Below are positions 1 through 64,000 of a stretch of 64,000 bases of DNA, one piece after another (the stretch's first letter is position 1; each line of letters begins with the position of its first letter). The stretch spans positions 2,356,001 to 2,420,000 of the forward strand of contig LT907983.1 of the NCBI GenBank assembly GCA_900230115.1. Reading direction: 5' to 3'. The notes below the pieces were generated by a model. That model was not told where the DNA came from. It did not search any database and was given only the letters and a program-made list of their open reading frames with translations. Position numbers and translations under genes: made by a program. This stretch comes from Spirosomataceae bacterium TFI 002 (GTDB taxonomy: Bacteria > Bacteroidota > Bacteroidia > Cytophagales > Spirosomataceae).

Positions 1-18
1 CAAAAAACTTTAAGAACA

Positions 19-552
19 ATGAAAATGATAATCATATATATTGCTGTAGCTCTCCTTGCGTTTTTAGCCTATGGTTTTTACCAAGCAAGTAAACTTACCT
101 CTATCCAAATCATGAAAGAAGTGACTATAAATGCCGATAAACAGGAGGTCTTTGACATGGTAAAATACTTAATGAACTTTCCAAAATGGTCTCCATTTTT
201 GGCTCAAGACCCTTCTCAAAAATACGAGATTAAAGGAACTGATGGTGAAGTGGGTGTCCAATACCATTGGGACGGAAATGGAGGCAAAGATTTAGGTTAT
301 CAAGAAATTATTACGATTGAAGAGGGTAAGTACATTGGAATGAGCTGTGTTATTCAAAAACCTTTTGTAGCAAAGCCCACTTTTGATTATACTTTTAGCG
401 AAACGGGTAGTGGTATAAAAGTGACACAAGACTTTCAACTAAAATCGGGAATGGTAGATGCATTTTTCATGTGGCTTTTTGGTGCTCGAAAGGCAATGGA
501 AGCTACAAATGAGCAAGGAATGCAGCTTTTGAAAGAGTCACTGGAGCAATAG
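19..552 (+). CDS. SRPBCC-family membrane-anchored protein
   Basis: The 177-residue product begins with one hydrophobic segment (about residues 3-20), followed by a soluble domain of the SRPBCC / polyketide-cyclase-like type. This is suggested by a strand-rich region with the phrase NFPKWSPF, a central strand series and a long C-terminal helix carrying the last 30 residues. Members of this superfamily bind hydrophobic ligands, but nothing here tells which one. The N-terminal segment suggests the domain is tethered to the inner membrane. The start at 19 is the first ATG; an ATG two codons later is equally possible. The gene stands alone, with a 195-bp gap before the aminotransferase. The family call is fairly good; the function is unknown. 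Confidence 0.75.
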   Translation: MKMIIIYIAVALLAFLAYGFYQASKLTSIQIMKEVTINADKQEVFDMVKYLMNFPKWSPFLAQDPSQKYEIKGTDGEVGVQYHWDGNGGKDLGYQEIITIEEGKYIGMSCVIQKPFVAKPTFDYTFSETGSGIKVTQDFQLKSGMVDAFFMWLFGARKAMEATNEQGMQLLKESLEQ

Positions 553-665
553 TTTTAACTTTAGGTGGGGTGTTCTATTGAGCACTTCGCCATTATTAAA
601 GCCCTTGAGTAGCTCGCTCACAAACTATTATTTCACTTATTCTTTCACTAAGTCAAAATAGCACT

Positions 666-673
666 TAATTTTG
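666..673 (+). promoter_or_regulatory. Predicted -7 promoter element
   Basis: TAATTTTG fits the Bacteroidota -7 consensus TAnnTTTG and lies about 75 bases before the aminotransferase start at 748. No clear TTG was seen at the -33 position, so this is only a moderate prediction. Confidence 0.4.
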
Positions 674-747
674 CATCCGTTTTGACAGAGTGAAACAAAA
701 GTCTTCACTGTCAATCACTTATCTTTCAACTTAAAAAAACAAAAAAC

Positions 748-1950
748 ATGTCTGCAGAAGCACAAGTTGCCGACCGCATTTTGGCCTTAGAAGAGTCTTC
801 GACGCTTGCTATGGCTCAAAAATCAAGAGAATTAGCTGCTCTTGGCCACAAAGTAATCAACCTCTCCATTGGTGAGCCTGATTTTAAAACGCCTAAACAC
901 ATTTGTGAGGCTGCTAAAGATGCTATTGATGCTGGTTTTCACTCTTACACGCCAGTTCCTGGTATTCCAGAGTTACGTCAAGCAATTTCAGACAAGTTTA
1001 AACGTGATAATAATATCAATTGGGAACCCAAAAACGTAATCGTAAGTACAGGTGCGAAACACTCCCTAGCTAATGCTCTTGCAGCAGTAGTAAATCCGGG
1101 TGACGAAGTAATCATATTTGCTCCTTACTGGGTTAGCTATAGCGAAATGGTAAAACTAGCCGAAGGTACCTCAGTAGTACTTGATGGTAGTTTCGACAAT
1201 AATTTCAAAGTAACTGCTGATCAATTGGAAGCCGCAATTACTGACAAAACTAGAGTTGTTATGTTCAGCTCTCCTGCAAACCCAACTGGTTCGGTATTTA
1301 GCAGAGCAGAACTAGAAGCAATAGCCAAAGTAATAGAGAAGCATCCAAGAGTGTTGGTACTTGCCGATGAAATCTATGAGTACATCAACTTCATGGAAGA
1401 AGGTCACTTTAGTATTGGTTCAATTGAGGCGATCAAAGACCAAGTAATCACTGTGAACGGAATGGCGAAAGGCTTTGCTATGACAGGTTGGAGAATTGGA
1501 TACATTGGTGCAGCTGAATGGATTGTACAAGGCATAAACAAACTGCAAGGTCAAGTAACTTCAGGAACCAATCACATTGCACAGCGTGCATCTGTAGTTG
1601 CTTGGGATGACATGACAGCCGCAGAAACAATGAAAAGAGCTTACTTGGTAAGAAGAGAATTGGTTGTAGAGGGTCTAAAATCTATTCCTGGTTTCAAGGT
1701 AAATGTACCTGATGGTGCGTTTTATGCTTTCCCAAATATCAGTGCCTATTTTGGCAAGTCAGACGGAACTACGACAATCAATAATTCTGATGATTTCAGT
1801 TTATATTTATTGGCAAAAGCATTCGTAGCTACTGTTGCAGGTTCAGGTTTTGGAGCTCCAGATTGTATCCGTATCAGTACGGCGGCATCTGACGAAGCAC
1901 TTGAAGAAGCTATCGAAAGAATCAGAAAGGCTTGTGCTGGGTTGAAGTAA
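748..1950 (+). CDS. PLP-dependent class I aminotransferase (aspartate-type)
   Basis: The 400-residue product is a fold-type I aminotransferase, transferring the amino group between an amino acid (probably aspartate or another dicarboxylic or aromatic acid) and 2-oxoglutarate in the cytoplasm. Visible landmarks are SIGEPDF near residue 40, the NPTG motif at 178-181, Asp207 and Tyr210 in the ADEIYEY segment, the Schiff-base Lys241 in GMAKGFAMTGWR, and Arg249. Length and motif order match the AspC/AspB subgroup Ib. Substrate preference cannot be read from sequence. It is a single-gene unit, with a TAnnTTTG element upstream and a strong terminator downstream. Confidence 0.93.
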   Translation: MSAEAQVADRILALEESSTLAMAQKSRELAALGHKVINLSIGEPDFKTPKHICEAAKDAIDAGFHSYTPVPGIPELRQAISDKFKRDNNINWEPKNVIVSTGAKHSLANALAAVVNPGDEVIIFAPYWVSYSEMVKLAEGTSVVLDGSFDNNFKVTADQLEAAITDKTRVVMFSSPANPTGSVFSRAELEAIAKVIEKHPRVLVLADEIYEYINFMEEGHFSIGSIEAIKDQVITVNGMAKGFAMTGWRIGYIGAAEWIVQGINKLQGQVTSGTNHIAQRASVVAWDDMTAAETMKRAYLVRRELVVEGLKSIPGFKVNVPDGAFYAFPNISAYFGKSDGTTTINNSDDFSLYLLAKAFVATVAGSGFGAPDCIRISTAASDEALEEAIERIRKACAGLK

Positions 1951-1964
1951 GTACAGCCACTTTT

Positions 1965-2000
1965 AACCTCACAGGTTTTGTAAACTTGTGAGGTTTTTTT
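1965..2000 (+). terminator. Rho-independent terminator after the aminotransferase
   Basis: AACCTCACA pairs with TTGTGAGGTT around a short loop and is followed directly by a run of seven T. It lies 15 bases after the stop codon at 1950. Confidence 0.85.
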
Positions 2001-2004
2001 ATGC

Positions 2005-3084
2005 TCAAGAAGTAAAGAAATACCTCACATCCAAGTTTAAACCTTCTATAAACCCACGGGTTCTTTCTGGTCGGGCATCAGAGATGAAAACTTGTCCAAA
2101 ATCTCCATTACCTATTTTTTGAACCAACATTGCGATTCTATGATCGTCTAGTTTATCAAAAATATCATCAAGCAGTAGAATCGGTTTTACTTCTTTAATT
2201 TCGTGTAGAAGGTCAAACTGAGCCATTTTTACGGCCATCACCAAAGATTTTTTTTGTCCCTGAGAAGCATACTTTTTGAAAGAGACCCCATCAAAGTCAA
2301 ATGCATAATCATCTTTATGAATTCCAATAGTTGTTCTGTTGGCTTGTCTATCCTTCCACTGATTTTGCTTTAGTTTTTTGCCAAAATCAGCCTCCACTAC
2401 AGTTTGATAATCCAAGGTTATGGCTTCTTTGCCACTACTTATTTCTTCATAGTGCTTTTGAACCAGTGGAGAAAAGTCTTTAATAAAGCTTCTTCGCTTT
2501 TCTGCTAACGAAATGGCCAGAGGTACCAACTGCTCGTCATAGGTATCCAGCATAGACTGGTCAAAATAGTTCTGCTCAGCAAATTGCTTCAAAAGCTTAT
2601 TTCTCTGATCCACCAAACGATTATATTTCTGAAAATCGTCTAAGTAGGATGAATCAGCTTGAGCTATTATTCCATCGAAAAGCTTTCGTCGAGTATCACT
2701 CGCATCACGGATCATGTCGGTATCATCAGGAGCAATTAATACAACTGGATATTTACCTATATGCTCACTTTTCTTAGTATAAGGTTTTTTGTCATGCAAA
2801 AGTGCTTTTGCCTGCCCCCTAATCATGGATAAGCTTATTAGTTCTTCTTTTTCTTTCTTCGAAAAAGACCCATGTAAAGCCATCAATCGCTCTTCATGTT
2901 TGATGTTCAATTCATCCTTCGACTGAGTCGCACTTTTGGTTAGTGCCAAGTAATACACTGCATCCAAAAGGTTGGTTTTGCCACTACCATTGTCGCCAAG
3001 TACACAATTCACCTGCTCCGAAAACTCAAATGAGGCCGATTCGTAATTTCTAAAAAAGTGTAATTGAAGGGTTTTTAGGTGCAT
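2005..3084 (-). CDS. recF: DNA replication and repair protein RecF
   Basis: RecF loads RecA onto gapped single-stranded DNA together with RecO and RecR. The product (359 residues) has the SMC-like ABC ATPase layout: Walker A GDNGSGKT at residues 30-37, a signature-like segment ASQGQKKSL, and a Walker B region ILLLDDIFDKLD near the C terminus. The start at 3084 (MHLKTLQLHFFRNY) matches the usual RecF beginning; an ATG nine codons upstream (3111) would add an unrelated leader. It is divergent from pdhA, and its C terminus meets the aminotransferase terminator. RecF is not next to dnaA or dnaN here, as is common in this phylum. Confidence 0.95.
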   Translation of the reverse strand: MHLKTLQLHFFRNYESASFEFSEQVNCVLGDNGSGKTNLLDAVYYLALTKSATQSKDELNIKHEERLMALHGSFSKKEKEELISLSMIRGQAKALLHDKKPYTKKSEHIGKYPVVLIAPDDTDMIRDASDTRRKLFDGIIAQADSSYLDDFQKYNRLVDQRNKLLKQFAEQNYFDQSMLDTYDEQLVPLAISLAEKRRSFIKDFSPLVQKHYEEISSGKEAITLDYQTVVEADFGKKLKQNQWKDRQANRTTIGIHKDDYAFDFDGVSFKKYASQGQKKSLVMAVKMAQFDLLHEIKEVKPILLLDDIFDKLDDHRIAMLVQKIGNGDFGQVFISDARPERTRGFIEGLNLDVRYFFTS

Positions 3085-3184
3085 AAGTCGCCTTTCGGAC
3101 GGCAATTTCATTAAGAATTTTGGAAAGACCTTAGATTTCTCAATGCTTTATGCCATTATTTTTCTCAATCTATTCCTTTATCAC

Positions 3185-3192
3185 TATTTTTG
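3185..3192 (+). promoter_or_regulatory. Predicted -7 promoter element of pdhA
   Basis: TATTTTTG matches TAnnTTTG and ends 30 bases before the pdhA ATG at 3223. This would give a 5' leader of roughly 20-25 bases, a common arrangement in this phylum. Confidence 0.5.
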
Positions 3193-3222
3193 CAGTCCTT
3201 TTATTAAAACTCAATTTTTAAT

Positions 3223-4242
3223 ATGGCAGCAACAAAGAAAAAAGCGGCAGCAAAAACCAAATATAGCAAAGAGCAATACATGTACTGGTATGAGTCCATG
3301 CAACTTCAACGTAAGTTCGAAGAAAAAGCAGGTCAATTATACGGTCAGCAAAAAATTAGAGGTTTCTGTCATTTATATATTGGCCAAGAAGCTTGTTCAT
3401 CTGGAGCTGTTTCGGCCCTTGAAAAAGGAGATAGTTACATCACTGCATATCGTGACCACGGTCACCCATTGGCGTTGGGAACAAGTCCTAATGCGATAAT
3501 GGCTGAGCTTTTTGGAAAAGCTACTGGTACCACAAAAGGAAAAGGTGGTTCTATGCACATATTCGACAAAGAGGTTAACTTCATTGGAGGACACGGTATC
3601 GTAGGTGCTCAAATACCTTTGGGAGCTGGAATCGGTTTTGCAGAAAAATATAAAGGAACCAAGAACTTGTGTATTTGCTACATGGGAGATGGAGCCGTAC
3701 GCCAAGGAGCTTTTCACGAAGCATTCAACATGGCTATGACCTGGAAAATCCCCACCATTTTTGTAGTGGAGAACAATGGATACGCAATGGGAACATCTGT
3801 GGAGCGTGCATCTAATGTAAAAGAACTTTATACACTTGCCGAAGCTTACGACATGCCAGCTGAGCCTGTAGATGCAATGGATGTGGAAGCAGTTCACGAA
3901 GCAGTGAGTAGAGCCGCAGAAAGAGCAAGAAAAGGCGATGGCCCAACTTTCTTAGAGTTTAAGACTTACCGTTTTAGAGGTCACTCAATGTCTGACCCTC
4001 AAAAATATAGAACTAAAGAAGAAGTAGCAGAATGGAAAGATAGAGACCCTATCGAAATGGTGAAGTTCACTATTCTTGAAAACAAATTTGCTACAGAAGC
4101 CGATTTGAAGAAGATAGATGACGCTATTAAAGTCACTGTTGCGGAATCAGTTAAGTTCGCAGAAGAGTCTCCTTTCCCAGACCCATCTGAAGCTTATAAA
4201 GATATTTATGTTCAGGAAGATTACCCTTTTGTAATGGAGTAA
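3223..4242 (+). CDS. pdhA: Pyruvate dehydrogenase E1 component, alpha subunit
   Basis: This is the TPP-binding alpha chain of the 2-oxoacid dehydrogenase E1 heterotetramer, which decarboxylates pyruvate and passes the acetyl group to lipoyl-E2. The thiamine diphosphate motif is complete: MGDGAVRQGAFHEAFNMA followed by PTIFVVENNGYAMGTS. The RGHSMSDPQKYRTKEE phosphorylation-loop region is also present. The 339-residue length is normal. After the ATG there is a short Lys/Ala-rich leader. No beta subunit or E2 gene is adjacent, so the complex is encoded at more than one locus. A branched-chain 2-oxoacid E1 is a less likely alternative. Confidence 0.92.
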   Translation: MAATKKKAAAKTKYSKEQYMYWYESMQLQRKFEEKAGQLYGQQKIRGFCHLYIGQEACSSGAVSALEKGDSYITAYRDHGHPLALGTSPNAIMAELFGKATGTTKGKGGSMHIFDKEVNFIGGHGIVGAQIPLGAGIGFAEKYKGTKNLCICYMGDGAVRQGAFHEAFNMAMTWKIPTIFVVENNGYAMGTSVERASNVKELYTLAEAYDMPAEPVDAMDVEAVHEAVSRAAERARKGDGPTFLEFKTYRFRGHSMSDPQKYRTKEEVAEWKDRDPIEMVKFTILENKFATEADLKKIDDAIKVTVAESVKFAEESPFPDPSEAYKDIYVQEDYPFVME

Positions 4243-4263
4243 CTGACTACCAAAGTATTACGA

Positions 4264-4288
4264 AGAGGCCAAGTGCCTCTTTTTTTTA
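4264..4288 (+). terminator. Rho-independent terminator after pdhA
   Basis: AGAGGC pairs with GCCTCT around a five-base loop, followed by eight T. It begins 21 bases after the pdhA stop. Confidence 0.85.
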
Positions 4289-4323
4289 TTCAATAGTATG
4301 TATATACTTCTAAATCAATTTTA

Positions 4324-4331
4324 TAACTTTG
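4324..4331 (+). promoter_or_regulatory. Predicted -7 promoter element of the TPR gene
   Basis: TAACTTTG matches TAnnTTTG exactly and lies 28 bases before the ATG at 4360, just after the pdhA terminator. Confidence 0.5.
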
Positions 4332-4359
4332 CACCTCGAAAAATTTTAGCTAATAAATA

Positions 4360-5055
4360 ATGGCAAAAAAAGATAAAAGTGGCAACGAAATATTTGAAAG
4401 TGCAGAAGCACTCCAAAAAGAATTCGTAAAAGCCGAAAGTTTTGTAGAAAAAAATAAAACCATTCTTCTTGGAATAGTTGGAGTTTTAGTTGCCGCGGTA
4501 GCTATATTCTTTGGTTACAAATACTACAACCAAACTCAAGACACAGAAGCTCAAGCAGCAATGTTTGACTCTGTTTACTATTTTGAACAAGACTCATTGG
4601 ACCTTGCTCTTAATGGAACTGGTGGAAACGCAGGACTTCTTGAAATTGCCGACAGCTATGGATCTACTCCAGCTGGAAATTTGGCTAATTTTTATGTAGG
4701 CACAATCTATTTGCAACAAGGCAAATTTGATGAAGCGATTGAACACCTATCTAACTATAGCTCATCTGACCTTGTACTACAAGGAAAAGCATATTGCTTG
4801 ATCGGAGATGCTAATATGGAAAAAGGTAATACTTCTGAAGCTATCTCTGCATACAAAAAAGCCGCAGATTACAAGCCGAATAAATTTATCACTCCAGGTT
4901 ATTTAATGAAACTTGCAACGGCATATGAAACTGCTAATGAAACTGATGGAGCTCTTGAGGCTTACAGTAAATTAGTAGAGCAATACCCAAATGCTAATGA
5001 GTCATTAACAGCAAAGAAATATAAATCCATGCTCGAAGCACAAGCTGGCGAGTAA
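4360..5055 (+). CDS. Tetratricopeptide-repeat membrane protein (YfgM-like)
   Basis: The 231-residue product has a charged N-terminal tail, one transmembrane segment (about residues 35-54) and a C-terminal series of TPR-like helix pairs, for example the segments GNLANFYVGTIYLQQGKFDEAIE and KLATAYETANETDGALEAYSKL. This is the layout of the YfgM / TPR_21 family, membrane-tethered proteins linked in other bacteria to periplasmic chaperone networks. Whether that role holds here is inference. The gene has its own promoter-like element and a hairpin-T terminator before ribH. Confidence 0.75.
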   Translation: MAKKDKSGNEIFESAEALQKEFVKAESFVEKNKTILLGIVGVLVAAVAIFFGYKYYNQTQDTEAQAAMFDSVYYFEQDSLDLALNGTGGNAGLLEIADSYGSTPAGNLANFYVGTIYLQQGKFDEAIEHLSNYSSSDLVLQGKAYCLIGDANMEKGNTSEAISAYKKAADYKPNKFITPGYLMKLATAYETANETDGALEAYSKLVEQYPNANESLTAKKYKSMLEAQAGE

Positions 5056-5078
5056 CCGAGATATTAAAAACTATCAAA

Positions 5079-5112
5079 GGGGTAAGCCAGCAACGGTTTA
5101 TCCCTTTTTTTT
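5079..5112 (+). terminator. Rho-independent terminator between the TPR gene and ribH
   Basis: GGGGTAAG pairs with TTTATCCC around an eleven-base loop and is followed by eight T. It ends only ten bases before the ribH start, so ribH needs read-through or a promoter hidden in this element. Confidence 0.75.
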
Positions 5113-5122
5113 GAAAAACACT

Positions 5123-5602
5123 ATGAGTTCAGCACATAAAAACCTTTCGGTATATAATACCAAAGACATTACTGATGTAAGCCAAAAAACATTCGCCGTA
5201 GTTGTGGCAGAGTGGAATGAGGAAATTACGGAAGCATTGTACAACGGAGTGGAAGCTACTTTGTTAAAACATGGAGTTGCCAAAAGCAATATAATTAAGG
5301 CCTATGTACCAGGTAGCTACGAGCTTAGTTACGGCTCTCAGGTATTTGCGGCTAAAGAGAATGTAGATGCAGTGATTGCGTTGGGCTGTGTAATTCAGGG
5401 TGAAACTAAGCACAACGATTATATCAATAATGCCGTTGCAAATGGTCTTACACAAGTGAGTTTGAAATTCAACAAACCCGTTATATTTGGTGTGCTCACT
5501 CCCAATACTCACCAACAAGCACTAGATCGTGCAGGTGGAATACATGGTAATAAAGGTGATGAAGCAGCGATAACTGCTATTAAGATGCTGGGTTTAAAGT
5601 AA
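5123..5602 (+). CDS. ribH: 6,7-dimethyl-8-ribityllumazine synthase
   Basis: RibH condenses 5-amino-6-ribitylaminouracil with 3,4-dihydroxy-2-butanone 4-phosphate in the penultimate step of riboflavin synthesis, usually in icosahedral shells. Landmarks are VVAEWNEEIT, the phosphate-site motif VPGSYEL, ALGCVIQGETKHNDYI with the catalytic His, and GNKGDEAA near the C terminus. The ATG at 5123 (MSSAHKNL) is chosen; an upstream in-frame TTG at 5111 lies inside the T-run of the preceding terminator and is unlikely. The product is 159 residues, normal for the family. No other rib gene is adjacent. lysC follows after 68 bases. Confidence 0.95.
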   Translation: MSSAHKNLSVYNTKDITDVSQKTFAVVVAEWNEEITEALYNGVEATLLKHGVAKSNIIKAYVPGSYELSYGSQVFAAKENVDAVIALGCVIQGETKHNDYINNAVANGLTQVSLKFNKPVIFGVLTPNTHQQALDRAGGIHGNKGDEAAITAIKMLGLK

Positions 5603-5670
5603 TTTATTCTAATGGTTCGATTTTAGATTTTTTCGATTATTAACTTTCAATTAGATACTCCTAAAAAATA

Positions 5671-7014
5671 ATGCAAAACAATATACAAGTCTGGAAATTT
5701 GGTGGCACATCGGTAGGAAAGCCGGAAAGAATGAAGTCAATTAGAACATTGACAACTGCCGATAGTGGTCGTAAAATTGTTGTCCTTTCCGCTCTTTCTG
5801 GTACAACCAATGCATTGGTTGCAATCGGTCAAGCTTTGTTTGCCAAAGATAAAGAGTTGGCTTTGGTAGAAATTGAAAAACTATACCTCCACTACCTTGA
5901 ATTTATAGGTGAGCTTTTTGAAAGAGAAGACTCTTTAGAGAAAGGTAAAAAAGTGGTGGAAAATGAATTCAATTTCATTCGTTCACTTGCTGGTCTAAAA
6001 CATTATACCCAAAAGCACGACAAAGAAATGATCGCCCAAGGCGAAATAATGTCTACTCAGCTTTTTACAGCTTACATGAAAGAGCAAGGCGAATCTGTGG
6101 TTTTGATTCCAGCGTTGTCATTCATGAGAATTGATGCCGACAACGAACCCGAGTTCAATACTATTGAAACCAAGTTAAATGACTTGCTTGCTGATCAAGA
6201 AAACAAGCAAATTGTTGTTACACAAGGATTCATCTGTCGTAACCCACGTGGAGAAGTAGATAACCTAAAGAGAGGAGGATCAGATTATACCGCATCATTG
6301 ATAGGAGCTTGCATCAATGCAGAAGAAATCCAGATATGGACTGATATCGATGGAATGCACAACAATGACCCTCGCATTGTAAAGAGAACCAAGCCTGTAA
6401 GAGAGCTTTCGTTTGAAGAAGCAGCTGAGTTAGCTTATTTCGGTGCCAAAATTTTGCACCCTAGTACGATTAACCCCGCCAAAAAGCGAGGAGTACCTGT
6501 TAGGTTAAAGAATACCATGGCTCCAGATGCTCCAGGTACTTTGATAACTTCTGACAGTAAAAATAAAGCGGATGTAAAGGCTATTGCCGCCAAAGATGGA
6601 GTTACTGCTATATATATTCACTCAACCAGAATGCTGAATGCATACGGTTTCCTCCGGAAGGTCTTCGATATTTTTGAGAGATTCAAAACACCAGTAGATA
6701 TGATTACCACCTCTGAGGTATCAGTTGCTGTGACCATTGATAACTCTGAAAATCTAGAGCATATTACTAAAATGCTCAGCCAAATTGCTGAGCTGGAAGA
6801 GCACGACAGAAATCAATCCATCATTTGTATTGTTGGTGATTTCCTTGCCGACAAAGAAGGCATTGCCATCAAGATTTTAGAAGCTGTAAGGCATATACCA
6901 ATCCGCATGATCTCCTACGGAGCTTCGGAGCATAATATGTCACTCCTGATAGACTCAAAACATAAAAATGACGCCCTAGAGGCTCTCAACGAAAAGCTTT
7001 TTACATTTGACTGA
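5671..7014 (+). CDS. lysC: Aspartate kinase
   Basis: This enzyme phosphorylates aspartate to 4-aspartyl phosphate, the entry step to lysine/diaminopimelate, threonine and methionine. The amino-acid-kinase domain opens with VWKFGGTSVGKPERM (KFGGTS motif) and includes the RGGSDYTA and IWTDIDGMHNNDPRIV segments that bind aspartate and ATP. Two ACT domains follow from about residue 300 and probably bind feedback effectors. At 447 residues it is a monofunctional class, without a homoserine dehydrogenase fusion. serS starts 35 bases downstream on the same strand and may be cotranscribed. Confidence 0.95.
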   Translation: MQNNIQVWKFGGTSVGKPERMKSIRTLTTADSGRKIVVLSALSGTTNALVAIGQALFAKDKELALVEIEKLYLHYLEFIGELFEREDSLEKGKKVVENEFNFIRSLAGLKHYTQKHDKEMIAQGEIMSTQLFTAYMKEQGESVVLIPALSFMRIDADNEPEFNTIETKLNDLLADQENKQIVVTQGFICRNPRGEVDNLKRGGSDYTASLIGACINAEEIQIWTDIDGMHNNDPRIVKRTKPVRELSFEEAAELAYFGAKILHPSTINPAKKRGVPVRLKNTMAPDAPGTLITSDSKNKADVKAIAAKDGVTAIYIHSTRMLNAYGFLRKVFDIFERFKTPVDMITTSEVSVAVTIDNSENLEHITKMLSQIAELEEHDRNQSIICIVGDFLADKEGIAIKILEAVRHIPIRMISYGASEHNMSLLIDSKHKNDALEALNEKLFTFD

Positions 7015-7049
7015 TCCTAAACAGATCAGCAAGAAAGAAATAGAACATC

Positions 7050-8321
7050 ATGTTACAAATTAGTACTCTTAAGGAAAATAAAGCTGACGTTATTAAACGA
7101 TTGGCAAAAAAACGCTTTCATCAAGCTGAAGAAACTGTAGATCAGGCGATCGCAGTTGATGAGAAAAGAAGAGAAACTCAGGTTGCTCTTGATAATACCC
7201 TTGCACAATCCAATGCCATTGCAAAAGAGATAGGTGCTCTTATGAAAGCTGGCAAAAAGGATGAAGCAGAAGAAGCTAAAAAACAAACAGGTAAACTAAA
7301 GGCAAAGTCAAAAGAACTTGACGAAGAGCTAAAATCTCTTGAAGCACAACTGCTTGATATCCTGGTTACAATTCCAAACCTACCGCATGACAGTGTTCCT
7401 GAAGGACGAGCTGCCGAAGACAACGAAAATATTGGGGAATACGGAACGGTTCCTACCTTGCACGAGGGTGCAAAACCACATTGGGAATTGATCAAGGATT
7501 ACGATATCATTGACTTTGACCTAGGAAATAAGGTGACAGGTGCTGGTTTCCCTTTTTACAAAAACAAAGGTGCCCGTATCCAAAGAGCCTTGATTAATTT
7601 CTTCTTAGACGAAGCTGTAAAAGCTGGTTTTGAAGAAGTACAAACTCCTATTTTGATTAATGAAGACTCTGGATTTGGAACTGGACAGCTTCCCGACAAA
7701 GAAGGTCAAATGTATGAGGCAACCGCTGATAAACTATTTTTGATTCCAACAGCAGAAGTGCCTATTACAAATATGTATCGTGATGTAATTGTGCAAGAAA
7801 ATCAATTACCTATCCGTCATACGGGTTATACCCCATGTTTCCGTAGAGAAGCGGGTAGCTGGGGAGCACATGTGCGAGGACTTAACCGCCTACATCAATT
7901 TGACAAGGTGGAATTAGTACAAATCACAAAACCCGAAGACTCATACCAAGCACTAGAAGGGATGGCGGACCACGTAAAAAGTTTGCTAGAAAAACTAGAG
8001 TTGCCTTACCGTATTTTGAGACTTTGTGGTGGAGATATGAGTTTTACTTCTGCTCTTACGTATGACTTTGAAGTTTATTCTGCAGCTCAGAAAATGTGGC
8101 TAGAGGTTAGCTCTGTTTCAAACTTTGAAGCTTACCAAGCCAACCGATTGAAATTACGCTACAAAGTTGATGGCAAAACTCAATTACTGCATACACTGAA
8201 TGGTTCTGCATTGGCATTACCTCGTATCCTAGCTGCTTTATTAGAAAACAATCAAACAGCTGAAGGTATCAAGATTCCTGAAGTTTTGAGGTCTTATTGT
8301 GGGTTTGATGTGATTGACTAG
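7050..8321 (+). CDS. serS: Seryl-tRNA synthetase
   Basis: This class II synthetase charges tRNA-Ser (and tRNA-Sec where present). The N-terminal 110 residues form the long charged coiled-coil arm that contacts the tRNA variable arm. The catalytic domain contains motif 2 (PCFRREAGSWGAHVRGLNR) and motif 3 (LNGSALALPRILAALLENNQ). Length 423 is typical. Motif 3 reads NGSALALPR where many SerRSs have NGSGLAVGR, a variation within the normal range. It follows lysC closely, and a small open reading frame follows at 8359. Confidence 0.97.
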   Translation: MLQISTLKENKADVIKRLAKKRFHQAEETVDQAIAVDEKRRETQVALDNTLAQSNAIAKEIGALMKAGKKDEAEEAKKQTGKLKAKSKELDEELKSLEAQLLDILVTIPNLPHDSVPEGRAAEDNENIGEYGTVPTLHEGAKPHWELIKDYDIIDFDLGNKVTGAGFPFYKNKGARIQRALINFFLDEAVKAGFEEVQTPILINEDSGFGTGQLPDKEGQMYEATADKLFLIPTAEVPITNMYRDVIVQENQLPIRHTGYTPCFRREAGSWGAHVRGLNRLHQFDKVELVQITKPEDSYQALEGMADHVKSLLEKLELPYRILRLCGGDMSFTSALTYDFEVYSAAQKMWLEVSSVSNFEAYQANRLKLRYKVDGKTQLLHTLNGSALALPRILAALLENNQTAEGIKIPEVLRSYCGFDVID

Positions 8322-8358
8322 TGAGCTCCATATTCAACAAAATTCTGTATTTTTGAAT

Positions 8359-8520
8359 ATGGTTGATACCAAGGAAGAACTGTATTTAGGCAAAAAAATA
8401 AGCGAGCTCAATATTCACGAGCAACGCTTTAGGAAGCTTATGCAGCTTATGCGTATCAATAAAATGCTGGAACAAGCCCCGAAAGTTCATAAAACGATGC
8501 CACCCCATGGACGTATTTGA
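8359..8520 (+). CDS. Small hypothetical protein upstream of a nucleotidyltransferase
   Basis: The 53-residue, charged, probably all-helical product (start MVDTKEELYLGKK) is not recognised. Its 3' end overlaps the next gene by 14 bases, which suggests translational coupling. The neighbour is a nucleotidyltransferase-fold protein, so a small partner or antitoxin role is conceivable but unproven. A warning: TATTTTTG at 8348-8355 resembles a -7 promoter element. If it is used, transcription would begin at or after this ATG and the small gene would not be translated from here. An in-frame TTG at 8314 is another possible start. Confidence 0.4.
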   Translation: MVDTKEELYLGKKISELNIHEQRFRKLMQLMRINKMLEQAPKVHKTMPPHGRI

Positions 8521-8983
8521 TGAGCAGATGCTTTCTATTTGGAAAGCCTTTAAAACACATAATCTAGCATATATTATGGTGGGAGGTTTTGCCGTAAACC
8601 TTCATGGATTTCAACGCACAACCGGTGATGTTGACATTTGGATCAAAGACTCTAAAGAAAATAGGCATGCTTTTACGCAGTGCCTACAAGCTCTAAATTA
8701 TGCCGATTTACCTCAAATTGAAACAATCGATTTTGTTCCTGGCTTCACTACATTTTTACTCAACTCTGGAATAGAGTTGGATATAATGACATGGCTCAAG
8801 GGTTTTGACCAAGAAGACTTCGATAATTGTTTGGCATATGCTAGTATTGCAAAAATCAGAGAGTTAGAAATCCCATTTTTACATATAAATCATTTGCTCG
8901 AGGCTAAAAAAGCAACATCGAGACCCAAAGATTTGATTGATATTATTGAGCTTGAGAAAATAAGAAAGGAAAGGACCGATTAA
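8507..8983 (+). CDS. Nucleotidyltransferase-fold protein (DUF6036 / AbiEii-like)
   Basis: The 158-residue product carries the minimal nucleotidyltransferase signature VGGFAVNLHGFQRTTGDVDIWI: a Gly-Gly turn, then Arg-x-Thr and the Asp-x-Asp metal pair. A later acidic position, ELDIMTW, could be the third carboxylate. This pattern is typical of DUF6036-type proteins, relatives of AbiEii and MNT toxins or antitoxins, which often lie in two-gene operons. It overlaps the 53-residue upstream frame by 14 bases, and its stop overlaps the convergent oxidoreductase gene by four bases. A toxin-antitoxin role is inference only. Confidence 0.75.
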   Translation: MDVFDEQMLSIWKAFKTHNLAYIMVGGFAVNLHGFQRTTGDVDIWIKDSKENRHAFTQCLQALNYADLPQIETIDFVPGFTTFLLNSGIELDIMTWLKGFDQEDFDNCLAYASIAKIRELEIPFLHINHLLEAKKATSRPKDLIDIIELEKIRKERTD

Positions 8984-10512
8984 ACTCCCAATACCCCCAT
9001 CGCAGCACAATAACCTGGTACACCGCTAACTGCACCTCCGCGTTTGGCTGAGCTACCGCATATAAATACTCTTGGATGCTCCGTTTCTGTGCCCCATTTA
9101 TTGATTTCATCTTCGCTTTCGGCAAAGAACCAGGAAAGGTCATTATGAAAAATATTGCCTTGTGGCAAGCCTAGTTCGTTTTCTAAGTCTAGGGCTGATT
9201 TATATTCCAAGCATGGTTGTCCACCTTTTCCTAAGGCCAGGCAGTCTTCTACACATTCTTCTGTAAACTGGTTAATGCCTTTCAAAATTGCTGTAATTAC
9301 TTGCTCTTTCGTAGTTTCATTGTTTTTTTCAAAAAGTCTATAAGCCAAATCAATCCCAAAAACAGTGATGGTATGATAGCCTTTTACAGCAAGTTTCTTA
9401 GACAAAATAGTCGAATCGCTCAAAGTGTGACAATACATTTCAAAACCAATTCTGCTTGGCACATCACCATTTATAACTTCGTGGTAAGATTTATTAAGTT
9501 GAGTATAGCTTTGGTCTACATGAAAAGTCCCACAGAAAGCGTCCTCTGGCTTTATTTTTTTATTCTTGAGTTTTGGAAGCCTGGTCAGCAGCAAGTTGAC
9601 TTTAAATGCTGTACCCTCTCCTAGTATTTCTAGTTTATTAAAATTGAGAAACTTTGGTGCTGCGTTTGAAAGTAAATAATCCGACTTTAGTTCTTCTCCA
9701 TTTTGTAAAAAAACACTTACATCTTCTTCCTTTAGTTTGCAGCTTTTCACTTCTGCATTGTTACGAAATTCTACCCCTAGTTCGTCTGCTTTTTTAACCA
9801 AAGCATTTACAACTGATTGCATGCCTCCTTTTGGTACCCTCCATTCACCTGTTGCATTACCAATGATGTGGTAAATAAATACTCTATTTTGCAAAAGAGA
9901 TACATCATCGGCATATGTTAATGCCCCTATCTTTGCATCGGTGAGTACTACTCCTTTCAAAATATCGGAGCTTAAGTGATCTTCTATTATTTGGGAGATT
10001 GGTTGATCCACCATGTATTTCCATAATTGCCCCAAACCTTTCCTCTCAAACTCTATTTCCCAATCTTCTCTAGATATTAATGGCAAAAGCATTGAGGGCC
10101 ACACAAGCTCTGCAAATTGCCTACAAAGCGATGAGAGCTTTAAATATCCCTCCCATTCTTTTTCGCCATAGCCAAGATCTAAAACAGATTGACGAGAAAT
10201 TGCCTCATTCACATTTGAAATCAACAAACCTTTGTCTTTTTCGTACGGTGTATAAGAAGCAATCTTTCTAGGAATAAGCTCAAAGTCTAAGCCTAAATCG
10301 TCCTTGATTTTATGCGGAAACAGGCTAACCAAATATGAATACCGAGACAAGTAAGCCTCGTAATCTTGAAATACTTTTTGAGAAGTAGTTGCACCTCCGA
10401 TGTAATCATTCTTTTCGAGGACAAGCACTTTTTTGCCTGCTTTTGCTAAATAACAAGCACTTACAAGCCCATTGTGACCGCTCCCTACTATGATTACATC
10501 GTACTTTTTCAT
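8980..10512 (-). CDS. FAD-dependent phytoene-desaturase-like oxidoreductase (PYROXD2 type)
   Basis: The 510-residue flavoprotein opens with a Rossmann dinucleotide motif (VIIVGSGHNGLVSACYLAKAG, ending with VLVLEKNDYIGG) and closes with an FAD-contact segment around FICGSSAKRGGAVSGVPG. The overall arrangement resembles the phytoene desaturase / PYROXD2 group of amine-oxidase-like enzymes. No carotenoid genes are nearby, so carotenoid desaturation is unlikely to be its job. The substrate is unknown. It converges with the nucleotidyltransferase gene, with overlapping stop codons. Confidence 0.8.
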   Translation of the reverse strand: MKKYDVIIVGSGHNGLVSACYLAKAGKKVLVLEKNDYIGGATTSQKVFQDYEAYLSRYSYLVSLFPHKIKDDLGLDFELIPRKIASYTPYEKDKGLLISNVNEAISRQSVLDLGYGEKEWEGYLKLSSLCRQFAELVWPSMLLPLISREDWEIEFERKGLGQLWKYMVDQPISQIIEDHLSSDILKGVVLTDAKIGALTYADDVSLLQNRVFIYHIIGNATGEWRVPKGGMQSVVNALVKKADELGVEFRNNAEVKSCKLKEEDVSVFLQNGEELKSDYLLSNAAPKFLNFNKLEILGEGTAFKVNLLLTRLPKLKNKKIKPEDAFCGTFHVDQSYTQLNKSYHEVINGDVPSRIGFEMYCHTLSDSTILSKKLAVKGYHTITVFGIDLAYRLFEKNNETTKEQVITAILKGINQFTEECVEDCLALGKGGQPCLEYKSALDLENELGLPQGNIFHNDLSWFFAESEDEINKWGTETEHPRVFICGSSAKRGGAVSGVPGYCAAMGVLGV

Positions 10513-10598
10513 GAATGCAAATTAACCTTTTACATCCAAATTTTTATCAATAAACAAGAAGTAGAGAACCAATTGGAATACATTCTGTTTTACAGTTT

Positions 10599-11285
10599 AT
10601 GAATGAGCAAAAAATTACAATTGATATAGTATCGGACGTTGCATGTCCATGGTGTTATGTGGGCAAAAAGCATTTGGAAAAAGCCCTAGCTCAATTACCC
10701 AATAAGCAAGTAGAAATCAATTGGCATCCATTTGAGCTTGATCCTACCATTCCTACGGAGGGAATAGATCGAGAAACCTATTTTACCAACAAGTTTGGAA
10801 GTATGGACCGTTTCGAAAGCATGACTCATAGGCTAGAGCAGGTGGGAGAAAATGCTGGAATAAACTTCAGGTTTGATCAGATGCCAGCTGCAATACGTAC
10901 ACTTCCGCTACATCAACTCATTTTTGAGGCTAACAAAGAAGGTTTTGGAGCAGACCTAAAAGAAGCATTTCTTGCTGCATACTTTGAAAAAGGAATTGAC
11001 CTTCGCAAAATCGAAAACCTTGTTGAAATTTTGAAGCCTTTCGGATGGGAACAAGTCAAAATTGAAAGCATCATGGAGGATCAAGAAATAGCTTATTGGG
11101 TTACTCAAGAGATTCGTCATTATCAAGGTTTAGGGGTTACGGGTGTTCCCTTTTTTATCTTCAATAATAAATACGGAGTAAGTGGTGCTCAACCACCAGA
11201 AGCCTTCATAGAGATGATAGAGAAAATGGAGCTGGAGAACCAAGCTGCAGGTGAATCATGCGACATAAATGGCGAAAATTGTTAG
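10599..11285 (+). CDS. DsbA-family oxidoreductase (FrnE-like)
   Basis: The 228-residue thioredoxin-fold protein has an active-site CPWC at residues 16-19 (DVACPWCYVGKKHL) and the cis-proline segment GVTGVPFFIFN near the C terminus, with an inserted helical domain between them. There is no signal peptide, so it should act in the cytoplasm, as do FrnE-type 2-hydroxychromene-isomerase/DsbA relatives. Possible roles are disulfide exchange or stress tolerance; the partner is not known. The gene is followed after 56 bases by a PBP4-like gene on the same strand. Confidence 0.85.
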   Translation: MNEQKITIDIVSDVACPWCYVGKKHLEKALAQLPNKQVEINWHPFELDPTIPTEGIDRETYFTNKFGSMDRFESMTHRLEQVGENAGINFRFDQMPAAIRTLPLHQLIFEANKEGFGADLKEAFLAAYFEKGIDLRKIENLVEILKPFGWEQVKIESIMEDQEIAYWVTQEIRHYQGLGVTGVPFFIFNNKYGVSGAQPPEAFIEMIEKMELENQAAGESCDINGENC

Positions 11286-11341
11286 TTTTGGGATACTTAC
11301 GAGAATTCTGACCTTAATTATCAAAACAAACCTCTATTGAA

Positions 11342-12640
11342 ATGAGAAAAACAATCTATTGTATTTTTGCAATTTCAATCGTTTTCCAATCTTGTCGAAA
11401 TAGCATTCCACAGGTTTCGCAAAATGTAGCGATCAACGACTTACTAACAAAAAGCCCGCTTCTCGAAAATAGTTTTACTGGTTTAGTAATAAGTGATGCC
11501 GAGACCGGCGAATTGCTTTTTGAGCAGAACGCCAATAAGTATTTTACTCCTGCTAGCAATACCAAACTCTTTACACTCTATGCCTCGCTCAACTATCTTG
11601 GAGATCAAATCCCAACATTGGATTATATAGAAACCGATACAGCTTTTATTTTTTGGGGAACAGGAGATCCTACGTTTTTACACAGGTCATTTGAAGGAAA
11701 TAAAGCCTACAGTTTTTTACAGCAACAAACCAAACCTCTCATTTTTTCACCAATCAACTTTGACCAAAAGTTTTACGGCCCAGGTTGGAGTTGGGATGAT
11801 TACAATGACTATTACCAAGTAGAAAATAACTCATTCCCTATATATGGCAATACCGTTGATATTCAGCTAGATAACAACAAGATAAAAGTTGATCCTCCTA
11901 TTTTCCAAAATACTACTTTTGTTCCTAAATTAGGTCTAAAAGGCATAGAAAGAGTGCTTAGTACAAATGAGTTTTTTGTACCCAGCGATGGCGGAAAGTA
12001 TCAAAAGGAAATAGCATTTATTACGAGTTACTTAATGACAAAGCAGCTTCTTATAGATACACTCAAAAAGAATGTTGAAACCTATGCGATCCCGAAACCA
12101 AAGAATACACAAACTTTTTATGGGTTTGACACCAAGCCAGTTTTATTCAAAATGATGAAGGAAAGCGACAACTTCTTGGCTGAGCAATTACTCATACTTT
12201 GTAGCAATGCCATGAGTGATACCTTATCTAGCATTAAAGCAATAACTCAAATTAAGACGAAAGAGCTCTTAGATGCACCAAGCTCGCTGAAGTGGGTAGA
12301 TGGGTCAGGCTTATCTAGGTACAACCTATTCACGCCAGCAACTATAGCACACCTACTCCATAAAATGCGAAAAGAATTTGGAGAAGAAAGAGTTTTTGAG
12401 ATCATGCCTCATAATGGAGAGCAAGGAAGTACTCTTGGTTCAATTGCGATGAATGAGACCTCATTTCTGCATGCCAAATCCGGGACATTGTCGGGTGTTT
12501 ACAACCTAAGCGGCTATGTAAAAACAGCAAGCGGAAAAACACTTATTGTTTCTTGCATGCACAATAACTTCAACCGTGGTGCTAGTGAGTTTCGTAAATG
12601 GACATCCACCCTCTACGAAACCATTTACAAGAATTACTAA
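11342..12640 (+). CDS. dacB: D-alanyl-D-alanine carboxypeptidase/endopeptidase (PBP4 family, S13)
   Basis: This cell-wall hydrolase removes the terminal D-Ala of stem peptides or cuts D,D-cross-links in the periplasm. The three serine-acylase motifs are visible: SNTK at residues 72-75, the SxN-type motif within DGSGLSRYN, and KSG in LHAKSGTLSG. The N terminus looks like a lipoprotein signal with Cys18 (FQSC), so the protein is probably membrane-tethered. Its 432 residues are normal for Bacteroidota members. It converges with the DNA polymerase IV gene, 11 bases away. Confidence 0.88.
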   Translation: MRKTIYCIFAISIVFQSCRNSIPQVSQNVAINDLLTKSPLLENSFTGLVISDAETGELLFEQNANKYFTPASNTKLFTLYASLNYLGDQIPTLDYIETDTAFIFWGTGDPTFLHRSFEGNKAYSFLQQQTKPLIFSPINFDQKFYGPGWSWDDYNDYYQVENNSFPIYGNTVDIQLDNNKIKVDPPIFQNTTFVPKLGLKGIERVLSTNEFFVPSDGGKYQKEIAFITSYLMTKQLLIDTLKKNVETYAIPKPKNTQTFYGFDTKPVLFKMMKESDNFLAEQLLILCSNAMSDTLSSIKAITQIKTKELLDAPSSLKWVDGSGLSRYNLFTPATIAHLLHKMRKEFGEERVFEIMPHNGEQGSTLGSIAMNETSFLHAKSGTLSGVYNLSGYVKTASGKTLIVSCMHNNFNRGASEFRKWTSTLYETIYKNY

Positions 12641-12651
12641 TTATACTTGGG

Positions 12652-13731
12652 TTAAAAAGATAGCGTCAATTGCCTTCCAGCGAGATCCTCGGCGAAATCT
12701 AGATTCGAAATAGAAACTCCCATTAACCTAATTCCCTTCTCAAAGGGTAAAAGATTATTCAATAGTTCAAAAGCAACTCGTGCGATGGTTGCTTCTTCTG
12801 TTATGATACTTTGAGCGGATTTGCTTCGAGTGATTTGTTCAAAGTCACTGTTCTTAATTTTTAAAGTGACGGTTTTACCATAAGCCTTAGATCGCTCCAT
12901 TCGCTTCCATAGTTCTTCCAAAATGAATTCTAATTCCCTGTAAAGGTCATCTTGAAAAGAATAGTCTTCAGTAAACGTATTTTCAACACCAATTGATTTC
13001 CTAATTCGCTCTGGGTTAACCTCTCTAGTATCCTCTCCATTAGCTATTTGATGATAGTAACTACCAGCTTTTCCAAAGTTTTGGACTAAAAAAGGCAAAT
13101 CCTTTTCTCGTAAATCCAATCCTTTGAAAATTCCCATCTGTTGCATTTTTGCCGAAGTTACCTTCCCTATTCCATGAAACTTCTTTATTTCCAGTTGATC
13201 TATAAATGCTTGTGCCTGCTTTGGCTTTATGACAAAGATTCCATTGGGTTTATTAATATCCGAAGCCGTTTTGGCCAAAAACTTATTGAAGCTAACTCCC
13301 GCTGATGCAGTGAGGTTTGTGGCTTCTTTTATCTTTGCTTTTATTTCCAAGGCAATATCCGTTGCACTCTGAATGCCCTTTAGGTTTTCAGTTACATCCA
13401 GATAGGCTTCATCCAAAGAAAGTGGTTCTACCAATGGGGTGTAAGAAAGGAAAATTTCTCTTATTTGATTTGAAACTCGCTTGTAAATATCAAAACGTGG
13501 TTTGGCAAAAATCAGTTGTGGACAAAGCCTAATAGCGGTTTTTGAAGGCATAGCCGACCTCACCCCAAACTTACGTGCTTCGTAACTAGCTGCGGCCACA
13601 ACACCTCGCTGAGCACTGCCACCGACGGCAAGAGGTTTACCACGAAAAGCTGGATTGTCTCGCTGTTCCACAGATGCAAAAAAAGCATCCATGTCTATAT
13701 GAATAATCTTGCGAAACGATTCGTAGGCCAA
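12652..13731 (-). CDS. dinB: DNA polymerase IV (Y family)
   Basis: This translesion polymerase of 359 residues has catalytic acidic residues in IHIDMDAFFASVE (Asp13) and SLDEAYLDVT (Asp107, Glu108). Helix-hairpin-helix and little-finger domains follow. The C terminus is short and ends at QLTLSF without an obvious beta-clamp peptide of the QLxLF type, although QLTLSF itself is close to such a motif. The four-base spacing to the upstream gene at 13735 suggests one transcript. No LexA box was recognised upstream. Confidence 0.93.
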   Translation of the reverse strand: MAYESFRKIIHIDMDAFFASVEQRDNPAFRGKPLAVGGSAQRGVVAAASYEARKFGVRSAMPSKTAIRLCPQLIFAKPRFDIYKRVSNQIREIFLSYTPLVEPLSLDEAYLDVTENLKGIQSATDIALEIKAKIKEATNLTASAGVSFNKFLAKTASDINKPNGIFVIKPKQAQAFIDQLEIKKFHGIGKVTSAKMQQMGIFKGLDLREKDLPFLVQNFGKAGSYYHQIANGEDTREVNPERIRKSIGVENTFTEDYSFQDDLYRELEFILEELWKRMERSKAYGKTVTLKIKNSDFEQITRSKSAQSIITEEATIARVAFELLNNLLPFEKGIRLMGVSISNLDFAEDLAGRQLTLSF

Positions 13732-13734
13732 GGT

Positions 13735-14217
13735 TTAAGAATTGTAAATATTTTCGAATTTACTATCAATTCCAGCTTTTGGCAAAATAGCTTTTAAATG
13801 ATGTCGTAAATGCTCCACATAGTCAGTCATGATAAACTCTAAGGTAAATGGCCCCATATTATCTATGGTTATTTTATGCTCCAGTACAGAAGGACGCGTA
13901 TACTTGATCACGTGAACAATGTGCCCATTTAAACATTCAAAAAGCTGCAACAGGCTTTTCCATTCATACTCTTTGTATTGTTGCAACCTTACCCAATTGT
14001 CCTGCTTATACGGTACAAACTCGAGATTGTCTTTCTCCATTGTACGCACAAATTTTTGATGATTATTACTAGCAGAATCAATCAAGTGTCCCAAAATCTC
14101 TTTGTACGACCAGCGTTTTGGGTCCGCTTTGAACGATGCTTCCTTTTCACCTATTTTGCGGAGAAGTGGCATTGCGGTGGACATAGTCTCTTGAAGGTGT
14201 ATGGCTATTGCGTTCAT
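13735..14217 (-). CDS. DinB-superfamily metal-binding protein
   Basis: The 160-residue four-helix-bundle protein belongs to the DinB/YfiT-like superfamily. This family shares only its name with DNA polymerase IV, whose gene happens to be next door. The usual three metal-ligand histidines are in place: His44 in GHLIDSASNNHQ, and His136 and His140 in EHLRHHLKAI. Many relatives are thiol-dependent transferases using bacillithiol or similar cofactors; no substrate is indicated here. It is the first gene of a likely two-gene unit with polymerase IV. Confidence 0.85.
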   Translation of the reverse strand: MNAIAIHLQETMSTAMPLLRKIGEKEASFKADPKRWSYKEILGHLIDSASNNHQKFVRTMEKDNLEFVPYKQDNWVRLQQYKEYEWKSLLQLFECLNGHIVHVIKYTRPSVLEHKITIDNMGPFTLEFIMTDYVEHLRHHLKAILPKAGIDSKFENIYNS

Positions 14218-14276
14218 TAATCATGCTTTTTGTGATGATTGAATTTACTCATTTTTTTGCTTTGTCTCAATGATAA

Positions 14277-15152
14277 TTGTCATATTTGGAGATAAATAAC
14301 ATTACATCTTTTTTGAAACATATTATTTACTTAATTATGAGAGCCCATGCATCTCTCATTGGCTTTTTTTATATCAAATCATTTAGTTTGAAGGGAAAAG
14401 AACATTTGCCCAAAAACGCTCCTGCTCTAATCGCTAGCACTCACCCAAATTCTTTTTTAGATTCAGTTGTACTTCAAATAAAGCAACCGATCCCAGTATG
14501 GTCATTGGCCCGTGGTGATGCCTTTAAGAAAAAAATGGTTGCTGAGTTTTTGGACACGGTGAAAATGATACCAATTTTTCGCTTATCTGAAGGAAAAGAA
14601 AACCTAAGTAAAAACAACTTTACATTCGACAAATGCAAAGAGCTTTTCAGAAAAAATCAATATGTAATCATCTTCTCTGAGGGGATATGTAAAAACCCAA
14701 AAGAGCTACTTCCATTAAAAAAAGGGACGGCTAGGCTTGCTCTTGAAGCTTGGGAAGAAGGCATTAATGTCCCTGTCGTACCGATGGGTATCACTTATGA
14801 TACATTCAAAAAGTGGGGGAAGGTTATCAACCTCCACATTGGGAGTCCTATTCTACAATCAGATATTGATACCACACAATCACACGCCATTCAGGTAAAA
14901 GAGTTCAATGATAAACTCGCACCTGCAATTGAAAAAAATCTATTATACGATTTTAAGCCTACTGGTTTTCTTAAAAATCCACTATATTATTTAGGTTGGG
15001 TGATCAATTTCCCTCTCTATTTCTTCATTCAGTGGATTGTTGGTAAAAAGTTTGGAAGAACAATTTTTTATGACTCCATCGCATATTTTGCTCTTTACTT
15101 TTTGCTTCCTTTTTATTGGTTAATTTTAGGACTTATTATTTATTCTATTTAG
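14277..15152 (+). CDS. 1-acylglycerol-phosphate acyltransferase-like protein (PlsC family)
   Basis: The product carries the acyltransferase motif I as STHPNSFLDS (His and Asp four residues apart) and later FSEGICKNPKELLPLKKGTARLA, the glycerophosphate-binding region. C-terminal hydrophobic segments anchor it in the membrane. It probably acylates a lysophospholipid or related lipid. The start is uncertain. The coordinates use a TTG at 14277 directly after a stop; the first ATG is at 14337, but the family's N-terminal helix seems to begin before it, so a TTG at 14313 is another choice. aroB starts seven bases after its stop. Confidence 0.82.
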   Translation: MSYLEINNITSFLKHIIYLIMRAHASLIGFFYIKSFSLKGKEHLPKNAPALIASTHPNSFLDSVVLQIKQPIPVWSLARGDAFKKKMVAEFLDTVKMIPIFRLSEGKENLSKNNFTFDKCKELFRKNQYVIIFSEGICKNPKELLPLKKGTARLALEAWEEGINVPVVPMGITYDTFKKWGKVINLHIGSPILQSDIDTTQSHAIQVKEFNDKLAPAIEKNLLYDFKPTGFLKNPLYYLGWVINFPLYFFIQWIVGKKFGRTIFYDSIAYFALYFLLPFYWLILGLIIYSI

Positions 15153-15159
15153 CATTCCA

Positions 15160-16185
15160 ATGTCAGTTGTAATTCAGCCTATCTCTCAAAGTCTCTCTGC
15201 GTATCTAGCCCAAAACACTTATTCCAAAATAGGTGTAGTAGTGGATGAAAATACTAAAAAACACTGTTACCCTATCGTGAAGTCATTGCTTCCAAAACAT
15301 ACTTTGATAAGTGTAAAGAGTGGGGAGAACAATAAAAATCTTGACACTTGCCAGTTGATATGGGGTAAAATGACTGATGCAGAATTTGACCGACACTCCC
15401 TTATCATAGACCTAGGTGGTGGAGTTATAGGTGACATGGGCGGATTTTGTGCTGCTACTTACAAGCGAGGAATAGATTTTATTCAAATACCAACAACTCT
15501 ATTGTCCCAAGTGGATGCTAGCGTAGGTGGCAAACTTGGAATAGATTTTAATGGGTTCAAAAACCATATCGGGGTTTTCACTCAACCCAAAACCGTTCTC
15601 ATTGACACGGCTTTTCTTAAGACTTTACCTTCAAATGAACTTCGATCTGGCTTTGCTGAGGTCATTAAACATTGCCTTATTCGTGATTCCGAAATGTGGG
15701 ATATCATCCGAAGGAATGACCTTACAGAGCAAAATATAGACGAACTGGTAGCTCATTCTGTAGCGATAAAAAAGGAAATCGTTGCCGAAGACCCGCAAGA
15801 GAAAGGGCTTCGAAAAATCTTAAACTTTGGACACACGCTTGGTCATGCAATTGAAACTCACTTTTTAGACAAGCCTGGAGGGCGATTGCTACATGGAGAA
15901 GCCATTGCAGCAGGAATGGTGATGGAAGCATTCATGGCTTTCAAGAGAGAAATGATCGATTCTGAAACATTATCGCAAGTGGAGGAGTTTATGTTTACTG
16001 TCTACGGAAGAATAGTAATCCCTGATAGTGAGATTGTTGCTATTTTGGAACACACCAAGCAAGACAAAAAGAACAAGGGTAAGGAAGTTAGGTTCTCTTT
16101 GATCAATGGTAGAGGCTCCTGTGCGTTTGACATTACCTGCTCAATCGCAGAAATGAAAAAAGCAATTCATTATTATCAGGGTTAA
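15160..16185 (+). CDS. aroB: 3-dehydroquinate synthase
   Basis: AroB converts DAHP to 3-dehydroquinate, the second step of the shikimate pathway, with NAD and a divalent metal. Seen are the nucleotide-binding DLGGGVIGDMGGFCAATYKRGI, the TTLLSQVDASVGGKLGIDF segment, and metal-ligand histidines in NFGHTLGHAIE and LHGEAIAAGM. The 341-residue length is normal. It sits seven bases after the acyltransferase gene and is probably cotranscribed with it, although the two functions are unrelated. Confidence 0.95.
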   Translation: MSVVIQPISQSLSAYLAQNTYSKIGVVVDENTKKHCYPIVKSLLPKHTLISVKSGENNKNLDTCQLIWGKMTDAEFDRHSLIIDLGGGVIGDMGGFCAATYKRGIDFIQIPTTLLSQVDASVGGKLGIDFNGFKNHIGVFTQPKTVLIDTAFLKTLPSNELRSGFAEVIKHCLIRDSEMWDIIRRNDLTEQNIDELVAHSVAIKKEIVAEDPQEKGLRKILNFGHTLGHAIETHFLDKPGGRLLHGEAIAAGMVMEAFMAFKREMIDSETLSQVEEFMFTVYGRIVIPDSEIVAILEHTKQDKKNKGKEVRFSLINGRGSCAFDITCSIAEMKKAIHYYQG

Positions 16186-16303
16186 ATAATTCGACTTATA
16201 GGGGGTGATTCCATTAATTCTATTTATTTTTAGAATTGGTAGTCAACTTATTGGCAGTGTTTTACGTACGTAAATCGAAAACAACTCTAAACAACCCATA
16301 TAC

Positions 16304-16870
16304 ATGAGAAAAATTATACCCTTATTCGTCTTGCTCATTGCAGGGCTTGCCAGCTGTAATTCTTTAAAATTGATGGTCGACAATGATTACAGCTACGACA
16401 CAGATTTTACCACCTACAAAAGCTACAATTTCTTAGCTTGTGAAGTCGACACTTCAGACATTTGTACAGAGATTCAGGATGCTATTCGCCGACAAATGAA
16501 GGCTCGTGGTTATATCCTAACAGATGAAGCTCCAGGGCTTTTAGTAAGTTACAGTATCATAAGAGATAGGGTAGAATACAAAGGATATTTTCAACCCTCA
16601 CTTGATAGATGGGTAAATAAATACGAATACGAAGATGTGTATAAAACGCAAAACTTCAACTTTGGAGGTGGAATGATATTGGTTTCGCTACTAGATGCGG
16701 AGTCAAGTAGGTTGATATGGAGAGGATATGCCTCTGGCGTTTTCAATGCACCCAAGAAAGTGAAAAAACCAGTAAATTATTATAGAAGTGTGGTCCGAAC
16801 AATTTTTGACCAGTACCCATTATTTGCAGCCGGTGAAAAACCCCGCAGGTTAAATGACATGGATATCTAA
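16304..16870 (+). CDS. DUF4136 lipoprotein
   Basis: The 188-residue protein has a lipoprotein signal peptide (lipobox LASC, Cys18) followed by a DUF4136-type domain, recognisable by the opening DFTTYKSYNFL and by SRLIWRGYASG with a final helix. Such lipoproteins are common in Bacteroidota and Proteobacteria; their function is not known. The mature domain begins with Asn and Ser after the Cys, so outer-membrane sorting is likely. It is followed by its own terminator. Confidence 0.83.
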   Translation: MRKIIPLFVLLIAGLASCNSLKLMVDNDYSYDTDFTTYKSYNFLACEVDTSDICTEIQDAIRRQMKARGYILTDEAPGLLVSYSIIRDRVEYKGYFQPSLDRWVNKYEYEDVYKTQNFNFGGGMILVSLLDAESSRLIWRGYASGVFNAPKKVKKPVNYYRSVVRTIFDQYPLFAAGEKPRRLNDMDI

Positions 16871-16894
16871 TTGAAAAGATATAAACTCTTAATT

Positions 16895-16927
16895 AGGTCT
16901 CAATTATGAATACTTGAGACCTTTTTT
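16895..16927 (+). terminator. Rho-independent terminator after the DUF4136 gene
   Basis: AGGTCTCAA pairs with TTGAGACCT around a ten-base loop and is followed by six T. It touches the 3' end of the convergent ABC gene. Confidence 0.85.
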
Positions 16928-17624
16928 ATGCCGTATATTTCAAAAACACATCTTCCATGGTTTGACCAGACTGTGTAAGTTCCGAAACTTTGGCGTCTAA
17001 CTTTATTAAGCCTCTTGAAAGAATGACAACTCTATCACAAATGTTTTCAACCTCTTGCATGATATGAGTACTCAGCATTACTGTCTTATTTTCGCCAACG
17101 GTTTTTATTAGCTTTCTTATTTCAACAAGCTGGTTAGGGTCAAGCCCAGTAGTGGGTTCATCAAGAATAAGTACCTCTGGGTCATGGTAAATGGCATGAG
17201 CGAGGCCAACACGCTGACGATAGCCTTTCGACAATTGTCCTATTTTTTTGTGATGTTCTCTGTCAAGACCAACAAGCTCTATTACCTCTTGTGTCCGCTC
17301 TTTGTTTTCCACTCCATAGATACGAGCCATAAAAGCCAAAAACTCTTTGATATACATCTCCAAATATAATGGGTTGTGCTCTGGGAGATAACCAATTTTC
17401 TTTTTCACCTCCATCGACTGAGTTGCTACATCAAATCCACAAACACTAGCGTCTCCTTCTGTAGCACTTAGGTATCCTGTCAAAATCTTCATTGTTGTTG
17501 ACTTTCCAGCTCCATTGGGTCCTAAAAAGCCAAGTATCTCGCCTTGCTTTACTTCAAAGCTTAAGCTATCAATGGCTTTTTGACTTCCATATGTTTTAGT
17601 GAGGTTATTAACAATTACCGACAT
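16926..17624 (-). CDS. ABC transporter ATP-binding protein (GldA-like)
   Basis: This 232-residue ATPase has Walker A GPNGAGKST (residues 35-43), signature LSKGYRQRVGLAHAI, Walker B VLILDEPTTGLD and the switch STHIMQEVE. The subfamily is that of ABC-2 exporters, close to GldA of the gliding-motility system, which is about 300 residues and works with GldF/GldG. This protein is shorter, and no permease gene is beside it, so a specific gliding role cannot be claimed. It is monocistronic here. Confidence 0.85.
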   Translation of the reverse strand: MSVIVNNLTKTYGSQKAIDSLSFEVKQGEILGFLGPNGAGKSTTMKILTGYLSATEGDASVCGFDVATQSMEVKKKIGYLPEHNPLYLEMYIKEFLAFMARIYGVENKERTQEVIELVGLDREHHKKIGQLSKGYRQRVGLAHAIYHDPEVLILDEPTTGLDPNQLVEIRKLIKTVGENKTVMLSTHIMQEVENICDRVVILSRGLIKLDAKVSELTQSGQTMEDVFLKYTA

Positions 17625-17705
17625 AATATTCTACAGGTTACGTTGTAAAATTAACGACGAATTCTCAATTCCAACCTTTGATCAAAGAAAAGAATCAATA
17701 CTTTA

Positions 17706-18182
17706 ATGACAAAACTCCTCGTTTACATATTTTCTTTTGCCTCACTGCTGATTATTTCTTGTGAAAAATTAGATGTAAAAGCTAGTGCTGACATTACAGG
17801 TGAGTGGCGATATGTGGGCACATTTGATCATAGGGCAAACTATTCATGCTATATATGCCCTGAGTTCGATTTTGAAAAATCTATTTACAGAATCAATTTT
17901 AAAGTAGATAATAGTCTCACAACTCAAATCAACTACATGCGAGGAGAAGGAAAGTATGAGCTAAACTTGAGGGACAAAGCGGATAATATGCCAACTTATA
18001 ACCTATCAATCAAAGACTACAAGGAACTTAACAAACCTGTTGAAACCAATGCTGATGGTGTGTTTAGGTCTGCATTTCTAAATTCGTATTGGCTTACCAT
18101 TGGTGAACAAGAAATGGGTTACGATCAATTGCAACTACAGTTCAACGAGAATGAGTTCCTACTTTTTGTAAAGAAGAATTAA
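17706..18182 (+). CDS. Hypothetical lipoprotein
   Basis: The 158-residue product has a clear lipoprotein signal (LLIISC, Cys19) and then a domain beginning DITGEWRYVGTFDH, the style of lipocalin-like or META-like Bacteroidota lipoproteins with one beta-sandwich. Two cysteines, in the segment NYSCYICPEF, form a CxxC pair that could bind metal or form a disulfide. No family can be assigned with confidence. It lies alone between the ABC gene and the ABM-domain gene. Confidence 0.6.
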   Translation: MTKLLVYIFSFASLLIISCEKLDVKASADITGEWRYVGTFDHRANYSCYICPEFDFEKSIYRINFKVDNSLTTQINYMRGEGKYELNLRDKADNMPTYNLSIKDYKELNKPVETNADGVFRSAFLNSYWLTIGEQEMGYDQLQLQFNENEFLLFVKKN

Positions 18183-18238
18183 TCATTGTTTCTTTGTTTT
18201 AAGAACACGTCAAACTCTTAATTTAATTACGAATATTA

Positions 18239-18523
18239 ATGGTAACTCTAATAGCCACAATTACTGCAAAGGAAGATACGATAGCTGAAGTGAAAAAGGC
18301 ACTACTTCACCTTCACGAAAACACAAACAATGAGCCGGGCTGTATCAAATATATTCTTCATCAAGAAGTTGAGAATCCTACAATTTTTCGATTTTACGAA
18401 CAGTTCAAGGATCAAGAAGCATTTGAGTATCATGGAAACCAACCATACATCAAAGCAATGGGAGAAAAAGCTCACTTGTTTGAAAAGCCTACTCAAATCA
18501 CGTTTTTGAATGTTTTAGCCTAG
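18239..18523 (+). CDS. Antibiotic biosynthesis monooxygenase (ABM/YgiN-like) domain protein
   Basis: The 94-residue dimeric alpha-beta barrel protein matches the ABM family: VTLIATITAKEDTIAEVKKALLHL, EPGCIKYILHQEVENPTIFRFYEQFKDQEAFEYH and a final PYIKAMGEK segment. Small proteins of this kind include YgiN-type quinol monooxygenases and many proteins of unknown role. The substrate is not predictable. It converges with the pentapeptide-repeat gene, and the stop codons overlap by four bases. Confidence 0.82.
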   Translation: MVTLIATITAKEDTIAEVKKALLHLHENTNNEPGCIKYILHQEVENPTIFRFYEQFKDQEAFEYHGNQPYIKAMGEKAHLFEKPTQITFLNVLA

Positions 18524-19248
18524 TCCCTGTAAATATTCCCCTTTGTATACTTAAAGTCAACACCAGCCCCAAAGTTAACATTAACGAAGACTCCATTTTC
18601 AGCAAAGTTGGCATACTTAAAGTCGGCATGGTTATCGAAAGCTGACTTTTTAAATGTTGCTCTCTGTTCAAATTTGGCATATTTGAAGTCTGCAATTCCA
18701 CTGTATTGATTACTGAAGAAATCTGCGTCGCTGTAAAATTTTGTATACTTAAAGCTTGCCGCTTCATTAAACATCACATTTCCAAAGCCTGCAATCTCTT
18801 TAAACTTTGCATATTTAAAGTTGGCTTCCTTTTCAAATCGAGATGCTTCAAAAACCGCTTTTTCCTGGAAACTGCTATACTTTGCGGTAAAGTCACCTTT
18901 AAACAAACAAGATGTAAAGCTTACTTCTTGGTCAAAATCAGCCGTATAGGTTTCTCCCCACTGATTGTTTTTATCCTTTATGTTTTTGAAGGCTATTAAG
19001 TCATCCTCAAAAACACAATTGACAAACTCTAGACGTACCGTCACCACGGATTTAAACTGAGGACTTTCTTTGCCCGTTAGTTTCTCTTGGTTATTAATCT
19101 CCGTGAAATCGAGCGTGCCTAAAATGACCTTATCAGCTAAAACAACGTCCTTTCCGTCATTGATCATCTCAATAATTTCGTCGGCACCAATTTCGTTTTG
19201 AGCAAAGCTTAAGAATGGAAGAATTAAAAGTAAAAATAGCTTTTTCAT
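18520..19248 (-). CDS. Exported pentapeptide-repeat protein
   Basis: The 242-residue product has a Sec signal peptide ending at SFAQ. From about residue 70 it carries a long run of A(D/N)F-type five-residue repeats, such as ADFKYAKF, ATFKKSAF and ASFKYTKF, which form a right-handed beta helix. The last repeats are rich in the phrase FKYAKF. Because it is exported, a gyrase-protecting Qnr-type role is unlikely; a structural or binding role in the periplasm or at the surface is more plausible. It stands alone. Confidence 0.8.
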   Translation of the reverse strand: MKKLFLLLILPFLSFAQNEIGADEIIEMINDGKDVVLADKVILGTLDFTEINNQEKLTGKESPQFKSVVTVRLEFVNCVFEDDLIAFKNIKDKNNQWGETYTADFDQEVSFTSCLFKGDFTAKYSSFQEKAVFEASRFEKEANFKYAKFKEIAGFGNVMFNEAASFKYTKFYSDADFFSNQYSGIADFKYAKFEQRATFKKSAFDNHADFKYANFAENGVFVNVNFGAGVDFKYTKGNIYRD

Positions 19249-19312
19249 AGTTTTTCATGTTGAGTAATACATTTTAGATGATCCTATAAAGCCAATGGTT
19301 GCCTGTACCTCA

Positions 19313-19346
19313 TAAAAAAACCACCTCTTCAAAGAAAAGGTGGTTT
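19313..19346 (-). terminator. Rho-independent terminator of the acyl-CoA dehydrogenase gene
   Basis: On the minus strand AAACCACCT pairs with AGGTGGTTT around an eleven-base loop, and the T-run continues to seven T. It lies 44 bases beyond the stop of the dehydrogenase gene. Confidence 0.85.
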
Positions 19347-19389
19347 GTTGGCTTTTAGTTGTTGATTCTAAATTAAAATTCGAATGTTT

Positions 19390-21186
19390 TTAAAATATAT
19401 ATTTACCGTCAGCAAGTAGTGCATCAGCAATTCTGCGTCTAGCGTCTTTTGTATTCATTGGTTCTATTTTTGTAAATCGCTTAAGCCCCATAAGCATTAC
19501 TCTGAGCTCGTCTCCTTCTGCAAATGACTGAATAGCTTCTCTACCAGCGACATTGCATTTAGCAACCGCATTATGAAGATTTACCATCACCATGTCTTTT
19601 TGAAGCGATAAAGCTTCTTCTCCTTGAGCACTTACTAGTTTTTCAAGTCTCAATAAAGCTGACTCCGCCACATAGATCTCAATTACCATATCCGCACAAG
19701 CCATTAATATTTCTTGCTCGTGAGATAGCTTCATCATGAATTTTTGAACTGCAGCTCCAGAGATCATTAATGCTGCCTTTTTGAGGTTTCTAATCACAGC
19801 TTTTTCTGCAGCAAACATTTCGTCATCTGGCCCTCCAAAACTTGGAACAGACATGATTTCTTTTGCAACTTCTTGTGCTGGCCCCATTAAATCTAGCTCT
19901 CCTTTCATTGCTCTTTTCAAAAGCATGTCAAGAATAAGCAACCTATTAATTTCGTTTGTTCCTTCAAAAATACGGTTGATACGGCTATCTCTATACGCTC
20001 TGTCCATAGGGGCATCAGCTGAATAACCCATTCCTCCGTAAATCTGAACTCCTTCGTCGGCAGTGTAATCCAATACTTCAGAACCATGAACTTTCATGAT
20101 TGCACACTCAATTGCAAATTGCTCAAGTGCTTGCAACTTTGCTTCAGCATCAGTTTTACCTTCAGCTTTAAGTGTCATAATTAGGTCATCAATATTTTGT
20201 CCCGCTCGGTAGTTCGCACTTTCCGAAACCCAAATTTTTGAAGCCATTTCGGCAAGTTTGTGCTTGATCGCACCAAACCTTCCAATTGAAATACCAAATT
20301 GCTTACGCTCATTTGCATAGTTCGCAGCATGGTTTACAATTCCTTTAGAACCTCCTACTGCCGCAGCACCAAGTTTGATTCTACCTACGTTCAAAATATT
20401 AACTGCAATCTTAAATCCATTTTGACGGTCAGAGAGCATGTTTTCTACTGGCACAAGGCAGTCATTGAAAAATACCTGACGAGTGTCAGATCCTTTGATA
20501 CCCATTTTGTGCTCAGGCTCATTCATGGTGATTCCACCATATGTTTTTTCTATCAAAAACGCTGAGAGGTTCTTATCATCTTCTATTTTGGCAAAAACAA
20601 TGAAAAGGTCCGCAAAACCACCATTTGTGATCCACATTTTTTGACCATTGATTTTATAGTGCTTGCCATCAGTAGTCAATTCTGCTTTAGTTTTTCCCGA
20701 GTTTGCATCAGATCCTGAATCTGGCTCTGTTAAACAATATGCAGCCTTGAATTCTCCTGAGGCCAATAATGGCAGGTATTTCGATTTTTGTGCTTCGTTT
20801 CCGTAATAGAGTATGGGTAATGTTCCTATTCCTGTGTGTGCACTTTGAGCAACAGAAAATGAGTGACCTCCACCCAAAACTTCAGCAACAAGCATTGATG
20901 TATTGAAATCCATTCCAAATCCACCATACTCCTCTGGTACTGCCGCTCCTAATAATCCTAACTCACCAGCTTTATCCATCAATGAAGAAATGAGCTCTGG
21001 AGATTTAGCATTATCAATCTCGTCTAAAATTGGGTGAATTTCAGTTCTTAGAAAATCGCGACATGTGTCTGCAATCATCTTTTGCTCCTCCGTAAATTCT
21101 TCTGGTATAAAAATATCTTTAGCAGAAGTTTCTTTGATCAAGAACTCTCCACCTTTTATCGATGCTTTTTCTGTTAGGGTTTCCAT
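19390..21186 (-). CDS. Acyl-CoA dehydrogenase with C-terminal extension (VLCAD/ACAD9-like)
   Basis: This FAD enzyme catalyses alpha-beta dehydrogenation of fatty acyl-CoA in beta-oxidation. Signatures are AYCLTEPDSGSDANS, KMWITNGG, ERKQFG, and the C-terminal GGMGYSADAPMDRAYRDSR followed by EGTNEINR with the probable catalytic Glu. At 598 residues it is about 200 longer than the classic short form. The extra C-terminal helical region is like very-long-chain enzymes. The start at 21186 (METLTEK) is preferred over one eight codons upstream. Two palindromes upstream are probable repressor sites. No other beta-oxidation gene is adjacent. Confidence 0.9.
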   Translation of the reverse strand: METLTEKASIKGGEFLIKETSAKDIFIPEEFTEEQKMIADTCRDFLRTEIHPILDEIDNAKSPELISSLMDKAGELGLLGAAVPEEYGGFGMDFNTSMLVAEVLGGGHSFSVAQSAHTGIGTLPILYYGNEAQKSKYLPLLASGEFKAAYCLTEPDSGSDANSGKTKAELTTDGKHYKINGQKMWITNGGFADLFIVFAKIEDDKNLSAFLIEKTYGGITMNEPEHKMGIKGSDTRQVFFNDCLVPVENMLSDRQNGFKIAVNILNVGRIKLGAAAVGGSKGIVNHAANYANERKQFGISIGRFGAIKHKLAEMASKIWVSESANYRAGQNIDDLIMTLKAEGKTDAEAKLQALEQFAIECAIMKVHGSEVLDYTADEGVQIYGGMGYSADAPMDRAYRDSRINRIFEGTNEINRLLILDMLLKRAMKGELDLMGPAQEVAKEIMSVPSFGGPDDEMFAAEKAVIRNLKKAALMISGAAVQKFMMKLSHEQEILMACADMVIEIYVAESALLRLEKLVSAQGEEALSLQKDMVMVNLHNAVAKCNVAGREAIQSFAEGDELRVMLMGLKRFTKIEPMNTKDARRRIADALLADGKYIF

Positions 21187-21215
21187 ATAATTAATATCCT
21201 TTAAACACAATTAAT

Positions 21216-21231
21216 AGTATGCTTGCATACT
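21216..21231. promoter_or_regulatory. Palindromic operator candidate 1 before the acyl-CoA dehydrogenase
   Basis: AGTATGC-TT-GCATACT is a perfect 7-bp inverted repeat, 30 bases upstream of the chosen start at 21186. TetR-type regulators of fatty-acid catabolism bind sites of this size. No regulator gene is nearby. Confidence 0.6.
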
Positions 21232-21258
21232 GTTTACAAAGAAAACAATAGAAATAAT

Positions 21259-21274
21259 GTTATGCAAGCATACT
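21259..21274. promoter_or_regulatory. Palindromic operator candidate 2 before the acyl-CoA dehydrogenase
   Basis: GTTATGC-AA-GCATACT repeats the first palindrome with one or two changes in one arm. Its centre is 43 bp from the first, about four helical turns, so two dimers could bind on the same face of the DNA. Confidence 0.55.
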
Positions 21275-21370
21275 AATAAAAATATTTTCAAGTAATCTCC
21301 TGCACTTTAGGAAAGGCAAAAAATGACCAATACAAGTTTTGATGAATGCTTTAATAGTAGGAAAGAAGAG

Positions 21371-22141
21371 TTAATTCTCTACTCTTGGGAAAAAGCTACG
21401 CTTGAAGTTCTTTCGGCAATTTAGAATCTCGTAGTTGAGGTCGTAATCGCTAGCATGAAGCACAAAGTCATTGCCGAGTTTGCAAAATTCCATAAAGTCG
21501 TCAAGTTCTTGGCCTTCAAGGCTAGTAAGTACTGCTACTTTGCGTTTGTTGTATCTAAGTGATACATAGAATCGTTTAAGGTCTTGATACTCTAATTCGG
21601 CAGCTTTTCTGTTTGCTTTACCTTCTTTGCTCCATAAGTCATAAAGAGCATCTATCGAAATCCCTATTCCACCAGCACCTGTAGATAGTGGAGCCGTACT
21701 TACAACATTGCCAATGATATCTCTTTTCATGCTAGCCGCATTAGGTGTTTCGCTCAAAAAACGCCTGATTTCTTTTTCTAAAGTCTCGTTTCTTTTATCA
21801 GTAACAACAACTTCATCAAGTGCTATGGCTTGCTGGTCTAGCTCAATTCTAATGTTTTTCATTCCCTGTTTCCATAGAATGCCTAATCTGCCAAAACCCA
21901 CGCCGGTTGCAATGAGTGAATCTCCATCTGCAGCTCGAGTATAGAAATCACCGTCAGAGTTAGTGACTACTACACTTTTGGTTCGAGTATTTGTTATGGT
22001 GATAGAACTTGCGGGGTTCTTGCTCTTATGATTGATTACTTTCCCAAATACAGACCATTCTTTTTGAGCTAAAGACTCCTGTGAGATTCCGAAAAGTAAA
22101 AAGAAAAATATTAGGGATTTAAATATCCTGAAGGATACCAT
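21371..22141 (-). CDS. Exported CarboxypepD_reg-like domain protein
   Basis: The 256-residue product starts with a signal peptide (MVSFRIFKSLIFFFLLF, cleavage near SLAQ). A beta-sandwich of the carboxypeptidase-regulatory type follows: VFGKVINHKSKNPASSITITNTRTKSV, then TNSDGDFYTRAADGDSL and the typical LDEVVV ending. This is the N-terminal domain found on SusC-like receptors, but here no barrel follows, only a charged helical C-terminal half. It may be a periplasmic scaffold. The chosen start at 22141 overlaps the end of the M14 peptidase gene by 23 bases, so it is likely translationally coupled to it. Confidence 0.72.
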   Translation of the reverse strand: MVSFRIFKSLIFFFLLFGISQESLAQKEWSVFGKVINHKSKNPASSITITNTRTKSVVVTNSDGDFYTRAADGDSLIATGVGFGRLGILWKQGMKNIRIELDQQAIALDEVVVTDKRNETLEKEIRRFLSETPNAASMKRDIIGNVVSTAPLSTGAGGIGISIDALYDLWSKEGKANRKAAELEYQDLKRFYVSLRYNKRKVAVLTSLEGQELDDFMEFCKLGNDFVLHASDYDLNYEILNCRKNFKRSFFPRVEN

Positions 22142-23324
22142 CGAGTACGAGCTTGTGCGGCTTACCGTTTTGAGTAAGAACGAAATAGGCTTTATCACCA
22201 AACTGAACTCCTTTTGCATATTTTTTTGGCACTTTTACAAGCTCAGGAAATTGCTCAAACTTTTCTGCTTTCATTCCCTTAGCATCGTATTCTTGGATTC
22301 CCCAGTAAGTAGAAAGGTCCCCCAAGTCTTCAATAACGCTACTTAAACTGTATTTCGTTGCTTTTTGATTGTTATTTTCTGTTAAATTAATCCCAATTGC
22401 TACCTTTTCTCCATTTTCAAGTTCTACATTTCGGATCAAAAGATCAAAAAGGCAGCGAGTATTTTCGGGAATAGACTGATAAGCTTCAATGGTTTTATCC
22501 AAATAACTTTCAGTTACGATAGCTTGAAAAGCAAATAAGATAATTTGAAAATTGAACTTCCGTAGTCCCATTTTCTCACGATCATTTCCGTTACCACCCG
22601 ACTCAATCAAGATAAGGCTACTTCCCCATTTCTGAATGTTATCACCAAATGCTCTCGGCTCAAATTCGTCTGAAAACCTCCCTACTCTGTTGGGTATGTT
22701 GTTTTGCAAATACTCATTCATTGCGACTATCAACTGAGCCGCTTTTGTACGATTTTCGTTCCAAGAACGATCTTGATTATACGCCGTAGCTAAGAAAGTT
22801 ATTGCTGCCTGATTGGGTGTAAATCCTGCAGCATATTTTACGTCTTGGTCATGAAGGTTGAATGAGAAGTCTGGTTTGATATCGTTTTGAAGTTTCACCA
22901 ACAACTTTGATTCTGGACATACTCGATCAAGTGCATCCCTATTCATATCAACTTGCTGAGCTGTTCTTCTTTGGAATCTCTCTGCTCCATCTGGGTTTAT
23001 CATTGGGACAAAATAGAGAGTGAGCTTTTGAGCTAATGAATTTTTAAAATCATGCTCGCTTTCGCTTTCCAAAAAGTTAAAAATATCAAACAAGGCCATC
23101 GTTGCCGTTGCCTCATTCCCATGCATTTGAGACCAAAGCAATACTTTTATTGGCCCGTTTCCATACCTCACCTGATAAATAGGTCTTCCTTCGAATGACT
23201 CCCCAATTTGGCTTTTATCAAGCTTTTTATTAAGAATCAACCTCTCAATATCCTTATGCTTGAACCTACGATGTGTAAGTTTCGATTCTTTATATTCTTC
23301 GTACGAATTCAGGATTGCTTTCAT
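22119..23324 (-). CDS. M14-family zinc carboxypeptidase
   Basis: The 401-residue product has the M14 metal site: QMHGNEATATMAL gives the HxxE ligands, and FNLHDQD gives the third ligand histidine. VPMINPDGAERFQRR with DMNRD supplies the substrate-carboxylate region, and LIESGGNG probably carries the catalytic Glu. No signal peptide is seen, so it appears cytoplasmic. Position directly after ftsI (22-base gap) suggests a role in peptidoglycan peptide metabolism, for example processing recycled stem peptides. That is inference. Confidence 0.85.
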   Translation of the reverse strand: MKAILNSYEEYKESKLTHRRFKHKDIERLILNKKLDKSQIGESFEGRPIYQVRYGNGPIKVLLWSQMHGNEATATMALFDIFNFLESESEHDFKNSLAQKLTLYFVPMINPDGAERFQRRTAQQVDMNRDALDRVCPESKLLVKLQNDIKPDFSFNLHDQDVKYAAGFTPNQAAITFLATAYNQDRSWNENRTKAAQLIVAMNEYLQNNIPNRVGRFSDEFEPRAFGDNIQKWGSSLILIESGGNGNDREKMGLRKFNFQIILFAFQAIVTESYLDKTIEAYQSIPENTRCLFDLLIRNVELENGEKVAIGINLTENNNQKATKYSLSSVIEDLGDLSTYWGIQEYDAKGMKAEKFEQFPELVKVPKKYAKGVQFGDKAYFVLTQNGKPHKLVLDGILQDI

Positions 23325-23346
23325 CTATAATGGATCAAAAGGTGCT

Positions 23347-25449
23347 TTAGTTTAAAACCAAAACAACGAAACCGTTCTCTTCTTCCATGGAAACTACTTT
23401 TCCATAACCGCTGTGCTTGACTCTGTATCCTTTATTTTCTAGCAATGGCAAAGCGTCTCTCAATACGAGGCCATTTACATTTGGCAACTTTGTCTTTTCA
23501 TTTAGCTCTTGCCAAAAGGGTTTGTTGTTCTTTGAGGCTAATCGACTAAACTCACCCTTTGGTTGTTCTTCTGTTTCAATTTGAAACTTTTCGGCAATCT
23601 CCATTAAGTCATTTGTATGTCCTGCCTTTTGTTGGTTTGCGAGCATTTTTGTTTTTGAAGAAAGCTTCTTTGATGGGTGAATTTCTACATCGTATGCAAA
23701 AATCCTATCAGCAATTTTGCGAAAAACTGGTGCACACACATCGCCGGCATATTGCAGGTCACCTCGCGGTTGATCAATCACAACCAAGCATGAGTACTTA
23801 GGGTTATCTGCCGGGAAATAGCCTATAAACGAAGTATAGTATTTGCCTTTTTGGTAGACACCATTTTTCCTTTTCTGAGCCGTTCCCGTTTTTCCCGCTA
23901 CTGTACAGTATCCTTTACTTATTCCTTTGGCAGTTCCTCGCTCAGTTACTCCTGATAACATAGCTTGAGCAAAGTTTATGCTTTGTTTAGAGCAAAATCT
24001 ACTGCTCATTTTATTTGCCGAAAACGTCGTAATCGTTTCGTCCGTATCTCTTATTTCTTTCACAATAATGGGCTGTATCCAATATCCATCATTGGCAACA
24101 GCATTGTAAAAAGTAAGCATTTGTAAGGGCGAAATACTCATTTCATAACCAATACTCATCCAAGGAAAGGTAGTGTTACTGTATGTTTTATCCTTGCTCG
24201 TTTTAATGTAAGGTTTTTTCTCTCCCTTCAACTGAAAACCAACAGGTTGATTAAGCTTAAAGTCTTCTAAGTATTCCAAATACTTATCATACGACTTGAA
24301 ACCAAATACCCTTCTTACCAATTCATATACGCCAATATTACATGATTGCTCAAAAACCTGCTGTACCGTCAAATTACCATGCTCGTGAGAGCAAGTGAAA
24401 TTTGCATTGCTATTGTGTCTTAATATTCCTCTACAGTCTACCGCAAAATCTGTTGGTTTTAGGCTACCCTCTTCCAAAAGTGCTAACATCGTTGCAAGCT
24501 TGAAAGTACTACCTGGATCTGTTCTACCCAAAACCGCGTGGTTCTCGTCTTCCAAATAATGAATATTATCTCCTCGCTGTCTCCTAGTCAAGTTTGCAAT
24601 GGCTCTCACTTCTCCAGTAGCAATCTCCATTACGATGGCTGTTCCGTAGTTAGCATTGGTGGCTATCACTTGGTTTCTTAATGTACTTTCCACAATATCC
24701 TGAAAATTAACATCAATGGTTGTCACTACGTCATTTCCAGGTACCGCTTGTTGCTCATTCCCAGACTCCACTGGCAACCAATAGCCACCAGGTAACCTTT
24801 CAAACTCGCCTTTCCCATCTTTACCTGCTAAGTAATTATTGAAACTATATTCTATGCCAAATAGGCCTTTTCTTTTAGTTTTAGCATCCAGCTTACCCAC
24901 TGATCGCATGGCCATTGAGTTAAATGGCATGAATCTATTTTCTTCCCGATCAAATTTACCTCCACCTTTATGCTTTCCTTCTCGAAAAAGAGGGAAAGTC
25001 TCTATAATCTCTTTCTCTTCGTGAGATATTTTCCTGTCGCCTATGCCAACATACCTTCTTTTCTTGGTGTTGCGAGCCTGAACCATTAGGTCTTTATAAG
25101 ACGCCTTACTCCTATCTTTGAAAAACTTGGAAAGTAAATAACTCAACGAGTCTACACTCTCCTTGAACAATTCATCATTGGCTTGTAATGGATCAAGTCC
25201 CGCCTTATATATAGGTACTGATGTTGCGAGTAAACTTTTGCCATCATTGGCATAAATATTACCTCGCATAGCGGGTACAGAGCGTTCTTTTATAAGTGTT
25301 TTTTCTCCACTTTCTACAAAGCTTTGCTCTCCTGTTTGGAGTTTAAAAATACGCCCCAAAATTACTAGTCCAAGACAAATGAGAAAACCCATTACCCATT
25401 TTGACCTACCTTTGATCTGGCCTTTTATTCCAACTTTTTTCTGTCGCAT
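23347..25449 (-). CDS. ftsI: Septal peptidoglycan transpeptidase (FtsI/PBP3, with C-terminal PASTA domain)
   Basis: This class B penicillin-binding protein cross-links septal peptidoglycan. The layout is a short cytoplasmic tail, transmembrane helix about residues 18-36, a dimerisation domain, and a transpeptidase domain with STFK (314-317), SCN (369-371) and KTG (520-522). A PASTA-type segment lies near the C terminus (LPNVNGLVLRDALPLLENKGY). Length 700 is normal for this phylum. The short ftsL-like gene ends nine bases upstream, which supports the division assignment over sporulation or elongation paralogues. Confidence 0.92.
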   Translation of the reverse strand: MRQKKVGIKGQIKGRSKWVMGFLICLGLVILGRIFKLQTGEQSFVESGEKTLIKERSVPAMRGNIYANDGKSLLATSVPIYKAGLDPLQANDELFKESVDSLSYLLSKFFKDRSKASYKDLMVQARNTKKRRYVGIGDRKISHEEKEIIETFPLFREGKHKGGGKFDREENRFMPFNSMAMRSVGKLDAKTKRKGLFGIEYSFNNYLAGKDGKGEFERLPGGYWLPVESGNEQQAVPGNDVVTTIDVNFQDIVESTLRNQVIATNANYGTAIVMEIATGEVRAIANLTRRQRGDNIHYLEDENHAVLGRTDPGSTFKLATMLALLEEGSLKPTDFAVDCRGILRHNSNANFTCSHEHGNLTVQQVFEQSCNIGVYELVRRVFGFKSYDKYLEYLEDFKLNQPVGFQLKGEKKPYIKTSKDKTYSNTTFPWMSIGYEMSISPLQMLTFYNAVANDGYWIQPIIVKEIRDTDETITTFSANKMSSRFCSKQSINFAQAMLSGVTERGTAKGISKGYCTVAGKTGTAQKRKNGVYQKGKYYTSFIGYFPADNPKYSCLVVIDQPRGDLQYAGDVCAPVFRKIADRIFAYDVEIHPSKKLSSKTKMLANQQKAGHTNDLMEIAEKFQIETEEQPKGEFSRLASKNNKPFWQELNEKTKLPNVNGLVLRDALPLLENKGYRVKHSGYGKVVSMEEENGFVVLVLN

Positions 25450-25458
25450 GAGTGTAGA

Positions 25459-25836
25459 TTAATCTTGAACAACAATTTTAATTGGGGGCTCAATGTTGGT
25501 GTCCATTCCTATGGACGACATTTTTTTAGAAATTTCAGAGTGCTTACTCTCAAACATATATCCAGCCTTATTGGTGATATAGGCCGCACGCATTTCCTTC
25601 ATTTTGACTTCAGATTTTTCCATTCGCACGATAAGTGTTTCAATATTGTGCTGGAAAAAAATGTATATCATGATCAAACCGAAAACCCAGCCAACTTTCT
25701 TGACAGATTTTGCAGGAAGAAGACCATGCTCTTCAAAACTTGCTTTTAGATTTTTAACAAAGTCGAATTCGGGAAACGAAAACTTAAAACGAGACGAATT
25801 GTCCCTTCTTGGGGATTTGTTTTTTTGGGCAAACAT
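25459..25836 (-). CDS. FtsL-like cell-division membrane protein
   Basis: The 125-residue protein has a basic N-terminal tail, one transmembrane helix (around residues 45-65) and a periplasmic helix rich in charges (VRMEKSEVKMKEMRAAY) able to form a coiled coil. This bitopic layout between rsmH and ftsI is that of FtsL, which in other bacteria joins FtsB and FtsQ in the divisome. Sequence conservation of FtsL is weak, so the call depends strongly on gene order. No symbol is given for that reason. Confidence 0.75.
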   Translation of the reverse strand: MFAQKNKSPRRDNSSRFKFSFPEFDFVKNLKASFEEHGLLPAKSVKKVGWVFGLIMIYIFFQHNIETLIVRMEKSEVKMKEMRAAYITNKAGYMFESKHSEISKKMSSIGMDTNIEPPIKIVVQD

Positions 25837-25960
25837 AATTATTAGATGTCGTTTTGGTTAAACAACTAGCACGTGATTTCAAAGATAGCTAAAGCTCAAG
25901 AAAAAACTAAATCAATTTCCATGCATTTTTCCCAAAGTATAATTTCTAGCGGAAATTAGA

Positions 25961-26878
25961 TCATTCACTTTGTTTCTCCGCAATACGAAGTTTTGAGCTT
26001 CGTGCACGAGGATTTTCGGCCTTTTCCATATCACTAGCTTCTATAGGTTTTCTAGTTACACCAACAAGTGGCTTGATAATATTGCCATAAAAATCTTTCT
26101 CTATTTCACCCTCAACCTTACCACTTCTAATAAAATTCTTGACCATTCTATCCTCTAAAGAATGGTATGACATCACTACCAATCTGCCGTTTTCATTCAA
26201 TATCTCTGGTGTTTGAAGCAAAAACTCTTCTAAAACCGCCATTTCCTCATTGACTTCTATTCTTAAAGCTTGAAAAACCTGAGCCCAATATTTGAATTCT
26301 TTGTGTCTTGGAGTACATGGCTCTAGAGCCTTTTTAAGTTCTTCAATTGTTTTGATTTCTGATCCGCTTCGAGCTCTTACAATCTCACTTGCCGCAGTAC
26401 GAGCGTTTTTTATTTCACCGTACATCCCTAGTATTTTATGAAGCTCTTTTTCGCTATAATTATTGATAATTTTGCGAGCAGTGATGTCTCCTTTTTGGTT
26501 CATTCTCATGTCCAAATCTGCATCAAAACGAGTAGAAAATCCCCGCTCTGGTGTGTCAATTTGGTGAGAAGAAACGCCTAAGTCTGCAAGAATTCCGTCT
26601 ACCTTTTTAACCCCATAAACTCTTAAAAACTTTTTGAGATACCTAAAGTTGGCCTGTACAAGAGTAAAACCTGGGTGAGTTATTTGCTCTGCATTTTTCT
26701 TGGCGTCTTCATCTTGATCAAAACCAAACAGCCTACCTGTTGTTAATTTTTCTAAAATAGCCCTACTGTGACCCCCTCCACCGAAAGTGACATCGACATA
26801 GATTCCATCTGGTTTGATATTTAGCCCGTCTAAACACTCTTGAAGCATGACAGGGCGGTGGTATTCGTAGTTTTCCAT
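25961..26878 (-). CDS. rsmH: 16S rRNA (cytosine(1402)-N(4))-methyltransferase
   Basis: RsmH (MraW) methylates C1402 in the ribosomal P site with S-adenosylmethionine. The start HRPVMLQECLDGL, the SAM-binding VDVTFGGGGHSRAIL, DLGVSSHQID and the late SYHSLEDRMVKNF are all diagnostic. Length 305 is normal. It heads the rsmH-ftsL-ftsI order of the division and cell-wall cluster, but no mraZ is present upstream. A 124-base gap separates it from the ftsL-like gene. Upstream at 26928 is a good -7 promoter element. Confidence 0.95.
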   Translation of the reverse strand: MENYEYHRPVMLQECLDGLNIKPDGIYVDVTFGGGGHSRAILEKLTTGRLFGFDQDEDAKKNAEQITHPGFTLVQANFRYLKKFLRVYGVKKVDGILADLGVSSHQIDTPERGFSTRFDADLDMRMNQKGDITARKIINNYSEKELHKILGMYGEIKNARTAASEIVRARSGSEIKTIEELKKALEPCTPRHKEFKYWAQVFQALRIEVNEEMAVLEEFLLQTPEILNENGRLVVMSYHSLEDRMVKNFIRSGKVEGEIEKDFYGNIIKPLVGVTRKPIEASDMEKAENPRARSSKLRIAEKQSE

Positions 26879-26893
26879 TCAATTATTTTATGA

Positions 26894-26913
26894 CCTATTT
26901 TGAACCAAATAGG
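26894..26913. repeat. Inverted repeat in the rsmH leader
   Basis: CCTATTT and AAATAGG form a perfect 7-bp inverted repeat with a six-base loop. It lies between the predicted rsmH promoter and its ATG, so it could be an RNA hairpin in the leader or a protein site. It is not followed by a T-run. Confidence 0.4.
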
Positions 26914-26927
26914 GCTTTAAAAGCTTA

Positions 26928-26935
26928 CAAAGTTA
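26928..26935 (-). promoter_or_regulatory. Predicted -7 promoter element of rsmH
   Basis: TAACTTTG on the minus strand matches TAnnTTTG and lies 50 bases before the rsmH start at 26878. Confidence 0.5.
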
Positions 26936-26958
26936 ATTAATTTAAATCCGTCGTTTTG

Positions 26959-28176
26959 ATGATTCTTAAGTTTAAGTCAATTCTAGTTGGCTTCACGTTA
27001 GTTTTCCTTTTTCAAGCATGCTCTACCAAAAAAGATTTGCCCGTAGGAACATGGCATGCAGAGGTACAAACCATTATTGGTCCACTTCCTTTCGAGTTGG
27101 AGATAAATAAAAACTTGGAAACATTTGTTATAAATGGCTCTGAGCGTCTCAAACTCGATACAACTTTTATTAGAAATGACTCATTGGTCATCCTAATGGA
27201 AATATTTGAAGCCGAAATTGTCACTGCTTTTGATGGAGATAACATGACAGGATCCTATACCAAAAAACTAGGAGACCTATCAGAGGTAGGAGCTGTTTTT
27301 AATGCAAAAAAAGGAACACACTCTAGGTTTGAAAGTGCTCCTGCTACACACAATGTAACCGGCAAATGGGAAGTAACATTTGTAGAAGATAGCACTAGCT
27401 CATATCCTGCAATTGGTGTTTTTGAACAAAAAGATGATAAAGTAAGCGGTACTTTCTTAACCGAAATGGGCGACTATCGCTACCTAGAAGGAAATATGGT
27501 GGGAGATAGTTTAATGTTATCTTGTTTTGATGGTACCCACGTTTTTTTGTTCAAGGCCTTAGTTATCGGAGACAAAATGACAGGAGGAAGGTTTTCTTAT
27601 AGTCTCGACTACTTTGAAACCTGGTCAGCCACTAAAAATGAAAATGCAACTTTGGGAAATCCTGAGGAGCTCACATTCCTTAAAGATGGGTTTGATAAAA
27701 TAGCGTTTGATTTCTCAAATACGAAAGGCGAAACAGTCTCTTTCCCTTCTGCAGAAACCGATGGTAAAGTTGTAATTCTACAGGTTTTAGGCTCATGGTG
27801 TCCCAATTGTATGGACGAAACCAAGTTTTTGACAAAATGGTACGAAAAACAGGATAAAGAAAAAGTGAAAGTAATTGGCCTCGCCTTTGAGAAGAGCCTA
27901 GATCCTACTTACGCCTATCCTAAAATCGACAAAATGGTTTCCCGTTTTAATGTCAACTATCCCGTTCTATTGGCCGGATTAAACGATAAAGACGAAGCAT
28001 TAAAATCCCTACCAATGCTTAATGCCATCATTAGTTTCCCAACTACTATTTTTATAGATAAAAAAGGGAAAGTAAGGAAAATACATACAGGATTTAGTGG
28101 GCCAGGTACAGGTATATACTACACAGAATTCATAGCCGATTTTGATCGCTTTATGGATAAGCTACTTGCTGAATGA
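26959..28176 (+). CDS. TlpA-like thioredoxin-domain lipoprotein
   Basis: The 405-residue product has a lipoprotein signal (FLFQAC, Cys near residue 20). Two successive beta-rich domains follow, each resembling the other (PVGTWHAEVQT and VTGKWEVTFVE openings). A C-terminal redoxin domain has the active site WCPNC and the cis-Pro region FPTTIFIDKKG. Envelope proteins of this type reduce or shuffle periplasmic disulfides. The ATG at 26959 is used; a TTG lies immediately before it. The stop overlaps the next gene as ATGA, so both genes should be cotranscribed. Confidence 0.85.
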   Translation: MILKFKSILVGFTLVFLFQACSTKKDLPVGTWHAEVQTIIGPLPFELEINKNLETFVINGSERLKLDTTFIRNDSLVILMEIFEAEIVTAFDGDNMTGSYTKKLGDLSEVGAVFNAKKGTHSRFESAPATHNVTGKWEVTFVEDSTSSYPAIGVFEQKDDKVSGTFLTEMGDYRYLEGNMVGDSLMLSCFDGTHVFLFKALVIGDKMTGGRFSYSLDYFETWSATKNENATLGNPEELTFLKDGFDKIAFDFSNTKGETVSFPSAETDGKVVILQVLGSWCPNCMDETKFLTKWYEKQDKEKVKVIGLAFEKSLDPTYAYPKIDKMVSRFNVNYPVLLAGLNDKDEALKSLPMLNAIISFPTTIFIDKKGKVRKIHTGFSGPGTGIYYTEFIADFDRFMDKLLAE

Positions 28177-29360
28177 CCACCAAAGAAAAGCTACTTCTCT
28201 TTATACTTGCCTGCGTAAACTTCACCCATATTGTGGACTTTATGATCCTGATGCCTCTGGGGCCAAACCTCATGAAGGTTTTTGACATAAGTCCTGCCCA
28301 GTTTGGCTATGTGGTATCTTCTTATGGTATTGCTGCTGGTATTTCAGGTTTTACATTGGCGTTTTTTGCGGATAGATTTGACAGAAAATCTGTTTTATTT
28401 ACGGCATACATTGGCTTCGTGATAGGAACATTTGCTTGTGCAATGTCGCCTACTTATGAAGTATTAATGGTTGCAAGAACGCTTACTGGTGTATTTGGCG
28501 GAATGATAGGCTCACAAGTGCTTTCTATCGTGGCGGATACATTTGGGTATGAAAGGCGTGCAACTGCAATGGGGATTATTATGACAGCTTTTTCAGTTGC
28601 TTCTGTCGTAGGAGTTCCTGGCGGCTTGTATTTGGCCAACCTTTACAACTGGCATGCTCCTTTCTTTTTAGTAGGAGCTTTGGGAATTGTTGTAATTCCA
28701 CTCATCTACTTTTTCGTGCCAAATGTAAATTCACATTTGCAAAAACACGTAAAAGGAAATCCATTCAAGGTTGTTTCTCAGATATTAAAAACCCCAAATC
28801 AATTATGGGCACTAGGGCTTTCAACAGTTATCATGTTAGGCCACTTTAGTATTATTCCCTTCATTGCTCCTTCATTGGTTGCAAATGCTGGATTTGCCGA
28901 AAGTGACATTTATCTCATCTATTTGGTGGGAGGCGTTTTAACAATTTTCTCAGCTCCAATAGTGGGCAAACTTGCAGACAAAAAAGGTAAGTATCCAATT
29001 TTTGTTGTTTTCGCTTTTCTTTCAATGTTGCCCATTTTCTTTATTACCAATCTAAGCCCAATGCCGCTTTATGTGATTTTGGTAATCTCTGGCTTCTTTT
29101 TTATTGCAACTAATGGAAGAATCATTCCTACTCAGGCGATGGTTTCCAGTGTTGTACAACCTCAACAAAGGGGAAGCTTTATGGCAATAAATTCTTCTGT
29201 ACAGTTAATGGCACAAGCGATTGCTACTAACATAGGTGGAGCCATCATCATAGAACGTGCAGATGGATATCTCGACAACTACGAGTATGTCGGTTATTAT
29301 GCGATGTTTATGATTTTCTTGGCTGTTTTTGTAGCCAAGCAAGTGAAGAGTATAGAGTAA
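28173..29360 (+). CDS. MFS transporter
   Basis: The 395-residue protein has about twelve hydrophobic segments, and the signature loop between TM2 and TM3 reads FFADRFDRKSVLF (the GxxxDRxGR type, with changes). The first helix contains FTHIVDFMILMPLGPNL, as in proton-driven drug or sugar efflux MFS carriers. The substrate is unknown. It overlaps the preceding thioredoxin-like lipoprotein gene by four bases, so an export function linked to it is possible but not supported otherwise. Confidence 0.88.
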   Translation: MTTKEKLLLFILACVNFTHIVDFMILMPLGPNLMKVFDISPAQFGYVVSSYGIAAGISGFTLAFFADRFDRKSVLFTAYIGFVIGTFACAMSPTYEVLMVARTLTGVFGGMIGSQVLSIVADTFGYERRATAMGIIMTAFSVASVVGVPGGLYLANLYNWHAPFFLVGALGIVVIPLIYFFVPNVNSHLQKHVKGNPFKVVSQILKTPNQLWALGLSTVIMLGHFSIIPFIAPSLVANAGFAESDIYLIYLVGGVLTIFSAPIVGKLADKKGKYPIFVVFAFLSMLPIFFITNLSPMPLYVILVISGFFFIATNGRIIPTQAMVSSVVQPQQRGSFMAINSSVQLMAQAIATNIGGAIIIERADGYLDNYEYVGYYAMFMIFLAVFVAKQVKSIE

Positions 29361-29377
29361 GAAAATTTACTTTTCTT

Positions 29378-30352
29378 TTACGCTTCTCTAGCCATTAAAA
29401 ATTCTCCAAATGACTTTAGTTCTTGCTTGCCATATGGTCCGCAGTTAAGATTCCAAATGTCTTCAAATCCTTTTTTAAAGTAAGACTGCATAAGCTCTTC
29501 AGCAAGTTCTCTAATTCCAAGTCCATTATAGATTGTCCTAACAGCTTTTACCTTTTCGTCCTTGTCAAAATCTTTTTTGGCAATCCATTCTCTCAATATA
29601 TCACCTTCGCTCGAACCTTCGGAAAGTTCCAAAGCTTTTATGAGCAACCATGTCTTTTTGTTTTCAATGATGTCTCCGCCAACTTGTTTTCCAACTTTGA
29701 CTTGATCCCCAAAAACATCCAAAATATCATCTTTCACCTGAAACCCAAGTCCAAAGTTGATCCCAATATCATAAAGCAAAGCCTGCTCTTTTTCATCTTG
29801 ACCTGCCATTAAGCCACCAAGCTCAAGAGCAAAACCAAGCAAAACTGATGTCTTGAGTTTGATCATTTCGAGATACTGCTCCGTTTCTACAATATCAATT
29901 GATTCAAAATTCATGTCAAACTGTTGTCCTTCACATACCTCAGCTGCAGTCCTATTGAACCGTTTGAATGCTTGTTTAAAGTATTGACCTTCTACTGAGC
30001 CCAGCAGCTCATATGCCGCTACAAGCATTACATCTCCAGAAAGGATTGCTGTATTTGCATTCCATTTTTCGTGTACAGTAGGTTCTCCTCTACGCAAGGG
30101 AGCATCATCCATGATGTCATCATGCAACAAAGTAAAGTTGTGAAACACCTCTACTGCCAATGCGGCTTTCAAAACATTTTCCCAGTCTTCCTTATACAGG
30201 TTATATGCCATGAGCGTAAGTGCTGGCCTCATTCTTTTGCCTCCCAATGACATAATGTATGAAATAGGCTGGTAGAGCTCCACTGGATTTTCTCCATAAT
30301 GTAGCTTTTCTACAGCTTCGGCAATGGCTTTTTGGTATTGATGTAACTTCAT
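29378..30352 (-). CDS. Polyprenyl diphosphate synthase
   Basis: This trans-prenyltransferase joins isopentenyl diphosphate to allylic diphosphates. Both Asp-rich motifs are present: DDIMD at residues 78-82 (followed by PLRRGEPTVH) and DDILD in FQVKDDILDVFGD. GGKRMRP near residue 37 is also present. The first motif DDxxD without an insertion, and a length of 324, fit geranylgeranyl or longer chain enzymes. The exact product length cannot be read reliably. It lies 19 bases after the amino-acid permease gene. Confidence 0.9.
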   Translation of the reverse strand: MKLHQYQKAIAEAVEKLHYGENPVELYQPISYIMSLGGKRMRPALTLMAYNLYKEDWENVLKAALAVEVFHNFTLLHDDIMDDAPLRRGEPTVHEKWNANTAILSGDVMLVAAYELLGSVEGQYFKQAFKRFNRTAAEVCEGQQFDMNFESIDIVETEQYLEMIKLKTSVLLGFALELGGLMAGQDEKEQALLYDIGINFGLGFQVKDDILDVFGDQVKVGKQVGGDIIENKKTWLLIKALELSEGSSEGDILREWIAKKDFDKDEKVKAVRTIYNGLGIRELAEELMQSYFKKGFEDIWNLNCGPYGKQELKSFGEFLMAREA

Positions 30353-30371
30353 TGAAATTAGGAACGAAATT

Positions 30372-31706
30372 TCACTTCGTTTGTTCTTGATTTTGCTTTT
30401 TCACAAGAAGAAAAAGTGGATAACTGATGGCTATAAATATAAGGGCAAAGCTACTACTTTCAAGGTCACCAATAACTGTTCCTACTAAAAATAAGGCGGA
30501 AATAATTAATAAAAACCAAGGCAAAAATGGATATAATGGCACCTTGAAAGGTCTATCTAGTTCAGGTTCAGTTTTTCGCAGCCTAATAAGGGATGCAAAA
30601 CCTAATGTATAGCTGAGTATAAAAAAGAAAGTTGCAATGTCACTTAGTTTTCCACTCAACTCTTTTCCTGCAATTAATAAAATAATTGAAAGCATAACAG
30701 TAAAGCTCAAAGCAAATGCAGGAGACCCTTTACTGTTCACTTGGGTTAGTTTTTTCCAAAACAAGCCATCCCTACTCATAGAAAAGATTACCCTAGGGGC
30801 AAACATGACCTGAGCATTTAATATTCCGAAAATCGAAATCATTAAGAATATGGTAAGGATTTTTCCCGCCTGTGCTCCAAACATCAGCTCAACAGCATCC
30901 GCAGCTGCAAGCTTAGATCCCACAAGTTGATCCATTGGGATAACATATAAAATCGCAGCATTGACTAGTAGGTAAATCACCAAAATGGCAAGGACGCCCA
31001 AGATCATTGACTTGGGAAGATTCTTCGTGGGATTCGTATTTTCTTCGGAAAAATAGGTGGCAGTATGCCAGCCATCAAAAGTGTAAAAAACAGCTAAAAA
31101 AGCACCAAGAAGCCCTGCAAAGAGACCATCTTTAGCAACATGCTCCATTTGAGCAGCCTCTCGTGTTTCTGCTCCATAGACAAAACAAAAAACTACAAAA
31201 AGTAAGAGCCCAACTGCCTTTATGATCGAAATTAATTCTTGTGATTTTCCACCAACTTTCGTCCCTAATAAATGAAGACCGAGTAAAAGTACGAGTATAA
31301 TTGTTGCAATAATTTGCAAACTAATATTGGCCGAAGGAAATAGCACATCGACATATTCGCTCCATGTATAAGCACCAAAACTTATTGCACTTACAGTACC
31401 CAGCCAGCTAGCAACTCCAGTAAAAAAACCAACAAAAGGCCCAAAAGCCCTTTTGGCATATACATACCATGCTCCTGCTTTTGGCATAGAAACAGCAAGT
31501 TCCACTGCACATAAAACTCCTAATAAAGCGTATATTCCTACAGCTAGCCATACACCCATTATCAACCACGGATTTCCTAAATATTCTGCCACAGGACCGG
31601 GCTTTCGAAGAATTCCTGTGCCTATAGTACCTCCTATTGTTACCGCAATTCCAAAGCCTATGCCTAGGAGTTTTAATAATTCGTTGGGTTGTTTTTCAGT
31701 AGCCAA
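30372..31706 (-). CDS. APC-family amino acid permease
   Basis: The 444-residue inner-membrane carrier has about twelve hydrophobic segments. It has the APC opening GIAVTIGGTIGTGILRKPG, whose glycine-rich unwound helix binds the amino acid backbone, and a consensus loop near AWYVYAKRAFGPFVGFFTG. It is a LAT/YfnA-like member. The start is placed at a TTG (31706, reading ATEKQPNELLKLLG). The open frame extends to 31886, but that extension overlaps the crcB gene on the other strand and lacks membrane character. Confidence 0.85.
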   Translation of the reverse strand: MATEKQPNELLKLLGIGFGIAVTIGGTIGTGILRKPGPVAEYLGNPWLIMGVWLAVGIYALLGVLCAVELAVSMPKAGAWYVYAKRAFGPFVGFFTGVASWLGTVSAISFGAYTWSEYVDVLFPSANISLQIIATIILVLLLGLHLLGTKVGGKSQELISIIKAVGLLLFVVFCFVYGAETREAAQMEHVAKDGLFAGLLGAFLAVFYTFDGWHTATYFSEENTNPTKNLPKSMILGVLAILVIYLLVNAAILYVIPMDQLVGSKLAAADAVELMFGAQAGKILTIFLMISIFGILNAQVMFAPRVIFSMSRDGLFWKKLTQVNSKGSPAFALSFTVMLSIILLIAGKELSGKLSDIATFFFILSYTLGFASLIRLRKTEPELDRPFKVPLYPFLPWFLLIISALFLVGTVIGDLESSSFALIFIAISYPLFLLVKKQNQEQTK

Positions 31707-31774
31707 AATGGTTTCAAGTATATTTGGGACAATAACACAAAATTTGCGGCATAAAACTAGCGAAGAAAAAACAA

Positions 31775-32125
31775 ATGAAAACTCTACTATTGGTATTTGT
31801 AGGTGGTGGTGCGGGAAGTATGCTCCGATATGCCATATCCAAGTGGTTAAATGGCGGGGTTTTTCCAGTCGGAACACTTTTAGCAAACTTGTTAGCTAGC
31901 TTGCTTTTGGGGTACATTTCTGGCAAGATGCTAGAGGCTAGTCACCCAGTTAAAGCTCTTTTAGCAATTGGCTTTTGTGGGGGCTTTAGCACTTTTTCAA
32001 CTTTTAGCAAAGAAAGTTTCGAGCTAATACAAAACGGTTTTTATTCGCAAGCAGCCTTACACACTATCCTCAACTTTGGTCTATGTTTGGCAGGAATCGG
32101 CCTAGGTTTATATTTGGCCAAATAA
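31775..32125 (+). CDS. crcB: Fluoride exporter CrcB/Fluc
   Basis: The 116-residue protein has four hydrophobic helices and the Fluc signatures GGGAGSMLRYAISKW and GFCGGFSTFSTFSKES, the Phe-box that lines the fluoride pore. It functions as an antiparallel dual-topology dimer. No fluoride riboswitch consensus was found in the 68-base gap upstream. A terminator on the opposite strand begins right at its stop codon, which points to a convergent transcript. Confidence 0.95.
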   Translation: MKTLLLVFVGGGAGSMLRYAISKWLNGGVFPVGTLLANLLASLLLGYISGKMLEASHPVKALLAIGFCGGFSTFSTFSKESFELIQNGFYSQAALHTILNFGLCLAGIGLGLYLAK

Positions 32126-32155
32126 AAAACCCTAAAAGCTTTTACGCTCTCAGGG
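32124..32155 (-). terminator. Minus-strand terminator with no known gene upstream
   Basis: On the minus strand CCCTGAGAGC pairs with GCTTTTAGGG (two G-U pairs) around a six-base loop, followed by six T. On the plus strand the stem has mismatches and no T-run, so the minus strand is meant. No protein gene precedes it on that strand; see the predicted divergent promoter at 32238. Confidence 0.6.
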
Positions 32156-32237
32156 TCACTTGATTCATCATAGGTTATTATTGTCTTGTATTTTCTTAAT
32201 TTCAGTTGGGGATTCAGTAGGTTAACTTCCTGTTGTG

Positions 32238-32245
32238 CAAATTTA
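32238..32245 (-). promoter_or_regulatory. Predicted minus-strand -7 promoter element
   Basis: TAAATTTG on the minus strand lies in the left arm of the inverted repeat. A TTG 21 bases upstream fits the -33 position. Transcription would run left to the terminator at 32124, giving about 105 bases of RNA. Confidence 0.4.
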
Positions 32246-32280
32246 TGCAATTTTAATTCAAGTTTGCAAGATATATTGCA

Positions 32281-32288
32281 TAAATTTG
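32281..32288 (+). promoter_or_regulatory. Predicted -7 promoter element of the DeoR gene
   Basis: TAAATTTG lies in the right arm of the inverted repeat, 16 bases before the ATG at 32305, implying a very short leader. Binding of a regulator to the repeat would block it. Confidence 0.45.
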
Positions 32289-32304
32289 CATACAAGTTTT
32301 AGAT

Positions 32305-33057
32305 ATGCTCAAAGAAGAACGCCAAAAACTCATATTAGACAGACTCAACTCATCCAAGAAAGTAAACTTTGGAGAGCTTGAGAAGATATTAAATGTCTCT
32401 TATGATAGTATACGAAGAGATGTAATAGAATTGGAGGACAAAGGACTTCTTAAAAAAGTACATGGAGGCATAGTAGCAAACTCATACTATAAAGGAATCA
32501 GTGAATCTGCAGGGAAGTTTCAAGGCAGCGATGAGCTAGGCATTATTGTCAAAAAGGCAATTAAACTCTTCGAAAACAATCAATTAGTTTTAATGGATGG
32601 TGGCAGCACCAACTTCCATATAGCTAGTCAGCTTCCTAAAAACATCTCTACTACGATTATAACTAATAGCCCTCCGCTTGCAGTTGCACTAAATCAGCAC
32701 TCCAACCTTGAGGTGATTCTACTAGGAGGACAATACTTTAAAAAGTATCAGATTTCTCTTGGGACTGCAGTAATGGATCAGCTTAATAATTTCAAGCCCG
32801 ATTTATACTTTATGGGCGTTAATGGAATTCACATAGATAATGGCCTCACTGTAAGAAACTATGAAGAGACCATGCAAAAGAAAAAAATGATGTCTATTTC
32901 TAAAAATGTAGTAGCATGTACCATTGAAGAAAAGATCAATCATTCGGAAAACTTTAAGATTTGTAATGTGGATGAGATTGACGTTTTAGTTACAAACCTG
33001 AGTGCAAAGCATAAACTATTAAGTGATTTTGAATCACTTACCCTAAGTATTATATAA
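32305..33057 (+). CDS. DeoR/GlpR-family transcriptional regulator
   Basis: The 250-residue regulator has an N-terminal winged helix-turn-helix (KVNFGELEKILNVSYDSIRRDVIELEDKGLLKKVHGG, spanning about residues 18-55). A C-terminal sugar-phosphate-sensing domain follows, with LMDGGSTNFHIASQL and VILLGGQYFKKYQ. Members normally repress sugar or sugar-alcohol catabolic operons and respond to a phosphorylated intermediate. No sugar operon is adjacent here. The target may be its own promoter, since a 14-bp inverted repeat covers the -7 region. It ends at a terminator before the convergent receptor gene. Confidence 0.88.
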   Translation: MLKEERQKLILDRLNSSKKVNFGELEKILNVSYDSIRRDVIELEDKGLLKKVHGGIVANSYYKGISESAGKFQGSDELGIIVKKAIKLFENNQLVLMDGGSTNFHIASQLPKNISTTIITNSPPLAVALNQHSNLEVILLGGQYFKKYQISLGTAVMDQLNNFKPDLYFMGVNGIHIDNGLTVRNYEETMQKKKMMSISKNVVACTIEEKINHSENFKICNVDEIDVLVTNLSAKHKLLSDFESLTLSII

Positions 33058-33083
33058 ACCCTTTTATAAACCCCAGACGAATA

Positions 33084-33123
33084 GGAATGAGCATGGACTT
33101 TACTGACCATGCTCTTCCTTTTA
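33084..33123 (+). terminator. Terminator after the DeoR gene
   Basis: GAGCATGG pairs with CCATGCTC around a ten-base loop, with flanking GGAA/TTCC pairing, followed by TTTTATT. It also faces the end of the convergent receptor gene. Confidence 0.7.
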
Positions 33124-35343
33124 TTAAAACCTTATTTTTAACGCTGCCAAAAAGTTAATTCCTGCTTGAGGATAAACAAAATTCTCAGTTATTGTTCCTT
33201 CATAATTGTAGCTGTAAGTATACCCATTAGGCTCATACTGAACATTGAAAAGGTTATTCACCAATAAGCTCAATGATGTTTTTTTGAAACCACGACTTTT
33301 GAATTCATAAATTACATTGAGATTATTAACAAAAAATGCATCAAGCGAGCGGGCGTCATTTGAGGTATTGTCGAGATACTGCTTGCCAACATACTTAGGC
33401 AATATTGAAAACTCAAGTCCAGAAACTGGCAAGAAGCTAATCACTCCTCCAGCAATTAAGTCTGGTGAAAAAGAAATTGCAGTATTCTCAAATTGGTTTA
33501 CAATATTAGGACTACTGTCATAGCTAACTATTGTTTCCTCAAAATTCACGATCTTGTTTGCACTGATTGTCCCATTTGCGGCAATTTTCCACATTTTACC
33601 TAAGTTTTTGCCGTATTGCAACTCAAGTCCAGTACGAAAACTTTTTGGAACATTTACTCTTATTGCCTCTCCTACATCATTTACATTACCAGTTAATACT
33701 AGTTGGTTTTTGTAGTTCATGTGAAAGAAGTTAGCCTCAAATAACTGGTCTTTTTCCATAAACCTAAAGCCCAACTCAAGATCTTGTAAGTTCTCGTGCT
33801 GCGGTGGGTTTGCCACATTATCCACAAAGTCTTGTCTACTAGGTTCTTTATTACCTACAGCGAATGAACCATAAAGTGACGATTTAGCACTGAAATCATA
33901 ATTTAGGCCAACTTTAGGGTTAAAAAATGTGAAGTTGGTACTCACATCAGTATTTGCTCGAGTATCAATAGTTCCGTTTATGTCCAATGAAACCGCTCTA
34001 ACCTGCAGGTCTATAAATGAATTAAACTTTGAATTAAATTGGTAAATAGACTTGGCATAAACGTTAAAGTCATTTTTCACTCCCACATTTTCATACCACC
34101 GATGATCCTTGGCACCTTCTGGAGTGAACTGTGACCACACTACCTCTCCAAAATGTTCGCCCTCATACCTACTCATAGCTCCTCCAATGGTAACATTAAC
34201 TTTAGTTTTGGGGTCATACTCCAAAGACCAAACACCTCCATAAAAATGATTATCCAGCCACTTTCTCCTTACAAGATCAGTTTCGCTTATCGTTTCAGAG
34301 CCAATGATAATGTCTTCTAAACCGTAATCTGAATATGATTCACCATCTTTAAATTGCTCATAATAACCTCTTCCGTATGTATAATGTAGTGTTGGATTAA
34401 GTCTCCAATGGTCTCCTAGCTTGAAAGAAGTGATAAGTTGATAATGGTCTTGCTGGTAATTGTCAACCTCATTTTCGTAGTCGTACCAGTTGAATTTTCT
34501 ACCAGCAGCCAACATTCTGCTTTTGAACTTATCATCTATATAATTACGATCTACAAAAGACTGAATTCCAGCCTGGTCACCATTCGCGAGGCTTTCAGGG
34601 ACTCCATACCACGATTGGTAAGTACGCTCTTGTCCAGAGAAAACATTCAGCCTTACGAAGTTATCGTTTTTATAATACCCACCCGAAAGGTAGAATGATT
34701 TCAAATCTGAAGAGGCTCTTTCAACCCAGCCGTCAGAAGTAATTTTGGACAGGCGTGCATCTATTACAAAGTGGTTTTCCATGAGACCAGTACTAGCCAT
34801 AACGTTGGTTTTGAAAGTATTAAAACTACCGTATGAAGTGTTGATTTCTCCGTATGCCTCAGGTTCGTACTGTAGTGTGTTCACATTTATACTCGCTCCA
34901 AAAGCTCCTGCACCATTTGTGCTAGTCCCTACTCCCCTTTGAATTTGAATACTAGCTACCGAAGATGCAATGTCAGGCATATTAACCCAAAAAACTCCTT
35001 GCGACTCGCTGTCATTAAATGGAACCCCATTCAAAGTCACGTTAATTCGTGTAGGGTCTGTTCCTCGAATTCGGATCCCAGTGTAACCAACACCAGCCCC
35101 AGCATCGCTTGTCACTACCACTGAAGGAGTTTGATTGAGTAAAAATGGAATATCTTGCCCTAAATTCTGTTTTTCAATGGTTTGTTTTCCAATGGTTGTA
35201 AATGCCATTCCCGATTTAACCGAAGCCCGTGTTGCATTTACAACAACTTCATTTAATGCTTGAATTTTGGTAGTGTCTTCTTGTGCAATAGCAGAAATGC
35301 TTAGAAGTAAGAACGCCGAAGCGATAAAAGTAAAACGTCGCAT
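33124..35343 (-). CDS. TonB-dependent outer-membrane receptor, predicted thiamine transporter
   Basis: The 739-residue receptor has a signal peptide (MRRFTFIASAFLLLSISAIAQ), then a plug domain with GIRIRGTDPTRINVTLNGVPFNDSESQG and VQRGVG-like QIQRGVGTSTNGAGAFG, and a 22-strand barrel ending in a C-terminal Phe. It has no CarboxypepD_reg-type domain, unlike SusC proteins. A TPP riboswitch in its leader strongly suggests that it imports thiamine or a thiamine precursor across the outer membrane with TonB energy. The start at 35343 is preferred over an ATG ten codons upstream (35373). No inner-membrane partner (PnuT or similar) is adjacent. Confidence 0.9.
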   Translation of the reverse strand: MRRFTFIASAFLLLSISAIAQEDTTKIQALNEVVVNATRASVKSGMAFTTIGKQTIEKQNLGQDIPFLLNQTPSVVVTSDAGAGVGYTGIRIRGTDPTRINVTLNGVPFNDSESQGVFWVNMPDIASSVASIQIQRGVGTSTNGAGAFGASINVNTLQYEPEAYGEINTSYGSFNTFKTNVMASTGLMENHFVIDARLSKITSDGWVERASSDLKSFYLSGGYYKNDNFVRLNVFSGQERTYQSWYGVPESLANGDQAGIQSFVDRNYIDDKFKSRMLAAGRKFNWYDYENEVDNYQQDHYQLITSFKLGDHWRLNPTLHYTYGRGYYEQFKDGESYSDYGLEDIIIGSETISETDLVRRKWLDNHFYGGVWSLEYDPKTKVNVTIGGAMSRYEGEHFGEVVWSQFTPEGAKDHRWYENVGVKNDFNVYAKSIYQFNSKFNSFIDLQVRAVSLDINGTIDTRANTDVSTNFTFFNPKVGLNYDFSAKSSLYGSFAVGNKEPSRQDFVDNVANPPQHENLQDLELGFRFMEKDQLFEANFFHMNYKNQLVLTGNVNDVGEAIRVNVPKSFRTGLELQYGKNLGKMWKIAANGTISANKIVNFEETIVSYDSSPNIVNQFENTAISFSPDLIAGGVISFLPVSGLEFSILPKYVGKQYLDNTSNDARSLDAFFVNNLNVIYEFKSRGFKKTSLSLLVNNLFNVQYEPNGYTYSYNYEGTITENFVYPQAGINFLAALKIRF

Positions 35344-35458
35344 AAGGCGACAATCGAAACAAAAATTGCTCATAATAATGTTTTAAATACTATTAAAAAG
35401 CAGATAAAGGAGTCAAATCAGCTTGTGATTTAACGTTTGATAAAAATTGAATTCCACT

Positions 35459-35488
35459 GAGAAAGCGTTGCTAGCATTTCTTTCTCAT
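35459..35488 (-). promoter_or_regulatory. Candidate expression-platform hairpin of the TPP riboswitch
   Basis: On the minus strand TGAGAAAG pairs perfectly with CTTTCTCA around a 14-base loop. The first half is also the 3' strand of aptamer stem P1, so the two structures exclude each other. A weaker AAATCA/TGATTT hairpin follows. Whether this works through termination or translation is not clear; the T-run after the hairpin is poor. Confidence 0.5.
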
Positions 35489-35571
35489 AATCCCTTCGCC
35501 GGTACTAACCGTATCAGGTTCAATGGGTATGATCTCAGCCCTATGTATTCAGGCACCCCTTTCGTGAGATA
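35481..35571 (-). promoter_or_regulatory. TPP (THI-box) riboswitch
   Basis: On the minus strand the leader contains the conserved parts of the thiamine diphosphate aptamer in order: GGGGTGCC, GGCTGAGATCATACCC, TGAACCTGAT and GGTTAGTACCGGCGAAGGGA. The closing stem P1 is formed by TCTCAC and ATGAGA. It lies between a TAnnTTTG promoter (35578) and the TonB receptor gene, starting 138 bases before its ATG. High TPP should lower receptor expression. Confidence 0.95.
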
Positions 35572-35577
35572 ACAGTG

Positions 35578-35585
35578 CAAAGGTA
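35578..35585 (-). promoter_or_regulatory. Predicted -7 promoter element of the TonB receptor gene
   Basis: TACCTTTG on the minus strand matches TAnnTTTG, with a TTG about 22 bases upstream. The predicted transcription start falls just at the first stem of the TPP riboswitch. Confidence 0.65.
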
Positions 35586-35697
35586 AGTGAGTATCTGCCA
35601 AATGGTGCAACATTTTTCCAAAAAATCCGTATTCCTTATTGAGATTCTATATTTATTGGTAAATTTCCACCACGAGTTGTTTTCGATGATACAATAC

Positions 35698-35982
35698 ATG
35701 ATCACATTTAGTCTACCAGATACATTTCCTCAGGAGTTCATTGAACAAATTCCAGAGCAACGTTTTGTTATTGACAAGATGCTGAAAGAAGGAAAACTGT
35801 TTTCTTACACTTTAACTTTGGATAGGTCGAGGTTGTGGTGTATCGCCAATGCCGACTCAGAGATGGAAGTTGTTTCGCTCATTCATCAATTCCCCCTTAT
35901 AGACTACATGAACTACGAAATTGAAGAGCTTATGTTTCACAATCAAAGTGCCATTCAAGTACCTGCTTTTTCGTTGAACTAG
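35698..35982 (+). CDS. Small protein, muconolactone-isomerase-like fold
   Basis: The 94-residue product begins MITFSLPDTFPQEFIEQIPEQRF. It has the pattern of dimeric alpha-beta barrel proteins related to muconolactone isomerase and YciI: a strand, a helix, then TLTLDRSRLWCIANADS with strands, then VVSLIHQFPLIDY. No catalytic role is evident, and a ring-cleavage pathway is not nearby. The start may be the ATG at 35686, four codons earlier. The stop is one base before the barnase-like gene's ATG, so these genes form one operon. Confidence 0.65.
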   Translation: MITFSLPDTFPQEFIEQIPEQRFVIDKMLKEGKLFSYTLTLDRSRLWCIANADSEMEVVSLIHQFPLIDYMNYEIEELMFHNQSAIQVPAFSLN

Positions 35983-35983
35983 A

Positions 35984-36355
35984 ATGAAATACTTTTTAAA
36001 ACCCTTACTCTGGTCACTTGTTTTCTTGTTTTTAGGTGCTTCTTCATGCCGAATGGCGAACAACAAAGTTGAAGCCCCAATTGAAGCCTACGAAACATTA
36101 GATTACATCATAAAATACAATAAAGCACCTGATGGGTATGTGGGTGGTCGTAAGTTTGGCAACTTTGAGGAGCTTTTACCAAAAAAAACAGAGCAAGGAA
36201 AGAAAATATTCTACAAAGAGTGGGATATTTACCCCAAGAAAAAAGGAATAAATAGAGGCCCGCATAGATTAGTAACCGGAAACAACCGTACTGCTTTTTA
36301 TACACCAGATCACTATCAATCCTTCATCGAGATTTTCCCGAAAGAGAATAAATAA
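35984..36355 (+). CDS. Barnase-like ribonuclease, lipoprotein form
   Basis: The 123-residue product has a lipoprotein signal (LGASSC, Cys22) and a barnase / RNase N1-T1 fold domain. The catalytic set aligns with Bacillus barnase: Glu79 in YKEWDIY (E73), Arg91 and Arg95 (R83 and R87, the same four-residue spacing) and His110 in TPDHYQSF (H102, the same 15-residue spacing from the second Arg). The opening DYIIKYNKAPDGYV matches the barnase N-terminal helices. It should therefore be an active guanyl-type RNase tethered to the envelope. The barstar-like gene follows after 47 bases. Confidence 0.88.
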   Translation: MKYFLKPLLWSLVFLFLGASSCRMANNKVEAPIEAYETLDYIIKYNKAPDGYVGGRKFGNFEELLPKKTEQGKKIFYKEWDIYPKKKGINRGPHRLVTGNNRTAFYTPDHYQSFIEIFPKENK

Positions 36356-36402
36356 TTACATTGTTAAACATAAACAGCTAATAATTAAGCAAATACCCTG
36401 GA

Positions 36403-36825
36403 ATGAATAACCTTATCATTACAGACAGCCCTGAACTTTTAGAAGATCAGGCTCTCATCAAGATCGATAGTAAAAAATGCAAATCGCTTCGTGAGTTTTA
36501 TGAAACGCTAGCCCAAGAACTAAAATTTCCAGACTATTTTGGTTACAATTTAGATTCTTTCGACGAATTGATGAATGATTTATCTTGGATTGAGGATGAG
36601 CGAATCCTGCTTTACTTTTACAATTCGGAGCTTTTCTTAAGAAATGAAAGAAACGAAAAGAAGTTAACCACCTTGCTAGACCAGCTAGATGCTACTTGTG
36701 AGGACTGGAAATATTATCGTGAAGATGAGGTCGAAGTAGAAGAGGGCGAAGAGCCTATTCCCAAAAAAGAATTGATTGTTGCTTTCTCAACAAGTGAACG
36801 TATATCCGAAATTTTGGATATGTAA
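36403..36825 (+). CDS. Barstar-like ribonuclease inhibitor
   Basis: The 140-residue cytoplasmic protein has the barstar pattern: LREFYETLAQELKFPDYFGYNLDSFDELMNDL, in which Asp51 matches the inhibitory D35 and Glu55 replaces D39, the two acidic residues that plug the RNase active site. The C terminus has an added acidic stretch (REDEVEVEEGEEPIP). It is 50 residues longer than Bacillus barstar. It follows the barnase-like gene in the same orientation and should protect the cytoplasm before the RNase is exported. Confidence 0.87.
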   Translation: MNNLIITDSPELLEDQALIKIDSKKCKSLREFYETLAQELKFPDYFGYNLDSFDELMNDLSWIEDERILLYFYNSELFLRNERNEKKLTTLLDQLDATCEDWKYYREDEVEVEEGEEPIPKKELIVAFSTSERISEILDM

Positions 36826-36831
36826 ATATCA

Positions 36832-36863
36832 TTTCCAGAAAAGACCTCGGTCTTTTCTGGAAA
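36832..36863. repeat. 15-bp perfect palindrome after barstar
   Basis: TTTCCAGAAAAGACC and GGTCTTTTCTGGAAA form an uninterrupted inverted repeat with a two-base centre, between the convergent barstar-like and DUF2911 genes. Without a T-run outside the stem it is not a standard terminator, though it may stop transcription in both directions. Confidence 0.6.
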
Positions 36864-36907
36864 TTGACCTAACTATATGAGTTGCCTCTTAAGCAAAGTG
36901 ACTTATA

Positions 36908-37429
36908 TTATTTGATTGGTACAGTTACCATAGCGTTTTCCCAAGCAATATTCATATTGATGAGAGAATCTGTACCTGCGAAAGAAATGGTAAGTTGCTC
37001 CATTGCAGTTCCTAAGTTACTTGGCTTAGCACTAACCCTTAGAACATCCGTATCTTCGCTATAGTTTGTACCCCATTGACCTGTTTCACTATTGAAGATT
37101 ATATCCCAGCTCTCAGGGTTAGGAACAGTCCAAAGTGAATATTTCCCTCCAGCAAGCCTTTTCCCATCAATAAATACATCTTTATTAAATTCTATTGTAG
37201 TAGCTTCATTTGCACCAGTTCTCCATACTTTGTCGTAAGGCACTAACTCACCGAATATTTTGCGACCTTTCATGTAGGGTCTACAATATTCTACCTCTAC
37301 CTCAATTCCATTTTGTTCGATTGCAGCAGTTTCAGCTGGGCTATTACTTTTAGTCCATGTTTTTAGTCCAAAATAAGCAAGGACAAGAAATACAGCTACA
37401 CCCAATATGATTTTAATTGCTTTGTTCAT
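36908..37429 (-). CDS. DUF2911 protein
   Basis: The 173-residue protein has one N-terminal hydrophobic helix (about residues 5-24) and a DUF2911 domain, recognised by YCRPYMKGRKIFGELVPYDKVWRTGANEATTIEF and AGKYSLWTVPN, both typical of the family. The family is found mainly in Bacteroidota, and its function is unknown. It is probably anchored in the inner membrane with the domain outside. It is divergent from mutL with a 125-base gap. Confidence 0.87.
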   Translation of the reverse strand: MNKAIKIILGVAVFLVLAYFGLKTWTKSNSPAETAAIEQNGIEVEVEYCRPYMKGRKIFGELVPYDKVWRTGANEATTIEFNKDVFIDGKRLAGGKYSLWTVPNPESWDIIFNSETGQWGTNYSEDTDVLRVSAKPSNLGTAMEQLTISFAGTDSLINMNIAWENAMVTVPIK

Positions 37430-37554
37430 TTTATTGTATTTAATGGTTCGAGTTTATCAACATCTTTGTTGTGTATAAAATTCAATTCGTGGTTTTTCGG
37501 AATTCCTATGCAATATCGTCAAATTGCAGGATATATACTTGGTAGAACACTTTT

Positions 37555-39348
37555 ATGGATATCATTCAGCTTCTTTCGGACAATATTGCTAACCAAATCG
37601 CAGCAGGAGAAGTGGTGCAACGGCCAGCTTCTGTTGTGAAAGAGTTAATGGAAAATGCAATAGATGCCAAAGCCAGCGAAGTAAAACTTATAATCAAAGA
37701 TGCGGGAAAAGTCCTTATTCAGGTCATTGACGATGGTGCAGGTATGTCTCTTACTGATGCAAGGATGAGTTTTGAGCGTCATGCAACTTCCAAAATCAGA
37801 AAGTCCGAGGATCTATTTAAGATTATGACCATGGGGTTTAGGGGAGAGGCTCTTGCCTCCATTGCTGCTGTGGCTCAAGTAGAAATGAAAACCCAGAGAA
37901 GTGAAGACGAAGTAGGTACTTTGCTAAAAATTGAGGGTTCTGAATTCAAAAGTCAAGAACCGGTATCTACTACTAAAGGCACTAGCATTCAGGTTAAAAA
38001 TCTGTTCTTTAATGTTCCTGCTCGTCGTAACTTTTTAAAAACCAATGCTGTGGAAATGAAGCATATTCTGGAAGAATTCACCAGAGTTGCTTTGGCACAC
38101 CCACAAATCACCTTTGAGGCCTACCATAATGACATTGAACTATACAGGCTTCCTGCAGATAAGCTTAGCAAACGAATTGTTGATATTTTTGGTAAAGGCT
38201 ATCGCGAGCAATTGGCAAGTTGTGAGGAAAATACACCTTTTGTAAATATATCGGGATATATCGGTAAGCCTGAGGCCGCAAAAAAATCTCGAGGAGAGCA
38301 ATACTTTTTTGTTAACGATAGGTTTATCAAAAGTCCATATTTGCACCATGCAGTTACGGGAGCTTTTGAAGCAACCATTCCAGCTGGTGCTCATCCTTTT
38401 TATGTTCTCAATATAGAAATTGACCCTTCTCATATAGATATAAATATTCATCCCACTAAAACAGAGATTAAATTTGACGACGAAAAAGCTATTTATGCTA
38501 TTTTGAGATCAGCGGTTAGAAAAGCCATAGGTGTTTATAACCTTACACCTAGTATTGATTTTGAGTCAGATATCAACTTTGCCAACCTTAGTAGTGCCAG
38601 AACACAAGCGGAACCTCGTCGTTCATCAGGAGATTCACGAGTTTCTATTTCTAATTTTGAGAAACAACCAGTTAGCAATTGGAAAAGCCTTTACGAAGGC
38701 CTTGAAGACACTCCCCCTTCTTTACCCAAAACACTAGAGTCCAAAGCAAACGACTTTAAAGAAAAAGACAATAACGAAATTGGTCTTTCGGCTTTACAGA
38801 TCCACCAAAAGTACATTGTTACTCAGGTAAAAAGTGGTTTAATGTTGATTGATCAAAAAGCCGCTTATGAAAGAATATTTTACGAGAAATACCTTAAAAA
38901 CCTAAGTAACAAGGCTGGAAATAGCCAACAATTGTTATTTCAAAAGACCCTCAACTTAAGTGCAATAGACTTTTCTCTTGCAATGGACTTGAAAGAAGCA
39001 ATTCACGCTTTGGGTTTTGGGTTTGAGGAGTTTGGCCAAAACACAGTGTTAATATCGGGCGTGCCAGCTGACCTCACAGAAGAAGACGCTGGGGATGTGT
39101 TGAAAGATCTATTGAACCAATATAGGATCAATGAGAATGACTTAAAAACTAACAAAACCGAGAATTTAGCTCGCTCGATTGCCAAGCGAGTAGCCTCTCG
39201 ATCTCTAAAAAAACTAGATAATGTTGAGATCATGAGCCTTATCAATCAATTATTCGAATGTAGCGTACCTACCTACACTCCAAGTGGAAAAGCAATAACC
39301 CATATTCTTGATCTATCAAAGTTAAACGAACTGATTGGCGGTTCTTAA
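37555..39348 (+). CDS. mutL: DNA mismatch repair protein MutL
   Basis: MutL links mismatch recognition by MutS to strand incision. The GHKL ATPase motifs are ANQIAAGEVVQRPASVVKELMENAIDA, DDGAGM and FRGEALASIAAV. The middle transducer domain runs to about residue 330, followed by a charged linker. The C-terminal dimerisation domain shows no obvious DQHAxxE endonuclease box: the corresponding region reads LMLIDQKAAYERI, with Lys in place of the His. A weakened metal site is therefore possible. Length 597 is normal. Confidence 0.94.
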   Translation: MDIIQLLSDNIANQIAAGEVVQRPASVVKELMENAIDAKASEVKLIIKDAGKVLIQVIDDGAGMSLTDARMSFERHATSKIRKSEDLFKIMTMGFRGEALASIAAVAQVEMKTQRSEDEVGTLLKIEGSEFKSQEPVSTTKGTSIQVKNLFFNVPARRNFLKTNAVEMKHILEEFTRVALAHPQITFEAYHNDIELYRLPADKLSKRIVDIFGKGYREQLASCEENTPFVNISGYIGKPEAAKKSRGEQYFFVNDRFIKSPYLHHAVTGAFEATIPAGAHPFYVLNIEIDPSHIDINIHPTKTEIKFDDEKAIYAILRSAVRKAIGVYNLTPSIDFESDINFANLSSARTQAEPRRSSGDSRVSISNFEKQPVSNWKSLYEGLEDTPPSLPKTLESKANDFKEKDNNEIGLSALQIHQKYIVTQVKSGLMLIDQKAAYERIFYEKYLKNLSNKAGNSQQLLFQKTLNLSAIDFSLAMDLKEAIHALGFGFEEFGQNTVLISGVPADLTEEDAGDVLKDLLNQYRINENDLKTNKTENLARSIAKRVASRSLKKLDNVEIMSLINQLFECSVPTYTPSGKAITHILDLSKLNELIGGS

Positions 39349-39376
39349 GGTTTATCATAAACACTATTTCATAACT

Positions 39377-40036
39377 ATGTTTGATCGTATTACCCCCGTT
39401 GTAAAGAACTTGTTGATTGCTAATGTGGCTATTTTTCTACTTTCTTTAATAGCAAAAAATTTTATGTTCACATATTTTTCATTTTTCAACCCTATACTAC
39501 CGGGATCAGAAGAAATGTTTAATCCTAATTTTAGGCCTTGGCAAATCATTTCTTATATGTTTATGCACAGCACTAGCAGTATGGGTCATATTTTTGGAAA
39601 CATGTTCGGTCTCTTTATTTTTGGATCAACACTGGAAACCTACATGGGTTCTAAGCGATTCTTTTATTATTATATGATCACCGGAATAGGTGCTGCAGTT
39701 CTCAATAGTGTGCTCAATACCTATGAAATGAGCCAGCTTATTGTAATGTCCGAGCCATATATAGACCTTGCACGAACACCGATGGTAGGTGCTTCTGGTG
39801 CGATTTTTGGTATACTAGTAGCATTTGGTGTGCTTTTCCCAAATGTTGAATTAATGCTATTATTTTTCCCTGTGCCTATAAAAGCTAAATATTTTGTAGT
39901 TTTATATGGTGCTTATGAATTGTACGCCGGTGCAACTGGAATGCAGTCAGGTATAGCACACTTTGCTCACTTAGGTGGTTTACTTACAGGCTTAGTTTTA
40001 TTAAAGTTTTTTAGGTTTGATCAACGAAGTTGGTAA
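39377..40036 (+). CDS. Rhomboid-family intramembrane serine protease
   Basis: The 219-residue protein has six hydrophobic helices. Its catalytic dyad is complete: Ser140 in the GASGAIFG motif and His198 in HFAHLGGLLTG. His71 and Asn75 in HIFGN form the oxyanion region. The ATG at 39377 is chosen over a TTG at 39335, which overlaps the end of mutL. It would cut transmembrane substrates, which are unknown. A second, altered rhomboid follows after 33 bases. Confidence 0.92.
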   Translation: MFDRITPVVKNLLIANVAIFLLSLIAKNFMFTYFSFFNPILPGSEEMFNPNFRPWQIISYMFMHSTSSMGHIFGNMFGLFIFGSTLETYMGSKRFFYYYMITGIGAAVLNSVLNTYEMSQLIVMSEPYIDLARTPMVGASGAIFGILVAFGVLFPNVELMLLFFPVPIKAKYFVVLYGAYELYAGATGMQSGIAHFAHLGGLLTGLVLLKFFRFDQRSW

Positions 40037-40069
40037 ACATTACGTATTAACAAAAAGATATGTACTAGA

Positions 40070-40996
40070 ATGACAAGTGTTTTTGACGATATCAAGCAGG
40101 CTTTTAACAATCAGCATAATTCGAGTGTGAAAATCATTCTTATTAATCTGTTTGTGTTTCTTGCATTGGGTATTTTCAAGTTTTTCTTTAGTCTATCTCC
40201 TGAAACCTCTTTCATTGTACCAGCCATAAAGGACAACCTTTGGTTAAGTGCCGATCTTACTGGCTTTTTACTGCACCCTTGGGCTGTCTTTACTTTTGGT
40301 TTTATCAATGACAACCTCATAAACCTTATATTTAATAGCCTTGCGTTGTTCTATTTTGGTCTTTTAATTCAAGACTTTTTAGGAACCAGAAAACTATTCA
40401 ATGTCTATATATTAGGTTATATTTTTGCGGGAATTTTTTATGTGCTTACCTATAATATGGCAGGCATTTGGAAGATAAATATTTCGCTCATTTCTCCTGC
40501 AACCGGTTCTGCAGCAGCAGTATATGCTGTTATGTTTGCCACCGTCACCCTCATTCCCGACTATGAGTTCTATTTTTTCAGACTATTTTATATCAAAATA
40601 AAGTATATCGCTCTGGCCTTCTTAGTTTTATCCTTTTTCATGTCTCCTGGGTATGGGTTATTGAATTTGGGAGGAGCTGTTTTTGGCTACTTGTATATTA
40701 AATTTTTAAGAACGGGTATTGACTTAGGTAGCCCTATCGAATCTCTTGCAGCATGGTTTTCTAGAAAAGAAAGTACTCCAAGTCCAAAGCCATTTCAAGC
40801 AAAAAAATACAGCCATTCAACAATTGGCAACACAAGAAAATCAACTTTTGAATTTGTGCCAGATGCACAACCTGACCAAGAAGAAGTTGATGCACTTTTG
40901 GACAAAATAAGTACTTCTGGCTATGATAGCCTTACCAAAGAAGAAAAGCAAAGACTCTACATTGCTTCTAAAAGTAACGACTTACGAACTAAGTAA
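40070..40996 (+). CDS. Rhomboid-like protein lacking the catalytic histidine
   Basis: The 308-residue protein has a rhomboid-type membrane domain of six helices and a cytoplasmic C-terminal tail of about 90 residues that ends in a small helical segment (DALLDKISTSGYDSLTKEEKQRLY). The nucleophile is kept (Ser147 in TGSAAA, where the active partner has GASG). The catalytic His position reads NLGG (Asn199) instead of HLGG, and the HxxxN motif is changed to NxxxN. It should be a pseudoprotease. It lies 33 bases after the active rhomboid. Confidence 0.85.
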   Translation: MTSVFDDIKQAFNNQHNSSVKIILINLFVFLALGIFKFFFSLSPETSFIVPAIKDNLWLSADLTGFLLHPWAVFTFGFINDNLINLIFNSLALFYFGLLIQDFLGTRKLFNVYILGYIFAGIFYVLTYNMAGIWKINISLISPATGSAAAVYAVMFATVTLIPDYEFYFFRLFYIKIKYIALAFLVLSFFMSPGYGLLNLGGAVFGYLYIKFLRTGIDLGSPIESLAAWFSRKESTPSPKPFQAKKYSHSTIGNTRKSTFEFVPDAQPDQEEVDALLDKISTSGYDSLTKEEKQRLYIASKSNDLRTK

Positions 40997-41051
40997 GTAA
41001 CCATAAAATAAGCTTCTGTCAGAATAAGAAGTGCATTCTCCTAAGATTTTG

Positions 41052-41059
41052 TAATTTTG
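41052..41059 (+). promoter_or_regulatory. Predicted -7 promoter element before dxs
   Basis: TAATTTTG matches TAnnTTTG, 98 bases before the dxs ATG at 41157. Confidence 0.4.
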
Positions 41060-41156
41060 TGATGCAAAACGTTATATTGTATACGTTTAGCTGAATTTAT
41101 TAAACAATTCGATTTCAATTGGGTTCTTTATATCACAATAGAATAACTTTACCAGT

Positions 41157-43097
41157 ATGCTCATCACTCCTGGAGACCTCCTCAAAGACATAAATAACCC
41201 TGCTGACCTTAGAAAGCTCACTCCAGAGCAAATTCCGCAGGTCTGCGATGAACTTAGACAATTCATCATAGATATAGTATCAACCTACGGTGGTCACTTT
41301 GCCGCTAGTTTGGGAGTTGTGGAACTTACAACTGCTTTACACTATGTATTTAATACTCCCGACGATCAATTGGTATGGGATGTTGGTCATCAGGCATACG
41401 GTCACAAAATATTAACAGGAAGAAGAGATACTTTCTATACCAATAGAGTTTACGGTGGTATTTCGGGTTTTCCCAAAAGAACAGAAAGTGAGTATGATAC
41501 TTTTGGTGTAGGTCACTCTTCTACTTCCATTTCTGCCGCACTGGGTATGGCAATGGGTTCTCAGCACAATAATGAAAAACACCGTCAACATATTGCGGTT
41601 ATAGGTGATGGTGCCATGACTGCTGGTCTGGCATTTGAAGGCATGAATCATGCTGGTTCACTGAAAGACGCCAATATCCTAATTATCCTCAATGACAATT
41701 GTATGTCTATAGACCCTAATGTAGGGGCATTGAGGGAATACTTGACCGATATTACGACATCGCAGACTTACAACAAGGTCAAAGACGATGTATGGAAGCT
41801 GTTGGGTAAGATGAGTACTTTTGGTAAAAGTGCTAGAGAAATTGTAGCGAAAGTTGAGAATGCTATGAAAGGTGCTTTGCTAAGCCAAAGTAACTTCTTT
41901 GAAGCACTTAATTTAAGGTATTTTGGACCAGTTGATGGTCATGATGTAGATCACTTAGTTCATATTTTGAATGACCTTAAAACTATTCCAGGTCCAAAAA
42001 TTCTTCACTGCATTACCAAGAAAGGTAAAGGATATGCCCCAGCAGAAAAAGACCAAACAAAATGGCATGCACCGGGACTATTTGACAAACATACAGGAGA
42101 AATAAGAAAAAAAGCTAATCCAGCTCCTGAGCCTCCAAAATATCAGGATGTTTTTGGTAAAACAATTGTAGAACTTGCCAAGGTTAATGAAAAAATAGTA
42201 GGTGTAACACCAGCAATGCCATCCGGTTCTTCATTAAATATAATGATGGAGGCAATGCCAGATAGAGCATTCGATGTTGGAATTGCGGAACAACATGCTG
42301 TTACTTTCTCGGCAGGAATGGCAACTAGAGGCCTTACAGTCTATTGTAATATCTATAGTACATTTATGCAAAGGGCATACGACCAAGTCATTCACGATGT
42401 ATGTACACAAGGATTACCAGTAATATTCTGCTTGGATAGAGCGGGTTTTGCAGGAGCAGATGGTCCTACGCACCACGGTGCTTATGACATTGCATATATG
42501 AGATGTATTCCTAATATGATTGTCGCTGCACCTATGAACGAAGAAGAGCTTCGTAACATGATGTTTACAGCTCAAAGCGATACTGTTCAAAAAGACAAAT
42601 ATTCATTTACAATTCGCTATCCAAGAGGTAAGGGTGTAATGATTGACTGGCAAAAACCAATGCAGTCAATGGAAATAGGCAAGGGACGTAAACTTATAAA
42701 TGGTACTGATGTTGCAATTTTGACAATAGGCCATATCGGTAATTATGCAACCAAAGCGGTTGAGCAATTGAGTGAAGACAGCATTTCTGCTGCACACTAT
42801 GATATGCGATTTGCCAAGCCAATTGACGAAGCCTTACTTCATGAAGTGTTCCAAAAACACAGTGATGTAATAACCGTAGAAGATGGTTGTGTACAAGGTG
42901 GAATGGGCTCAGCAGTGCTTGAATTTATGGCCGATCATGGTTACAAAGCAAGTGTTAAACGACTGGGAATTCCTGACCGTTATGTAGACCATGGCGAACA
43001 GGAGCAACTACACAAAGAATGTGGTTTTGATGTCGAAGGAATTGTTAAAGCGGCACGAACTATAATCGGAAAAAGGGCTGAGTTAGCAGCTCAATAG
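41157..43097 (+). CDS. dxs: 1-deoxy-D-xylulose-5-phosphate synthase
   Basis: DXS joins pyruvate and glyceraldehyde 3-phosphate in the first step of the non-mevalonate isoprenoid pathway, using thiamine diphosphate. Its TPP motif GDGAMTAGLAFEGMNHAG, the catalytic region FDVGIAEQHAVTFSAGMA, and the transketolase C-terminal domain starting around residue 500 are all seen. Length 646 is normal. The substrate-specific HQAYGHKILTGR near residue 80 separates it from transketolase. It stands alone between the rhomboids and the EEP gene. Confidence 0.96.
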   Translation: MLITPGDLLKDINNPADLRKLTPEQIPQVCDELRQFIIDIVSTYGGHFAASLGVVELTTALHYVFNTPDDQLVWDVGHQAYGHKILTGRRDTFYTNRVYGGISGFPKRTESEYDTFGVGHSSTSISAALGMAMGSQHNNEKHRQHIAVIGDGAMTAGLAFEGMNHAGSLKDANILIILNDNCMSIDPNVGALREYLTDITTSQTYNKVKDDVWKLLGKMSTFGKSAREIVAKVENAMKGALLSQSNFFEALNLRYFGPVDGHDVDHLVHILNDLKTIPGPKILHCITKKGKGYAPAEKDQTKWHAPGLFDKHTGEIRKKANPAPEPPKYQDVFGKTIVELAKVNEKIVGVTPAMPSGSSLNIMMEAMPDRAFDVGIAEQHAVTFSAGMATRGLTVYCNIYSTFMQRAYDQVIHDVCTQGLPVIFCLDRAGFAGADGPTHHGAYDIAYMRCIPNMIVAAPMNEEELRNMMFTAQSDTVQKDKYSFTIRYPRGKGVMIDWQKPMQSMEIGKGRKLINGTDVAILTIGHIGNYATKAVEQLSEDSISAAHYDMRFAKPIDEALLHEVFQKHSDVITVEDGCVQGGMGSAVLEFMADHGYKASVKRLGIPDRYVDHGEQEQLHKECGFDVEGIVKAARTIIGKRAELAAQ

Positions 43098-43100
43098 GCT

Positions 43101-44471
43101 TTAGCTGACTTCACTCTTAATAATTTTTGCTAGGTATTCGTCCGAAAAGTCGCTCCTAAGCTCTACCCACATAGGAAGATGATCCGACATTTTGTATGTT
43201 CTCCATGTATTAAAAGTCCCCGTATCTTTCAGCCCGTTTTGTGGTGCTTCATTACGATATTCCCCTTCTTGATCTAGCCTAAAAACATGTTCAAAATAGT
43301 CGAAAGTGTTCCCCGCGAGAATATCTAATTTAGCGTATTCCTTTACCCTTTTCGGCTTCCAAAAAGCTATTTGATCGTATGCTTTATCTCTAGCAACGTT
43401 ACTTCCTGGAATGCTCTTTAGCTGGTCTGGGATTATAAAATCATTTGATTCCAGAGCCTCCATAGTGGGATGACCCTTTCCAATGATATTAAAGTCACCC
43501 AAAACACCTAAAAACGACTCCCCGTCTAGTGAATATTCAGATGCAGCTTTTTTTGCAAGAGCCTTGGTCAATTGCTCAATTTCGCTCCTTCGCTGCTCTA
43601 ACTTGTCATCATCACTGGCATTCCCATAATAAATATGTACAGTACATAGGTTTATTTTTAACCAACCAGATTGAAAAGAGATCAAATACGGAGTTCTCGC
43701 AAACTGTTTAAACGAATCATCCAAAGAGTCTTCCAAAAACCTCAATCGATACTGCTCGCCTTCTATTTTGTTTGGGAGTGTGATCGTTGCTTTTCCCCTT
43801 CCAGGGCTTTCTACCACCGTATTTTTTACAAGTACCAACTTTACTCCTGACGGTAAAGTTAGCTGCGAACCATCTGGAATAGGAACTTCCAAGTCGGCCG
43901 CTAATTTTTTCTTATCACCAGCAGACTTTAATGAGGCATCGTAGGTACCATCCAGGCTTGCTGCCGAGTTAGCAAGTTTTAGCTCAAAACCATTTTCAAG
44001 TTTAATTCTTTCACCAAAAGCCGCTCTTATTTTTTCGCCATCATCTAGTGTTAGCTCCCCTGCAACATTTCTAAAAAAGGTAGTTTTGCGATTGTACACA
44101 AAAATCATTCTTTCGCCATTTCCTGCACTGCCATCTGTTACATCAGAAGCAATAAACGACCAGTCTGGCCCTAGAATCTTTCTTAGTGCATTAAACTCTC
44201 GCATGTCAGATCGTATTTCTTGCAGGGCGATAATATCAAAATGACTTATGATTTCGGCTATGTAATAAAGACACTCAAAATCACGTCCTGCATACTTACC
44301 AGCTCCAAACTCACGCAGGTTCCATGTTGCAATTTTGACAGACTTGGTGTGTTTTGCAGAGAACTGGGCCAATAATGCTTCGCGTAGTCGCTGAATACCC
44401 TTGGTGGTGCGAAGCTTTTTTACTTTATCCCTTTCGACCTCTTTGATTTCTAACTGACTGTAAAATGGCAT
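43101..44471 (-). CDS. Endonuclease/exonuclease/phosphatase family protein
   Basis: The 456-residue protein has the EEP metal-nuclease core: IATWNLREFG, IIALQEIRS, LGDFNI and, at the end, MSDHLPMWVEL. Between them lies an inserted region of about 100 residues (around residues 150-260), rich in Lys and Asp and in beta-strand phrases, which separates the halves of the core. There is no signal peptide, so it is cytoplasmic, unlike most phosphatidylinositol phosphatase relatives. The role is unknown; nucleic acid repair is one possibility. It is divergent from an AAA ATPase gene with a 53-base gap. Confidence 0.83.
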   Translation of the reverse strand: MPFYSQLEIKEVERDKVKKLRTTKGIQRLREALLAQFSAKHTKSVKIATWNLREFGAGKYAGRDFECLYYIAEIISHFDIIALQEIRSDMREFNALRKILGPDWSFIASDVTDGSAGNGERMIFVYNRKTTFFRNVAGELTLDDGEKIRAAFGERIKLENGFELKLANSAASLDGTYDASLKSAGDKKKLAADLEVPIPDGSQLTLPSGVKLVLVKNTVVESPGRGKATITLPNKIEGEQYRLRFLEDSLDDSFKQFARTPYLISFQSGWLKINLCTVHIYYGNASDDDKLEQRRSEIEQLTKALAKKAASEYSLDGESFLGVLGDFNIIGKGHPTMEALESNDFIIPDQLKSIPGSNVARDKAYDQIAFWKPKRVKEYAKLDILAGNTFDYFEHVFRLDQEGEYRNEAPQNGLKDTGTFNTWRTYKMSDHLPMWVELRSDFSDEYLAKIIKSEVS

Positions 44472-44524
44472 GGCTATATTTAATTTTCGTTTACTAATTT
44501 AGCGAAATTCATTGTCATATCAAT

Positions 44525-45322
44525 ATGCCCCATCTACAATCAGTAAGTCTTAGAAATTTCCCAGAGGATGATGTCAGTTACCCTTTCAACCTTCCATTGA
44601 TAAAGAATTTCGAAGGAATTAATTTTGAAAGTAACATCACATTTTTTGTTGGAGAAAATGGAGCGGGTAAGTCTACCATACTTGAAGGAATTGCAGCAAA
44701 TCTAAATCTTCCCACAGCTGGCTCGGTCGCCATCGATATTGACCCAATGCTAGAGCCGGCTCGAAGGCTAGGTAATATGCTCTGGCTCAGGCAAACTACC
44801 AAGTCAAGGAGAGGCTTTTTTACGCGTGCCGAGGACTTTATTGGCTTTGTACGCTCGATCCAAAGACAAATCGCAGAACTAAACTCAGAAATAGAAGAGA
44901 TAAAAGCCACTTGGACTGGCGGAGATATCAACCTTGCACTAGGAGCCGTCAAAGGTGAGAGAGATGCACTTATTCAACGTTATGGCGAAGACCTAGATGC
45001 CATGTCGCACGGAGAAGGTTTTCTCAAATTCTTTCTTTCACGAATCACTGGAACAGGTATTTACCTAATCGATGAACCTGAGGCAGCACTTTCACCTGCC
45101 AGACAGTTAAGCTTGATTTCACTAATCAGACAAAAAGCTAAAGACGTAGATGCACAGTTTATAATTGCTACACACTCACCCATCATTCTGTCCATCCCCG
45201 AAGCGAAAATTTTCCATTTCTCCGAAGGAACAGTAAGTCCAATTGCCTACAAAGACACGGAGCATTATAAACTGACGAGAGATTTCTTAGGCAACCCCGA
45301 AGCATTTTTGCGAGGCCTGTGA
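44525..45322 (+). CDS. AAA-family (RecF/SMC-like) ATPase
   Basis: The 265-residue protein is a compact ABC-type ATPase with Walker A GENGAGKST (residues 43-51), a signature-like LSHGEGFLKFF segment (seen as MSHGEGFL), Walker B IYLIDEPEAALSPARQL and a switch ATHSPI. It has only a short helical insert instead of a long coiled coil. Similar proteins are of unknown role and occur singly in many genomes. The gene converges with uxaB four bases downstream. Confidence 0.84.
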   Translation: MPHLQSVSLRNFPEDDVSYPFNLPLIKNFEGINFESNITFFVGENGAGKSTILEGIAANLNLPTAGSVAIDIDPMLEPARRLGNMLWLRQTTKSRRGFFTRAEDFIGFVRSIQRQIAELNSEIEEIKATWTGGDINLALGAVKGERDALIQRYGEDLDAMSHGEGFLKFFLSRITGTGIYLIDEPEAALSPARQLSLISLIRQKAKDVDAQFIIATHSPIILSIPEAKIFHFSEGTVSPIAYKDTEHYKLTRDFLGNPEAFLRGL

Positions 45323-45326
45323 AATA

Positions 45327-46817
45327 TTACCCTTCTCTAACCGGCAGTTGATTAAAACAACTGTAGCACGCCCATACAGCCTCTTTGAGCCCTTTAATTT
45401 GCGTTAAATCTTCATTCCATAGCCTAGTGTCACTCAAGACATTGTAAAGGGATTCCTGATTAGTAGTATTCCCTTTCCAATGCTCAGAGTGAATTACAGT
45501 TGCGGGATCGTTGAGTTTAAATCTTTTGCCATTGAACATTCCAAAATAGCCTTTATCATCCTTAGCCAATGGCTGACTAAAGCGAATCATAGCTGCCAAC
45601 CCACAACTCATTAGTTCTGGAGCTTTTCCATTTTTTTGAACATATGAGTTTAATAAAGGAAGGCTTCTTTGAACCATCTTCAGTGTGTAATTAAAACATA
45701 TAGCATGCCATTGGTGCTCTATAAATGGATTTGAAAAACGGTCCAAAACCGCCTTGGCAAATTTCTTTTTTTCTCTTAATGAAATTCCCTTTACCATGGA
45801 AGGAATAATTTCATCGAAAAGAAGCTTCTCTACTTTTGCTTTAAAACCTTCATCAGCCATTGCCTCCTTCACAAGGTTAAAGCCACTTAAAAAGGCATAT
45901 CCAGAAATGAAAGTATGGGTACCATTGAGAATTCGAAGTTTAATTTCTTTATAATTTTCGATGCTAGGTACTACAATAGCATCGGGACTTTGATTACAAA
46001 AACTAAGCTTTCTAGCGACCTCTTCATCACCTTCTATCGCCCATAAAGCATAGGGCTCAACTACGATAGGGTTTTCATCATAGTAGGGCATTTCCTCGTT
46101 AAATATCCTTAGGTCTTCCTCACTCAATGAACCAGGTACGATTCGATCTACCAGCGTATTGCAGAAGTGATTGGCGTTTTCTAACCAGCTTAAAAATGAC
46201 GCAGAAAACTGATTATACTCAGCTAGGCGAGAAACAATGTTTTTAAGCTTGGTTCCGTTGTCTGAAATCAACTCAGTAGGCAAAATTACAAGCCCTTTTG
46301 AATCATCTCCATTATAAAAATCGAACCTTGCTTTTAGACAGGCCAATAATTTTCCTGGGAAAGATTGTGGTGTATTTTGTTCGCCTACAAACTCTTCTAA
46401 ATATGAAATACCAATCTCAGTGGTATTAGAAAATACCACCTCTAAGTCTTTGCTTTGGGCAACTTTAATTATCTCTGACCACTCTTCGCTTGCAGTTAGT
46501 AACCTGCAAGTAGAACTACATAAAACTTTCTTATCGATGATTTTTCCCTTTTGGACACCACGTATCCCTACGGTATAAAGGCAATCTTGATTCACATATT
46601 TCTCAATGGAGCCGTTATTAGTTGATTTCACCATGGCAATTCTGCCATTGAAGTCACCTTTTTCATTCGCTTCATGAATTATCAAACCTGGCAAGCCACG
46701 AAGCAACACTCCTGTCCCAAACTGAAGCACTTTTTCGGGCAAAAGTAAGGTCGATGGATTTTCGCTTTGTAAATAACTATTTGACAATAATTCTACTTCT
46801 ACTATTTCTTCTACCAT
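45327..46817 (-). CDS. uxaB: Tagaturonate reductase (altronate dehydrogenase)
   Basis: UxaB reduces tagaturonate to altronate with NADH in galacturonate breakdown. The dehydrogenase N-terminal part shows KVLQFGTGVLLRGLPG, and the FNGRIAMVKSTNNG region follows. The substrate domain shows LRILNGTHTFISGYAFLSG, the typical mannitol-dehydrogenase-family NGTHT box. Length 496 agrees. It is the last gene of the operon with pectinesterase and the GH88/105 hydrolase, overlapping pectinesterase by seven bases. uxaA and uxaC are not in the window. Confidence 0.9.
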   Translation of the reverse strand: MVEEIVEVELLSNSYLQSENPSTLLLPEKVLQFGTGVLLRGLPGLIIHEANEKGDFNGRIAMVKSTNNGSIEKYVNQDCLYTVGIRGVQKGKIIDKKVLCSSTCRLLTASEEWSEIIKVAQSKDLEVVFSNTTEIGISYLEEFVGEQNTPQSFPGKLLACLKARFDFYNGDDSKGLVILPTELISDNGTKLKNIVSRLAEYNQFSASFLSWLENANHFCNTLVDRIVPGSLSEEDLRIFNEEMPYYDENPIVVEPYALWAIEGDEEVARKLSFCNQSPDAIVVPSIENYKEIKLRILNGTHTFISGYAFLSGFNLVKEAMADEGFKAKVEKLLFDEIIPSMVKGISLREKKKFAKAVLDRFSNPFIEHQWHAICFNYTLKMVQRSLPLLNSYVQKNGKAPELMSCGLAAMIRFSQPLAKDDKGYFGMFNGKRFKLNDPATVIHSEHWKGNTTNQESLYNVLSDTRLWNEDLTQIKGLKEAVWACYSCFNQLPVREG

Positions 46818-47863
46818 TTTGTACCAAATGTTTTTTTGAATGTAAAATCTTTCTGTGTAAGTGCCGTGTTGTCAGCATACCAGCTGAAAGAAGCACCATC
46901 CTTTTTGCAATTTTTATAATATATACGATGTCCCCATTGGAGGTCTCTATCTCCTGATTGATAAATGGGTGCATCAGCCATGTCGTCGCTAAAACTACAG
47001 TTGATCAAGTACATTTGTGCCTCTCGATGATAGCGACCAAGTTTAAATCCTGGGTCGCCTTCGAACCTGCAGTTTATCAATACAGACTTATCATTTTCGC
47101 TTGCCGAACCATCGTGCCATATTGCCGCACTTGTATTGTGACATATAAAAAGAGAGTTTTCAATAATTGCATTTCCTCTGGGACAATACATATCTACGTG
47201 CCCCTCAATGATACAATCGCTAAAATAAAACATACCTCCATTTACGTCCCATGGGCTCACTGTATCTCCACCTCCAGAGCGTAGGATACAATCGTAAAAC
47301 TTAATTCGCGTTGCACCATCTATGGACCTAAAGGCAAACTGATGACCATCTTTGCGAACTACCTTTTGCCCCTCCTTTTCATTTTCCTCTCTCGGCAATA
47401 CTGATCTACCGCTTGAGCCATTTTTACCTGATTCATTCAAACATTGAATAGTTACATCCTTTGTCGCTTCAAAACCGTAAGTATTCAAGATTGTTAGGTT
47501 TCTAAAAACTAAGTCGCTTCCTTTTACATTGAATGTCGCAGCCCCAAAATCACTTGGATTCTCACAACGCCAATTGTCCCTTGCTTGACTATAACTTATG
47601 ACCGTTCCTTTTGCACTTTCTCCCTGAAAAATGATGTGGTGCATGCTACTATCTACAAATACCTTTTCGTTGTAAGTCCCATTCTTTATGTAAATGGTTT
47701 GAAACTTCTGACTAAAAACTAGACTATTCAGAGCTTCTTGAATCGTACCAAAATCTCCAGTACCATCCTGTGCAACTACTACTTTTTTAGCATAGGCTGA
47801 TGTACATATTGCTAGGTATCCTAATACTAGAAAAAGGCTATATCTTAATTTTCTAGTAACCAT
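46811..47863 (-). CDS. Exported pectinesterase (CE8)
   Basis: This enzyme removes methyl esters from homogalacturonan. The 350-residue product has a signal peptide ending at AYA and a right-handed beta helix. The family boxes are present in divergent form: GDFGTIQEAL, GTYNEKV, QFAFR (for QAVALR), GGDTVSPW (for QDTLY), EGHVDMYCPRG (for DFIFG) and KLGRYHREA (for LGRPW). Both catalytic Asp residues and the Arg are kept, but the Gln of the QDT box is Gly. It overlaps the hydrolase gene by 19 bases and uxaB by seven, so the three are translationally coupled. Confidence 0.85.
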   Translation of the reverse strand: MVTRKLRYSLFLVLGYLAICTSAYAKKVVVAQDGTGDFGTIQEALNSLVFSQKFQTIYIKNGTYNEKVFVDSSMHHIIFQGESAKGTVISYSQARDNWRCENPSDFGAATFNVKGSDLVFRNLTILNTYGFEATKDVTIQCLNESGKNGSSGRSVLPREENEKEGQKVVRKDGHQFAFRSIDGATRIKFYDCILRSGGGDTVSPWDVNGGMFYFSDCIIEGHVDMYCPRGNAIIENSLFICHNTSAAIWHDGSASENDKSVLINCRFEGDPGFKLGRYHREAQMYLINCSFSDDMADAPIYQSGDRDLQWGHRIYYKNCKKDGASFSWYADNTALTQKDFTFKKTFGTKW

Positions 47864-49836
47864 TTCGATAAGTCTTTTGCAGCTTGAAAGTTTTGGAACT
47901 TCTTTGATATCCTCCTTCCATCTACGTATTCATTGTATAGCCATGGATCTCCAATTACGGTTATATGCCCTTTTTTGTAAGCAGAGCTAACCATTATAGC
48001 TTTGCCATCTTTACTTAAAATAGTCTTTGAATCTTCCGCGGGGTTAATAGTGACGAGTTCTTTAATGTAAACCTCTTTGGTATTTGGGAAAATGGGGTTG
48101 CCTTTTTCAACCATAACACTTCCTTGGTCAAAGTTTTTGCCTTCCACCATATTCATGTTTTCGAAGGTAAATGACATCCCGAATTCACGAATTAACATAT
48201 CTGCTCCCTTTAGTTCGCAATGTCCTTCGTCATTTGTCATTAAAAGGAGGTGCCCACCTTTTTTCACCCACTTCTTTATTTGCTTTATATCTGTAGGCGT
48301 GATGAAATTGGGACTTGCGGTTTCTTCTTCATTATCTGGATCTACAATGATGTAGACATCCACCCCTTTCATATTTTTATAAGATGGCTTGTCTATATTT
48401 TCTAAGCTTGCTCCGTAATTTTTGAAAATATTACCAAACCAGTAAAACCCAGAATGTTGTTGATCGTCCCATGTATAATGAAATTGCTCTTGCACGCCAT
48501 TGTAACCAGTTCTAAACTCTCTATTGAAATAGGTGTCTAGGCCTACTTTTTTATTCTTTCCAACATTGAGCTCGTCCAACAATTCAAATTCTGTTGCTGC
48601 GAAAATGAACGGCCCTAGTCCCTTAAGATCATTGATTTTTATTGGCTCACTTAGGTAATATTCGTAAGTACCGTCACGATAAGGGTCACCTCCCAACCCG
48701 CCTACGCTTACGGCTTTATCTAGGCTTAAGCTTCCATCTTTTTCATAAATCAAAAATTCCTTTAAAATGCCCTTGAAACCTTTAATTCCTGCTTCCTGAT
48801 ATCCTTGATCAAGGTATCCCATTCTTGCACCTTTCAACAAGGTGTAAGTAAACATGCAAGAAGATGAAGATTCTAAATAATTGCCTTCTTTGCCTGCTAA
48901 GGCTGTCATTTGATACCATACACCCGACTTTTCATCTTGATACTTTACAAGTGCAGGAGCCAGTCGCTGGAGGTAAGAAATAAGCTCTGGTCTACGTGGG
49001 TGATTCATTGGAAAATAATCCAAAACCTCCACCAATGCCATTGCATACCAACCTATAGCTCTTCCCCAAAAATGTGGAGAAAGTCCAGTTTTTTTATCTG
49101 CCCAGTCTTGTTCTCTACTTTCATCATATCCATGATAAATTAGACCCGTTTTGCTATCAACCGCATTTTTTTCAATAAGCTCAAACTGTCTGTAGATGTG
49201 CTCAAAATGCTCTGGGTGATTAAACATTTTTGCAAATTCTGCAGAAAATGGCTCAGCCATAAAAAGGCCATCTAGCCACATTTGGTTAGGGTATCGCTTT
49301 TTGTGCCAATATCCGCCTTCACTTGTCAAAGGTTGATCTTCTAACTGGCTCCAAAGGTTTTCTGCTGCTGCCTTAAATTTCTCTCTGTTTGGCTGTGATT
49401 GGTTATACATTGTCAACAATGCACGACCGGTCGCTATGTTATCAAGGTTAAAATCCTCCAAAGGATAGGTTCTTATCTCCCCATCTTTATCGACATACCT
49501 GTTTAGGTCATTTACTATGTAATTAAAATACTTGTCGTCTGCGGTGCTTCTCCATACTTTTTCCAAAGCCTTAAGCATGAGTCCTTGTTCATAATCCCAT
49601 CGTGCAGGTTTCCCTTCTTTCACTGCAATAGAGTCTTGGTGCAGGCTCATAAAAGAATTTGCCATCCATTGTGAGTATGGCAATTGCTCCGTTTCGGCTT
49701 CCTTTTGAACAGATGATTGAGCATTCTCATTGTTGTAAGCGAGACTCTGCCGAACAGAAATACCTTCTAGCTTTTGGGCATTGCCAACAACAAAAGCTGC
49801 CATGAAGAATCCAACTAATATTATTCTGTTTCTCAT
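47845..49836 (-). CDS. GH88/GH105 unsaturated uronyl hydrolase with C-terminal DUF4350-like domain
   Basis: The 663-residue product has a signal peptide (cleavage after AQ). An (alpha/alpha)6-barrel follows, of the GH88/GH105 type that cleaves unsaturated galacturonyl-rhamnose or related disaccharides left by pectin lyases. Seen are NQMWLDGLFMAEPF, HFWGRAIGWYAMALVEVLDYF and SSSCMFTYTLLKGARMGYL. From about residue 420 a second domain resembles the DUF4350 / glutamine-amidotransferase-like fold (VDVYIIVDPDNEE, IKKWVKKGGHLLLMTND). The start at 49836 (MRNRIILVG) gives a proper signal peptide. It heads the pectin operon, with an operator-like element 120 bases upstream. Confidence 0.87.
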   Translation of the reverse strand: MRNRIILVGFFMAAFVVGNAQKLEGISVRQSLAYNNENAQSSVQKEAETEQLPYSQWMANSFMSLHQDSIAVKEGKPARWDYEQGLMLKALEKVWRSTADDKYFNYIVNDLNRYVDKDGEIRTYPLEDFNLDNIATGRALLTMYNQSQPNREKFKAAAENLWSQLEDQPLTSEGGYWHKKRYPNQMWLDGLFMAEPFSAEFAKMFNHPEHFEHIYRQFELIEKNAVDSKTGLIYHGYDESREQDWADKKTGLSPHFWGRAIGWYAMALVEVLDYFPMNHPRRPELISYLQRLAPALVKYQDEKSGVWYQMTALAGKEGNYLESSSSCMFTYTLLKGARMGYLDQGYQEAGIKGFKGILKEFLIYEKDGSLSLDKAVSVGGLGGDPYRDGTYEYYLSEPIKINDLKGLGPFIFAATEFELLDELNVGKNKKVGLDTYFNREFRTGYNGVQEQFHYTWDDQQHSGFYWFGNIFKNYGASLENIDKPSYKNMKGVDVYIIVDPDNEEETASPNFITPTDIKQIKKWVKKGGHLLLMTNDEGHCELKGADMLIREFGMSFTFENMNMVEGKNFDQGSVMVEKGNPIFPNTKEVYIKELVTINPAEDSKTILSKDGKAIMVSSAYKKGHITVIGDPWLYNEYVDGRRISKKFQNFQAAKDLSKWLLEN

Positions 49837-50238
49837 CGTAAAGTTGATTTTTGGCCATAAGTGAATTGTACAGATAGACTCACTGAATAATGGCAGGTAG
49901 ATCAAAGAAAATTAATATTTCTTTTAAAAATAGTACTTGATTAGAATATATTAACGGCATCGTTCCCGACATCGATTGCGTAAATTTTTGCAACCATTAT
50001 CAAGACTTCATTTTCATTCAAATTCCCAATTAAATGGCTTAAGTTGCGATATATCAGATATTTAAAAGAGTCAGGGTCAGTTTGCTCTTTTTACTTCGTT
50101 TATACAGTGAGTAGACCTTATTTACACGAGCTCTGATTTTATAAATCAAAGTAGATAATATTCCATTTTACCTCCCAATTTTAGAAAAAACCCAAAAACA
50201 CTTACCTGATTTCTCTGTGAGCAAGTATCTTCGCCGCA
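49837..50238. other. Intergenic region between the pectin operon and the EamA gene
   Basis: About 400 bases without a gene. It holds the 29-base operator-like element (49956-49984) and a TATCTTCG at 50225-50232 that resembles a weak -7 element for the EamA gene. Nothing else is recognised. Confidence 0.7.
49956..49984 (-). promoter_or_regulatory. LacI-type operator candidate, copy A
   Basis: A 29-base element with the invariant core ATCGTTCCCGACA and the tail CGATTGC. It matches copy B at 57174-57202 in 26 of 29 positions and contains an imperfect inverted repeat ATCGTT/ATCGAT. On the minus strand it is 120 bases upstream of the hydrolase start at 49836. Confidence 0.7.
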
Positions 50239-51138
50239 ATGTGGATGTATCTAGGCCTAACGGCAGCCCTGTTTTTAGGATTTCATAACTTGGCAAAAAA
50301 ACATGCTGTTCAAGGAAATGAAGCTTTTCCTGTTTTACTTGGTACACTCAGTGCTGGTTTTTTGCTGCTACTACCTCTATATATTGTCTCCTTACTTTAT
50401 CCTGAGAAGGCGATAGAAACTGGCCTTTTTATACAAAACATTCCCTTTAAAACGCATGGATTTATAGCCATAAAGTCATTGATTATGGCTGCTTCGTGGC
50501 TTTTGGCATATCAAGCACTGAAGCACCTTCCTATCACAATAGTTACTCCCATACGCTCTGGTGGCCCATTTTTTACTTTTATTGGAGCAATATTAATTTA
50601 TAACGAGCAACCAAACCCATGGCAATGGGTGGGTTTCTTTCTTATTATATTCTCAGTCTTTCTATATTCTCAGATTGGCAAAAAAGAAGGTATTGTTTTT
50701 AAAAAAAACAAATGGATTTATGCCATCATAGGAGCAACTTTTCTAGGTGCTTCGAGTGGGCTTTATGATAAGTTTTTGATTCAAAACCTTGAGCTTGCTC
50801 CACAAACCTTACAGTTCTGGTTTTGCTGGTATACCATTCTTATTCTATTGATAATTCTAGGTGTGAGTTGGTTTCCCTTCCCTGAGAAACGCAAAGCATT
50901 CCGATGGCGTTGGACAATCCCTGTAGTCGGAATTTTACTCCAACTCTCCGACTACTTCTATTTCAAAGCACTTCAAGATCCCGAAGCCTTGATCATGTTG
51001 TTATCAGCTATTAAGCGAAGCCAGATTCTTATTGCTGTGGTTTTGGGAGGCCTTATTTTTAAAGAGAAAAACAAGCGGAAGAAGCTGATTCCTTTGGCTG
51101 GAATTATGATAGGAGTGGGATTGATATTGTTTTTTTGA
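50239..51138 (+). CDS. EamA-family (drug/metabolite) transporter
   Basis: The 299-residue inner-membrane protein has ten hydrophobic helices in two EamA repeats, each ending in a Gly-rich EAMA-like segment (GAILIYNEQPNPWQWVGFFLII and LGGLIFKEKNKRKKLIPLAGIMIG). Substrates of this family vary widely. Its position between two pectin operons might suggest a sugar acid, but the orientation and lack of the operator element argue against a close link. Confidence 0.85.
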   Translation: MWMYLGLTAALFLGFHNLAKKHAVQGNEAFPVLLGTLSAGFLLLLPLYIVSLLYPEKAIETGLFIQNIPFKTHGFIAIKSLIMAASWLLAYQALKHLPITIVTPIRSGGPFFTFIGAILIYNEQPNPWQWVGFFLIIFSVFLYSQIGKKEGIVFKKNKWIYAIIGATFLGASSGLYDKFLIQNLELAPQTLQFWFCWYTILILLIILGVSWFPFPEKRKAFRWRWTIPVVGILLQLSDYFYFKALQDPEALIMLLSAIKRSQILIAVVLGGLIFKEKNKRKKLIPLAGIMIGVGLILFF

Positions 51139-51243
51139 AGAAATTTGGTTGGGACTATTCATTCTTCAACTATACTCAAGGTAAACTTTTATGCTCGAAC
51201 TGAAATGTAAAATTGCTATAACTTATAGTTGTTCTCACTACGT

Positions 51244-52488
51244 TTAACCTTTAAACTTCGCATAACTATATGCTAAACCCATGGCAACGCTATTCAAATC
51301 GTCACCTGATTTAATCTTTTCTCTACCGAATTTATTTTCAAAAACCTTTCTTAAGGCTCGAACACGTGAGCTGCCCCCAGTAATAAACACGGAATCAATG
51401 GAGTCGTAATTGACGTGATTTTTTTGTAGAAAAGCATCCAAGTAAGCTTCTATTTTCTGGAGTTCTTCGGCTATTATCGTATTTTCAAACTCGTCAATGC
51501 TTACTCTCTCTTCAATATCAATATCGTCAGATTGAAATATAAAAGCGGCGTCATCTTCCTTTGCCAAATCAATTTTTGTTTTTTCAACTTCCTTAAAAAA
51601 ATGATACCCAAGGTTTTTCTCTATCAATGTTACTAGGTTTTTGACCTTAGCGTTGTTGCCACTTAAGAAATAAGACTTTCTAATCGCCTCTTTCATTTTC
51701 AAGGTATTGAAGAAATTCATTTTCGTCCAGCTTGTGATATTCAAGAAATAGGAAAGCGGCAATTCGAGCCATTTTTCATGGTATTTTTCTTTCACTCCAC
51801 GACCGAAATGCGGTGTACCCTTGTGCCACATGATTTTACTGTCGAAATCATCTCCACCTATGTAAATACCTCCTTTCACAATGTCTTTAGCTTGGTTTTG
51901 CTCATTGTTACCAAGAGACATCAAGGTAAAATCGGAGGTACCTCCTCCAAAATCGGCAACTAACACTTGTTCTTTTTTTGTAAGAGTTCGCTCATAAGTA
52001 AAGGCGGCAGCGATAGGCTCTAGCTGATACTCAACCTTCTCAAACCCAGCTAGAGCAACGGCTTTTTCTAGCCGCTTTTGGGCAATAGCTTCTTTCTCGG
52101 CATCTTCACTAAAAACAACAGGTCGCCCGATTACAGCGGTTGTAACTTTTTCACCCAAAAACTCATCTGCTTCATGTTTTAAAGCCTGAATGATCATTGC
52201 AACTAGATCTTCCGATTTTAGTGCCTTTTGAGAAATGACTGTATGGGAAAAGCTTTTTACGGGTAATACCGTTTTGATAGACTTGAGCAATCGACCTGTT
52301 GACTTGTTAGCAATGTATCGCTCAGTAGCTTCGTGACCAGTGAAATAAGAAAATCCACCAGCCAACTCTGGGAAAAACAACACAGAAGGTATTGTAAAAA
52401 CCTTTACTAGCTCATTGGTATCAATATCCAATATTGCCAAAGCAGAATTTGTCGTTCCAAAATCAACACCATAAATATACTTTGCCAT
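51244..52488 (-). CDS. Hsp70-family ATPase (YegD-like)
   Basis: The 414-residue product is almost only the actin-like ATPase domain of Hsp70: phosphate-1 loop YGVDFGTTNS (residues 6-15), phosphate-2 VADFGGGTSDF, and adenosine box FITGGSSRVRALR. It has no recognisable substrate-binding domain, but an insertion of about 100 residues in the middle, rich in Lys and Asn, is unlike DnaK. Such YegD-type proteins are of unknown function. The ATG at 52488 is preferred over one eight codons upstream. Confidence 0.85.
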   Translation of the reverse strand: MAKYIYGVDFGTTNSALAILDIDTNELVKVFTIPSVLFFPELAGGFSYFTGHEATERYIANKSTGRLLKSIKTVLPVKSFSHTVISQKALKSEDLVAMIIQALKHEADEFLGEKVTTAVIGRPVVFSEDAEKEAIAQKRLEKAVALAGFEKVEYQLEPIAAAFTYERTLTKKEQVLVADFGGGTSDFTLMSLGNNEQNQAKDIVKGGIYIGGDDFDSKIMWHKGTPHFGRGVKEKYHEKWLELPLSYFLNITSWTKMNFFNTLKMKEAIRKSYFLSGNNAKVKNLVTLIEKNLGYHFFKEVEKTKIDLAKEDDAAFIFQSDDIDIEERVSIDEFENTIIAEELQKIEAYLDAFLQKNHVNYDSIDSVFITGGSSRVRALRKVFENKFGREKIKSGDDLNSVAMGLAYSYAKFKG

Positions 52489-53009
52489 GTAGAAAATTTT
52501 AACGGGGGGCAAAAGTAGTGTTTATGATGGGTATAGGCAAAACTGTGATTCTTTTGATAGATCGCAATATGAGGCAGCGAACATCGTCCCCTGCTAGAAG
52601 AGTTTCACTTACAATAGCACACGGATTCGACAGGTTTAAACTGATTTTTAATTGCATTTCTAACAGGAAGCCTCAAGTGACCAGCCCGCCATGCTACCGG
52701 CCTTCTGATGAATAAAACGTCAACACTATGAACCATTGCCAAATAAATAGGAAAAGCCTTCCGGAGAAGGAAACAATTGAGGTACTGTAGATTGGTAATT
52801 GAAAGTCTCTGAGATATATTTTTTCCGGAAGATAAAATCACTTTAAAGGAGTTATTAACTAAGCACGCAAACAATCGCTAATACTATGTTTCAAGAATAA
52901 TTAAAGACTTTAATTAAGGGAAAAGCTTAGTATATTGGTCAAAACCCTTAGATTGAGAAGAACCAAAATGTCGGAGGACTTTACTTTCCTTTTTTTCAAT
53001 GTTTAGCAA
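52489..53009. other. Intergenic region without a recognised gene
   Basis: About 520 bases between the Hsp70-like and Clp-N genes. The short frames here give no recognisable protein. The block near 52570-52770 seems richer in G+C than its surroundings, with phrases such as CCAGCCCGCC, and may be the remains of a foreign gene or element. A GGATTCGACAGG at 52622 looks like a piece of tmRNA but lacks the rest. Confidence 0.4.
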
Positions 53010-53987
53010 TTATTCAATTTGACGATTTATATAATAAATTGTAAGTATTAGAAAGCATAAAAATTTCATCCCTAATATAAGAAATAGTTCAAATGAGGGT
53101 ATTTTAACAAAAGTATAGCTTGAATCTAGAAGAGTTAATTTGAACATAATATTTTCAAAGAATTGTACATTACCGACTACCAAAACCATAATTGCATATA
53201 CCAATAAGAAAATTTTAGCTAATTGCATAAAGTGAAACTTTTCAATTTTGTCAAAATTTGGCTTGGATTTCAATACTTTAATCAATCTTAATGAAATATA
53301 AAAAAGAATTAAAACCACTATAACTATAACAAAAAGAGTAACAAAAAATGAAAAATTATTTTTGCGATAGCTTGATATAAGCGGTCCAATAAATGCATAA
53401 AATATTTCAAAAGATCCTAAAAGAATAACTGAATAAAAAAACAACTGACGCGTCCACCCATTAAATAGGAAGGTGAAAAGTTTGTCAATAAAATTCGAAT
53501 TTTCACTTTTTATAAATTTACCCCTGTTGGCTGTTTGAGAGGTTTTGCTTTTGGTATAGCTGTTGAGAAAATTTGGGTATGAGATATTAAAACTTTCTAA
53601 TAGTTTACTTAATTCCAAGTCCGAATGCTTCAGAGTGGCCAAAAAAAAGTGCGATGTTGTAATTGTGAAGTCGTTCAATAAATTACTTTCAATCACCATT
53701 TGTTTAAGAATTTTCTCTGAATTCTTGCTTAAAGGGATACTTTCAACTTGCTCAAAATTTCTTTTAGGAGTTCTTTCCACTAACTTTTCGAGATGATCGA
53801 TAATTATTTCTTTGGTAATACCATATTCCAACATACTTTTGGAACAATCCAACTCTGGTTTTACTAACAGAGAAGCAAGTAGAATATGTTCTGGTTCTAT
53901 GCTTTGACTTTTGAACTTATTTGTCACATCTCTTGATAACAACAGAACATTTTTAAACTCATCCGAAAACCGATTTTGAGGTTTCAT
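53010..53987 (-). CDS. Clp N-terminal-domain membrane protein
   Basis: The 325-residue protein begins with a double Clp_N repeat (residues about 10-145: FSDEFKNVLLLSRD, IEPEHILLASLL, LSKNSEKILKQMVIES, TTSHFFLATL). In ClpA/ClpC this domain recognises substrates or adaptors. No ATPase module follows. Instead there are about four transmembrane helices (roughly residues 180-203, 212-236, 253-275 and 298-320). The composition is very AT-rich with many Asn, Phe and Lys. It could be a membrane adaptor or decoy for a Clp system; that is inference. It stands alone between gene-poor stretches. Confidence 0.75.
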   Translation of the reverse strand: MKPQNRFSDEFKNVLLLSRDVTNKFKSQSIEPEHILLASLLVKPELDCSKSMLEYGITKEIIIDHLEKLVERTPKRNFEQVESIPLSKNSEKILKQMVIESNLLNDFTITTSHFFLATLKHSDLELSKLLESFNISYPNFLNSYTKSKTSQTANRGKFIKSENSNFIDKLFTFLFNGWTRQLFFYSVILLGSFEIFYAFIGPLISSYRKNNFSFFVTLFVIVIVVLILFYISLRLIKVLKSKPNFDKIEKFHFMQLAKIFLLVYAIMVLVVGNVQFFENIMFKLTLLDSSYTFVKIPSFELFLILGMKFLCFLILTIYYINRQIE

Positions 53988-54580
53988 TTAATGTGATTTT
54001 TACTAAATGTAATAGGTGGTAAATAATAAAGAGACAGTTTTTAGATGTTCTAAATTAGAAGATATATTTAAAGAATTCATTTAATAACAAATTTAATCAG
54101 GTCATCTTCGACCTATTTTCAACTTCTTGCACTTATCTATCTCAGCGGTAAGAGAACTAAATATTAGAGAATTCGAGTTCATTTCATTCCAAAAGTGTAT
54201 TCTCCTAGGATATTACAGTCTGGCTTACGTTAATTTCAATCCTTTTTTCAAGCTTCCTGTTTTTTTAAAATGGCTAACCTCTTCTTCCTATTGCCTGAGC
54301 AGGAAGAGTTCTCAAAAACCCATCTACTTGTACTTTTTTTGCAGTTCTAAAAGTTTCTTTGTTAAATCGTATTATCAGTATACCTCGGAAACATAAGCAC
54401 AGCTCTCCGCCTAATAAAGTGCAAACACTAATCGATACTCCGTGGATTTTAATCATTATATAAACAAACCGTTCATTTCATTGAAAACTAATTTGTTCGC
54501 TTTTCTTTATTTAATTGACTCAGTGTATGGAGAGAGAAAAACTGTCGCAAGGGACTCCATGACCTCATAAAACTCCATTT
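53988..54580. other. Intergenic region without a recognised gene
   Basis: About 590 bases, very AT-rich, between the Clp-N gene and the acetylesterase. Two short open frames (54127-54396 plus, 54274-54456 minus) overlap each other and show no family features. I see no promoter or repeat here that I can support. Confidence 0.5.
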
Positions 54581-55339
54581 TTAAGGAACCTTCTCTTCCA
54601 CCAAAAACTCACCCAACGGACTCCCAATCTCAACTAAGCCTTCCACAGCAAGCTTTGCCATAACTCTTGCACCTTCTTTTGTAAAGTGTGTGTTGTCTTC
54701 TAATCCGTTGGGATAGTTCGGGTAAGTATTTGGCTCCAAATTCATGTAAAGCTTTTTGGACTTCTCCACACCAAGGTTTTCTAAAACTTCAAGGCTTTTG
54801 GCATACATATCGATTAATGGAATGTTCATTTCACTAGCAAGTGAACGTACGGCATCAGGATATTCACCATGCTGATCTACAAAAACTCCATTTTCATCAA
54901 ATTTTCGTCGATTTATTGGTGTCAATAGAATAGGGAAAGCACCTTTTGCTTTGGTTTCTTCTACGTACCTTTTGAGATTTGCTTTATAAGCTGTGTTAGG
55001 TGTAGAATAACGAGTGGGGTCTTTGATTTTCTGATCATTATGACCAAACTGTATGAAAACATAATCACCTTCTTTTAGTTGGCTCTCAACTTTATCCCAT
55101 AAACCCTCGTCACGGAAAGACTTTGTACTGCGACCGTTAACCGCATGGTTTTGAGTCACCACTTCATCTGTAAATAATTCATGAAGGACCTGCCCCCATC
55201 CTGTTTCTGGAGCAACTTTGGCAGTTTTATTCGCCATGGTACTATCACCAATCATAAAGATTCTGACTTCTTTGTTGAGAGACTTAAATGATGTCCCTAA
55301 AAAGAACAGAGCGAGCATAAATGTTATGTTCTTAACCAT
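54581..55339 (-). CDS. Exported rhamnogalacturonan acetylesterase (CE12, SGNH)
   Basis: The 252-residue product has a signal peptide and the SGNH hydrolase boxes: block I FMIGDSTMANKTA with nucleophile Ser in GDST, block II HAVNGRSTKSF, block III FIQFGHNDQK and block V DNTHFTKEGARVM with the catalytic Asp-x-x-His. This matches the YesT/RhgT-type enzymes that remove acetyl groups from rhamnogalacturonan I. The gene follows kduI across a strong terminator, so it may need its own promoter or partial read-through. Confidence 0.88.
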   Translation of the reverse strand: MVKNITFMLALFFLGTSFKSLNKEVRIFMIGDSTMANKTAKVAPETGWGQVLHELFTDEVVTQNHAVNGRSTKSFRDEGLWDKVESQLKEGDYVFIQFGHNDQKIKDPTRYSTPNTAYKANLKRYVEETKAKGAFPILLTPINRRKFDENGVFVDQHGEYPDAVRSLASEMNIPLIDMYAKSLEVLENLGVEKSKKLYMNLEPNTYPNYPNGLEDNTHFTKEGARVMAKLAVEGLVEIGSPLGEFLVEEKVP

Positions 55340-55352
55340 GGTCTATAAACGC

Positions 55353-55382
55353 AAAAAGCCCCTCATTCCGAAGAAGAGGGGC
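55353..55382 (-). terminator. Terminator between kduI and the acetylesterase gene
   Basis: On the minus strand GCCCCTC pairs with GAGGGGC around an eleven-base loop, followed by TTTTT. It lies 11 bases after the kduI stop and 14 bases before the next gene. Confidence 0.8.
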
Positions 55383-55392
55383 GATTAGTCTT

Positions 55393-56223
55393 TTATCTTA
55401 TAAAATTAAGATCTACGTGATCCATGTCAGTAAAGTCTTTGTTTTCTCCTGCCATTGCCCAAATAAATGAGTAGTTGGCTGTTCCACTACCAGCGTGAAT
55501 AGACCAAGGTGGCGAAATGATTGCCTCTTGGTTTTGAACCCACATGTGGCGAGTTTGATCTGGCTTACCCATGAAATGCATAACTCCGTGGTTTTCTGGA
55601 ATATCGAAATAACAATAAACCTCGCTACGTCTATCATGGGTATGAGGTGGCATTGTGTTCCACACACTTCCAGATTGTAACACGGTAAGTCCCATCACCA
55701 ACTGGCAACTCATGATACCATCGTTGTGGATGTACTTATAAATCGTCCTGTGATTTGAGGTTTCTGCACTACCAAGTGTAACTGGTGAGGCTTCTTCTTT
55801 GGTAAGTTTCTTATTAGGGAATGTTTTATGTGCAGGTGCCGAAAGCAGAAAAAACTTCGCAGGGTTGTCTTTACTTTGAGACTGAAAAATAACATCCTTA
55901 GTTCCCTTACCTAAATAAAGACAACCAAGCTTATCCAACTCGTAGTTTTCACCATCAGCAGTAATACTTCCTGTTCCTCCAAGGTTAATGATTCCTAACT
56001 CTCTTCTTTCCAAAAAATAGTCAGACTTAACGTCATCGGGGTTTGGCAACGAAATACTCTTGGCTACAGGCTTAATACTGCCTACAATCATGCGATCGTA
56101 GTGGCTATAAGTAAGCGACACCTCGTTTTCGTTAAATAATGATTGAATCAAAAAATCGGCTCTTATTTCCGAAGTGTTCATTCTTTCAAACTCTCTTGGA
56201 CTGGTTTCGTAACGCGAATTCAT
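55393..56223 (-). CDS. kduI: 5-dehydro-4-deoxy-D-glucuronate isomerase
   Basis: KduI isomerises the unsaturated uronate 4-deoxy-L-threo-5-hexosulose uronate to 3-deoxy-D-glycero-2,5-hexodiulosonate in pectin and alginate breakdown. The cupin zinc ligands appear in PPHTHDRRSEVYCYF, with a further histidine in the late barrel. The N-terminal TSPREFERMNTSEIR is typical. Length 276 is normal. It lies 85 bases after kduD in the same direction and supplies its substrate. Confidence 0.94.
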   Translation of the reverse strand: MNSRYETSPREFERMNTSEIRADFLIQSLFNENEVSLTYSHYDRMIVGSIKPVAKSISLPNPDDVKSDYFLERRELGIINLGGTGSITADGENYELDKLGCLYLGKGTKDVIFQSQSKDNPAKFFLLSAPAHKTFPNKKLTKEEASPVTLGSAETSNHRTIYKYIHNDGIMSCQLVMGLTVLQSGSVWNTMPPHTHDRRSEVYCYFDIPENHGVMHFMGKPDQTRHMWVQNQEAIISPPWSIHAGSGTANYSFIWAMAGENKDFTDMDHVDLNFIR

Positions 56224-56308
56224 TTTTTATTATTGCTTTATGCTTTTTTACTTAATTGAAACTATGTGCCTGTTTTCAAAGAGACACTTTATACTACTCA
56301 GCTAGGCT

Positions 56309-57070
56309 TTATCTGCCCATCCAACCTCCATCAACTGTGAGGATTTCACCGTGTACATAATTTGCTAAATCAGATGCTAAAAAGACTGTTGGCCCTTTAA
56401 AGTCTTCTGTTTCACCCCATCTTCCGGCAGGAATTCTACTAAGTATTGATGTGCTTCTGTCTTGGTCTTTTCTCAATGCTTCTGTGTTGTCAGTGGCAAT
56501 GTACCCTGGAGCAATTCCATTTACATTTACTCCTTTGCTAGCCCACTCATTTGCAAATGCCTTGATTAAACTTCCGATAGCACCTTTACTCGCTGCATAA
56601 CCTGGAACCGTAATTCCACCTTGGAAAGTTAACAATGAGGCAGTAAAAATAACTTTACCTGATCCTCTCTCAACCATTTCTTTTCCAAACTCCCTAGTGA
56701 GGATAAATTGTGCATTTAAGTTTACATCAATTACCGTATCCCAATATTCATCTGGATGCTCAGCAGCAGGCTTTCTTAAAATTGTACCTGCATTATTAAC
56801 CAAAATATCAACCACAGGATGCTCAGCCTTGGCTTTTTCTATAAATGTGTAAAGTGATTTTCTGTCAGAAAAATCCGACTGATAACCATAAAACTGACGG
56901 CCAATTGCTTTGACCCTCTTTTCAATAGCACTACCACTAGTTTCCAAACTTGCAGAAACACCAATGATGTCTGCTCCTGCTTCCGCAAGAGCCTCAGCCA
57001 TTGCAAATCCTATTCCTCTTTTACACCCTGTTACCAAGGCAACTTTACCAGTTAAATCAATTGTTAGCAT
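56309..57070 (-). CDS. kduD: 2-dehydro-3-deoxy-D-gluconate 5-dehydrogenase
   Basis: KduD reduces the product of KduI to 2-keto-3-deoxygluconate with NAD(P)H. It is a short-chain dehydrogenase: nucleotide motif TGCKRGIGFAMAEAL, LVNNAGTI, catalytic Ser in FTASLLTF and YxxxK in YAASKG. The KDUD-type ending VDGGWMGR is present. Length 253 is normal. It is the first gene of the right pectin operon and divergent from the LacI gene; the operator copy B lies between them. Confidence 0.93.
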   Translation of the reverse strand: MLTIDLTGKVALVTGCKRGIGFAMAEALAEAGADIIGVSASLETSGSAIEKRVKAIGRQFYGYQSDFSDRKSLYTFIEKAKAEHPVVDILVNNAGTILRKPAAEHPDEYWDTVIDVNLNAQFILTREFGKEMVERGSGKVIFTASLLTFQGGITVPGYAASKGAIGSLIKAFANEWASKGVNVNGIAPGYIATDNTEALRKDQDRSTSILSRIPAGRWGETEDFKGPTVFLASDLANYVHGEILTVDGGWMGR

Positions 57071-57173
57071 GGTTGATTTTTTTTCTACTTTGAATTTATT
57101 TTTTTAATGAAAAAAAAGACTATCACAAGTTTAAGAATTCGAAAAGTCCTAAACTATCAGTTCAATTTGTTTA

Positions 57174-57202
57174 TTTATGCAATCGTTGTCGGGAACGATA
57201 CC
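57174..57202 (+). promoter_or_regulatory. LacI-type operator candidate, copy B
   Basis: The reverse complement of this element equals copy A at 49956-49984 in 26 of 29 positions, with core ATCGTTCCCGACA. In this copy the inverted repeat ATCGTT/AACGAT around CCCGAC is perfect. It lies 98 bases before the LacI gene and 103 bases before kduD, in the shared divergent region. Confidence 0.75.
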
Positions 57203-57250
57203 ACTTTCAAATATATCAAAATAGCGACACAAAGTGGGTGCAAATTATTG

Positions 57251-57258
57251 CAAATTTA
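57251..57258 (-). promoter_or_regulatory. Predicted -7 promoter element towards kduD
   Basis: TAAATTTG on the minus strand fits TAnnTTTG. If used, operator copy B lies about 40-70 bases downstream of the start, suitable for a roadblock. The evidence is weak. Confidence 0.3.
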
Positions 57259-57300
57259 CGATATTTACTTCCTAGCAAAAACTAAACCCCAAAAAGCAAT

Positions 57301-58317
57301 TTGCAATCGGTTACGATCAAAGATATCGCCAAAGCTCTCAACCTATCAACCTCTACTGTTTCCAGAGCAATAAGGGGGAGTTATGAGATAAGTGAGAATA
57401 CAAAAAAGTTAGTGCTCGACTACGTTGAGAAAGTTAACTATCGCCCTAATCCAATTGCGATTGGTTTAAAAGAAAACAAGACCAATAGTATTGGAATTAT
57501 AGTCCCTGTTATCGCTAACAGTTTTTTCTCAAATGCTATTAATGGTGTAGAAGAAGTTGCTCAAGAACGAGGATATAGAGTGATGATTTTTCAAACACAA
57601 GAAAATAGTAAAAAGGAAAAGTCTTGTTTGGAACATGTGATGGATCAGAGACTAGATGGACTCATCATGTCCTTGTCGGGAAACACCATAGATTATAAGT
57701 ATATTCAAGATATACTCGATTCGAACTTCCCAATGGTATTTTTTGATAGAGTACCAGATGGGGTGGAGGCAAACAAAGTTGTAGCCGATAATTTCCAAGG
57801 AGCATTTAATGCCACAGAGCACCTCATAAAAGCTGGGAGAAAAAGGATTGGTCACATTACGAGCCCTCCTGTATTATCTATTACCAAAGAAAGACTTGCT
57901 GGTTACAAAGCAGCTCTTGGTGCTAATGGTATTGAATATAACGAAAACCTAGTGCGATACACTGATTTCAATTACGATGTAATGGAGCAAAACCTAAGGG
58001 AATTCATGCTAAATGAAAGGCCCGACGCATTGTTTGCCGCAAGTGATCGCATTGCTCTTAAGTGCTTTGAAGCTGCCAATAGTCTGGAAATAAAGATTCC
58101 TGAAGAAATACTGTTTGTTGGATTTACCAACCTTGACGTAGCTCACCTGCTTAGTCCTGCTCTCACTACCATTACTCAGCCCGCCCAAGAACTTGGAACA
58201 AGAGCAGCAGAGATTTTATTTGATAATATAGAGAACACTAAAAGCAAGTTTCCTTATAAAACGGTGCAATTGCCCGTGAGTTTGAATATTCGGAAGTCTT
58301 CAAGTATTGAGCTGTAA
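57301..58317 (+). CDS. LacI-family transcriptional regulator of the pectin locus
   Basis: The 338-residue regulator has the LacI helix-turn-helix and hinge (VTIKDIAKALNLSTSTVSRA, later YRPNPIAIGL) and a periplasmic-binding-protein-like effector domain (SIGIIVPVIANSFFSNAINGVEE, RPDALFAASDRIALKCFEAA, TTITQPAQELGTRAAEI). It begins with TTG; no ATG is available in frame near it. It is divergent from kduD and the likely regulator of both pectin operons, with a uronate intermediate as probable inducer. The binding site is probably the shared 29-base element. Confidence 0.88.
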   Translation: MQSVTIKDIAKALNLSTSTVSRAIRGSYEISENTKKLVLDYVEKVNYRPNPIAIGLKENKTNSIGIIVPVIANSFFSNAINGVEEVAQERGYRVMIFQTQENSKKEKSCLEHVMDQRLDGLIMSLSGNTIDYKYIQDILDSNFPMVFFDRVPDGVEANKVVADNFQGAFNATEHLIKAGRKRIGHITSPPVLSITKERLAGYKAALGANGIEYNENLVRYTDFNYDVMEQNLREFMLNERPDALFAASDRIALKCFEAANSLEIKIPEEILFVGFTNLDVAHLLSPALTTITQPAQELGTRAAEILFDNIENTKSKFPYKTVQLPVSLNIRKSSSIEL

Positions 58318-58406
58318 AATAATAGGCTTTAGTCATATTACTTGAAATTTTAACTCTAAGTGTTCGCGGAATTATACGTTAAGACTTTATTGACATAATT
58401 AACAAA

Positions 58407-58437
58407 CAAAAACCTCCAACTCAATGAGCTGGAGGTT
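58407..58437 (-). terminator. Terminator of the leucine operon
   Basis: AACCTCCA pairs with TGGAGGTT around an eleven-base loop. On the minus strand it is followed by TTTTTGTTTG, as expected after leuB. On the plus strand CACTTTTTA follows, so it may also stop the LacI transcript. Confidence 0.75.
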
Positions 58438-58460
58438 CACTTTTTATAATAAGAAAGGGA

Positions 58461-59522
58461 TTACTTAATCTGTGCAGCCAACCAATCACCAACTTCATTG
58501 GTTCCGTACGACTTATCTTTACCTGCGATGTCTTCTGTTACGATTCCTTCTGCAAGAGACTTATTTACTACGTCTTTTATTTCTTGAGCTTCGTCCATTA
58601 GTTTAAATGCATATTCAAACATCATCGCAGCAGAAAGCACTGTTCCAATTGGATTGGCAATGTTCAAACCTGTTGCTTGTGGATATGAACCGTGAATTGG
58701 CTCAAAAACTGAAGTGTGCAAACCAATAGAAGCAGATGGCATTAAGCCCATAGAACCGGAGATTACAGAAGCCTCGTCGGTCAAGATATCACCGAACATG
58801 TTTTCTGTTACCATTACGTCGAAACCCTCTGGCCATTGAATGATTCGCATCGCTGCAGCATCTACCAAAAGGTATTCTGTGGTCACTTCTGGATATTGCT
58901 TTTCTAGCTCCTGCCCTACTTCTCTCCAAAGTCTTGAGGTTTCAAGTACGTTTGCCTTATCCACAATCGTCAGCTTCTTGTTTCGCTGCATTGCGTAGCT
59001 ATATGCTAAGTGAATGATTCGCTCCACTTCTGGACGTGTGTATTCGCATACATCCCAAGCTCTGTCACGAGTTTCGTTACGACCCTTGTCTCCAAAGTAA
59101 ATTCCGCCAGTAAGCTCACGAATACAAACGAAATCTGCGTTTTCTATCAATTCTCTTCTCAGTGGTGACTTGTGCAAAAGCGATGGAAAAACAAGCGTAG
59201 GACGAATATTCGCATACAATCCAAGCTTCTTACGCATAGCCAATAATCCTTGTTCTGGGCGAACTGGATTTGATGGGTCATTGTCGAAACGAGGCAAACC
59301 AATAGCTCCAAAAAGGACAGCATCGGCATTCATGCAAATCTCGTGTGTTTCATCTGGATATGGATTTCCAACTGCGTCAATTGCTGCAGCACCAGTAAGG
59401 CCTGGCGTCCAATTGATTTCGTGTTTGTACTTAGTAGCAATTGCTTCACATACTTTTTGTGCTTGTGATACTACTTCTGGGCCGATACCATCGCCGGCCA
59501 ATACTGCTATGTTTAATTTCAT
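58461..59522 (-). CDS. leuB: 3-isopropylmalate dehydrogenase
   Basis: LeuB oxidises and decarboxylates 3-isopropylmalate in leucine synthesis. The 353-residue product shows the start [14 protein letters not shown], the [11 protein letters not shown] loop, and the C-terminal NAD-binding [12 protein letters not shown]. The start at 59522 (MKLNIAV) is preferred over one ten codons upstream. It is the last gene of leuC-leuD-leuA-leuB; the gap to leuA (about 200 bases) holds two inverted dispersed repeats. Because the same enzyme can act on erythro-3-methylmalate, it could also serve a citramalate route. Confidence 0.95.
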
Positions 59523-59533
59523 TGGTTTATATA

Positions 59534-59572
59534 TTTTTTGCCACCAAGTCACAAGGACACAAAGGCTTTTTT
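59534..59572 (+). repeat. Dispersed intergenic repeat, copy 1 (leuB/leuA gap)
   Basis: Contains GCCACCAAGTCACAAGGACA, like the CGCCACxAAGxCACxAAG type of repeat often seen between genes in this phylum. Copy 2 lies inverted 118 bases away. Confidence 0.6.
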
Positions 59573-59689
59573 AATCTTGCTCAACCTAAGAGCATTATTT
59601 CTTCAAGGTAGAAATTCTTGTTTTTTATTTTTAATCCTAATAGTTACAGTGTGAAAGTCAAGTTCAGAAATCGCCGTATTCTATCCCAA

Positions 59690-59723
59690 AACTTCGTGTC
59701 TTAGTGTCTTTGTGGCGAAAAAA
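59690..59723 (-). repeat. Dispersed intergenic repeat, copy 2 (leuB/leuA gap)
   Basis: On the minus strand it reads CGCCACAAAGACACTAAGAC and onward CACGAAGT, an inverted copy of the repeat at 59534, directly next to the leuA stop. The two may pair in the transcript. Confidence 0.6.
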
Positions 59724-61238
59724 TCATATCAAATTCAACATCTTAATCGTCGCTTCAATCGCCGACACGGTTTGGTCGGAATCTAGGCCACGGGTTCTCA
59801 TTTCTTTGTTATTTACTTTCCAAGTTATGATGGTTTCGCAAAGAGCATCAGAATTTCCTCCTGGTGGAATTCTTACTGCATAATCCAGTAAGAAAGGAAT
59901 ATACATCTCTTTCTTTTTCAATATTTTCTTGATGGCATTCATAAACGCATCATACTGTCCATCTCCCTGAGCACTTTCTTCAAATATCTCCTCTTCAATC
60001 TTAATTCTAAGTGTTGCGGAGGGCTTTAAATCTTTGGAGTGAGTAAGTACATAATTCAAAACTTGAACTCGCTCAACATTAGAGTTTCTGTCTAAAACAT
60101 CTGCTATGATAAAAGGCAAATCCTCTCTTGTTACCGACTCCTTTTTATCCCCAAGTTCAATGATTTTTTTGGTTACTTTTCTTAGATCTTCTTCCGGTAA
60201 AGAAATACCCAAATCAAATAGATTCCTTTCTATATTCGCTTTTCCAGACGACTTCCCTAAGGCATACAAAGTTCTCCTTCCAAATCTGCTTGGCTTCAGG
60301 TCACTAACATAAAGGTTGTTTTTCTTATCACCATCTGCATGTATTCCTGCTGTTTGAGTAAACGAACTTTCACCCACAATTGGCTGGTTAGGTGGAATAT
60401 GAATTGCTGAGAAACCTTCTACAATTTTAGAAATTCTGTAAAGTGATTTTTCATCTACATTAAATGAAACGTCTTTTACAAAGTCGTTCATTACCGCAAC
60501 AGCACTTGCAAGCGGAGCATTTCCTGTTCGCTCACCTAAGCCATTTACGGTGAGGTGTAGACCATGTGCTCCAGCCTTGAGCCCTTGCATCACATTGGCA
60601 ACACTAAGGTCGTAATCGTTGTGAGCATGAAAGTCAAAGTGCGTATCGGGATACCTCTCTACCAATTGTTTTACGAAAATATAAGACTCATCTGGAGTGA
60701 GAATACCTAAGGTATCTGGCAAAAGAATTCGCTTTATAGGAAGCTTAGTGGTAAAGTCAAGGTGCTGCAAAACATAGTCGGGAGAATGACGCATTCCATT
60801 GCTCCAATCCTCTAAATATATATTGACATCAATTCCTTTTCCAATTGCTTTCTTTACGAGTATTTCAATTTCAGAGAAATGCTCCTCAGGACTTTTCTTA
60901 AGTTGGTGAGTTAGGTGATTTAAAGATCCTTTAGTAAGGAGGTTCATTACCTTTGCTCCTGCCTCTTCCATCCAGTTGAGAGAAGCATCACCGTCAACAA
61001 ATGTAAGCACTTCCACCTTGTCAAGGTACCCTTTGGAAGCAGCCCAATTAGTAATTTTCTTTACTGCATTAAGTTCTCCTTCAGACACCCTTGCAGAAGC
61101 AACTTCTATTCTATCTACCTTCACTTCTTCAAGTAAAAGCTGAGCAACTGTCAACTTTTCAGATGCCGAAAAAGACACTCCGCTAGTTTGTTCACCATCG
61201 CGTAGTGTGGTGTCCATTATTTCAATATGTCTTTTCAT
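59724..61238 (-). CDS. 2-isopropylmalate synthase or (R)-citramalate synthase, long form
   Basis: The 504-residue enzyme condenses acetyl-CoA with a 2-oxoacid: 2-oxoisovalerate for leucine, or pyruvate for the citramalate route to isoleucine. HMGL-type catalytic motifs are IMDTTLRDGEQT, FDFHAHNDYDLSVAN and VNGLGERTGNAPL. The C-terminal part (from about residue 370) is a LeuA-type regulatory dimer domain. It differs in size from the 390-residue short LeuA also seen in the phylum. Since the sequence cannot decide the substrate, no symbol is given. It lies between leuD and leuB. Confidence 0.88.
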   Translation of the reverse strand: MKRHIEIMDTTLRDGEQTSGVSFSASEKLTVAQLLLEEVKVDRIEVASARVSEGELNAVKKITNWAASKGYLDKVEVLTFVDGDASLNWMEEAGAKVMNLLTKGSLNHLTHQLKKSPEEHFSEIEILVKKAIGKGIDVNIYLEDWSNGMRHSPDYVLQHLDFTTKLPIKRILLPDTLGILTPDESYIFVKQLVERYPDTHFDFHAHNDYDLSVANVMQGLKAGAHGLHLTVNGLGERTGNAPLASAVAVMNDFVKDVSFNVDEKSLYRISKIVEGFSAIHIPPNQPIVGESSFTQTAGIHADGDKKNNLYVSDLKPSRFGRRTLYALGKSSGKANIERNLFDLGISLPEEDLRKVTKKIIELGDKKESVTREDLPFIIADVLDRNSNVERVQVLNYVLTHSKDLKPSATLRIKIEEEIFEESAQGDGQYDAFMNAIKKILKKKEMYIPFLLDYAVRIPPGGNSDALCETIITWKVNNKEMRTRGLDSDQTVSAIEATIKMLNLI

Positions 61239-61275
61239 TCTAGGGGGTCGTGGTTTACAGTTTGGGTTAGGGGTA

Positions 61276-61316
61276 ATATTTACTCCATTTATTCATTGAG
61301 TAAATGGAGTAAATAT
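61276..61316. repeat. 16-bp perfect inverted repeat between leuD and leuA
   Basis: ATATTTACTCCATTTA is repeated as its exact reverse complement TAAATGGAGTAAATAT, with nine bases between. It forms a strong hairpin in the operon transcript, 38 bases before the start of the synthase gene. Confidence 0.65.
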
Positions 61317-61332
61317 AGGCGAATTTTAAAAT

Positions 61333-61929
61333 TTAAAATGGTCGCGTTTCTGCAAAAGCACCAATCTCTTCTTTGATATTTTGAAGGTAATCAATATCAT
61401 CGAAGCCATTTTGCATATTATGCTTTTTGTAGCCATTGATATCAAAGCTTTCTGACTCACCAGTTGCGGCAATAGTTACCTTTTGAGAAGGCAAATCCAC
61501 TACTACTTCTGCATTTACATTTGCCTCAATTGCCTTGAAAATTTTGTCCAAAAACTCTGGACTTACTGTAACAGGTAAAATTCCAATGTTCAATGAGTTT
61601 CCTTTGAAAATATCCGCAAAAAAGCTAGATATCACACATCGAAACCCATAATCATAAATTGCCCAAGCTGCATGCTCACGGCTGGACCCCGATCCAAAAT
61701 TACGACCAGCAACCAAAATTTTACCCGAATAAGTAGGGTTGTTGAGTACAAAGTCTGCTTTGGGAGAATTATCATTGTTATATCTCCAATCTCTAAAAAG
61801 GTTATCACCAAAACCCTCTCTAGTTGTCGCCTTTAAAAAGCGAGCTGGGATAATTTGATCTGTATCCACATTCTCCAATGGAAGAGGAACACAGGTGCTA
61901 GTTAATACTGTAAATTTATCGTATGCCAT
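61333..61929 (-). CDS. leuD: 3-isopropylmalate dehydratase, small subunit
   Basis: LeuD forms the swivel domain of the aconitase-type isomerase with LeuC. The substrate loop NFGSGSSREHAAWAI and the start KFTVLTSTCVPLPLENVDTDQIIPARFL are diagnostic. Length 198 is typical of this form. It lies 91 bases after leuC across a hairpin made of two dispersed half-repeats. Confidence 0.95.
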   Translation of the reverse strand: MAYDKFTVLTSTCVPLPLENVDTDQIIPARFLKATTREGFGDNLFRDWRYNNDNSPKADFVLNNPTYSGKILVAGRNFGSGSSREHAAWAIYDYGFRCVISSFFADIFKGNSLNIGILPVTVSPEFLDKIFKAIEANVNAEVVVDLPSQKVTIAATGESESFDINGYKKHNMQNGFDDIDYLQNIKEEIGAFAETRPF

Positions 61930-61949
61930 TTTTATTGTTTCTAAAGTTT

Positions 61950-61985
61950 CGCCACGAAGTCACAAAGCCTTGGTGTCTCTGTGGC
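61950..61985. repeat. Dispersed intergenic repeat, copy 3 (leuD/leuC gap)
   Basis: Two inverted halves, GCCACGAAGTCACAAAGCC and, on the other strand, GCCACAGAGACACCAAGGC, together make a hairpin of about 35 bases. Each half resembles the copies at 59534 and 59690. Confidence 0.6.
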
Positions 61986-62020
61986 TGATAATTGTAAAAT
62001 TGCCGAAAGCAGAATTCTTA

Positions 62021-63418
62021 TTAATCCATATAACCGCGTGGATCGCTTACTTTTCCAGAAATCGCTGCTGCTGCGGCAACCAGTGGAGAAGCTAAAAGTG
62101 TTCTAGAGTTTGGCCCTTGGCGTCCTTCAAAGTTTCTGTTCGATGTAGATACAGCAAGCTTCCCAGCTGGTACTTTGTCATCATTCATTGCAAGACACGC
62201 TGAACATCCTGGCTGACGAAGGCTAAACCCTGCTTCAGTTAAAATATCAAGAATACCTTCTTCTTTGATTTGGCTTTCAACCACATGAGAACCAGGAACC
62301 AACCAAGCCGTAACATTATCAGCTTTTTTATGACCTTTTACAATAGATGCAAATGCTCTAAAATCTTCTATACGGCCATTTGTACAACTTCCTAAAAACA
62401 CATAGTCAACTTCTTTTCCAAGAATATCTTCACCTTCTGCGAAGCCCATGTATTTCAAAGCCTTTTCGTAACTAGCTGCACCATCAATAACTTCAGAAGC
62501 TTTTGGGATTTTGCTGCTAATTCCTGTTCCTAAACCTGGGTTTGTACCATATGTGATTTGTGGTTCAATATCGGCTGCATCGTAAACTAACTCTTTGTCG
62601 AAAATTGCACCTTCGTCGGTTTTCAATGTTTTCCAATATTCAACTAGCTCGTCCCACTTTTCTCCTTTGGGAGTCATCTCTTTGTCTTTGAGATAAGCAA
62701 GTGTAGTTTCATCAGGAGCAATCATACCTCCACGAGCACCCATTTCAATGGTCATATTACATACAGTCATACGACCTTCCATTGTCATGTTTTCAAAAAC
62801 CTCACCTGCATATTCTACGAAGTAACCTGTAGCACCTGCAGCAGAAATTTGAGCAATTACATATAAAACAACGTCCTTTGGTGTTACCGCTTTGCCTGGC
62901 TTACCATTTACGGTAATTCTCATTTTCTTTGGCTTGGGCTGCATGATACATTGTGAAGAAAGTACCATTTCAACCTCAGAAGTACCAATTCCAAAGGCAA
63001 TAGCTCCAAACGCTCCGTGAGTAGAAGTGTGAGAGTCTCCACATACGATGGTCATTCCCGGTAGTGTAATTCCATTCTCTGGACCTACAACGTGAACGAT
63101 TCCATTTTTTTGGTGACCTAGTCCCCAATGAGAAATACCATATTTTGCAGAGTTGCTTTCTAAGGCTTTCAGTTGGTTGGCAGAAAGAGGATCCTCAACA
63201 GGTAAATGCTGATTAATAGTAGGTGTGTTGTGATCCGCAGTTGCAAAAGTGCGATCGGAAAACATAACACCAATCCCCCTACTTTCTAGACCATTGAAGG
63301 CAACTGGACTTGTAACTTCGTGAATAAAATGACGATCGATAAAGAATACATCTGGTCCATCTTCGATGGTTCGTACCACATGAGAATCCCATACTTTATC
63401 AAATAATGTTGTTGACAT
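62021..63418 (-). CDS. leuC: 3-isopropylmalate dehydratase, large subunit
   Basis: LeuC carries the [4Fe-4S] cluster of isopropylmalate isomerase. Cluster cysteines are in [14 protein letters not shown] and GCSACLAMN; the substrate segment [25 protein letters not shown] is standard. Length 465 is normal. It is the first gene of the leucine operon, divergent from the TauE/SafE gene; a palindrome at 63509-63525 lies in the gap. Confidence 0.96.
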
Positions 63419-63508
63419 TGCTTGCTAATTTAATTATTGAAACACAAAATTGAAGCTTTCTTTCGGGTTTTCACTAACGACTAAAGTTCAAAAAATGACG
63501 TTTTTGGC

Positions 63509-63525
63509 TCAATCACCTTGATTGA
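63509..63525. promoter_or_regulatory. Palindrome in the leuC upstream region
   Basis: TCAATCA-CCT-TGATTGA is a perfect 7-bp inverted repeat, about 90 bases before leuC and 52 before the TauE gene. Possibly an operator; the regulator is unknown. Confidence 0.4.
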
Positions 63526-63577
63526 CCCCTGCCTAGATACTGGAACTATTAGCTTCAAAAAGTGTTTACCATCTATC

Positions 63578-64000
63578 ATGATTGCAACCATTGGGCTTTT
63601 TCTGGCTTTAATTATTGGCATAACGCTAGGCCTAATAGGAGCGGGTGGGGCAATTCTTACCGTATCCGTTTTAGTCTATATACTTGGTTACTCTCCATTG
63701 GAAGCCACCTCGTACTCACTAGTAATTGTTGGTGTTTCTTCCCTAGTGGGTGCCATAGATTATGCTCGTAAAGGCCTAGTAGACTTCAAAAAAGGTCTCT
63801 TTTTTTCTTTTCCAGCCTTTGTAATGGTTTTATTCATGAGGCAATATGTGTTACCTCGAATTCCAGAACATATATACCAAAGCGGTGACTTCGTTTTGAC
63901 CAAAAACTTACTAATTATGGTAGTTTTTGCTGTCCTCATGATGCTTGCCTCAATAAGCATGATATGGGGTAGAACTAACGAAAGCCAAAAGGGTGATTTT
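63578..64000 (+). CDS. TauE/SafE-family sulfite/anion exporter, 3' end beyond the window
   Basis: From the ATG at 63578, 141 codons are open to the window edge, so the gene is cut off. The product begins MIATIGLFLALIIGITLG and contains GLIGAGGAILTVSVLVYILG and the segment LEATSYSLVIVGVSSLVGA, characteristic of the TauE/SafE (DUF81) membrane family that exports sulfite or sulfoacetate or is of unknown substrate. Four hydrophobic helices are seen so far. It is divergent from leuC with a 159-base gap. Confidence 0.85.
   Translation, partial: MIATIGLFLALIIGITLGLIGAGGAILTVSVLVYILGYSPLEATSYSLVIVGVSSLVGAIDYARKGLVDFKKGLFFSFPAFVMVLFMRQYVLPRIPEHIYQSGDFVLTKNLLIMVVFAVLMMLASISMIWGRTNESQKGDF

What the first reader, a model, noticed from the sequence alone, without database searches (positions are those of the whole stretch)
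35984..36825. Envelope-tethered barnase with a long barstar
The RNase keeps the full barnase catalytic set (Glu79, Arg91, Arg95, His110, with barnase-like spacing) but carries a lipoprotein signal with Cys22 where Bacillus barnase is freely secreted. The inhibitor is 50 residues longer, with an acidic addition, and has Glu55 at the position of Asp39. A surface-bound RNase could serve nutrient scavenging, defence, or contact-dependent killing; the inhibitor may give self-protection.
Basis: partly seen in the sequence, partly recalled or inferred. Interest (0 to 1): 0.62.

Follow-up and report, generated by a model that had tools for sequence, protein, structure and literature searches.

The report
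Membrane-tethered RNase with its cytosolic inhibitor
This is a real enzyme-inhibitor pair of the barnase-barstar kind, with the enzyme probably anchored in the cell envelope; in many related bacteria only the inhibitor is kept, and there it often changes the two residues that enzyme-bearing relatives never change, which suggests the inhibitor also has a second job.

Summary
In detail: 35984-36355 encodes a guanyl-type RNase (Pfam 9e-12) and 36403-36825 a long barstar (5e-20); both are predicted to fold as such. Glu79/Arg91/Arg95/His110 are kept; barnase's Arg59 is not (Phe61). A lipid anchor is plausible: 61 of 79 relatives have a Cys ending the signal's hydrophobic stretch; nine others carry a membrane helix. 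'Surface-bound' is not supported: residues after Cys lack the acidic signal of this genome's SusD lipoproteins (acid at +3 in 20 of 25, against 1 of 61 RNases), so a periplasm-facing enzyme is likelier. Contact-dependent killing is not supported. The pair is a variant of a widespread kind. The unexpected part is evolutionary: in this family the barstar model finds 170 of 222 genomes, the RNase model 80. Asn49 and Asp51 (barstar Asn33/Asp35, direct barnase contacts) are invariant in all 76 RNase-bearing genomes examined; 27 of 80 RNase-less ones keep both, though their barstars are under equally strong purifying selection. So the RNase appears to hold this site, and the barstar probably has an RNase-independent role. 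No activity was tested.

The parts
35686..35982 (+). Muconolactone-isomerase-like small protein (98 aa), conserved gene upstream of the pair; its stop codon ends 1 bp before the RNase start
   Evidence: PF02426 1.4e-6; start chosen by alignment with relatives; directly upstream of the barstar in 29 of 66 RNase-less loci
35984..36355 (+). Guanyl-type RNase of the barnase/RNase Sa family, 123 aa, with N-terminal signal
   Evidence: PF00545 9.1e-12; model m8308e519eb43, blocks 31-120 at pLDDT 90-98, Foldseek best barnase 1.7e-6 and RNase Sa2 TM 0.72 of target
35984..36049 (+). Putative lipoprotein signal ending in Ala-Ser-Ser-Cys22
   Evidence: sequence; Cys at the end of the hydrophobic stretch in 61 of 79 family RNases
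36403..36825 (+). Long barstar, 140 aa, no export signal seen, computed pI 4.2
   Evidence: PF01337 5.2e-20; model pLDDT 90.2, Foldseek hits barstar 1.4e-4; pI
36547..36555 (+). Asn49-Leu50-Asp51, equivalent of barstar Asn33-Leu34-Asp35; Asn49 and Asp51 invariant when the RNase gene is present
   Evidence: both kept in 73 of 73 plus 3 of 3 later RNase-bearing genomes against 27 of 66 plus 0 of 14 RNase-less ones
36565..36567 (+). Glu55, at the position of barstar Asp39
   Evidence: alignment; Glu or Asp in 73 of 73 RNase-bearing and 63 of 66 RNase-less genomes
36718..36765 (+). Acidic, variable-length loop (residues 106-121) before the last strand
   Evidence: pLDDT blocks 70 and 77; length varies, absent in some relatives

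Best explanation
The two genes make a guanyl-type RNase and its inhibitor. The RNase is exported and stays tied to a membrane by a lipid on Cys22, most likely facing the periplasm, where it would cut incoming or released RNA (inferred). The cytosolic barstar blocks the active site of RNase that has not yet been exported, using the same face as Bacillus barstar (inferred from fold, gene order and covariation; not tested). In this bacterial family the RNase is dispensable and seems to have been lost repeatedly from a locus that keeps the barstar. The barstar is kept because it also does something that needs no RNase (inferred from purifying selection on RNase-less copies); its partner there is unknown.
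For: Families and folds. Barstar directly downstream, same strand, within 250 bp in 71 of 79 RNase loci; 2 lie 1.5-2.1 kb away; in 6 the held stretch shows none. Of the 80 relatives from named genomes of many phyla, 56 have a barstar-like frame on the same strand, most of them overlapping or abutting the RNase frame. Tether: Cys in 61 of 79, membrane helix without Cys in nine of the ten members of one genus. No surface signal: acid at +3 in 1 of 61 RNases against 20 of 25 SusD proteins (Fisher 6e-14). Partner dependence: a scan of the barstar columns on a tree built without residues 44-56 gives Asp51 16 changes on RNase-less branches and 0 on RNase-bearing ones (p 3e-7), Asn49 14 and 0 (p 2e-6), next best p 3e-3; later set 3 of 3 against 0 of 14. 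Barnase contacts of Asn33 and Asp35: PMC4207830, passages. RNase-less barstars: median dN/dS 0.041-0.067 by genus; RNase-bearing 0.043-0.075. Same flanks with and without the RNase gene.
Against: No activity, binding or localisation was measured. The window's lipobox is weak at -3 and lipid attachment is predicted only. 18 of 79 relatives lack the Cys, including cleavable-looking signals in one genus, so tethering is not universal. Barnase Arg59, which Asp35 touches, is not kept here, so the contact made by Asp51 must differ in part. Glu55 (Asp39 position) stays acidic in 63 of 66 RNase-less copies, so some nuclease binding may survive there. In RNase-less copies Asp51 changes only to Glu and Asn49 only to Thr, Ser, Asp or Gly, all mild. 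A distant RNase elsewhere in those genomes is not excluded: the genome search missed the window's own RNase with the Pfam model, though it found it with the family alignment. Only 3 independent pairs rest on strongly supported branches, so that test has no power. Rooting is by midpoint; gain and loss cannot be told apart with certainty.
Confidence: 0.6

Rival explanations
1. Lipid-anchored antibacterial toxin with immunity protein, handed to neighbours by membrane contact or vesicles, like the SitA lipoprotein toxins of myxobacteria; RNase-less relatives keep the barstar as orphan immunity.
For: Lipoprotein-like signal; toxin-then-immunity gene order; RNase-less barstars outnumber RNases in the family. 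SitA precedent: abstract of PMC8546572. Orphan immunity genes are described in T6SS work (search listing).
Against: No escort or delivery domain between anchor and RNase (about ten residues of linker here); the whole RNase domain is conserved in the family with no swapping of toxin modules; no surface signal; RNase-less barstars often change the very residues that bearers never change, the opposite of what immunity to the kin RNase needs; at most one match per genome in the family.
Confidence: 0.1
2. Surface-exposed scavenging enzyme: it digests external RNA at the outer face.
For: Bacteroidota use surface lipoproteins for nutrient capture (PMC5080379, abstract start and passages); long basic linkers in many relatives could reach outward.
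Against: The window protein has no acidic residue at +2 to +7, and 1 of 61 relatives is acidic at +3, against 20 of 25 SusD proteins. Nine of the ten members of one genus have an uncleaved helix of inner-membrane type, which would not put the enzyme on the surface.
Confidence: 0.15
3. RNase-less barstars have no unrelated second function but are re-targeted inhibitors of another nuclease, native or incoming; the Asn49/Asp51 changes are a specificity shift.
For: Acidity at the Asp39 position is kept in 63 of 66; changes at the site are few and mild; barstar otherwise conserved.
Against: None of 66 loci holds an RNase of this family beside the barstar (other nucleases were not sought there); dN/dS is low, without the fast change of an arms race; Asn49 goes only to residues that also cap a helix, as plain relaxation would give (the capping rule is recalled).
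Confidence: 0.25
4. The covariation is only shared ancestry: one or a few RNase-less clades happen to carry changed residues.
For: The presence of the RNase is clustered on the tree; only 3 pairs on starred branches.
Against: Departures occur in six genera; 16 changes at Asp51 and 14 at Asn49, none on RNase-bearing branches; these two columns stand out of all those scanned.
Confidence: 0.1

Closest known systems
Bacillus barnase-barstar
   Same: RNase fold and Glu/Arg/Arg/His set, inhibitor fold, inhibitor residues at Asn33, Asp35 and an acid at Asp39; RNase with export signal, inhibitor without
   Different: RNase tethered instead of freely secreted (predicted); Arg59 replaced by Phe; inhibitor 140 instead of about 90 residues; inhibitor often kept without the RNase
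Streptomyces RNase Sa2 (1py3/1pyl)
   Same: closest solved structure by sequence (4.7e-7), similar size of the domain
   Different: from a Gram-positive, freely secreted (recalled); no lipid anchor
Simple barnase-barstar pairs and Tox-Barnase/Imm-Barstar of the polymorphic toxin survey (PMC3482391, passages)
   Same: toxin-then-inhibitor gene pair; that paper already notes widely distributed simple pairs and lists Bacteroidetes
   Different: no polymorphic toxin architecture here; a lipid anchor and RNase-less inhibitors with a changed site are not in the passages seen
SitA lipoprotein toxins of Myxococcus (PMC8546572, abstract)
   Same: lipoprotein nuclease with a separate protective protein
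   Different: no escort domain and no polymorphism here; an outer-membrane-exchange system was not looked for

Membership tests
Barnase/RNase Sa-type guanyl RNase (PF00545) | profile match over the curated cut-off | tested here: met
   45.8 bits against a cut-off of 24
Barnase/RNase Sa-type guanyl RNase (PF00545) | microbial RNase fold | tested here: met
   model pLDDT 86, Foldseek barnase 1.7e-6, RNase Sa2 3.5e-5
Barnase/RNase Sa-type guanyl RNase (PF00545) | catalytic Glu, Arg, Arg, His | tested here: met
   Glu79, Arg91, Arg95, His110; 78 of 79 relatives, one cut short
Barnase proper | Arg59 of the guanine loop | tested here: not met
   Phe61 here; Tyr 43, Phe 29, Leu 7 of 79
Barnase/RNase Sa-type guanyl RNase (PF00545) | cuts RNA after G | not testable with these tools
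   needs purified enzyme
Barstar (PF01337) | profile match and fold | tested here: met
   71.7 bits against 23.4; Foldseek 1a19 1.4e-4
Barstar (PF01337) | Asn33, Asp35, Asp39 contact residues | tested here: met
   Asn49, Asp51, and Glu55 in place of Asp39
Barstar (PF01337) | binds and inhibits its RNase | not testable with these tools
   covariation only
Bacterial lipoprotein | signal peptide with lipobox Cys | tested here: inconclusive
   Ala-Ser-Ser-Cys22; Cys in 61 of 79 relatives; no predictor program was run
Surface lipoprotein of Bacteroidota | acidic export signal after Cys | tested here: not met
   none in the window protein; 1 of 61 relatives acidic at +3 against 20 of 25 SusD of the same genome. 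The rule was worked out in Capnocytophaga, Bacteroides and Flavobacterium
Polymorphic or SitA-type toxin | separate delivery/escort domain and exchanged toxin modules | tested here: not met
   RNase domain conserved end to end in 21 family members; only a variable linker precedes it

The most novel reading that the evidence does not exclude
In this family the barstar is a nearly universal protein with its own RNase-independent function, to which a dispensable membrane-tethered RNase is coupled; the RNase alone fixes Asn49 and Asp51, so its loss frees exactly that site.
Probability: 0.5. Interest if true: 0.62.

Novelty: new variant of a known kind. Interest (0 to 1): 0.46.

Why it matters
Barnase-barstar is a standard model of protein recognition. 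Here nature seems to have removed the partner about a dozen times: two contact residues relax when the enzyme is absent while the rest of the inhibitor stays under the same selection. That gives an in vivo reading of which contacts the enzyme enforces, and raises the question of what barstar-fold proteins without an RNase do, which annotation passes over by naming them inhibitors.

Tried and rejected
Orphan immunity against the kin RNase: I expected the contact residues to be kept in RNase-less genomes; most do not keep both.

Relics of the RNase in the empty site: best tblastn score 22.7 bits over 28 gaps (one of the 29 was too short to use), matched or beaten by several of 60 shuffled sets (up to 25.4), so no relic is claimed. 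An E of 0.008 for one genome did not survive that control.

Testing other families of the order: the 143-position barstar model finds strong matches only in the window's family; outside it 20 genomes match weakly, so there is no replicate there.

Independent-pairs sign test on the tree: 3 pairs on starred branches, no power. The per-column scan was used instead; it takes the best tree as given.

The Pfam model PF00545 in whole genomes missed the window's own gene, so that tally (20 of 59) is not used.

My first pattern for lipoboxes gave 44 of 79, too strict (ATG start and a narrow -1 residue required). One search gave 61 of 79; by eye one of these (G167) is an internal Cys and one missed row (G017) has the Cys, leaving 61. 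G013 was scored on the wrong stretch but has the Cys. The 80th RNase genome (G101) was not fetched.

Literature searches (open-access library only) for lipoprotein barnase in Bacteroidetes, Gram-negative barnase-barstar, barstar-like orphans, orphan immunity with barstar, and barnase with Spirosoma gave nothing on this pair beyond PMC3482391.

Full report
What is there. The window lies in a 5.46 Mb single-contig genome. Two genes on the + strand, 35984-36355 and 36403-36825, encode a 123-residue RNase and a 140-residue barstar. Pfam gives Ribonuclease 9.1e-12 and Barstar 5.2e-20. Upstream, ending 1 bp before the RNase, is a 98-residue muconolactone-isomerase-like protein. Among the best named matches of the RNase alignment are Jiulongibacter, Arcicella and Pseudarcicella; the first two are Cytophagales of the phylum Bacteroidota.

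The RNase. It keeps Glu79, Arg91, Arg95 and His110, found in 78 of 79 family members, the other being cut short. The model (mean pLDDT 86, domain mostly above 90) matches barnase (1.7e-6) and RNase Sa2; by sequence RNase Sa2 is closest. Barnase's Arg59 is replaced by Phe61 here and by Tyr, Phe or Leu in all 79, so it is not barnase in the narrow sense.

The tether. Of 79 family RNases, 61 have a Cys at the end of the signal's hydrophobic stretch; nine of the ten members of one genus have instead a membrane helix with no Cys; five of another genus and two more have other signals without the Cys; two (G220, G099) have no signal in the open frame because of an in-frame stop before the domain (two rows corrected by eye). 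After the Cys the family favours Arg or Gln; 1 of 61 has an acid at +3, against 20 of 25 parsed SusD lipoproteins of the window's genome (29 SusD matches, 4 not parsed). Export signals of surface lipoproteins in Bacteroidota are acidic (PMC5080379, passages). A periplasm-facing lipoprotein is therefore likelier than a surface one. This is inference; no prediction program for signal peptides was run, and part of the SusD motif may be structural.

Gene order elsewhere. Of 79 family RNase loci, 71 have the barstar directly downstream on the same strand; in two it is 1.5 and 2.1 kb off with other genes between; in six the held stretch shows none. Among 80 named relatives from many phyla, 56 have a recognisable barstar on the same strand, most next to the RNase. 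The passages seen in PMC3482391 already describe widely distributed simple barnase-barstar pairs. As a pair, this is a known kind.

Barstars without RNase. In 222 genomes of the family, the family barstar model finds 170 and the RNase model 80; 79 of those 80 also have the barstar, the last (G102) having its RNase near a contig end. So 91 genomes have the barstar and no RNase found. I looked at 66 of these loci: none holds the RNase. In 29 of 66 the isomerase-like gene lies directly before the barstar with 3-219 bp between, and gene order on both sides matches that of RNase-bearing relatives in several genera: an empty site. One RNase gene (genome G220) has an in-frame stop between signal and domain while its barstar is intact; a sequencing error is possible. 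The count on the barstar tree is 12 losses if only losses are allowed, or 7 losses and 4 gains otherwise.

What changes. In 139 aligned barstars, Asn49 and Asp51 are invariant in all 73 RNase-bearing genomes; 27 of 66 RNase-less ones keep both. These align with barstar Asn33 and Asp35, which touch His102 and Arg59 of barnase (PMC4207830, table seen as a passage). Scanning the columns on a tree built without residues 44-56, Asp51 has 16 changes on RNase-less and none on RNase-bearing branches (p 3e-7) and Asn49 14 and none (p 2e-6); the next column has p 3e-3, and RNase-less branches carry 39% of all changes. Of 18 columns conserved at 90% or more in bearers, only Phe42, Gly47, Asn49 and Asp51 fall below 90% in the others. 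Seventeen further genomes, fetched after the pattern was seen, fit it: 3 of 3 bearers keep both residues, 0 of 14 others do; the 14 come from genera seen before, and 14 more barstar genomes were not looked at. Median dN/dS by genus is 0.041-0.067 without and 0.043-0.075 with the RNase, from 2 to 82 usable pairs a group. The replacements (Asn to Thr, Ser, Asp, Gly; Asp to Glu) would still start the helix at residue 50 (helix; the capping rule is recalled). The reading is that the RNase demands the exact residues and the fold alone demands only a helix start.

Limits. Acidity at the Asp39 position is kept in 63 of 66 RNase-less copies, so these may still bind some nuclease. A distant RNase elsewhere in those genomes is not excluded. 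Branch support is thin: 33 of 136 inner branches are starred in the full tree, and only 3 independent pairs rest on starred branches. Relics of the RNase were not found beyond chance.

Verdict. As a gene pair it is a probably lipid-anchored variant of a known kind. The part worth following is the inhibitor that outlives its enzyme and changes just the enzyme's contact residues.

Noticed in passing
L120 (genome G220): The RNase gene has an in-frame stop between its lipoprotein signal and its RNase domain, while the barstar next to it is intact: a possible loss in progress.
   Followed up: partly
L160, L161 (genomes G097, G096); G098 and G028 by coordinates: In these genomes 1.5 to 5.2 kb separate RNase and barstar; in L160 and L161 the space holds unrelated frames.
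   Followed up: no
L034, L053, L070, L092: Barnase-type domains in frames of more than 1,000 residues, as in polymorphic toxins.
   Followed up: no
window 35686-35982: The muconolactone-isomerase-like gene is itself matched in 168 of 222 family genomes and stays beside the barstar in many that lack the RNase; in the RNase-less clade of one genus it lies about 30 kb away in several listed cases.
   Followed up: partly
genus g13 of the family (genomes of 2-3 Mb): None of the listed small genomes has the RNase or the barstar; a few have a weak isomerase match.
   Followed up: no

Follow-up and report, generated by a model that had tools for sequence, protein, structure and literature searches.

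A probable directional LacI-type operator at a fixed distance from predicted promoters marks a putative pectin and galacturonate regulon in Spirosomataceae bacterium TFI 002

The pectin locus of Spirosomataceae bacterium TFI 002 contains the same short non-coding element twice, which raises the question of what binds there and with what effect on the neighbouring genes. The window analysed is a stretch of 64,000 bp, bases 2356001–2420000 of a genome that consists of one contig with 5,461,465 bp. Copy A has its core at 49956–49984 (GGCATCGTTCCCGACATCGATTGCGTAAA), and copy B, read as the reverse complement, at 57174–57202 (GGTATCGTTCCCGACAACGATTGCATAAA). A recount bears out the original prediction of 26 identities in 29 positions (three differ), and both copies lie outside open reading frames, as had been stated. 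The perfect inverted repeat ascribed to copy B is also present, as ATCGTT-CCCGAC-AACGAT. That prediction took the pair for operators of a nearby LacI-family protein, joining two operons in one regulon.

Copy A was said to precede an operon for pectin degradation, and it lies 119 bp upstream of the start of a GH88/GH105 unsaturated glycuronyl hydrolase gene (47845–49836, minus strand; Pfam PF07470, E 3.3e-103). On the same strand follow a pectinesterase gene (46811–47863; PF01095, E 5.6e-21) and a gene of the mannitol dehydrogenase family (45327–46817; PF08125/PF01232), whose context suggests a UxaB-type tagaturonate reductase; the three reading frames overlap and form one operon. Divergent from the GH105 gene, on the plus strand, is a gene for an EamA-family transporter (50239–51138; PF00892), a possible alternative target of copy A. 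Copy B lies, as had been claimed, between kduD and the LacI-family gene. The kduD operon is on the minus strand and comprises a short-chain dehydrogenase gene of KduD type by context (56309–57070; PF00106), kduI for 5-keto-4-deoxyuronate isomerase (55393–56223; PF04962, E 9e-35) and, downstream of it, an SGNH/GDSL esterase gene resembling rhamnogalacturonan acetylesterase (54581–55339; PF13472). The regulator gene is on the plus strand (57301–58317, TTG start), and its product belongs to the LacI/GalR family, with an HTH domain (PF00356, E 5.1e-14) and a periplasmic-binding-like effector domain (PF13377, E 1.1e-30), both above cut-off.

The consensus of 144 sites in related genomes is 34 bp long (TGGNAWCGTTNCCGRNAACGWTTGCRYAAAWAAA) and joins a 24-bp CpG-centred dyad of the form G..AWCGTTNCC|GGNAACGWT..C to an A-rich tract that is strongly conserved and confined to one flank. 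This even, CpG-centred dyad, with half-sites 4–9 bp from the centre (ATCGTTCCC|GACAACGAT in copy B), has the form of a LacI-family operator. Within the window, the 34-bp motif defines a predicted operator copy A at 49955–49988 on the plus strand (CGGCATCGTTCCCGACATCGATTGCGTAAATTTT), with the A-tract side towards the EamA gene, and a predicted operator copy B at 57170–57203 on the minus strand (TGGTATCGTTCCCGACAACGATTGCATAAATAAA), pointing at kduD. A 34-column matrix, trained on related sites that include these two copies and the third copy described below and applied to individual loci, gives them scores of 42.8 and 53.8; in 20 Markov-1 simulated windows of 64 kb no score exceeds 7.6. The motif is also directional. 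Of 151 scorable cases, 137 have a gene on the A-tract side that reads away from the site, and where no lacI lies behind the site, a correctly oriented gene is found only in front in 44 cases and only behind in two. By these comparisons, the shared 29 bases form the central part of a longer, predicted 34-bp directional operator, a length and a directionality that the original prediction had missed.

A pattern search of the 5.46-Mb genome, allowing up to 3 mismatches rather than using a weight matrix, finds exactly three strong copies, while the reversed-pattern control finds none. The third copy (TGGTATCGTTCCCGAGATCGATTGCGTAAATAAA, matrix score 50.7) is at 4943130, 2.5 Mb distant, and lies 148 bp upstream of a SusC gene followed by SusD. 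All three copies thus stand before pectin/uronate or SusC/SusD genes, which disposes of the dispersed repeat named in the original prediction as a possible refutation. Near-identical non-coding sequences can be repeats, but a repeat, or a likeness due to chance, that plays no regulatory role has next to no probability here, given three copies in the genome against zero in the control, conservation in over 20 genera within the family and in other families, and an orientation and promoter distance that are fixed.

No genes for carbohydrate-active enzymes were found near the SusC/SusD pair behind the third copy. Its tie to pectin comes from the nearest relative as judged by LacI (G058, 68% identity), which has orthologues of the pair (73/72%) with the element in front (locus L186) and, on the same contig, the arrangement LacI-[site]-KduD-KduI; the importer is therefore linked to pectin genes in two genomes. 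With the third copy before SusC/SusD, the predicted regulon consists of three operons: GH105-pectinesterase-uxaB, kduD-kduI-esterase and the distant SusC/SusD importer. No operator was found near the uxaC gene of this genome (C1:323732).

Related genomes give this regulon its physiological content. Among the 137 sites that face a correctly oriented gene, the first gene encodes SusC in 34, a pectin enzyme of GH28/SGNH type in 25, KduD in 20 and UxaB in 13, with smaller classes for KduI, cupin, GH105, GH43 and fructose-1,6-bisphosphatase. Altronate dehydratase (uxaA), glucuronate isomerase (uxaC), a PfkB kinase, an MFS transporter, pectate lyase and pectinesterase are encoded further downstream. 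As in a KdgR-type regulon, sites precede operons for pectin degradation and uronate catabolism in several genomes. The element, found before related operons in many genera, is by this comparative evidence a predicted marker of a pectin/galacturonate regulon. The same comparison supports the placing of both window operons in one regulon and adds the distant SusC/SusD pair.

In five relatives (L116:8698-9738 and similar loci) the operator is followed first by a gene for fructose-1,6-bisphosphatase, with the −7 box described below at the conserved distance in 5/5; a gluconeogenic enzyme would fit growth on a sugar acid whose carbon reaches central metabolism as pyruvate and glyceraldehyde phosphate. 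At five loci (among them L182:8202-9242 and L184) the first gene encodes a regulator of GntR type that carries a periplasmic-binding-like domain, possibly part of a regulatory cascade concerned with arabinose or side chains.

The distribution of the element follows that of the LacI protein. Of the 150 family genomes compared, 76 contain the motif together with a close LacI orthologue, 11 LacI only, four the motif only and 59 neither, so that the motif occurs in 76/87 genomes with the orthologue and in 4/63 without (Fisher p ~3e-25, a value that ignores phylogeny and, the genomes being related, overstates their independence). In a class-wide sample of 295 genomes the motif is present in 9 of 11 with LacI and in 8 of 284 without, and the latter is background, being roughly equalled by the number of genomes that the reversed-pattern control hits by chance. 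A site lies within 330 bp upstream of lacI in 65 of 80 named genomes (another collection, partly overlapping the 150), always pointing away from lacI. Base and residue also change together. Tyr17 of E. coli LacI is a classical specificity residue, and LacI relatives with Lys instead of Thr at this position have half-sites AACGGT, not AACGWT, at 5/5 loci, with G:C replacing A:T at ±8 in all five; this covariation may represent a single evolutionary event in one clade. Taken together, the co-occurrence, the site upstream of lacI and the covariation make the neighbouring LacI protein, with high probability, the binder of the element, and the predicted binder of all three operators; the co-occurrence thus supports the LacI-operator reading of the original prediction.

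Alternatively, another activator might bind the element, lacI being merely a target gene or a neighbour. In length and asymmetry the 34-bp motif exceeds the usual LacI operators, and 4 of the 80 motif-bearing family genomes have no close LacI orthologue; two of these four (G004 and G023) nevertheless carry a 43–44% homologue whose gene is preceded by a related dyad. Since the dyad centre is a LacI-type CpG, the operator base co-varies with a recognition-helix residue, and the class-level motif is at background where the orthologue is absent, an activator other than LacI is very improbable.

Some of the sites of LacI relatives depart from the consensus. The Lys-17 relatives (L202, L204, L206, L140, L145) have related palindromes upstream of their own genes, such as TTTACGCAACCGTTCCCGGGAACGGTTGCGTAAA, two of them perfect, and in these no clear −7 box was seen at +64/65. 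Eight of the 11 LacI-bearing family genomes that lack a strong motif belong to genus g23 (Lacihabitans and relatives), in which several of the loci examined retain a half-site only: most operators upstream of lacI (L055, L058, L061, L062, L065) are without the left half-site and keep AACGATTGCATAAAT, while the recognition helix is nearly unchanged. Gly or Asp at position 25, past the recognition helix, was considered as the cause of this change and rejected, as Asp also occurs with canonical operators elsewhere. An altered genome-wide operator in Lacihabitans was likewise dropped, the search giving half-site-like matches alone, one each in 5/10 genomes. The genome under study also encodes a second LacI paralogue (recognition helix SISTVSRA), which has a double dyad of its own (AACGTTCTCGGAAACGTT; C1:2468941-2468983, L213:12442-12483), related to the motif and located in front of a divergently oriented SusC/SusD pair, and a further similar site lies near L213:6087, upstream of another SusC. 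This paralogue and its SusC/SusD pair are a predicted parallel regulon of similar architecture.

In most sites the operator keeps one position relative to the promoter, a regularity that the original prediction had likewise missed. Promoters of Bacteroidota have a −7 element TAnnTTTG and a −33 element TTTG (PMC7366714). Counting from the C of CGTT, with −7 boxes assigned by consensus, a −7 box (TAnnnTT) lies 64–65 bp beyond the element in 77 of 137 sites, where about 3 are expected. In 93 non-redundant downstream sequences, TA...TT begins at +64 in 42 and at +65 in 15 (57/93), against about 1–2 at each other position, and TTG, corresponding to −33, shows a peak at +41 (28/93). The box recurs at +64/65 in almost all classes of target gene, as in 12/13 sites before UxaB, 5/5 before fructose-1,6-bisphosphatase, 19/34 before SusC, 9/25 before GH28/SGNH and 9/20 before KduD; as these gene families are unrelated, the common distance is not due to simple descent of one promoter. 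For the third copy, TTG is at +41 and TAAAATTG at +65. The kduD operon has a candidate −7 box (TAAACTTG, 57126–57133, minus strand) exactly +64 from the operator core, with a predicted start point at ~57122. Relative to the predicted start point, the dyad centre would be at about −68.5 and the A-tract at about −54 to −48. Three other arrangements were rejected. A promoter placed symmetrically towards lacI occurs in only 3/64 cases; the conserved TTGC at the right end of the motif is excluded as a −33 box, since −7 boxes peak at +64/65 and TTG at +41; and promoters shifted by one helical turn, at sites without a box at +64/65, amount to an unconvincing 2/36.

The direction of copy A is ambiguous, as its A-tract points towards the EamA gene while a −7 box at the right distance lies towards GH105. 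On the GH105 side, TTTCTTTG (49903–49910, minus strand; predicted start point ~49899) has one mismatch to TAnnTTTG and is a candidate −7 box at +64 from the dyad in that direction; on the EamA side there is none at +64/65. With the dyad reversed to the GH105 direction, copy A has a matrix score of 20.4. GH105 appears to be the favoured target, and both divergent genes may be served.

What, then, does the bound protein do? Most LacI-family sugar regulators repress, and activation is rare in the family. The sites described here have the fixed distance and the orientation upstream of the promoter of a class I-like activator site. On the consensus-based −7 positions, most of them neither overlap nor flank the core promoter, as the operator of a classical LacI-type repressor does, though they could still serve repression of another kind. 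A repressor that acts sterically needs no strict, oriented upstream position, and we therefore conclude that the LacI-family protein probably activates its regulon rather than repressing it in the classical way. CcpA, another LacI-family protein, activates from a site upstream of the promoter (PMC4591507).

Repression would mean that LacI blocks the three operons until it is released by an inducer, either 2-keto-3-deoxygluconate (KDG) or galacturonate; the fixed distance would then reflect contact with RNA polymerase or the upstream promoter region. This reading draws on the same evidence for a LacI site as activation does, on the habit of the family and on one upstream CcpA site that represses (PMC4591507). 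It is nonetheless rather unlikely, as the dyad centre lies outside the core promoter, ~57 bp upstream of the −7 box in most sites, the same strict spacing recurs before unrelated genes, and the conserved A-tract between operator and −33 suits recruitment better than blocking.

For activation, the following course of events is proposed. A LacI dimer would recognise the CpG-centred dyad, with its centre ~68 bp before the start of a sigma-ABfr-type promoter (TTG at about −33, TAnnnTT at about −7) and the one-sided A-tract between dyad and promoter. Bound LacI would most likely activate, probably by aiding the binding of RNA polymerase with the alpha C-terminal domain on the A-tract. The regulon would join uptake and both uronate branches, and because the uxa and kdu branches converge, the signal would be a metabolite common to both, most simply KDG.

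The operators of E. coli LacI and PurR are CpG-centred dyads at or near the core promoter, from which they repress. The dyad described here is likewise centred on CpG, and the recognition helix is of the same family (STSTVSRA vs SYQTVSRV), but the element is located at about −68 and has a one-sided A-tract. CcpA with its cre sites in Bacillus subtilis is also a LacI-family dimer with a CpG-centred semi-palindrome (PMC4591507), the binding here being predicted; CcpA, however, is global, uses HPr and mainly represses (PMC4591507), whereas the regulator considered here is local, with most sites at one upstream position. Closest in substrate are the predicted LacI-family uronate regulons of KdgR (BT0487), UxaR and UxuR in Bacteroides thetaiotaomicron (PMC3878776, Table 2). 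Compared by description, these too are local regulators of glucuronate/galacturonate use derived from conserved sites, and in the part of that study compared here they are described without a directional operator or a fixed promoter distance (PMC3878776), both of which are found here. According to the same part, HTCS systems control the pectin SusC/SusD genes of Bacteroides (PMC3878776), whereas here a predicted LacI site stands directly before a SusC/SusD pair. No account of this operator, of LacI activators in Bacteroidetes or of a fixed operator–promoter distance was found in the open-access papers searched. A LacI regulon for pectin and uronates is thus of a known kind, while the directional operator at a fixed, predicted activating position is a new form of it.

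Overall, the element provides a substrate for a SusC/SusD importer that otherwise has none assigned, and one predicted regulator ties together uptake, depolymerisation and both uronate pathways. It seems somewhat likelier than not that in much of Bacteroidota (Cytophagales, Chitinophagales and relatives) a local LacI sugar regulator is a dedicated, ligand-switched activator. Its directional operator-plus-A-tract module would keep one distance, about −68.5, to sigma-ABfr promoters; the resulting 100-bp unit of operator and promoter would be recognisable from sequence alone and would link isolated SusC/SusD pairs with their substrate. If activation is true, the usual assumption that a local LacI is a repressor fails for a whole clade, and deletions of lacI would prevent growth on pectin instead of rendering it constitutive. 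Where experimental data are missing in Bacteroidota, start sites and regulons could be predicted from the fixed operator–promoter unit.
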